This document shows, piece after piece, positions 1 to 64,000 of a stretch of DNA of 64,000 bases. A program made the position numbers and the translations under genes. The stretch covers positions 62,001-126,000 of the forward strand of contig JAEMWC010000358.1 in the NCBI GenBank assembly GCA_016490735.1. Reading direction: 5' to 3'. Numbering within the stretch: the stretch's first letter is position 1; each line of letters starts with the position of its first letter. This stretch comes from Pachyseris speciosa (lineage: Eukaryota; Cnidaria; Anthozoa; Scleractinia; Pachyseridae). The notes beneath the pieces were generated by a model that was given only the letters and a program-made list of their open reading frames with translations, did no database searches and was not told the DNA's origin.

Positions 1-1
1 A

Positions 2-525
2 TTTTCTACTCACATTTCACCGAGACGTACTCCATTAACGTTTATGCGAAAAAATCCTACATCGTTCGATAAGCGTTTCCTTTCTCAAACAATTATCCAT
101 CGAAGCGAAAACAAGTGTGCTTCGTTTTTTTTTTTTGGAATCAATACACTATTTTTATCACCTTGCAAAACGATAAACCTCTGTGGCCTAAAGGTCACTG
201 TTCTTGCCTGTGACACAGCTAACCCGGGTTTGATGTCTTTTAGTGGTATATATCACGGGCTTTATTTTTCTGTTTCTCTTTTTCTTGTTCTTTTAGAACT
301 ATTTTTTACAAGTGTTATAATTACTGTTCTCAATGGTTGAGCTGTATTTTAGAGGAATATATGTTGATAGGGGTCTAAAGAAATAGACTCCAACACAAGC
401 TAAACACGGCAATGCGTCCGATGTAAGAAAGACAGACTTCCCTCTATTCTTTTGTTTAGCACTAAGTTAGGGATACAATACTGTTTTTTGCAAGCCCGGG
501 TTTAGGCTGATTGTAGCCTCTTGTT
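2..525. repeat. Long direct repeat, copy 1 (cut by window edge)
   Basis: About 520 bp, repeated at 1446-1937 with scattered changes and a small deletion. Both copies share ATGCGAAAAAATCCTACATC and end near TTGTAGCCTCTTGTT. Not recognised as a named element. Confidence 0.8.
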
Positions 526-544
526 CAACAAAATGTACATCTCA

Positions 545-1222
545 ATGGAGCGGTACGGGAACACGGCAGTCCATCTGGAGTTAAATTTTGGTCATGTTAA
601 AAGCTTTCTTCTCGCTGTTGAACTTGCAAACATTCGTATAGACGCTTGTCTTAACATATTAGTTGTTCAGACTTCAAAGACACAAGGTGAATCGACGTTT
701 TCCGATACGTGACAACAGGCATCATTCTTGCTGTTGATATGAGATTTACACTCGAATCACTCGGCCGTGAAAGGTCAAACTCCCTTTGTCTGTAGTCTCT
801 AATTTTTGGCGCTCCCCTCGCGTCGCGTCTCCTCGCAACTTCGCGCGCGCACGTGCCCCCACAATCCATCGCCAAAATTAGAGACTACTCGATGTCTACT
901 GAAGCAGACACGGGGAAACACTGCAGTCCATCTGCCGTTAAGTTTACTCATGTTAAAAACTTTCTTCTCGCCGTTGAACTTCCAAACATTCGCATAGACA
1001 CTTCTCTTAACATATTGTTTGTTCAGACTTCAAAAGCCACAAGATGAATCGACATTTTCCCATACGTGACAACACGCATCACTGTTGTTAAAAATAGTTA
1101 GCGCTTGCGCAGAAACGCCGGAAGTGCCATTTGCGGATGATACTGGACGACGAAAAAGAATTCGAGAACCGTCGGTAGTTCTAGACCCGGGCGCCGCGCG
1201 AGACGCGCGCAGTCCGGGTAAT
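545..1222 (+). repeat. Composite repeat, inverted partner at 63153-63811
   Basis: Two related direct subunits (about 545-715 and 893-1080) flank a 95-bp hairpin MITE. The block then runs to a GC-rich palindrome (CCCGGGCGCCGCGCGAGACG). The whole block recurs reverse-complemented at the right edge of the window. Confidence 0.8.
793..887. mobile_element. 95-bp hairpin MITE inside the composite repeat
   Basis: Ends TAGTCTCTAATTTTTGGCG and CGCCAAAATTAGAGACTA form near-perfect inverted repeats around a CG-rich centre. No target duplication is evident. The same hairpin occurs at 63467-63561. Confidence 0.7.
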
Positions 1223-1445
1223 AACTCAAGTACCGAATATCACACACCCCTGAGATTTTGTTGGACAGGTAGTTAATTTACTATTTTCCCACAATATCTC
1301 AATTTCTGGACTTTAATTTTTGAATGATAAGCGATTAGTTTTTACAAATGTACTAGCGGCTTGGAACTGTCCAGAAACGTTCCTTTCTTGTGTTTCAAAT
1401 GACCCTGGATTGGCGTATTTGTAAACAGTTTCACTCTGCTAGTTA

Positions 1446-1937
1446 AATTTCTACTCACATTTCACCGAGACTCCATTCACATTTATGCGAAAAAATCCTA
1501 CATCGTTCGATAAGCGTTTCCTTTCTCAAACAATTATCCATCGAAGCGAAAACGAGAGTGCTTAGTTTTTTTTGGAATCAATACACTATTTTTATCACCT
1601 TGCATAATGATAAACCTCTGTCGCCTAAAGGTCATTGTTCCTGCCTGTGACGCAGCTAAACCGGGTTCGATGTCCTTTAGTGGTATATATCACGGGCTTT
1701 ATTTTTTCTGTTTCTCTTTTTCTTGTTCTTTTAGAAATATTTTTTACAAGTGTTATAATTATTGTTCTCAATGGTTGAGCTGTATTTTAGGGGAATATAT
1801 GTTGATAGGGGTCTAAAGAAATAGACTCCAACACAAGCTAAACACAATGCGTCCGATGTAAGAAAGACAGACTTCCAGTTAGGGATACGATACTGTTTTT
1901 TGCAAGCCCGAGTTTAGGCTAATTGTAGCCTCTTGTT
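1446..1937. repeat. Long direct repeat, copy 2
   Basis: Second copy of the 2-525 segment in the same orientation, separated by the 545-1222 repeat. The layout could be a duplication or the arms of a larger element. Confidence 0.8.
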
Positions 1938-2599
1938 TCTTTCTTAGAAAGAACAGGGAACTGTGAAGGATGGTCAAACAAAGACTGACAAGCTCGCCAA
2001 AACATTTTTACCCAGTTTACTGATCTCATTGAGGCGATGTTTCTAACGGTGACGCTGAAGCCGCAAACTTTTTTTTGATGGCATCTAAACAAGCATGTGA
2101 AGTATTATCAGATCGATTTCCCGTACGAGATGGAAGGAAGCAATCAGCTGCTTTAGAGGCCTTCCATGGGGTAGAAGTGACAAGCGACACGGCCGGCGAA
2201 AACAGGCGACAATTTCCCCCCAAAACACCGACAGTCGACAGAAATTGGCAGAAAAAAGCGCGACAGTTTGCGACAGCGACAATTCACTTTCCATGCATTC
2301 CTCTTTATTTTCGGCTTAGCGACAGTGACATTTGTACCTAACGAAATTTTCAAGCGAGAGACAAAGCGACCCCCAGGCCACCCCTCAGGAAAGCCTTTTA
2401 ACTGAGAAGACATTGAGTAAGAGAACACTTCGATTTTAGCATCGCCTCTGCCGCGATCGATAGTTTGAGGCTCCTGTTTGAGGTGACGATGACCTGAAAC
2501 TTTGTTGTGGTATACTTTGGATAATTTTTATCCTCGGCTTAATGAAAGAAGACCCGAGCTGGAATAATAGGTTTCGGTTATCCCTATCATTTGTAATAA

Positions 2600-3015
2600 T
2601 ACCTTGAACTCCCTCCGTCAATGTGGACACCCTTGTAAGCGGACATCTCTGTGAAGTGGACGCCTTCGCCTGGTCTCGGCCGAATTGCCCCACACTTTGT
2701 TCTCTATAGCGAAACCCCCTCTAAGGCGGACAGCTCTAGATCTCTAAGGCGGACGGATACCTTCGCCTGGTCCCGGCCGAACTGCCCCATACTGCATGTA
2801 TTCTCTGTAACGAAACTCCCTCTAATGAGGACACCTCTCGAAGGCGGACATCTTAATTTGCCCCCGTGGGTTAGGGGAAGGAAACGGCTGAAATTCAGAC
2901 TAACACCTTCGCCTGGCCCGGGCCAAATTACCCCTTGGTGTATTCTCTGTATCGACACTCCCTTTAAAGCGGACACGTCTCTAAGACGAACACTAGTGTT
3001 CCCGAAAGTGTCCGC
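2600..3015. repeat. Repeat with subterminal GCGGACA motifs
   Basis: Three diverged units contain CCTTCGCCTGGTC, CGGCCGAATTGCCCC and CTCTAAGGCGGACA. This style of repeated CGGACA motif is typical of terminal regions of pogo/Tigger-like DNA transposons. No transposase was seen. Confidence 0.5.
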
Positions 3016-3944
3016 CAAGTTTTTCGCGTCAATTTTCAGTCTTTTGTCGACAGTGGAAAAACCGATAAAACGATAAAGCCGGCGGTTTTTCACTTGAAAA
3101 CTTTGAGTTCCTATTCTTACATCGGGAACTGGATCGACTGCGAGGGGAACAAGATTCAGACGAAAAGACAAAAACATCAAAGAACCCGACCAAACCCAGA
3201 TTAGCTCAGTAAAACCATACTGACCTTTATTAACAAGCTATTAACTGGCTCCCATAAGGGAAGGCGAACAAAACGGTGAAAATATATATAACGATAGTAC
3301 AACATATAATGAACTGAACCGGCGATATATTACTCGATGCAGGAGCAAATAACATTCAAAGTTGCGACTTTAAAGGCAACTCGTTTTGACCAAACAATCC
3401 CTGCAAAGATGCAATCTCAATATTTTTATTTCTAAAACCGCCATCACTTTGCTTTGTTAAACGTAACCATGTGTTACCCCAATAACCAGCACTACCCCAA
3501 TCTTGCATCAGTCTTTGACAAGAGTTTCGGGTAAGAGAACACGAAAGCAAGGCATATCTAACAAATCCCTTATTGTTGACAAGTTATTTTACGCAAAACA
3601 CACTATCATAACCGAAGGGCTCAGACCCGTCCCTGGGGCCCGGTAATTACCTGGCCCGTTAAGCTGTTTTATTTTCCATTCCAGATGGGAGAGCTATGTT
3701 ATCAGCTAAAGAAACAAAATGCACTTCATTAGAGGTCAGAACAAAACCTACTTTTCTTGAGATTTTGGTTTCAAAATATGGTTTCGGTCCCGTTAGGTTA
3801 CAGGGACTTTCGAGGAACGGGCCCCTGGTCTCTAATTGCCAAAGCTTCGTAGCTAACGAGTGAAAAGCAACCGGAAAAATTCCACAGATCTGGAAACTGC
3901 ATCCAAAACCGCGCGATCAAAAAGCTAAATACCACCACGCCACG

Positions 3945-4290
3945 GAAACACAGAGCAGCACAAGGAAATATGGTCACATTTTTTACTCCATTCACAGACC
4001 CAAAAGTTAGAACCAAACTGTACAGCACCACGAGAAAGTACTGCTCAGTAGCTTTCATTTGAATGGTCACACGTTTTGATTCCATCCACAGACTCAAAAG
4101 TTAGAACCAAATTGTACAGCATAATAAACAGCACCACAGGAAAGTACTGCTCAGTAGCTTTCATTTGAATGGTCACACTTTAGGATTTCATCCACACTCA
4201 AAAGTTAGAGCCAAATTGTACAGCATAATAAACAGCACCACAGGAAAGTAATGCTCAGTACTCTTTAAGTTTATAGTTAGTTCCATTTCA
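3945..4290 (+). repeat. ~100-bp tandem repeat array (first locus)
   Basis: About three units containing GTACAGCATAATAAACAGCA, GAAAGTACTGCTCAGTAGC and TTTCATTTGAATGGTCACAC. The same unit occurs at 5436-5700, degenerately at 32735-33000, and reversed at 43330-43815. Confidence 0.85.
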
Positions 4291-4310
4291 GAAGCGCCAG
4301 TTTGCCTGGG

Positions 4311-4420
4311 GGAGCAGGGTTGGCGTAGTGGTGAGAGCGCTCTCCTTCCACCAATGTGTCCCGGGTTCGATTCGATAATCCTTGGCTTGCTTGTTTAGTC
4401 TCTGAAGCGCCGTGTCCAAC
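4311..4420 (+). mobile_element. tRNA-derived SINE head fragment
   Basis: GGGAGCAGGGTTGGCGTAGTG carries an A-box-like element, and GTGTCCCGGGTTCGATTC a B box. The same family is longer at 10648-10878. It is truncated before the family tail and lies next to a LINE 3' end. Confidence 0.7.
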
Positions 4421-4445
4421 CCATGGGCCTTAGGTACCAAAGAGT

Positions 4446-5068
4446 TCACTTGATTGACAGGACCCTTCTGAGGATGCGAGCTGTACCCAGAAGAGTAATT
4501 TTTTGGAGCTCATCAATGCTGACTGTGCCTGGGATTTTGTCAACGTACTTTTCCATTCCCTTCTTAATGACCCCTGTTATCATCTCTGTTCCCACTTTCC
4601 ACATTCTGGTGATCTCAATTTCTAAGTCTTTATACTTAGAGAGTTTCTCGACTACCTTAACAGATGTATTTCTGTCTGATGGGACTGGCACATCTATAAT
4701 CTGACATTTCTGATTCGTGTGATCTCTGATGATATCTGGTTTATTAGCCGCTATTTCTCCGCCAGTATGAATTGGCATATTCCACAGAATCGTTGCTTGT
4801 TCGTTCTCAACAACAGTATCCGGTTTGTGGTCGTACCACTTGTCAGTTGTCTTGATATCATTGCTCTGGCACACCTTCCAATGGATGTATGATGCTGCGT
4901 TATCATGCCTCTGAATGTATTCAGTTTTGGCAAGTTCTGGGCAGCCAGATATGACGTGATCGATAGATTCATCAAACTTGCCACACATCCTACATAATGG
5001 GTTAGTACTATCTTTAATGACGTTGCTGTGGTACAACCTTGTTGCCAGGCTTTGGTCCCGTGCGGCAA
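4446..5068 (-). pseudogene. LINE ORF2 C-terminal fragment, 5' truncated
   Basis: An open frame of 196 codons reads CRMCGKFDESIDHVISGCPE and ELAKTEYIQRHDNAASYIHW, the C-terminal zinc-knuckle region common in cnidarian non-LTR retrotransposon ORF2 proteins. The reverse-transcriptase core is missing, so this is a 5'-truncated copy. An upstream piece of the element lies in a second frame (to 5068). Confidence 0.7.
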
Positions 5069-5069
5069 T

Positions 5070-5113
5070 AAATATTATTATTATTATTGTTATTATTATT
5101 ATTTTTTTTTTTC
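5070..5113. repeat. ATT microsatellite
   Basis: Runs of ATT followed by a T tract, at the truncated 5' end of the adjacent LINE fragment. Confidence 0.85.
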
Positions 5114-5435
5114 AGCTTGTGAGTCAGGCTAGAACTGTTTGTTTTTAGTGGAATATCTCGGCTTGCTGTTCAGACATTTTTCGCCACGGAAAACCGAGGC
5201 CAGGGAATCCGTTTTCTCAGGCTTTAACGTCACGGTGCCAGGTGACCCGAAGCGCGATTAAGCTAATCCAGGATAAACATCAACGTCTGGTTTGTACCGA
5301 AGCTAAGAAATTAATCCTCACAGATTCACAGTGCCGCCAAATTTGAGGCGTTCCCAAACAAAAATACAGATAGCCACGAAGAGTAGTTACTCTTTGGGTG
5401 GCCATCTAAGAATATTGTTGAAAGCTAGAGTACCG

Positions 5436-5700
5436 TACCGCATAATAAACAGCACTACAGGAAAGTACTGCTCAGTAGCTTTCATTTGAATGGTCACACG
5501 TTAGGATTTCGTCCACCGACCCAAAAAGTGAGAACCACCTTGTACAGCATAATAAACAGGACCACAGGAAAGTACTGCTCAGTAGCTTTCATTTGAATGG
5601 TCACACGTTAGGATGTCATCCACCGACTCAAGAGTGAGAACCACCTTTTACAGCATAATAAACAGCACCACAGGAAAGTACTGCTCAGTAGCTTTTATTT
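5436..5700 (+). repeat. ~100-bp tandem repeat array (second locus)
   Basis: About 2.5 units of the repeat seen at 3945-4290, with the shared AGTACTGCTCAGTAGCTTTC. The preceding 300 bp (5115-5435) shows no gene. Confidence 0.85.
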
Positions 5701-6465
5701 GAGGGGAGGGGGGTGAACCACGTACAGTGCAATAGACTTCACCACAAGAGATTACTGATCTTTCTTTATGAACTGAATGTTAACATACTGATATACGACC
5801 TACAAACGCAAAAGTGAGAACCACTTCACAGTAAACCTATCGGGTTTTACTTCTAGAAAGCGAAAAATCGAAAACGCCAACGTTTGCTACAGAATTGCAC
5901 TGATAAACAGTCAAATCTGCTTTGACAAAAAACAACCAAAAGTCCAGGATTAGCAGAAAATCGCTTTTTCGTGTAAGAACCCGTTATCTTTGCCTATGAT
6001 AAGCTGCTTTTAATCAATGTTTTACCCAGACCACCTACAATCCCTTGAAGCGACATCAAAACAGGAGCTTTTGTGCCTTTGTCACGCATTAGCCTTGAGT
6101 TGCGTGACTTCTTTATCAACAACAGTCTGCTGTCACGCAAAAACTGTACAAGTCAACATAGTTTGTCTAGCCAATTCGTACACCAGCAGAGCTGATATTC
6201 TATCCAGCGTTAAGAAACAATATTCAAGGCTTCGGTTGAATTCTCTGAACCACGAGATAGTCCCTTGCGCAATCATTTTCTCCCGCGAGAAGTGGCAGAC
6301 AATTATCGCGCGCGCGATTGCGTTTGTTTTTTCAGGTCCTCCCCTTTTCCACGTCTTTTCTCCTTGCGTTGCTTTCTTTAATTACAGGTTCGTGTTTCGC
6401 TCACTTTACTATCCCTAAGAAAAAGAAGAAACTGCTCGTAGTGTAGAATTCTCCCGGCTCGTTTT

Positions 6466-6650
6466 AACCCGCGAGTAAGCTCTCTATTGGTGTCTCATGC
6501 TAGATTAATTCCGGGCGTGATTCGCGCGAGTAGTGAGCAAAGCGAGCCGCGAGGGGTCTCGCCACTCGCTTCGCTCACCACACGCGTGACTCAAGCCTGA
6601 AATTAATCTTGCCTGAGACCCCAATAGAGAGCTTGCTCGCAGGCTAGGCT
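6466..6650. mobile_element. Hairpin MITE, AAGCTCTCTATTGG family
   Basis: GTAAGCTCTCTATTGG with GATTAATTCCGGGCG pairs with its reverse complement near 6590-6645. A better preserved member is at 50264-50442. Confidence 0.75.
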
Positions 6651-6999
6651 CGTTTAAAAATGATACAATCTAGGGCCCTTATCATTTACACAATTCAACC
6701 GTGTGGAAATTTTAGGTGTAAATATTCAGTACGTGCTGCCGCTTGTCCCAAAACAAAATGACGAAATCGCAAAATGTACCGGTATCAATTGGAAAGCACA
6801 AAAAGAAAATATAAAGTCCATTGATTAATCCGATGGCTTATAATTCTGAAACGTTCCAGATGGAATGGTATGTACCATTTCATTTTCCAACAAGAATTTC
6901 CGGGTTTCCGTGTAAATGGTAAGGACCCCTCGTCTCTGGAATTTTTGTTCCCCGTAAAACGAGCTGCTCTGGTAGACTCTAACTGGCGTTGGAGTTCCG

Positions 7000-7940
7000 T
7001 TTACTTCCTGTCATTTGTATAGTTGTTAAAAAACCACTCACACTTGTCTTCCCAAACAGATCTTTCGAGAGTCGCTCGTTTCTTCAAGTTTTCCGAGGAG
7101 CAACGACTCCAGGTACAAGATGGACTCGACAACTTTCAGAATCCCATGTAGCCCACGGGGCTCATTTCCCGAAACAGCAGCCAGTAATCGGGCCTAACGA
7201 ATCCCCTGGTTATTGCTTTTTTTTTAGTGATGGATAAAAGAAAATTGCCTTGCCTTGTCTATGACTATTTGTTTTACAAAAATACCATCACCAGTTAGAC
7301 TTTTCAGACCAGCCATAACATTTGCAGAATTTGAAAGCGGCTGTGGCACCTCTGTGCTTTACGATGGAGAAGAAAACTGGCTCGTTGAGCCAACCTTTTC
7401 CAATACGAGAGGTTACAAAATTTTGAAGGTTGTAAAAAAGACGATCACAGCGTGATACTAAAAGACTTAGACTGTTCGCAGTCCACCATTTATCCATTCG
7501 CCATCGAGTAAGGTTAGAAAAAAAAAAAAAAAAAAAAACAGCGGTATCACGCCGAAATAGATCTTGCGAGCATGGTTCTCTTCAATCTTCCTCGAAGGGA
7601 ACTATGCTGGCAGGATAACCTGACCAAATCGTACTGAGGTCCAAGCTGGTTTCGAGGTATCTCCACTTGTGCGAGAAAAATAGCACTGGAAAACAGGGCG
7701 AAAATGTGGCTTCTATAGAGGAGTCTACCTTACAACAGTGCCCATTTAGAAAAAATGATTATGGCAAAGAATCTGGAAGAGGGCGAAAAGATAACGCATG
7801 GGGTAGGTGTGGGGAGAAGGCGTATGCGTGCAAGGGAGTGGGTGGGGTTTTATAACCACATTACGCAAAGTGAGAGGGTTGCCCCCTTCTTTGAAGTATT
7901 ATCAATATAGATCGAAGCTATATATGATTTTCATATCGAT
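7000..7940. other. No gene seen; contains a poly(A) run
   Basis: Only short frames without recognisable domains. A run of 21 A lies at 7518-7538. Nothing else can be supported. Confidence 0.5.
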
Positions 7941-7951
7941 ATATCATTGAT

Positions 7952-8021
7952 CGAAGCCTTTCCACTAAAAAGCCGAAGCCTTTCCACTAAAAAGCCGAAG
8001 CCTTTCCACTAAAAAGCCGAG
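7952..8021. repeat. 22-bp tandem repeat, three units
   Basis: The unit CGAAGCCTTTCCACTAAAAAGC repeats three times with essentially no change. The sequence onward to 9300 shows no gene. A run of about 14 C lies near 8450. Confidence 0.85.
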
Positions 8022-9301
8022 CTCGTGCTATTCCTAACCGAGTGGATAAATCGACTGCATTTTCACAGACAGAAGTTCCTTTTTAATGCGGTTGGAAGCT
8101 GTTGAGTATATACTTAAGTTGATTCAATTCTTGGCTTGCACGTGACGTCAGAAAATACTAAAATTAAACATTTTGAGGTTTTACCTTCATCAGGTTAAAG
8201 ACATTTTAAAGATATATCTGCTTGCATGTTTTCAGCTCGGTATCATGCTTTGTTTTGAAAATAGAGCAATTTGAATTTAGATTTTTTTTGCAAATTCGTG
8301 ACATCGTGGTTGCGTCTGAGAAGCATATCACGTAACCAGGAAAATGCAACGAATCAAATTCTACCCATTGAATCTGCCGAAATGTTCTGTAACAAAACGA
8401 CTAGATTTCATGGAGGCGAAGCTCACCCATCCATTCTACCAATCCACCTCCCCCCCCCCCCCCAACCCCTTCAAATCTTACTGCTCACTCGATGATCGCG
8501 TGGCAAAAACAGCAAGCTGTGAACAGTCCAGTGATAACATACAAACTCATATAGTATTCCAAAGAACTACACTTTTTCCGATTACAAGTATTTGTACAAC
8601 TCTTTTCTTGTCCCAGCGAGCTAGACAAGATCATTAAGATATACCTCTGCCTTAATTTCATTTACATGATTGACACGAGCTTTGCACGTGATAACGTGAG
8701 CAATATCACGTTACCCAATAGTAGTAAATAGCAAGACAGTCAGTGCGTCACGCTTCCTTGCGCGAAAGATTCAACGTGCTAGAACGCGTGTTGATAGCGA
8801 GTGATTGCTTGAGATGGCATCGAACAGTTCTCCCTTACGAAGATCAAAATGCGATTTCTCCTTTCTTTTTCGAAAAAAGGCGATACAGTATGGAGAAACA
8901 GCTACTGGGTTAAACTGTCGGCAGTTCAATGGAAATGCAGGATTTCGTCAGTCACAAGTAAAACTGGATAGGGCGCTTTAAACAGTCCACTGCTAAGTAA
9001 ACGGCGGTAATGGTGAGCAGAATTTTCCTCAAGGTATCTAGTCTACTACCAAATTCTCATAAAAAATGCTCATAGAAAGTGTATAGACTAGTGAGGAGAA
9101 GCCGCATTTCGACCCGAATCTTCTTTTTTTCGCTTCACAGTTCAAGACACGTAACACGTGACGGTTTTGCAGTCTGCCCTCACGTCAGTGTTAGCAAGTT
9201 CTATACATCGATGGCAAGCGAGGCTCAAACCTCTGGTCCTACAACATCTGTGGTTACTGTTGCGTGACACGTTGACAAGAAAGGCACGGCGGATTCAGGT
9301 G

Positions 9302-34189
<24,888 letters not shown>

Positions 34190-34271
34190 TCATTCCTCTC
34201 TGGGCCTAGCGAGGCCCCAAAGTTTACAAAAAGGCGAAATAGACAGAACCTTTGTAGAGAACTGCTTGAAA

Positions 34272-34502
34272 ATATCACCATCCGAAGCTCATGCCTGCTG
34301 AAGGGAGACTGGATCAGAGAGAACCTCGACTTGGTGAATTGTTTGGGGCATTGTGGGTAAACACGCGTGTTTCCGTGGCTCCCCTGCGTGGAGTCCGCGC
34401 ATGGCATTCCATTTCTCCAAAGAAGATAAGACTTTCGACAGGAAAAACAAATTATTGCCGTGGTGTTAGGATGACAGTATAATAAAATGCATTAACTTTA
34501 GC
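34272..34502. repeat. Repeat A, proximal copy (CUL4 upstream region)
   Basis: A 231-bp segment starting 83 bp upstream of the CUL4 ATG, so probably 5' leader and core promoter. It recurs at 34640-34870 with no difference seen by eye. It contains GCATTGTGGGTAAA and CG-rich stretches but no obvious TATA box. Confidence 0.85.
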
Positions 34503-34642
34503 GAAGGAGATGGACTAGAAGCTCCTGCGATCCCGGCAATATTTTACAGAACACCAGCAGCTGTTACAATCCGATACTTTTTCGGGAAAATATACGAGTA
34601 TAATAGTGTTGTATTTTACTATGTATAGTTGTCTTGTGTATA
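34501..34642. repeat. Segment B inserted between the two A copies
   Basis: 142 bp matching 36698-36839 base for base by eye, including TACGAGTATAATAGTG. It overlaps the left A copy by GC and the right A copy by ATA, two short microhomologies. Confidence 0.8.
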
Positions 34643-34870
34643 TCACCATCCGAAGCTCATGCCTGCTGAAGGGAGACTGGATCAGAGAGAACCTCGACTT
34701 GGTGAATTGTTTGGGGCATTGTGGGTAAACACGCGTGTTTCCGTGGCTCCCCTGCGTGGAGTCCGCGCATGGCATTCCATTTCTCCAAAGAAGATAAGAC
34801 TTTCGACAGGAAAAACAAATTATTGCCGTGGTGTTAGGATGACAGTATAATAAAATGCATTAACTTTAGC
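34640..34870. repeat. Repeat A, distal copy
   Basis: Second copy of the CUL4 upstream segment, in direct orientation and offset by 368 bp from the proximal copy. The short frames inside both copies are identical, consistent with a very recent duplication. Confidence 0.85.
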
Positions 34871-35102
34871 TGGATTATTTGATGGAAGAAGTCCTTAATT
34901 GCAATAACTTGAATAGAAGCCAAGCTTCGAATTTTAATTTCATGTTCAGTTTGGACATCTGACTTTCGCGTGACCCTCGATACTCATCCGATTCTCATAT
35001 AAAAAGCAGCGATAGCACAACATTATCCACGAACTCCAACTGAATAACAGTTGAAGTAGGTATCTTTTCTCCGGTCCCTAATTTCGGTTATTATATTTAA
35101 CA

Positions 35103-35222
35103 ATTAGAATGATTATCAGTGAGCTCGAGATTTCTATCGCGTGATCAGCTGATGCGGGGCGCAGCCCTAATCAGCGATCACGGATAGAAATCGAGAGCGA
35201 GTAATCTAACTGTTTTATTAGT
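35103..35222. mobile_element. Hairpin MITE, TCGATTTCTATC family copy 1
   Basis: GAGATTTCTATCGCGTGATC and GATCACGGATAGAAATCGAG are inverted arms around a GCGGGGCGC centre. Copy 2 is at 61926-62017. Confidence 0.75.
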
Positions 35223-35721
35223 CGTTCAAAACTAAACAACTCAATTATCTAAATCCTCCTCGCAGGCACTTCGAAACGCGAAGAAGCGGCTGGCATTTTG
35301 TTGACAATCGCTACTCACTGTCTATCGCAGAATAGATAGCGAGTAGCGTAGCCAATCAGAGAACGGCATTCGTGATAGAACGCTAGTAGATTTATAATAA
35401 TAAAATTTAAAAAAAAGCTCATCTTTGCTTGTCCCTGAAGCATTGATTATAGGACTTACGGAAGTTTTTTCGTTCTTCAAAATAGTACTTGGGTTTCTAT
35501 TAACGTTCATCAAACAATAAGCAAATTTGGCTCTCATCCAAGATTTGTTGGAAGGAAAGGACCATATAGGTTTGACGTCAGTGTTTCACGTGATCAGCGC
35601 CCATGGTCAAGGTTCAAGGTCCAAGGTCTGTTCTGGTTGCCAAGTACGCAGTCGTCCTGTTCTCCTCAGATTCACAAACTGAGGAGAAATAAATCTTATG
35701 TGCGTTGGTGTTACAGTAAAA

Positions 35722-36535
35722 ACCGTATTTCCTCGAATAAGCGCACGCCTAGTAAGCGCTCTCCCCTGAATAAGCGCCCCCTCCCCTCTCCCTCAGTTTC
35801 TTAAATGGTAGGGATACAAGGAAAAACTGTTTCCATTGTCACTTTATTTGCAATCTTTTAAGCTTCAATTACACCAGCATCAATACATGTAGGAGAAAAG
35901 TCTATTTTCCGTAAGTCCTCTCCAGTTATTTCTATATCCTTGTGCTTGCAGAGTTCTTTTACGTGCACTAGCCAAAATAGTGTTACAGGAAAAACTCAAT
36001 AATCGTCCTCCTCTATCAGGGGAGGCAGCGAGGCCATGCGGTTGGGGCCGACGCTGGACCTGTAATGCGGAAGTCCCGGGTTCAAGTCCCGCTCTGGCGA
36101 GGGTCACGCTTGTAAATAGCCAACTGGTTTGCTCCCCCACCAGTTGGGTTTCTTAACACTGTTACGTTTGTAGGGAGTTTCCTTGCATGGGTACTCACGT
36201 CCCGTTCGTTACTCCCTTTTTGGCTATCCCTACCGTCTTAAATTTATTTTTTTTTTTTCCCCTCACAATTTTGTACGTGTAATTTTTCGTTTATTACTAT
36301 TGTAACTGAGTAGAATGCCAATAAAGCTGTTAAAAAAAAAAAATTATTCATTTCAATTTATTTAAGTGGAATGCCTGTGAACTAAGCTAGCTAAGGCAGC
36401 TAAGTGCATTTAAAAAAAATGCACTGTAAACAAACAAAGCGTTTACATTTTTCAAGTGCTCTCCTTCGTATAAGTGCCCCTCTTTTGGTCGAAATTTTAA
36501 ATAAGCGCCCGGGAGTTTATTCGAGGAAATACGGT
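35722..36535. mobile_element. DNA transposon with ACCGTATTTCCTCGAATAA ends
   Basis: The left end reads ACCGTATTTCCTCGAATAAG and the right end is its complement. Repeated ATAAGCGCCC motifs lie in both arms. A SINE is nested inside. No transposase frame remains. Confidence 0.75.
36021..36343 (+). mobile_element. tRNA-derived SINE nested in the 35722-36535 transposon
   Basis: The head GAGGCAGCGAGGCCATGCGG with B box CCGGGTTCAAGTCCC, body CCACCAGTTGGGTTTCTTAA, and AATAAAG with an A-rich tail. Confidence 0.7.
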
Positions 36536-36697
36536 TGCTCACTTTGGAAATGGCAAACCGCCTGTGATCGAGAGCGCACCGCGGACATATACTGGATAAC
36601 AGTCAAAATCAAATTTGTACATGATTAACTTCAGGATCTCCTTAGTCTCAAAGTTGCGTCAAAAACGGCTAAACGGCTAAACGGCCTAAAAACGGCT

Positions 36698-36839
36698 GCG
36701 AAGGAGATGGACTAGAAGCTCCTGCGATCCCGGCAATATTTTACAGAACACCAGCAGCTGTTACAATCCGATACTTTTTCGGGAAAATATACGAGTATAA
36801 TAGTGTTGTATTTTACTATGTATAGTTGTCTTGTGTATA
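36698..36839. repeat. Segment B, probable donor copy
   Basis: Same 142 bp as 34501-34642. Outside the shared segment the flanks differ at once on both sides, so only this block was copied. Confidence 0.8.
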
Positions 36840-36956
36840 ACTGTTTCTATGTATAACTGTTCCTTCTATGTACAATGCCTGTAATTACCGTGAAGAGTGT
36901 TATAAATTGTTGTTTTCTCAATCAATAGCTAATACCGTTAAGCTCATTAAGAAGTT

Positions 36957-37402
36957 CAGGGGTCCCAACAAGCCAAATCAACCAAAAGCTGTAGAAAGGC
37001 ATTTTTAAGTACCTTATGGTGTTTGAAGTCTGTTTAAAGTGATGTTTTCATTAGCTAGAAGAAGTTCATCTGTTCGGATTCCCTAGCTGAAATTTTAATT
37101 TCCCGAAAATGTTAGGAAACAAAATCTTCCTTTGAGAAAATGCAAGCTGAAATGAACTTTCCACCAACTTTCTAGGGAACTATTTTCTTTCCGAAAATGC
37201 TAGCTGACGTTTTTGACTGCCAAAAACAGCAATTATGACCTTTCCGAAAACCTTAGGGGCTATGATTTCCCAATTGCGAATCTTTTAGGCCACGTTTTAG
37301 TTACAAAAATCCGAGTGCACTCTTTAATCGACGCCGAAAACCCAAGGCGAATTACCCTCCACCGAACAGATATCTACCGAAACTTGTCGTTGGGTGCCCC
37401 TG
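36957..37402 (+). mobile_element. GGGGYMCCCAAC-ended transposon, copy 1 (without insert)
   Basis: About 446 bp matching 41543-42108 in reverse orientation (shared TTCATCTGTTC, GAGAAAATGCAAGCTGAAAT). It keeps the intact site that is interrupted by a MITE in copy 2. Confidence 0.8.
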
Positions 37403-37765
37403 GAAGTTGTTGCCGGTCGTAAAAGGAAGGCTCAAAATTTCACGTGACACGCTTCGTGCAATGTATGAAAAGAATTCCTCGCTCCCAGATCGACTTCGTC
37501 TCCTCTTCCTGAAAGAGCCTGTGGACGAATTAAAAGTTATTCGTCCCAAGTTCCTCGCGCAATCGATAATAAAGGCGCGGTCCTGGATCTCAGAGTGTAA
37601 ACGGTAAATGGCGGTATGGTCACTATAGATACGTTACCATAATGTAAAACTAGGTATGTATGAATGTTGTGCCGCGTAGCACTAGGAACACAACATTCAT
37701 ATGTACCCTTACTTTCTCTTTGCCGCGATTCACCATCCAAAATCGTCCCCGACTTTCTCTGTGCG

Positions 37766-37970
37766 ACCTTGTAGCTCAGTCGGCAGAGTAACGGTAGATC
37801 TAATCCGGAGGTCGTGGGTTCGATTCCCACCGAGGTCAAAAGATTTTTTCTTTACCTCGTGTGGTTCCCTGTTTCCCTTTACTAGGGCTAACGCCCAGTG
37901 GGTTATTCATGGGTTTAAGTAGCACTTTAATTTACACTTCAGAGTTAATTCTGTTCCACTATTTGTAAAA
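37766..37970 (+). mobile_element. tRNA-derived SINE
   Basis: CTTGTAGCTCAGTCGGCAGA (A box) and GGTCGTGGGTTCGATTCCC (B box) fold partly like a tRNA, but the anticodon loop lacks U33. The body AGGGCTAACGCCCAGTGGGT follows. I recognise this as a common coral SINE type. Confidence 0.75.
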
Positions 37971-40413
37971 CTAGGTATACCTATCGATAGAGTGCCAACG
38001 AGACTGAAACACTCAAATCATCTACATATATCCATTCACTGTGATTATTTACAGCTACCGTGAAATGATGACCGACACAACGTACCATGGCTTTGAGTTC
38101 ACAACTTTCACCTACAGTACCGGTTAAAAGTAAGTTGATCCTCGTTCCTCGATTCCTGCGAGTTTCGAGCATCGAGGATCGAGGCTCAGCTATCGAGAAT
38201 CGAGTCGAGGATCGCGTCTCCGAGATAATGAGCTTGTCGCTTGACTGATCACTCGATAGACCTTTCGAGCAAATCGGGATCACATCTTGAAAAGCAACTT
38301 GGAGCAATTACAAAATACTCGTCCACATCGTTTACATATTCCTTCAGCTACTCGAAGGAAGGCAAACGATGTAAGAGTAGTCTTTCAGTACGCGATATGT
38401 TTCTAAAAACGCAAACCTCTTACAACTGACAGATGGGCCGCGATTCGCAGAAATCAACGCTTGAGAAAGAACATTGGCCAAGGACTGACCACACCACTAC
38501 AATATCTCGCAATAAGTAACAAATGTTCGATGAAGAAAACTTGGCCAACCTCTAAAGTTTATCTGAGTGTCGCATGTTTTTGTCAGACACGCATAATTTC
38601 AACATTCGATACGCGCAGGTGTGACCGGTACCGATTAATGTTCACTCTTAATGGTGCTCGTTCGTAACTTTATTTCGTTGAAACAGGGTTTTCTTCGACC
38701 GTTCTTAGGAATAAATCTTACAATGTAACTCCTCCAAACTAGAGACACAAATGTGTGTAATTCGTTATGGTATGCAAAGTTTCTGTTCTCACGCGCGTTG
38801 TCTGTCAAGTCTATTTTTAATTCGATGTTTTCTTTGTGCTATTTTTGGCCGAAGAGTGAAGATCATCTCGGCGACGTTTCTATCCAAATTATACACGCAT
38901 TTCACTTCGGATGTTTCCTCGGAGTTTTTCTAGTGTTCCCATTGAACGTTTGTCAATTTATTTATTTCAAAGGCCTGGAGCGATTTTGATAAGCCACCAT
39001 GTGTTGTTTCAGTCCTCGTGGTTGTTACGTTTATAATTGTAATGAGCGGCTTTGGAAACTTGTTCGATCAACCGCACCAGCCTTTAATTCCTTACGCTTG
39101 CCAAGCGACTACTGGCTAGCGACTACGCTATTCGCCTACTTGTACACTGTGCATTGTCGTCGAGAAATAGGCTGCTAATTCTTGAAATTTTGATCGCTTT
39201 TGATGAGTGTCCGCGATGAACCGCAGCGATCTTGATTCGTTGAACGAACGGCCATACATTGTATGAACGTACATGTAGCATCGGAATTTTTATGCAGAAA
39301 AAAAACACAACGCTGTAACTTCGAATGAAACTGAATGTCTTTTGACCTTGTTTTTTTTAGTGCAGTATCCGATATTTCCTCGAGAAGTACACCGTGTCCT
39401 CAAAACATAAAATGACTTTTGACAGTATTTGACTGCGCTGTCCTTTAGCGTGAATTCGTTGCTTGAGCGGAAACTGTTGTAGTGTCTTTTTGTCCATACA
39501 GAACAACTGTGTCCTTTCCTCAAGAACTCGAAAAGTCTCCAAACAAACGCCGAACAAACGCCTCCAAAAGCCACAGAATCTCAGCGGGCAAAGATACGAA
39601 ACAAGCGGCAACGAAACTGAAGGAACGCTTGTGCGCCCAGTACCGCCTTTTGATTGGTTAACACCAAAATCTAACACGTCTTTTCATTGGTTCCAATGGT
39701 TCCGTCGTTGCAATTGGCTCAAACCAAAGTCTCAGGGGAATCTACATTACATCAGTTTACACTTTTTGAAGCTCGATCGAGAATTTTTCTGCCTATTGCC
39801 ATTTCTTGCGCGGCTCTATTCTGCTGCCGCCTCGCCATCCGAGCGTCTTCGCTCGGATGGCTCGTTGGCAATTATTCATATGATTTCAAGCAATTACCTT
39901 ACCCTTTTTGTAAACCACAACAGGAATGTATGCCTAAAATTACGTGGAATGTTCCAGAAGCTCGTATTCTTGGCCAAGGAAAACGATGCCTTATTACAAA
40001 AATCTCGGTAGTTTCGCGTGATCAACGCCATTGTTAGATTTTATCAGTTCTAGAACTCATTAAGCCCTCCGGCAAAACTCTCTCGTTGTGTTTTTCTCTC
40101 CATCCGTACACTGTTTAATAGCTATGACGAAAGCAGACCAAGCCGGCAGGAATGGAGTTTGTTAAGTTCAGCCTTCGCTTGGAGTGAGGCCTACGACAAT
40201 ATCCACAAAGATTGGATCAAATCTTCAACGTTAGAGCTTTACAGTCTCACATTTGCTTTCTAAGGTCATCAAAAATCCACATATCTAGTTGATTAATTTC
40301 GCTGTGCCTCGGTTTATACCGCTTTCGTTAGCAAATTAACCAGAGCACATTTGACTTCAGCCATTGCGATAACGAGTCTCGAGGATTTTGTTTTGAGTTT
40401 CAAGCGGAGAAAG
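37971..40413. other. No gene resolved; region upstream of the TSR gene
   Basis: Short frames only. A GAGGATCGAG-rich patch lies at 38140-38220 and a perfect hairpin CCATCCGAGCG/CGCTCGGATGG at 39837-39863. CCAAT-like boxes lie at 39652-39715. Confidence 0.4.
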
Positions 40414-40483
40414 ATGGTCTCTGGTTCGACGAGGATATGCGCAATTTCTCTTTTTCTACTCGTTTTTTTTTCACGTATGGCTG
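40414..40483 (+). CDS. TSR receptor exon 1: signal peptide
   Basis: ATG preceded by GGAGAAAG. Encodes a short polar start, then ICAISLFLLVFF and SRMA, a typical cleavable signal peptide. Ends GCTG|GTAAGT, an excellent donor, phase 1. CCAAT-like boxes lie about 700 bp upstream (39652, 39684, 39711), but no clear core promoter was seen. Confidence 0.75.
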
Positions 40484-43400
40484 GTAAGTAAATTTATACT
40501 TGTATTGATTCATTATTTATGTACAAAGGCTAGTTAGCTGGGAATTGTACGGCTTCACTGCATTATAACGAGTGAGATTTCAAGTTATCATACAGCCGCT
40601 TCGTGACAGGCAGTTTAAACTACAGTTTAATGACAACTCTTCCATAACGGAAAGCACGGATAAAGTAAGGTTCTGTCTTAATTTCCGACGGTATTCTAAT
40701 AACCGACAAAGAGCGTTGCTCATACTTAACTATTCATTTCGATTGTATATAATGAACTTGTCATGGATCTGTAAATACAGGTAATTATATATGTGCAGAA
40801 CATGTACCCATATATACTAGTAGTTTTACCTATCCATTGCTAGGGCAGTGCAATAACACTACAATTTAACCCAAATTTAAAAGAAAGTAGGCTACAGTGC
40901 TGTAGGTAATAAATTATATGGCGTTTTTATGAGAAAATGGACTAGAAACAGGAACCAGACGACGTTAATTAAACGTGCGAAGTGATCGAAGTATGCCTTT
41001 TGCATGCTTGCAATACGTCGTAATATAGACTCTCGTTATGCCGTTTTCATTCACTTCTCAATCGAAAACAGTTATTTGAACAGCAACATATTTTAATTCA
41101 CTTATTTCCGCACCTCAACTGATAATTCATCAACTCACCGCTTAGAACGAAGCGAATGGTGGTGGAACGAAATTTCTTATTTTGCCTTAGTACGAATGAA
41201 AAGAAAACGGGATTGTTTTAAATTTGAAAAAAAAAATATTCTTTAAAATTTTAACGCCGGTGTATCAAAGTAAACAACATTAGGCCCTGGCCAAACGCTC
41301 GCGACATTTCAACGAAACATCTTGCAACACTGTTGCATCGTGTTGACGATGTTGTGAAGGGGCCGGTCAAACGCACGCAACATTTCAACCCAACATTTTA
41401 CCGGTTGTCGACGTTTACGTGCCAACACCATACAACATGTTGCAACATATCGCAACAGGGTGGCCAAACATGTGCAACATGTTGTGTTTTGGCGCTTTGA
41501 AATAGCAAATCGACCTAGCACGCATGCCCTAGTGCAACAATGCAGGGGCACCCAACGACAAGTTTCGGTAGATATCTGTTCGTTGGGGGGTCAGTAATTC
41601 TCCTTGCGCTTTCGGCGTCGATTAAAGAGTGCACTCGGATTTTCGTAACTAAGGCCCGTTTCAAACGTCGAACTTCTCATGTGCCGAATCTAATGCAAAT
41701 GAGCGAAAACAATAGATTTTTCTCATTTGCATTAGATTCGGCACATGAGAAGTTCGACGTTTGAAACGGGCCTAAAACGTGGCCTAAAAGATTCGCAATT
41801 GGGAAATGATAGCCCCTAAGGTTTTCGGAGGAGTCGTAATTGCTGTTTTGGGCAGTCAAAAACGTCAGCTAGCATTTTCGGAAAGAAAATAGTTCCCTAG
41901 AAAGTTGGTGGAAAGTTCATTTCAGCTTGCATTTTCTCAAAGGAAGATTTTGTTCCCGAACATTTTCGGGCAATTAAATTTTCAGCTAGGGAATCAGAAC
42001 AGATGAATTTCTTCTAGCTTATGTAAACATCACTTTAAACAGACTTCAAACATCATAAGGCATGCCTTTCTACAGCTTTTGGTTGATTTGGCTCGTTGGG
42101 TGCCCCTGACAATTTTGCGTGAATGTGGCCAAACGAGTACAACATCATGCAACATCCAAAATGTTGCACGAAAAATTTGACCGTTTTCAAATTTCAGCCA
42201 ACACTATCCAACATGTTGCAACATATCGCAACACGGTGGCCAAACGTGTGCAACATGTTGTGCCCAACAATGTTGCAAGATGTTGCGTTGAAATGTTGCG
42301 AGCGTTTGGCCGAGGCTTTAGCCTGCTCCAGGCGTTCAGACTGTGGAGAACGGTAAAAATCGTCGCCTGCGAGAATGGCTTTTCCCGCTCGCTCGCAACA
42401 TTAGCAATTTTCGCTGCTATACCCACAATCTGAACAACTTTAACATGCTAAAATAAAATGGGCTGATCAATTAACAAATTACTCTCCTGATATCTTGTAA
42501 ATTTGGCCAATTACAGTGAAGATGCTGGCTGGAACCTTCCATGTGGTGCTTAGATTCCCGATTTAGTTCGGTCGTTTCAGTTTAACATTATGCCTTACCT
42601 TGTGCCTTATGCCTTGTGCATTATGCCTTACCTTGTGCCTTAACCTTCGTGTCTCTGTAACATCATTGTAAGTTCTAGTTCAGTAGATGTTTCGGTTCTA
42701 GATTCATTATTCTACAGTTTTTTTATATCTTCTTGTTGGCTTGCTTAATCCTTCACATTCACGGAACTGATAATTGCCGGATGAAAACTATAGAGCTATA
42801 TCTTCTACCTTGTTGCAATTAATCGCACTGATAACGCATAAAGTCCACCAAGCCTCGTCGGAAACTGTGATATGGACGGCGCGAAATGAAATTTTGGTCG
42901 GAGGGATGACAAAGAAAGATCAGTCAGTGGTACTGGAGAGGTAACACAGGTATGAATAGCTTCAGGGAAAATTAGAGGATTCGATTCCATCCATTTTTTA
43001 CTAAAAATTATGAAGATCATTTCTATCGGCCGAATAACAGTAAGAATGGGCACAATTTCCTTTGTATTAAATTTTCACAGTGGTTATTTCTTGTCAAACG
43101 GTTGTTTGTAGTACTCATTAATTCTGTGGACGCAATCCTAACATTGTGACCTTTTAGTCACAAACATATTTTGAAATGGTTTTGAACTTATTTCTTCTTG
43201 TCATAATCAGCACAAGGTGTCAGGAGCCTAGAGACTGTGGATGAATTGAAATATGATCTAAATGCGACTATTTACTGAAATGAAGACTACCAAACATTTG
43301 TTTGTTTTCTCTAGTATTACTTTTGAGTCGTTGAATAAAATCGCGAAGTGTGACGATTCAAATGAAAGTTACTGAGCAGTACGTTTCTGTGGCGCTGTTT

Positions 43401-45666
43401 ATTATGCTGTAGTTACTACAAGGTGGTTCTAACTTTTGAGTCTGTGGATGAAATCCTATCGAGTGACCATTCAAATGAAAGCTACTGAGCAGTACTTTCC
43501 TGTGGTGCTGTTTCATGCTGTACAAGGTGGTTCTAACGTTTGAGTCTGAATAAAATCCTAAAGTGTGACCATTCAAATGAAAGCTATTGAGCAGTACTTT
43601 CCTGTGGTGCTGTTTATTGTGCTATACAAGGTGGTACTGACTTTTAAGTCTTTGAATAAAATCGTAAACTGTGACCATTCAAGTTAAAGCTACTGAGCAA
43701 TGTTTTCCTGTGGTGCTGTTTATTATGCTGTACAAGGTGGCTCTAGCTTTTGCGTCTGTGGATGAAATCCTAAAGTGTGACCATTCAAATGAAAGCTACT
43801 GAGCAGTCCTTTTCGTTGGTGCTTTTTGTTACACCTTTCCTAACAACTAGTTTTTGTTATTGATAACAGGTGGGCAATACGTTAGCCCTGGAGCAAATGG
43901 GGTGGATGTTCGAAAAGCTGCAATGGAGAACAGATAAGAACAAGACAATGCATTCACTCGTCAGGGAACTGTGACGAAACGCTAGAAGACAAAAGAGACT
44001 GTGAAAAGGCTGCATGGAATTCCTGGTGTTTCTGTAAGTAGTATTCAACCCACTTTGTGTTGGGAGACGCGATCCATTTGGTCAAAATTCCAGAACTCAA
44101 GTTCGGTTCAAAAGTTTGGTTGTCCATTTTCACGAAATATCGGAATTACCGGAAATTTTCTGTTCCAATTGGCATTTCATTTCGGAGACACACTTGACTC
44201 CCCCAGTTTCCTTTTTCGTCTGATGTCGAAGGCAAGATGGCGGAATCTGCATGCGTTATTCTGATTGAGACGAGACCGGTTCACAGAAGTGGAAAAAGCC
44301 ATTTCTTTTGACACCTGGAAATTTCAGAAATTCAAACCTCAATTTTTGCCCAAATGGATCGCGTCATGGATCTCCATTCTTTGGCTGGTGCTGTGTGGGA
44401 AGCATTTTATGAAATTTTCCTGCGCTTGAAAAGTGTGCTTCTATTCTTTCAGTGCCGGGGTTTGAACCTGGGGAAAATTGGGAGGACGTGGGAAAATCTG
44501 CTCTCGTCCTTACTTTCGAACTGTCAGAAAATGTCATTTATATCCAATAATTGAAACTCTCAAAGCTGAAACATGTAGTTTTTCCGATAAGGAAGTCGAA
44601 ATATATAATGACCAAATTTTTCTCTGTTTGAAACTTTGAAAGCTAAAAGATACAGTCTTTCACTGAATTGGAGGAAGCCCAAAAATAATGATCTATTATA
44701 ATGGAAGGGAGGTTCTCCGAGAATTCATTCGATTCCGTCCATCGCCATTAGACATTTACAGTGCAATTCATATATGAGGAAGCAGCTAAATACAGATTTT
44801 TCAAATTTAGCAAAATCGTCCGTCTTTGGGTAACTGCTCTCTTGATCAGTAGCTGTTAACCTGCTCGATATGAGCTATATTTCAGGAGGATTCTAGTGAG
44901 GAATGCCTGACAAATGAACCACACTGGCTGCTAACGTGGGAGTTACACTTCTTTGTGCGATAGCTATCTCGCCCGCCAATTAGAATTCTTAACCAATTAA
45001 TTGTTATTTTGATCATGAATAATTAACTTCGTCATTCGGCGATGGTAAACGAAGAAAGTTTGTGTTGTTTTGTTTGTCCGAAATATGGTACAAGGACTGA
45101 GTTGCATCGGACCACGGATGATCGCTAGATTTAGTAACTTTTACACTCCATAAAAAGTCAAGATTTGTTTTAAAAAGGCGCAATGCGTTGCGAAAAGGTG
45201 CAAAGATTTATTTGAGCGAAAAACAAAAAAAAAATTGGGGGGCTAGGTACATTTTAAATTGCTGATTCATTGACTAATACCACTTTGTTTATTTTTCCCC
45301 AGCTCTAGTTATGATTATTGCCTTAGCGATTATTGGCGCTGCAATTCTTGCGACAATCATCATCAGCATCATCCTTTGTCGCAGAAATATAAAGGAACGG
45401 GAAGCGCAGAAATTGGAGGAAATCAAGTCAGTACACAGTAAATTTTGTGGCTTTTAAACTAGGGCAAGATCGGTTCGCTTGAGCAATCACTCTTAGAAAA
45501 TATTCTTCCCTCGCTGGAGATCGAAAATGTCTGTTATGTTTCTTTTTCTCTTTCCGGCTCTCACTTTCTATTTACCAATGTCTCTCTGTCTGCCTGTATA
45601 TCAGTCTGTCCGTCTCTCTTTTTCTTCAGTTTGTACCTCTCCTTGTTATCGTTATCGTTATCGTTA

Positions 45667-45724
<58 letters not shown>

Positions 45725-45756
45725 AGTCGTTATCGTTATCGTTATCGTTATCGTTA

Positions 45757-45815
<59 letters not shown>

Positions 45816-46594
45816 ATCGTTGTCGTTGTCGTTATCGTTGTCGTTATCGTTATCGTTATTATTGTTGTTGTTGTTGTTCTCCTTCTTCTTCTTCTTCTTC
45901 TTCTAACGTAAGAAAGAGAGAAAGAAAAACAAGGAAATAAGATTATGTTCAAAGATAAACTGCTAACTTGTAGAGCGATGATAAGTGTAAATGACCCTGA
46001 GTGCGAATTAAGCAAAATCAACTGCTATATTTTCAAGTAGATCTGTGTGTGATTTCGAGAATAACCATATATGATCTCTATATTTTTCTAACTAAAACGT
46101 CGAGCTTAACAGCGCATCCAGGAAAGTTTACAAACTGTGTCAACACCATACCTTCCACATTAGGATAATGGCCGTTGCTTCAATTTTGTTTTCCCAGGAA
46201 TATGACGGAATCTATAGAGCAGAGGTACGACAACGCCATCAGCAGGAACCATTCCTTTCGCCATTTCCCTTCTTTTTCAAGTTTCCCCGACCCTATAAAG
46301 GAACCAGAGGAGATGAATCTCGACAACTTCGCCTTCGATACGGAAAGTTTGAATGAAAGCATCCAATCGATGACTTTAGCGTTCGGCACCGATGAAGAAT
46401 ACCAGCCTGGTAGGGCACCAAAGAAGGAAGAAGAAAGACCCGTTTCGCTCAAGGTTGTTTCTGTCACGGAGACACAGGTTATTGACCGTGATAATGAAGA
46501 CAAACCACAGGGAGATAACCCCCCACCGGTTTATGAGGTTGTTATAAAACCTAAGACAAACGCTCAAGCGCCGATCGTTGATACCGCTATGTAA
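40414..46594 (+). CDS. Single-pass membrane protein with one thrombospondin type-1 repeat (5 exons, 272 aa)
   Basis: Exons 40414-40483, 40585-40664, 43886-44033, 45303-45426 and 46198-46594 chain with phases 1, 0, 1, 2 and give 819 nt. The protein has a signal peptide (1-23), a linker with one N-glycosylation sequon (N41), a TSR (51-99), a transmembrane helix (about 101-125) followed by CRRN and KERE as a stop-transfer, and a 145-residue tail rich in acidic and proline residues with PPVY (250-253). TSRs usually bind matrix, glycans or other receptors, and PPxY motifs bind WW domains such as those of NEDD4-type ligases. So it is probably a cell-surface adhesion or recognition receptor; this is inference. 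No named orthologue is recognised. Exon 2 and the exon 4 donor (AA|GTCAGT) are the weakest parts. Confidence 0.75.
40585..40664 (+). CDS. TSR receptor exon 2: linker
   Basis: Acceptor GATTTCAAG, donor ATAAA|GTAAGG. It enters in phase 1 and leaves in phase 0, exactly what is needed between exons 1 and 3. Encodes IIQPLRDRQFKLQFNDNSS, then ITESTDK. No domain is recognised; the call rests on phase and splice sites. Confidence 0.6.
41543..42108 (-). mobile_element. Middle transposon of the nest (copy 2 of the 36957 element)
   Basis: Ends CAGGGGCACCCAACGA and TCGTTGGGTGCCCCTG. It is the reverse complement of 36957-37402 plus one extra 121-bp insertion. Confidence 0.85.
41652..41772. mobile_element. 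Innermost MITE: near-perfect hairpin at a TA site
   Basis: Arms of about 50 bp (GGCCCGTTTCAAACGTCGAA and GCCGAATCTAATGCAAATGA) are perfectly inverted around an 18-nt loop. Compared with the uninterrupted copy 1 site GTAACTAAAACGTGG, the insertion duplicated TA, as Tc1/mariner-type elements do. Confidence 0.85.
43330..43815 (-). repeat. ~100-bp tandem repeat array, reversed (fourth locus, TSR gene intron 2)
   Basis: Five units with GAAAGCTACTGAGCAGTACT, TTCCTGTGGTGCTGTTTATT and GAAATCCTAAAGTGTGACC, opposite in orientation to the arrays at 3945 and 5436. It ends 70 bp before the TSR-domain exon. Confidence 0.88.
43886..44033 (+). CDS. TSR receptor exon 3: thrombospondin type-1 repeat
   Basis: Encodes PWSKWGGCSKSCNGEQIRTR and on to NSWCF. 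All six TSR cysteines are present (58, 62, 72, 79, 89, 98), with the WSKW tryptophans and the R-T-R strand. WxxW and WxxC are C-mannosylation contexts, and CSKSC fits the CxxS/TC O-fucose consensus. The acceptor is CGTTAG right after an in-frame stop. The donor TTCT|GTAAGT is strong, phase 1. Confidence 0.85.
44065..44366. mobile_element. ~300-bp transposon (TSR gene intron 3)
   Basis: GACGCGATCCATTTGGTCAA and CCCAAATGGATCGCGTC are inverted termini. The centre has GGCAAGATGGCGGAATC but no long frame. Confidence 0.7.
45125..45256. mobile_element. Transposon family F fragment (TSR gene intron 3)
   Basis: AAAAAGTCAAGATTTG, AAAGGTGCAAAGATTTATTT and a decayed end GGGGGGCTAGGTACATTTTA match the right arm of family F. 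Confidence 0.6.
45303..45426 (+). CDS. TSR receptor exon 4: transmembrane helix
   Basis: Acceptor TTTTTCCCCAG. Encodes LVMIIALAIIGAAILATIII, then SIILCRRN and a charged juxtamembrane helix with KEREAQKLEE. It enters in phase 1, as exon 3 leaves. The donor AA|GTCAGT is non-optimal, but it is the choice that reads into the long open frame of exon 5. Confidence 0.8.
45646..45902. repeat. GTTATC/GTTGTC hexanucleotide and GTT/CTT repeats (TSR gene intron 4)
   Basis: About 35 hexamer units alternate in blocks of GTTATC and GTTGTC, then GTT and CTT runs. Long frames here are low-complexity artefacts. Confidence 0.92.
46198..46594 (+). CDS. TSR receptor exon 5: cytoplasmic tail and stop
   Basis: Acceptor TTTTGTTTTCCCAG. 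The open frame of 131 codons ends with TAA at 46592-46594. The tail is polar and acidic (LDNFAFDTESLNESIQSM) with a KKEEER patch, NPPPVYEVV holding a PPxY motif, and C-terminal VDTAM. Confidence 0.82.
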
Positions 46595-46646
46595 AAACTG
46601 ACGGGAAGGTATGTTTTGCGGGATCAATGACAATGCACAGATCTAG

Positions 46647-46923
46647 AGCGGTTTTCAATTGAGTGTCGTAAAACCAAAACCAAAGCAATTACTCTGACCA
46701 ATCACAACAGGCGTAAGCAGCGAGTCAATCAGAATTCGAAGCAATTACGTGTAACAGGTGCCAAGCGTGGGAAAATGCGCACGTGCAAGTTGGTTTAGTT
46801 TTACCCTTTGCTTCTCATTGGTTGAGAAAGTGGCGCGAGTTTCCAACCAATCACACAGCGACGTAAAGCAAAACCAAAACCAACGGGAATTACTTATGAC
46901 ACTCCCCTGAAAATCACTCTAAA
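46647..46923. mobile_element. MITE family G copy 2
   Basis: Ends AGAGCGGTTTTCAATTGAGT and CCTGAAAATCACTCTA. Internally close to 16698-16986 (GTAAAACCAAAACCAAAGCA). It begins about 50 bp past the TSR gene stop codon, so it probably lies in the 3' UTR. Confidence 0.75.
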
Positions 46924-47223
46924 TAGATCTTAGCAAGGGCTGTTAGAATCGGAAAACAAATTGGGGGTAGCCTAACATTTTCCAGACAAACTGAAAACAA
47001 GCAACGATGATTTTAAAATTCTTTTAAAGACGTAGCAATAACACGAAATTTTTGAATTTTTTTCCGAGATATGTTTTCCTTGCACAATCAAAAACCACTC
47101 AAAAGCATCTTTTTAACAGTTTTATCAATTTCGTACCTCGATCTTTGTTCCTTACTGCACACGCTTGATCGAAGAAACGAGTGCCTCTCGAAAGATCAGT
47201 TAAGTTTTTGATTCTGTGATGAG

Positions 47224-47336
47224 TTGCTCGAAGCATGGTTAGCGCTAACCATTGGTTAGAGATGTATTAAAACCTATTGGTTGTCATGGTATTTAACCCT
47301 CACTTAGCGCTAACCATGCTTTGAGCAACTGGCCCC
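47224..47336. mobile_element. Hairpin MITE, GCATGGTTAGCGCTAACCA family
   Basis: AGTTGCTCGAAGCATGGTTA and TAACCATGCTTTGAGCAACT are inverted ends. A partial relative with the same left end lies at 62255-62285. Confidence 0.8.
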
Positions 47337-48107
47337 TGATTGTTTATTTTGTAAACAATTCAAATAAACGGAAGTAAAACAGAACTCTCACGTGGCCCTG
47401 AACCCAAGGCATGCGCAGTTCAGCCGGAAGTCGGACTTCTGGATTAGATCTTTCCAGAGCCTGGCGCTCGTTTCCCGACCGCTGGTCAAGGGGAAGAAGT
47501 TGCAGTTGTGTACGGACCAACCTAAGCTGCACAGAATGTGTGCGCACTCTTTTCACTTGTCAGAACCGGTTGAAGGGCTGTAGTTCTCAAGTGCTCTTTC
47601 GGAAGTGGAATACACCATTTTGAAAGAATTCGAAGAAGCCTCAATTAGCCAATACTCCACTGAAACTGGTGTAGCAAAACGTTGCTGATCTGGCCGTCCA
47701 GTTCTGACAAATGGAAAGCAACTTAAAAGATGCTGAAGCGGAAAGATATATTACTTAGCAAAGGCTATTGAGGCGTTCAGTTATGAGTTCAAGGACCATG
47801 TGGCTTTCAAGACTTTTGTATGACGGTGTACACTTCCTATGGAGTAACTGTTTCACGAGTTCTGACAAAGAAACATTTTTCTAGTAGTAGTTGAAAGAAA
47901 AAACGATTTTTAACGTCTATATTTAGTGAATGCAAAAGATTGCTCTGAGTATATTGTCATACCTCAAGCTAATTTGTTGCAAATGTAAGTCATTCTAAAT
48001 ATATATTTTTCTAAAACTACTGAACAATGTCTAGCGCTATATTTAGCTCTCACGTCTTTGGTGAGATGTTTTTCCTTTAATTACTTGCTGTATGCAGCAG
48101 CACTTTC

Positions 48108-48113
48108 AATAAA
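48108..48113 (+). terminator. Candidate poly(A) signal AATAAA of the TSR receptor gene
   Basis: AATAAA followed by a TG-rich stretch (GGATGTCTTTTGCGTG), 1.5 kb after the stop codon. Sequence between about 47570 and here is free of the repeats I recognise. It is the most convincing signal seen downstream, but it is unproven. Confidence 0.35.
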
Positions 48114-48307
48114 GAATTGGATGTCTTTTGCGTGCTTTGGCTCCGGCAACCGTAAAAAAGTGAAACCTGTAATGAAAAGCAATCGCAGCTTGAGGTAATA
48201 CTAGTTCAACTGAAAGTGAATTAGTGCAGAATGACTGTCTGTAGGGTTATTTCGGTACTTGTTTTGTTTAGTTAGAAATAGTAGTTACATTTGTGGAGAA
48301 GGAGAAG

Positions 48308-48309
<2 letters not shown>

Positions 48310-48363
<54 letters not shown>

Positions 48364-48380
48364 CAGGGGGGGGGGGGGGG
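48310..48380. repeat. GT dinucleotide repeat followed by G run
   Basis: About 25 GT units, then GGCAGG and a run of about 16 G. Confidence 0.92.
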
Positions 48381-48699
48381 GATTTAATCAAACCGCAACT
48401 GCAAAAGGAGATCTCGGTCTTAGTAACTTTAATTTTTCAAAATTTTGTGTACTAACTATGTATGATTAGTCAATGTTGCCTTTTGTCCTTTCGGTAAAAA
48501 CTTATTGTAAAACTAAATAGAGAAAAATACTGTAGTAAAGTAGTAAGAAGTACGATGTGAGTATAGTTGAATAAAGTGATTATTTTCGAAGGAATGGTAA
48601 TTCCTTTAAATTCCATTTCCGTTGTGTTCTGTAAAAATCGATAAAAGCTGATAATGGTTTTGTTTTCTGCCGCTTGAAAAAACATCACTCGCACGCCTA

Positions 48700-48835
48700 G
48701 AACGAATCCGGATACGTGTGGACGGGCAAATTCGATTTGAATACGTTACGTGTGGACGCGGAAATTTTTTTATCCGGGAAGAAAAAGTTGCGGATTTAAA
48801 AATATCCGGATATGTGCGGACGGGGCCTTAGTTTT
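48700..48835. mobile_element. Transposon fragment with CCGGATACGTGTGGACG motifs
   Basis: Repeats of TCCGGATACGTGTGGACG and related GTGTGGACGCGG, ending GGACGGGGCCTTAGT. This resembles a terminal region of a DNA transposon. The remainder to 49600 shows no gene. Confidence 0.45.
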
Positions 48836-49644
48836 TCATACTTGTGAATGAATAAATATCAGTTTAAAGGAGAATTTTATCAATCAACCTATTCATGGAT
48901 AACCCCCAAAAGATGTTTATTTTTCAATCCACCTATAACTTTCTCCTCTCAAAAAGCATTCTTCTAGTGTCTCCGTTTCGAAATGAAAACAAACAACTTT
49001 TTCCCTTACGTTATTTTTTTTAATTTTCTCTTCAAGACGATAACGACAAAATTTTCGCCAAAACAACCTATTTTCTTTTGCAAGAGAATTTTTCAACACG
49101 TGCGGAATATTTGCACGCGTAAATAAAGACACGCTAGGTATGTACCGCGTGATGATTAGCGATTGGCTTCAGTTTCTCATTCATATTCATGACTAATTTT
49201 TCAAGCAGCTCCAAGACTTGTGAGTTGCTCGTTAAACAGACTGGTTAACGGACGTTTTGAAAATGGAAAAATTATGATGTATATGATGTATGAAGAAGGG
49301 CATTGATCAAGAAAAGAAGACAAGTCTTTTCAAACCGAAGGTAAGCCCCACTTAGAAAATGTACAGCTTGTTTAAAGCTTGTTCTGAACGCAGACATATG
49401 TTGCTTGCTGAATGTTAACTTCGCGTGTGTTAAATAGCTTTCTGCTCGCTCATTGCTGTTTGTTTGGAGACTTTTTCCCTGTATACATTCAATAAAATGC
49501 TATAGCAGGTTAAATGGCATATGAGTATCCTTGAGGAATTTAAGACAATAAATATACAGAGCTAGGTATACAGAGCTAAGTTTGGAAACCGTTTACGTAG
49601 GTGAAATATGCAAATTAGTCTCAATTTCAAAATTAGCGGTTTAT

Positions 49645-49759
49645 TAGTCTCCTTTGCAGCCGCTCGCGCAGAAGTCACGCAATGCTCCTCGTCACCACGC
49701 GTGGGGGCAAGGCAAGAAGCGTTGCGTGACTTCGGCCCGAGCGGCTGCAAAGGAGACTA
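49645..49759. mobile_element. 115-bp MULE-like MITE with 9-bp target duplication
   Basis: Termini TAGTCTCCTTTGCAGCCGCT and AGCGGCTGCAAAGGAGACTA, flanked by GCGGTTTAT on both sides (49636-49644, 49760-49768). It shares its end sequence with the 1146-bp element at 54062. Confidence 0.85.
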
Positions 49760-50263
49760 GCGGTTTATCAGCAGCGACAAACTTCCGCTGTTGCGGAGTT
49801 GCGTACTTTCTATTGAAATGGCAAATGACTGATATTTAGTTATGTTAATGTTAGTTGGTTGGAAGCGATCATTTCGATTCTTGAATTTTGTAACTAGAAT
49901 CGTCACCTACGATTCTAGTTTGCTGCAATCTTCTTTACTTGGAATAAAGAAGATTGTAACACTGAAAAGGGGAGACTTTGGAGATAATTAATCTGTAAAA
50001 TTCCACTTCATAGAAAGGTACACTTCATATAATGCACTGAAAAATTCCATGGAGGGGTACAATGCGTGTACCATAGTGCCCTACAACATTGGAAAACGGA
50101 ATTCCAACTTTCATTTTCGTTTTCCGTTTTCCTTCTGCATTGAAAAACGGAATTCGAAATTCTGTTCTTTTTTTGTCTTTCGTTTTCGTAAGACATTGAC
50201 AAACGGAATATGATCTTCGAGTTTGTTTTTCGTTTCCGTGTGTTTGGATGTTTTTTAGCCTGC

Positions 50264-50442
50264 TAGCAAGCTCTCTATTAGCTTCTATTAGGGTCTCACG
50301 CGAGATTAATTTCGGGGGCGAGTCGGGCGAGCGGCGAGAGGATTGGCTCCCGCCCCAATCCTCTCGCCGCTCGCCCGACTCGCGCCCGAAATTAATCTCG
50401 TGTAACCCCAACAGAGAGCTTGCTCGCATGCTAGATGTTTTT
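50264..50442. mobile_element. Hairpin MITE, AAGCTCTCTATT family, nearly perfect
   Basis: GCAAGCTCTCTATTAG and GAGATTAATTTCGGG with CGGCGAGAGGATTGG are mirrored by inverted copies to GAGAGCTTGCTCGC. The arms are about 75 bp. Confidence 0.8.
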
Positions 50443-50885
50443 GTCATTTCCGTATCTCACCTGAACCGGAAGAATGTTGGCGCTTCCTGTCACTAACAAA
50501 AGGCCTGGAAACCACAGATGATGTTTTGGCGCGAATAACAAACAGGATGGCTGTCTTAGAATTATCCTTGAAATGAACTCTTTGTCTGCCGTGCCCTTAT
50601 TGAGGAAAATAGGCTAATTTAGCAACAGAACGGGAACGTCATTTGAGGACGCGAGAGCGCGCGGAAAGGACTGAACACGACTTCCGGTGCTCAATTTGCT
50701 GCTCTGCCATTGGTCAAGTCGGTTTTTAGATCTGCGCGCGCCGTTGTCAAGAAGTCCCCGTTGTCTTTGCTAAATCAGCCTAATAATAGCTATGAAGGCC
50801 TTCTAGAGGTAATCAAGAACCGTCACCAGAATCTAAGCGGCTGTGGTTTGAGTAGCCTGTGTCGCAAACTTAACCTCACTCCGGT

Positions 50886-51033
50886 TAGTAACGTCTGCGA
50901 AGCAGCGCCGAATTCATTGTTTTGTGTACCAGTATTTGAGCACGCGCTGTACACGCAACGATTGACCCCGTGTACTTAAATTCTGGTACACAGAACAAGG
51001 AATTTGACGCTGCTTCGCAGACGTTAACAACTG
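50886..51033. mobile_element. Hairpin MITE with CGTCTGCGAAGCAGCG ends
   Basis: GTTAGTAACGTCTGCGAAGC and GCTTCGCAGACGTTAACAAC are inverted. Internal GTGTACCAGTATTTGAG pairs with TTAAATTCTGGTACAC. Confidence 0.8.
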
Positions 51034-51226
51034 GGCTAGATTGCGCCTGAAACGTAGGATATGGTTTGACAAGTATTAAAAGGTTTTGCAGTTATCGTGG
51101 CATCATGAAGAGAATGTCGGTTGCCGATCGCACAGACGACATTGCATTACAAGGTGCCATATCGAAGGAAAGACTTATGTTACAAATCTATCATGAAAGC
51201 CGGCGGTCATTGCGCTGGACTTTTGG

Positions 51227-52060
51227 GTTATACATACATACTTTATTCGTCCCAAAAGGGCTTTTCAGAATAAAGGTACTAGTTAAAAAGTCTAACACAA
51301 ACAGAAACTATGTACAAGTGATAAAAAACAAGTCAAAATAACAATAAATTAAACTAGCTTAAAGTGTGCAGTTGAGACTCTAATTTTAAAAGTAAATCTT
51401 TCTTTAGACAGCGTTTGAAGTCTGTTAGTGTGGGTTTTTAACTTATAGGCATTGTCTAATGAGTTCCAAAGTTTGACGGTACTGAAATAAAAGGTTCTTT
51501 GTCCTGTGCCAGTTCTATAAAGGGGAATATGTAACGTCTGGGAGTTCCTCGTTGTGCGCTTAGTGATGATAGCTCTTTGGATATATCTTCAAAATAAGGA
51601 GTCAGGCGCACACCCAGTCATACATTTAAAGGCCATTGTTGCATGACGATAGTATAGCTGCTGTCGTACTGGTAGCCACTTCAAGTCGTTAAGGATGGGG
51701 GAAATATGATCATATTTCCTTGAGTTTCTAACAATACGTGCTGCAAAATTCTGCACAGCTTGAATCCTGTTAAGATTGTGGTCAGAGGTGTTGCTCCAGA
51801 CATTACAACAGTAGTCTAACTTGCTGAAGACTAAAGCATTGATTATGATGGTTAAGGTATTCACATCGAAAACGTATTTAACTCGATTGATCTGTCCCAA
51901 GCGCGCTATGCAGCTAGACACTGTCGAAGCGACATGCTCATTATATGTCAGGCTGGAGTCGAGAAGAACTCCTAGATCCTTAGCAGAATCAGCTGGTGTG
52001 ATTTCCTTTCCCAGTAAGGTCAGACGGAAGTCCTCTGCCTTTTTTATTGGTTAAGCATTG
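51227..52060 (-). pseudogene. LINE (Jockey/CR1-like) 3' end with reverse-transcriptase C-terminus
   Basis: The frame reads EITPADSAKDLGVLLDSSLT, then VFSKLDYCCNVWSNTS, IQAVQNFAARIV and LKWLPVRQQLYY, the conserved region after the reverse-transcriptase core. A TGA at about 51589 interrupts the frame, which then continues (TRNSQTLHIPLYRTGTGQRT). The element ends with AATAAAG and a (TATG)n tail near 51230. It is a dead, 5'-truncated copy. Confidence 0.8.
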
Positions 52061-52235
52061 TTTGACGGAAAAGGAAAAGGACGAAACAGCTCTCCATGAC
52101 TGCAACTGCCCGGGTGATATGACTGTGCGCATACATCAGGTACATATCGGAAAATCGAACGATAGGTACACGTGTGGGGTTAAGATGTCCCATTCATGCC
52201 GTTAATGTATTCCACCACAAAAAGAAACAACAACA

Positions 52236-52300
52236 AAAAAACAAACAAACAAACAAACAAACAAACAAAGAAACAAAACAAAACAAAACAAAAAACAGAA
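52236..52300. repeat. CAAA microsatellite
   Basis: About a dozen AAAC units with minor interruptions, then AACAAAAC. Confidence 0.85.
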
Positions 52301-52423
52301 AAAATGGAGTAACCAATCCCAACTATACTACTAACGAAAAACGAAAATGGAAGTTCAAATTCCGTCTTTCAATGTAGTAGAGCTTAGTAGGAAAACGAAA
52401 ACGAAAATGGGAGTTCGAGTAGT

Positions 52424-52686
52424 CCAGTTTCGAGTTCGCCATGACCGCCGAACAAAAGCACCGAGAACGCATTGGTACAGGGTTAGCCTCGACCTAAAGT
52501 AAAATATTCACAAATACCAGCGGGAAGGAGCCACGAATTTGAAAATTAAACAATAGACAGAGCTGTAAACAGGTCATCTTCTCGCTGGAATTTGTGAATA
52601 TTTTACTGTAGGTCGAGGCTAACCCTGTACAAATGCGTTCTCAGTACTTATTATTCAGCAGTCGTGACGAACTCGAAACTGGACTA
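52424..52686. mobile_element. MITE family H copy 2, long hairpin
   Basis: AGTCCAGTTTCGAGTTCGCC and its inverted copy GAACTCGAAACTGGACT, bounded by TA on both sides. Internally matches 17029-17289. Confidence 0.85.
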
Positions 52687-53139
52687 TTCCTTTTTTCAAT
52701 GTCGTAGGAAACAGTTGGCACTACGGTAGACGCATTGGGTACCCCACACTATATTGGGAAACTTTCCCCCAATTTTTCCCGCTTCCGAGTGCCATTTTCT
52801 TATTAGTAGTTTTCAACGTCCCTTCTACCTCCTCTTCTTGATCGCCCCCCCCCCCCCCCCCCCCTGAATGCGGCTCAACCTCGGTGTAAAAGCTGTGAAA
52901 CTCCCGAAGGACATAAAATAAACAAAGGACACGAAACATTCTAAACAATAGCGTAAAGCAAAACAATACCTCATAAAACAAAGAAAACCTCGCCAGGTTT
53001 TTACGCCGAAGTAAACCCCCTCGTGGCAGTAACTAAATTTGTCACATTGTAGCTAGTCTTTATTATTTTATACCATATTCGTGTTTCTTTAATTAGTAGT
53101 CTTTATTGGTCTCTGAATACATTACAGTACGCAAGAGGT

Positions 53140-53400
53140 GTTTGCCAAGGATGTATTTTGAGTCCTTTACTCTTTAATCTTTATACTAACGACTTACCGT
53201 TCTCATTTGGAAATACTTCTATCTGATCCTTTTGTTTTACCAAACGGAACCAAATTAAATTCTCTTCTATATGCAGATGATTTAATTATACTATCACGAT
53301 CACGAACATGTTTGCAAAGTTTTCTCAATACGTTATCATCATATTGCAAATCGTGGATGTTAAATATCAATCCTAAAAAGACCAAGGGTTATGGTATTTC
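53140..53400 (+). pseudogene. LINE reverse-transcriptase fragment with YADD motif, frameshifted
   Basis: One frame reads GVCQGCILSPLLFNLYTNDL. After a stop at about 53223, an adjacent frame reads LNSLLYADDLIILSRS and SSYCKSWMLNINPKKTK. These are reverse-transcriptase core segments with the catalytic YADD. The frameshift and missing flanks mark a dead fragment. Confidence 0.8.
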
Positions 53401-54061
53401 AACGGCAAGCAAAGAAAGACATTTTAAATCCAATCGAATCTGGCGGCTGGTAGGAAATGATGACTTACTTCTTTTATACGCCATTTACTTCGCCTTATAT
53501 CCTCGTGTAGTAGGCAGGCCTTGTACGATTTTAGTTTCAAGGGCGTAACCTTAAGACTAGCTACTAAGAGACACAATGTCGCGTAATTTGGATTAACTCA
53601 AAGGCATATTATTTGTAGACTATTTGCGGTTGCATATACCCACGGATAACGATAAGGAAATGATTGCAATTTTTTTCAACTTTGTCATTTTGTTACTCAT
53701 AATCTGAACAAAAGTATAACAAAGATTGCTGTGACAGTGACCCTTAAGTTATGGAATGAAGGCCTACCACCTTCACTGGGCTAGAATATTATACAGTTAT
53801 ATAGGAAGGGTAATAAGCGATTCTCAGTTATTGATTTTTTTTTCATCTCAGAGAGTTAAGAGCCGAATTGAGAGGACAGTTTCCAATGAATCAGTGAATC
53901 ATTACTGAACACGAATCACAAAGGTAGGAACTTGCATATATTATACAGTTAGAGATCAACTCTTTAAAGTACACCTAACCCCAAAACATTTTTTCACGTA
54001 TATAAATCTTTGCACCTGTTCGAAATGCACTGCGCCTTTTTAAACCATACTTGACTTTTAA

Positions 54062-55207
54062 TAGTCTCCTACGCAGCCGTTCTTTGTCTCGTCACGTAAC
54101 GCTCCTCGCCACTAAAGGCTGCAGAAAACCGAACCACATTCCTTTCCCGACTATAAGCCAATCAGGAGCAGCCTTCCATTATCTGGAAGGTGTACGCGCC
54201 AATTCTTCAGTTCGGCGTACATCCAATCACAGCCTAGTTTATATCGGTGTCCAGCGTGCGCTAACAATGGACTACAGTGGAGTGATGGGAAACGGTTAGC
54301 GTTTTGTTTACGTTTTTACTAGGATATTAGATTAGATCTTTACCAGTAACTGCACTTGACTTTGTACCCGAGTAGACGAGTTTGGTGTTGAGGTTAATCG
54401 TGGACGAAATGAATGTGACAATTTTTTCGGGACTTGTCATATTTTGATTTGGTAATACATTCAACACGAGATTGTAGGCCGCGTGTCTTTGAATCGGATA
54501 TAGGAAGCCAGGAACGTAAGTCATAGGCTCCCTAGTCCCGCTTTTAGGAGTCAATAGGAGAAGAAATACGAGCGCTAGCTTTGCCTTTGCCAAATTACAG
54601 GGATTTAGATGCTTTCGCTCGGTCAGTCACGGAAACATTTTCGCGGACAGTCTCTTTATCGGGAATATTTCGTATCTCTTCTGTAGCTCGTAGGAATCGC
54701 TTTGCTCTTGGAGGTTCCCTTTTACTGAAGACTTCCTCTTTCTCGTTGAATTTCTTTTTACGAAGCCCGTTGGAACTTTGTCAACCGCTTGTAGCAAACA
54801 TTTCTGGGCTATATTACAGAATAGCCGGCCACATCATTCGCATATATCGTCCTCTGCAAATGAACAATTCGCTGCTGTTTGAAAAACACCTCACATCCAC
54901 AACGATTGAATGATTTGTTGACAATTGAGTGAGCTTTTGTCTGTATGAGTATTTATTGTGATTTTCCAACGGCGATGATCAAGTAAAACACTAGGAATTG
55001 TTCCATTCGTGACCAGAGTCCGTGACATCTCTGACAGAATGAAAAGCATGCTGTTTCTTCTGACGTCATTGTCATTTTTGTGATACATGATCGGTTAATT
55101 CGTTAGACCGCAAAAACAAAGGGAAAGGAATGTGGTTCGGTTTTCAGCGGCCGTTAGTGGCGAGAAGCGTTGCGTGACGAGACAAAAAACGGCTGCGTAG
55201 GAGACTA
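54062..55207. mobile_element. 1146-bp Mutator-like element with ~87-bp inverted ends and 9-bp target duplication
   Basis: Ends TAGTCTCCTACGCAGCCGTT and AACGGCTGCGTAGGAGACTA continue inward as inverted repeats of about 87 bp (to CCACATTCCTTTCC). GACTTTTAA flanks both sides (54053-54061, 55208-55216). The interior has no transposase but holds gene-like pieces. Confidence 0.85.
54595..54780 (-). pseudogene. Charged open frame inside the MULE-like element
   Basis: 61 codons rich in K, R and E (KKKFNEKEEVFSKREPPRAK, then RFLRATEEIRNIPDKETVRE), bounded by TGA upstream and TAA at 54597-54595. Composition looks coding-like. A second frame just downstream (54593-54327) begins with a hydrophobic AKLALVFLLLL stretch. 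No family is recognised. It may be captured gene fragments or chance. Confidence 0.3.
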
Positions 55208-55529
55208 GACTTTTAATAGGCTGGAAAAGTTCCCACGACCGCGCCAGCAAGGGGCGTGGGTCTAGTACTGGTTTGACATCAACTTGATTTGCATCGCGGC
55301 AAGTCTTTGTAAACATGCATGCAAAGCAATTTGTGACGTCAAATGAGACCCATGCCCCTTACTAGCTTGGTCGTGGGACAGACGATGGCCAGATTTCGTA
55401 ACTTTTACAGCCTATAAAAAGTCAAGATTTGGTTGAAAAAGACACAATAAGGCGCAATGCTTTTCAAACAGGTGCAAAGATTTGTTTAAGCGAAAAAAAT
55501 ATTTTGGGGTTAGCTGCACTTTAAGCCTG

Positions 55530-57100
55530 TAACCGTCGGTGACCACCACTATGTTCTCTCTGCAGTATCTCCTTTTGTTAAGGCATAAAAGTTGTGAGAA
55601 ATACGAAAATGATCATCATAAAAAGCGATCATTACAGAAAAGTGAGGAAACCGTGCCATTGATATTGGTGCTCAAAAGTTAAAAATACTGACGACATATT
55701 CTCTACGTTTTAAGAAACTGGAAACTCAAATGTGTAAACCTTCAGACCAATACTTTTGAACATTTATTTTACTGATTGGTACATGCATTTGGCATTGCAA
55801 GAGAAATGCACTCGCGCCGAAAACGTGGCATATACTGTAGTGCCCTCGCAAAATGCTCCGGCCTGCTCCAAACTAAACTGTGGCGCGTAAATGACATCTA
55901 GTCTCTTTAATTTTTATGAAATGATGGGAAAGCAAACAAAAATCCAGAAAAAAGCCTCGTCTCTTTTTACCAGAGGCCCATGTCGGATGGTTTGGAAGGG
56001 CTCCTTTTAGGAGTCAAATTGTTTCGAAAAATATAGCTTTGCCTCAGAATAATGGAGTTGCACGTATTTATCTACAGAAATGAAGTGGAAGGAGAAAGAA
56101 GTACTAAGTGAGCAAGCTGGTATTGCTGGATTAGGACAACACGTGTAAAGGTAAGAGCTTATGCAAACCCATATACACTTAGGACAACTTCGTTGAGATA
56201 ATTCTATACTGTCTTCAGAGTTAAATCGAGAATAATACTTCACATTCTTTATGAGACAACATTCTCAGAAAACTACAGGAGTTTAATGTTCAGTTCATGG
56301 GGGTGGGGGCGGGGTATAACGTGAGAACTCATGTGATAGCTGGACCCAGTTCTCGACAGAGTTTTCAAATTATTCAGTTAGATGCTAAATAAAGGTGAAT
56401 CAGATTGTGAAGTTTTGATAATATCAAAACGAGTGTAAATTGTTTCATAATATAATTGATCAAAATAGGACGATTAACCGAACAATATTACGGACATTTG
56501 AGATCAATAATTAAAGTAGAGATATCCAACCATTTTCCTGGAAATAGGTAAAAAAAAAAGTAAAACAAGACGAAGCAAAGCAAAACAGTGCCATGACGTG
56601 CTAAATTGCTGCCAGTCTTAATTTCTTTGAAATTTCTTTGTAATTTCAGCAATTTCACAAAGCGATGGGCGCTTTTTCTTCAAATTAGATCGGAATACTA
56701 ATGAGGTGAAACACTTTTAGTGCAGTGGCTTGATAACAGCAAAATAAGTAAAATTCGCATTAAAAATTACCCTCAAAAAGTAACTAATGCAAACAGCAAA
56801 ACTAAAAGACAGAAAAATGCCTTCACAGCAAATATCTTGACTTCAACAAAAGCAGCAAAATACCACAGTAAATTAAAATGACAGCAAAAAGACTGAAAAG
56901 CAACATACCACGGCAAAAATAAAAGCAAAATACAGCAAAAATGCGATAGCAAAATTTCTCGACGACAGCAAAATAACTTCATTCCCCGGATAAATAGTTA
57001 TATCATTTAAAGCACTCACGTCTACTTGTCTAAATCTCTTCGGCAGGCTTTTGTGAAGCTGTTCAAAAAAACTCGCAGCAGTTGTTTCCTGTCTAAAAAC
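55530..57100. other. No gene seen
   Basis: AT-rich sequence with an AGCAAAAT-rich patch (56740-56980). I find no conserved frame or clear element. Confidence 0.45.
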
Positions 57101-57125
57101 ACTCGCTTACGCCTCGTGTATTGCC

Positions 57126-57308
57126 CACTCCAAAAACGACGAGTAGACTGGTAATAGCTAGTGAAGGATTGTGGGATCGTTTGGGTGGACGGAAGATGAC
57201 AAACATGTCATTTGTCGGAGAAATATTACGTTTTTCATCTTCCGTCTACCCAAACGATCCGACAATCCTTCACTAGTACCAGTCTCCTCCTCGTTTTTAG
57301 AGTGGGCA
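57126..57308. mobile_element. Long hairpin MITE
   Basis: GCCCACTCCAAAAACGACGA and AGTGAAGGATTGTGGGATCG with GGGTGGACGGAAGATGA are repeated inverted to TTTTTAGAGTGGGC. The arms are about 80 bp. Confidence 0.8.
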
Positions 57309-57341
57309 GTTTAAACCCGATAAAACACTACCGCTCGTTTA

Positions 57342-57503
57342 TTAAACAGTACATAGCATGTCCAGAAATTTTCCTTTGGGGTCTTTAAAGTTGGGTGATG
57401 ACGTAATTTCAAGACCAATGGCATGTGCTCTGCAGAACCACCCTCTCAGGTCCAACGTCTGTATCTTGATTTTCGCGATTTCCTCCAAACCGTTCAAAGT
57501 GAC
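57342..57503 (-). CDS. Possible orphan terminal exon, unidentified
   Basis: After a good acceptor (TTGTTTATTTGTAG) a frame of 53 codons stays open (LNGLEEIAKIKIQTLDLRGW, then LEITSSPNFKDPKGKFLDML). It ends in TAA overlapping AATAAA. No upstream exon or homologue could be identified. Chance is quite possible. Confidence 0.25.
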   Translation of the reverse strand, partial: VTLNGLEEIAKIKIQTLDLRGWFCRAHAIGLEITSSPNFKDPKGKFLDMLCTV

Positions 57504-57669
57504 CTACAAATAAACAAAACCAAAAGAAAAGGGCTAAAATGAAAATGATGAGGTCATAAACTTTAAAGATTAGAAGAATGCATGGATAAGAAATCCAAAT
57601 AGTGGAAAACAACTGGGCCGGATCTCCTTTTGGCATGGACAGAGGCTTTGTGCCACCCCCCCCCCCCAT

Positions 57670-58440
57670 TCCAACCCTCCTTCCCCCTTCAAAGGGAAAC
57701 TACCTACAGATTAAGACGTGCACATGTGGTTAGCTCAAAGAGAATGGACACTAGCAAGAAATGTGAAAGGGGAGAGGGTTGGTCTTTTGAAAAAATTCCG
57801 AAAGGATAAAGCAAGTTGAAAGCAATTTTGGTTGCATGGATAAATTCCACCAGCCTTATTCTCGATCATAACCATAGGGACCCTAACTGTCCCTGAACCC
57901 CTCCTGACACGGAGACGCCTGGGGGACGGATTCCACCCTGGCGGACTTTGAACGTTTATCATGGTGCATTTGCATAATTAAAATGTTCTTGAATTGGTTT
58001 TTAATGTAGTTTTGCAAATTTTAACCGATTGTTGAAATCCAAGATGACCGCCTTTTGGAGTTTTTTTTGACCTTATTACTACATCATTCGACGTCATCGT
58101 GAACGGTTACGGACCTCAAAGGAAATATTTTGTGTTTAATGGACTATGTACCCTCCAATTGTGACTGTTGTAACACATAGGTCTGCAGACGAGGGGCTTT
58201 CGCTCTTTCCCCATTCCCGCCCCAGGATCGCAGAAGAAAAAATTATACTTAGTTTGGATAGCCCAGATTAGCAGCCGTCTAACAAGATAAATTGTATGAA
58301 TTTTAGTTCGTAAAGCTTTTGCAAAATTCGACCGGTTGGTTAAAGATTTGTTAAAAGGTTTAAGTTTGTGCCTCTGAAGCGATCTTCTCAAAACCGCTAT
58401 CGCGCGCAAAAACATAAGGTTTTTTTAAATACTGTTTTGT
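57670..58440. other. No gene seen
   Basis: Only short unsupported frames. A C-run lies at about 57655-57667. Confidence 0.4.
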
Positions 58441-58459
58441 GTCATGGGCTCCTGTTTGT

Positions 58460-58787
58460 GTCAGGAGCCCATGAATAGGAGCTTCACTCTCCCATACAAG
58501 CCCTTTGAGTCAACCTTTGCGCGTATCTTTTCTATTTTTAGAACGCTGTGGGTTTCTAAATTCGCACGCACTGTTAAGAATTCCAAGAGAAGGATCGGGA
58601 CAACGCACTCACCACCTTTGGCCGCAATTTTATTACGGATGCTTGTGTGCGGAAGTTACTGGAAACAGATTTTCCCAGTAAATTTTAGCCTCTTGCAGAA
58701 AAAACAGTTCTAAAAATAGAAAGATACGAGCAACAGTTGACTCAAGGAAACAGTGCATATGGAGGCTCCTACTTATGGGCTCCTGTT
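58460..58787. mobile_element. ~330-bp transposon with AGGAGCCCAT ends
   Basis: AGGAGCCCATGAATAGGAGC and GCTCCTACTTATGGGCTCCT are inverted ends, with inner GTATCTTTTCTATTTTTAGA and complement. GTTTGTGTC follows the GGGCTCCT motif on both sides and may be the target duplication. Confidence 0.65.
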
Positions 58788-58959
58788 TGTGTCTATTAAC
58801 CTTGACTTAAAAATATCACTATTTTCTGGCTTTAAGAAATTAAAAAGTTTCAACAAAGGAAAAAAAAAAAAAAAAAAAGAACCGGAAACTGACTGGAGGC
58901 AACGGGGCTTGATCGCCAAGCCCTTCTTAAGCTACTTAAATAAACGACGGGGGAGATAA

Positions 58960-61020
58960 GGCCGTCGTATCGTAGAGCAAGGCGTAGCTTTTACCGCAAG
59001 GCCACCTTGGTTTTGATAAGAAAATAGGGTCGAAATTAACTAGAACAAGGTTGTGGTTCCTATTGTCTCCAGGGAATCTTTTGTCTTTAATTATTCATGT
59101 TTTTTAATTAGTTAGTGCGGTATGCACGCTTGGTATCCATGGCAATGTAGGTCGTCAAAGCGTACAAATTGTTACAAACAACAACAGCGGAAAAAATTCA
59201 CAAAGACGACCTTTTGCATTGTATTTTCATGGAAACTTCAACGTTTGTTACGTCGCTTCTAATTTGCTTGAAGTAAAATTTAAAATTTTACAGATGAATT
59301 TCAGGAATAAATAAAATCACAGTGTTTGATTTTGTGAGAGTTAAAAATCAACGGCGGACCCTCAGTGCGAAAAGAAATTCAGGGCGTGCAAATCTCACTC
59401 ATGTTCGTTTTAGTCTTCTTAAAACATTTGAACAGACGAACAAATCTACTGTAGCGGAAAACGATTTAATCAGTTTTGATTATCGAGTAAGCATGGTACA
59501 TTTAAAAAGTCATTGTGCCGGTGAACAACAAATCTCTGATTTTAGCGGAAGTTGTCAGTAATGTTGAGTCTCTTGTTGTTTATCAGTGAAGTGATCAGCC
59601 CCATAAGATGGATGCAGCACAAGACGAAGAACAGAATGGAAACACAAGCAATCATGAAAAGAACACAACTGCGCAACAGAACCGCACAAGATAGAATGAA
59701 CTTCGTAGCATTATCTGGACGTTTTAAGGTAGAAAATGTAGAAAATTTAGCTCGCATTATCTATCTCTAACAGCTGGTAAACTTGAAGAAATTCCGCGTA
59801 AAAATTGCCGACAGCTGATGTTTCATTTTGGATGCAAACTGGTTTAAAAGTTGGATCGTGTCCTTTAGAAAGCGAAAAAACAAAAATAGTCGTGAATCAC
59901 CCGGTTTCTAAGTGCATGGTACAAAATCTTACACTCAAAGAGCGACATGCATATGTATCTTTTCAGAGGTCGAGAATACTTTGTTTATGACAATTATCTT
60001 CAGCGAGATCAAGACTTCAGTTTGGAATACTTCCTAAACAATTGCTTGTCAGTTCCAAATTTTATACTAAAAAGAGTGCTGACAACCCAATCTTCGAACT
60101 GAAAAATTGTCTGAATGAAGTTTCACTTTCTTGCTATGCTGAACAAATCTAAAGTTTGTTTGTAATACGGTCAAACCATGATTTGTCAACAAAACATTGA
60201 AAGGTTTGAATGCCAGTCAAGCACTATTACTTAGGGAAATTTTGTACCATGCACTTAACTTTTTTGCGGTCTTAGATAACTGCGTCTCATTTGTAGCCTT
60301 TTGGAAAGCAGACCTAGAGATAGACCGAACACAGTTGTGTGGAAATATTTTTTCAAGTACAATCTCAGCTCACTGGTTTTGCTCATCAGCCATGTTTGAA
60401 ATGCTGCAGTAGTTTTAGCACGCGATTGACAGTTGATTCACCAGTTAGTCTTCAGAGTTTTGTAGTCAACAGATTTGATCATTGTCAGCTATCTCAAAAA
60501 CTTTGCACTTATACTCTATGGCTGCCATAATGTTGTTACTTTTAAATCAAACAAATTGTGCTTGAAGTGAGGCAGTCATCAAAAGTCATAGGACATCGAC
60601 CATTTTTGGCAAGTAAGATTTTATTTACTCTTTAAGCTTGTGTAACTCATAATATTGTCTGTTTTAAGTTAATATTTATTAAGTAATCATTCTATGTATT
60701 GTACTTAATTAGGACAACAAGTTAATAAAAATTATAAAACCAATATTTTTATTGTTCAACTTTTCTCTTCTATTTGGTATAATAATGAGTGAAAAAAAAA
60801 AACGCGCTTTTAAAAGGGGCCTGGTAATTAGTCATTTTGTAGGCTATCTCTTTTGGATTTTTTTGCCCAGGAGAGGTTGCCGAAAAGAAAAAAAGACCTG
60901 CGATTTCAACGCGGGCTTAGCACCAAGTCAAAATGTAACTTAGCTTTTGAAGGGCTAGAATCCGTAAACCCATACAGATTTTTCCCGCCAAAAGACTTAG
61001 TTTTTTTTCTTGACTCGATG
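58960..61020. other. No gene resolved
   Basis: Mostly AT-rich. Open frames at 59322-59561, 59552-59770 and 60197-60412 show no recognisable motif, splice context or homology, so none is called. Confidence 0.4.
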
Positions 61021-61023
61021 CTG

Positions 61024-61830
61024 TAGACCCCCATCAAAAGCACAGCTCTCTTTTCCTTCTTACCAAGCAAACACAAGTATACATGACAGTTATCAAGCCC
61101 CCATTAAAAGCGCGTTTTTTTTTTTTCTACTTATATTTGAAAGCGGAAACTTTCCTTTCCTAAAATTAATGCGGACAAATAGTTAAGTGAAATGGAAGCC
61201 CGATACAGTTTCGTTCGGAGGGCTTTTGTTTATATTCTGTTAATATTCAGAAAATAATTTTGCTAATCAATTTTGTAAATCTCCTTCCAATTTAAGCGCT
61301 TCCTTTGTAAACAAAACTGTATCAGGTTTCTATTTTCCTAATTTGCTATTTACCCATGTACAACAGTCCACTCTTCAAATTCCGTCATCATATCTACTGC
61401 TCGATAGTTTCTACCAAACGATCTTGAAATAATTTTGTATTCAACTTGCTCTTAGTTTTGGACGTTAGAACTGAAATGTGGTGAAACGTATAAAAACGCG
61501 CTTTTTTGGTCCGGTTATTGAAAATAAACTGTCTGAATCTAAATACTTAAGACCCCCATCAAAAGCTCTTTTTCTCCTTAGCAATCAAACCTAGACATAA
61601 AAATAAAAATAACCTTGCATTAAATTGCTATTAAGCCCCTTTTAAAAGCGCTTTTTTTCGCTAAGAATCTTTAAAGCGAAAATGTTTTCTTTCAATGAAA
61701 TATCTATTTTCTTCGTTTCTTGGTCACATTTAGCTATCCTTGAAGTAAATTCAAAGCATGATACTCTTGTTTTCCTCGACGTTCCTTGATACTACTACTT
61801 AATTCCAGAAAATAATTTTGCGAATATAAG
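61024..61830. repeat. Diverged tandem duplication with CCCCCATCAAAAGC motifs
   Basis: Units starting near 61024 and 61550 share GACCCCCATCAAAAGC, AAGCCCC...TTAAAAGCGC and CAGAAAATAATTTTGC in the same order, about 525 bp apart. Confidence 0.55.
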
Positions 61831-61925
61831 AATTCTTAACTACTTTATTCGTTATGTATGAACAAATTAAAAAAAAAAAAAACTTTAACTCCCGCTGACT
61901 ACTTCTAGAAAGATTCTATTTAATA

Positions 61926-62017
61926 ACTAGATTATTCGCTCTCGATTTCTATCGCGTGTGATAGCTGATGAGGGCGCAGCTATCACGCATAGAAATCGAA
62001 AGCGAATAATCTAATTG
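61926..62017. mobile_element. Hairpin MITE, TCGATTTCTATC family copy 2
   Basis: AGATTATTCGCTCTCGATTT and AAATCGAAAGCGAATAATCT form almost perfect arms. Better preserved than the copy at 35103. Confidence 0.85.
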
Positions 62018-62254
62018 TTTTAGTATAAATCTACTAGTCGTTGAAAACTAAATTGAGTTTTGTTTTAATTTTGTATTGCAATCACCCAAGCAAGCTGTTC
62101 TTTTCGTAGGATTCAAAACTGAAATCTTTCAAAACGCGCTTTTTGGTACCCATCTCGGGTCCAGATGCTGAAAAAAAAAATATTGGCTCACCTAGGATAT
62201 GGAAAACCCAACTTTTAAGGATTCCAATTTTAATTTTCACAGTTAAAGCCCTAG

Positions 62255-63045
62255 GCTCAGTTGCTCGAAGCATGGTTAGCGCTAACTTGTTTGTAATGTT
62301 AAATCCTATTTCTGTAACTCTATGTATCTCAATAAAGAGAAAGAAAAAAAGACAGTTAATAATGTAATTGTAATTCTATCATTTGATCCAAACATTTTCA
62401 GTTTGAAGTGAAACAGTAAAAGTTTGTAAATGAATTTTGACGAGTTTTATGTCCCGGGTTAGCGCTAATCTACTTTCGAGGAAACCGTACCATGTGCATG
62501 TAGTTATAAACCCATGTGCCTTTTATCTTAGCGATAAAAAATTTGCTTTTGTTTTCCGCAGTATGACTCCGATTGTTGTCCTCTCTAGTGTGGTTTTCCT
62601 TTTTGCTAAGTAGTCTTTTGTCAATCATTGCTCTTATTTCATGTCCCCCTGATTTGTTTGAACATTTTACTTTGTTTCCGAGTTGGTCTGATCGCGTAGT
62701 CTCCTATTTTATTTTGTTATGGCCAGTTTGAGTTTGAGTATTGATAGTTTAGCCTTTGTTTTTCTTCGCCTTTTTCACATCATCTTTGTCTGTGTTTTTT
62801 GGTGTGTTTTCCTTTTATTTTCAAGAATTCGTTTTTAAATTGCTTTTGCTTCTCTCCAGTTCAATTCTTTCCTTTTGTCTTGTTTTCGAAACACATTTTA
62901 CTGCTGTGGTTTCTTTTGCATTGGCCAAATAAATCTGACAGCCCGTGTTTCGTTACATCTTCCGTATTAAATTGGGTCACTTTGTCTTTATTTCGACCCA
63001 ACCGTTTCGTTCACGTTTTCAGTCTTCTTTTAACATTTTTCCGTC
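62255..63045. other. MITE fragment followed by T-rich sequence, no gene
   Basis: Starts with AGTTGCTCGAAGCATGGTTA, one end of the 47224 MITE family. GGGTTAGCGCTAATC appears again at about 62457. The T-rich remainder has only a low-complexity frame. Confidence 0.45.
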
Positions 63046-63152
63046 CGAATAGGCCATTTCCGAATTATCTTTTTTTGGCCTATTTTTCAAAACGAGGCCT
63101 GGTGCTCATCCTTTCATATGAAAACGAGGTTAATTTACATGTGAATGGAAAC

Positions 63153-63811
63153 TAATTACCCGGGCTGCGCGCGTCTCGCGCGGCGCCCGGGTCTTAAACT
63201 ACCGACGATTATTCTTTTTCGTCGTCGAGTATCATCCACAAATGGCACTTCCGGCGTTTCTGCGCAAGCGCTAACTATTTTTAACAACAGTGATGCGTGT
63301 TGTCACGTACGGGAAAATGTCGATTCATCTTGTGGCTTTTGAAGTCTGAACAAACAATATGTTAAGAGAAGTGTCTATGCGAATGTTTGCAAGTTCAACG
63401 GCGAGAAGAAAGCTTTTAACATGAGTAAACTTAATGGCAGATGGACTGCTTCAGGAGATTGCGAGTAGTCTCTAATTTTGGCGACGGATTTTGGGGCCAC
63501 GTGCGCGCGCGAAGTTGCGAGGAGACGCGACGCGAGGGGAGCGCCAAAAATTAGAGACTACAGACAAAGGGAGTTTGACCTTTCCCGGCCGAGTGATTCG
63601 GAAGTGTAAATCTCATATCAACAGCAAGAATGATGCCTGTTGTCACGTATTGGAAAACGTCGATTCACCTTGTGTCTTTGAAGTCTGAACAACTAATATG
63701 TTAAGAGAAGTGTCTATACGAATGTTTGCAAGTTCAACAGCGAGAAGAAAGCTTTTAACATGACCAAAATTTAACTCCAGATGGATTGCCGCCGTGTTCC
63801 CCGTATCGGGT
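63153..63811 (-). repeat. Composite repeat, inverted copy of 545-1222
   Basis: Reverse complement of the left-edge block: the GC palindrome first, then the CACTTCCGGCGTTTCTGCGC stretch, two direct subunits (ATATGTTAAGAGAAGTGTCT) and the hairpin at 63467-63561. Small differences throughout. Confidence 0.8.
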
Positions 63812-64000
63812 GTCTGGAGAACTCAGACCTAGAAAACTCAGACCTCAGACCTAGAAAACTCAGCCCCCCCCGCCACCCCCCTCCCCCCCAAGTCTGGAAA
63901 ACTCAGACCCCCTCAAAACTATACAAATTTTCAAAGTCAAATAAACGTGGACAAAATAAATTATCGCCGTTCAGTGCGCTGAAATGTTACACCGTCTATT

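Follow-up and report, generated by a model that had tools for sequence, protein, structure and literature searches.

An A-B-A rearrangement beside CUL4 in the coral Pachyseris speciosa that fits a single event with two template switches

Results

An A-B-A structure upstream of CUL4

In the window (the whole 64,000-nucleotide stretch of Pachyseris speciosa DNA analysed here, C358:62001-126000 on contig C358), a 231-bp segment (A) stands on both sides of a 142-bp segment (B) next to the start of a CUL4 gene, and B recurs 2.2 kb away. What kind of mutation produced this arrangement, and in how many steps? The features on which the analysis rests are as follows.

30834–31106, minus strand: CUL4 exon 2, joined with exon 1 for the cullin match
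33829–34189, minus strand: CUL4 coding exon 1, in the open frame 33791–34189; splice site placed by eye
34272–34502: A1, gene-proximal copy of the 231-bp segment, identical to A2 at 231 of 231 bases; its gene side is ancestral
34501–34642: B, 142-bp copied segment flanked by A1 and A2, identical to 36698–36839 at 142 of 142 bases
34501–34502: joint 1, end of A to start of B, 2-bp overlap GC
34640–34642: joint 2, end of B to start of A, 3-bp overlap ATA
34640–34870: A2, gene-distal copy of the 231-bp segment, placed by its identity to A1
34871–36697: copy-neutral spacer from A2 to the source of B; 1,827 bp, single, absent between the A copies
36698–36839: donor (source) copy of B

The first-pass annotation had described two perfect repeat pairs joined at GC and ATA. 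Aligning the three segments, the check it proposed, confirmed the A-B-A structure: both pairs are without any difference, and the two microhomologies are as described, base for base. Its estimate of ~2.2 kb for the origin of B is refined to 2,197 bp between the starts of the two B copies, across the 1,827-bp spacer. The overall layout is A-B-A-spacer-B, with A present twice, the spacer once and B twice. A1 and A2 start 368 bp apart, which is also the net gain in length, and they are separated by 137 bp of B, so that they do not abut as in a simple tandem duplication. The sequence CTTGnnnATA is common to both parents at joint 2. The length and identity of the matches rule out a chance origin.

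The CUL4 ATG lies at 34187–34189 on the minus strand, and A1 begins 83 bp upstream of it, as first annotated. The gene assignment also stands: translated exons 1 and 2 match structures of cullin-4B and cullin-4A in the PDB, the best match being cullin-4B (E 6.6e-29). A Pfam scan of six open reading frames around the structure, CUL4 exon 1 included, detected no family with an E value of 0.1 or lower.

Copies of A and B in the window and the genome

Self-comparison of the window (blastn, dust on, E up to 1e-5) listed only two pairs at 100% identity, the A pair and the B pair, and the bases flanking each overlap differ immediately. Short-word blastn of the window gave no additional copy of either segment. 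The 599-bp stretch spanning A-B-A was then compared with the genome (983,672,442 bases in 2368 contigs) by a search that skips very common words, for which repeat counts are lower bounds. It matched five places: itself, the source of B, and one place each on contigs C27, C1798 and C41, where the right 84 bp of B alone match at 76–81% identity. By this search, with its lower-bound counts, A occurs at two places only and full-length B at one place besides the insert; no second haplotype of A or of the locus was found.

Across C358:1-200000, megablast at word 24 listed, besides these two, only three pairs of at least 40 bp at 100% identity, all of 41–47 bp. Thirteen spaced direct pairs were listed in C358:1-250000, several of them rows from the same places and one the B pair of this locus. 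The whole gap was matched elsewhere at 100% in one of them, the present A pair; in the next best, which belongs to an older array, 0.96 of the gap was matched at 95.5% identity, and in the remaining 11 pairs 0.55 or less. With 250 kb out of 984 Mb sampled, and the prompting locus among them, no rate follows from these pairs. A second candidate of similar order, C358:238654-239868 (95.5%), was rejected because it sits in an older array with many copies.

Direction of copying of B

Two further features at the right-hand copy of B bear on which copy is the source.

36692–36707, plus strand: ACGGCTGCGAAGGAGA, the probable terminus of an old repeat, within which B starts
36756–36861, plus strand: stretch of an old dispersed repeat family that spans the right edge of the B source, from the C27, C1798 and C41 alignments

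With the source region as query, C27 matches 36756–36861 and both C1798 and C41 match 36756–36857 (alignments of 103–107 bp, 78.6–83.2% identity), and the right edge of B lies at 36839. Past that edge the source and the three older copies continue together in the alignment, whereas the insert turns into A. The C1798 and C41 copies are alike there and may represent one event. At the left edge, ACGGCTGCGAAGGAGA has seven matches in the window at three or fewer mismatches, the 36692 site included, where 0.23 are expected; its outer six bases are present at the source only and are missing at the insert. Since the repeat homology runs past the right edge of B at 36698–36839, and only there are the outer six bases of ACGGCTGCGAAGGAGA found, the comparison clearly indicates 36698 as the source and 34501 as the copy.

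Other features lie near the source. An inverted repeat of 346 bp, 92% alike (36956–37300 and 41772–42109), starts ~120 bp to its right, and a tRNA-Arg (TCT) gene (37765–37838) lies ~0.9 kb to its right; in an Rfam search of 34000–38000 at gathering thresholds, this one tRNA was found and nothing else. Inverted repeats of 27 nt, 89% complementary, at 35721–35747 and 36510–36536 in the spacer enclose ~0.8 kb and are possibly a MITE. Elsewhere in the window, ends resembling ACGGCTGCGAAGGAGA with one to three mismatches occur on palindromic or paired sequences at 49648–49756, 50891–51024, 54065–54080 and 55189–55204, which probably represent at least one repeat family.

The gene-proximal part of A is an old neighbour of CUL4

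When the open frame that spans A1 and the flank of CUL4 was used as a protein query, one match came back, P0001. As a query, P0001 found itself, P0002 and P0003, all from ena or lgn contigs; P0002 and P0003 carry the CUL4 N-terminus in frame. The relatives' proteins were back-translated with degenerate codons before alignment. All three align collinearly, without a gap the size of B, P0001 to 34405–34190, P0002 to 34369–34191 and P0003 to 34313–34191.

The upstream part of P0001 scored 33.3 against A (maximum of 60 shuffles of A, 28.6; maximum of 40 shuffles in an earlier run, 22.9), and that of P0002 scored 31.3 (maximum of 60 shuffles, 19.8). Against B the same parts scored 14.3 and 13.8, and against the right flank of A2 16.5 and 17.6, for P0001 and P0002 respectively. 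P0003, with 30 residues upstream, gave no clear homology to A (17.8; shuffle maximum, 19.7). In terms of degenerate codons, P0001 and P0002 both contain a stretch compatible with ACCCACAAT. Because the upstream parts of P0001 and P0002 exceed all shuffles of A, the gene-proximal part of A beside CUL4 is the old arrangement in two of the three relatives tested. None of the three aligned with A distal to 34405. The open frame that spans A2 and B (34515–34859, minus strand) served as a protein query for other occurrences of the derived junction and gave no candidate, which says little, the frame being short and probably non-coding.

Microhomology at the joints and age of the copies

For random joints in this neighbourhood, the probability of an overlap of at least 2 bp is 0.168 and of at least 3 bp 0.059. 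The observed pair of 2 and 3 bp has a chance of about 0.016 jointly, and a sum of 5 or more has a chance of 0.034. Similarity in the 22 bp around joint 1 is unremarkable (7/22, P 0.33) and around joint 2 marginal (10/22, P 0.04). These values suggest, only weakly, that the microhomologies are non-random.

None of 368 compared sites differs between copies (95% upper limit 0.81%), which supports the very recent age first proposed for the structure, and gene conversion could be another cause of the likeness. As the A pair and the B pair are both without differences, both joints can share one recent age.

A probable single event with two template switches

We infer that the A-B-A structure is probably the scar of a single episode of DNA repair or replication in which the template was switched twice, a reading drawn from the sequence and from comparison with rearrangements described elsewhere. 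A strand growing in the plus direction would have copied A through ...TTTAGC, jumped 1.8 kb forward at the 2-bp GC match and copied 142 bp of B. It would then have jumped 2.2 kb back to the start of A at the 3-bp ATA match and copied onward, A once more, the spacer, and B once more, giving A-B-A-spacer-B. The strand could have come from a stalled fork (FoSTeS/MMBIR) or from a broken end in synthesis-dependent strand annealing; the product would be the same.

The locus resembles DUP-NML-DUP rearrangements by FoSTeS/MMBIR in having two direct duplications around a copy-neutral interval, with joints that run from the end of segment 1 to the start of segment 2 and from the end of segment 2 to the start of segment 1 (PMC6902434). 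In the PLP1-locus cohort as described there, the DUP-NML-DUP array pattern was seen in 9 of 50 patients; five of these nine array-defined cases had an inversion signal and four had directly oriented duplications, three of them with the joint topology found here (PMC6902434). One of the three, BAB8928, has microhomology at both joints. The second combines an Alu-Alu joint with a 3-bp insertion and the third has 38- and 182-bp insertions from six switches, so that two of the three are less clean than BAB8928, which weighs against the single event (PMC6902434). Microhomology of 2–9 bp was reported at 15 of 57 join-points in that cohort, compared with 2 and 3 bp at the coral joints (PMC6902434). 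The scales differ greatly: the coral segments are 231 and 142 bp around an interval of 1.8 kb, whereas the human intervals span 3,084–7,863 kb in three patients (PMC6902434). The material differs as well, the human study having worked on patients and the coral single event being our interpretation of an assembly (PMC6902434).

The insert also resembles the proximal capture of repair-mediated duplications. Captured proximal DNA in human has a median length of 147 bp and a maximum of 619 bp, with the donor within 5 kb at an average distance of 1.2 kb (PMC2671141). The coral insert of 142 bp lies within the 50–619 bp of that class, its source is 2,197 bp away and its one other place in the genome search, and its joints share 2–3 bp. 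Unlike the reported cases, which come from a catalogue of vertebrates, the coral locus has a flanking duplication of 231 bp rather than 4–21 nt (PMC2671141). In C. elegans helq-1 mutants, tandem duplications arise from aborted homologous repair and are joined by polymerase theta; their sizes of ~100 bp to 10 kb and their joints with polymerase-theta hallmarks are a likeness (PMC8654963). They differ in their mutant background, and the coral insert is a single, clean 142-bp piece that originated 2.2 kb away (PMC8654963).

Alternative histories

The strongest rival, which the first-pass annotation had not considered, takes two events: a tandem duplication of the 2,200-bp A-spacer-B unit (3-bp ATA overlap, 2,197 bp net), followed by a 1,829-bp internal deletion in the first copy with its joint at GC, leaving A and B. 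The outcome would be equivalent if a normal allele had exchanged unequally with an allele that lacked the spacer. Applied to the window pieces by a script, this history rebuilds 34000–37200 exactly; it needs no coincidence of breakpoints and uses only common kinds of mutation. It does place two structural changes at one locus while none of the 368 sites changed, and its intermediate, the full-duplication allele, was not found in the genome search, where A is at two places only. We regard it as a serious though distinctly less probable account. The sequence of one individual fits both histories, and we prefer the single event on grounds of parsimony and because of the human cases.

The initial proposal of template switching fits and is retained, for its agreement with the human joint topology, but its case against ordinary duplication was too strong, as a tandem duplication plus a deletion gives the same letters. 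Joints that share only 2–3 bp do not provide homology of usable length for unequal crossing-over between repeats.

Alternatively, a staggered double-strand break with nicks 231 bp apart could have been filled in at both ends, giving two copies of A that were joined through a 142-bp patch from 2.2 kb away. Fill-in at breaks with overhangs does make tandem duplications, as reported for 43-bp overhangs (PMC8355091), and the insert size and donor distance are those of repair-mediated duplications. At 231 bp, the flanking duplication greatly exceeds the 4–21 nt given for that class (PMC2671141), and we consider this origin improbable.

An assembly or amplification artefact is more doubtful still. 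The locus is known here from the assembly alone, with no second haplotype found in the genome search; we know of no assembly error that yields two exact joints around a nearby-copied segment. Such a configuration is a known repair pattern (PMC2671141, PMC6902434).

An origin of B as a transposon or retrocopy with a target-site duplication, for which the three older relatives of its right 84 bp might speak, is rejected as exceedingly improbable: the many copies with terminal repeats that such an element should show were looked for in the genome, and two full copies only were found (repeat counts being lower bounds), with no multi-copy unit with constant ends, and the ends of B match no visible element end, its edges lying inside other repeats. 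To our knowledge, a target duplication of 231 bp is also outside the range of known transposons. The original verdict against transposition is therefore upheld.

A coral example of a known mutation class

Mutations of the class to which the single event with two template switches would belong are known mainly from human patients and vertebrates. The A-B-A locus is a new example of this known class, clean, recent and polarised, from a coral, and carries the DUP-NML-DUP architecture at a scale of a few hundred bases. Among titles and abstract starts of open-licence papers on corals, covering 10 of 109 matches and 8 of 8, this class of event was not seen. An ordinary variant caller would probably report the structure as a plain insertion.

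Possible consequences for CUL4

An effect of the doubled stretch on CUL4 transcription, put by the first-pass annotation as a possible change in promoter dose or spacing, is possible, because the stretch adjoins the CUL4 start and is partly conserved. For the same reasons (the stretch adjoining the CUL4 start is doubled, and is partly conserved in relatives) the locus offers a ready test of how small complex events bear on regulation. On the CUL4 strand A1 holds seven ATGs, two of which share a frame without a stop codon up to the limit of the stretch examined; that limit falls within the CUL4 exon, and the frame is not that of CUL4. Transcripts starting in A2 would carry further ATGs beyond those of A1. 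A more far-reaching proposal is that the distal A serves as a second CUL4 start region, from which longer transcripts would run through B and A1 and gain upstream reading frames, the allele still segregating between coral lineages. We consider this a long shot; if true, it would be a dated, base-resolved regulatory change made by template switching.

Other repeats in the window

Farther from the locus, an inverted repeat of ~670 bp, 92% alike, lies near the two ends of the window (557–1222 and 63155–63801, ~62 kb apart). A tandem repeat of ~107 bp is similar in three arrays (3970–4260, 5435–5702 and 43319–43831), one of them inverted and ~38 kb away. A purine-rich AGGG/AAGG tract of 1.1 kb occupies 11978–13123, and a GTTGTC hexamer array of 38.8 copies occupies 45645–45877.
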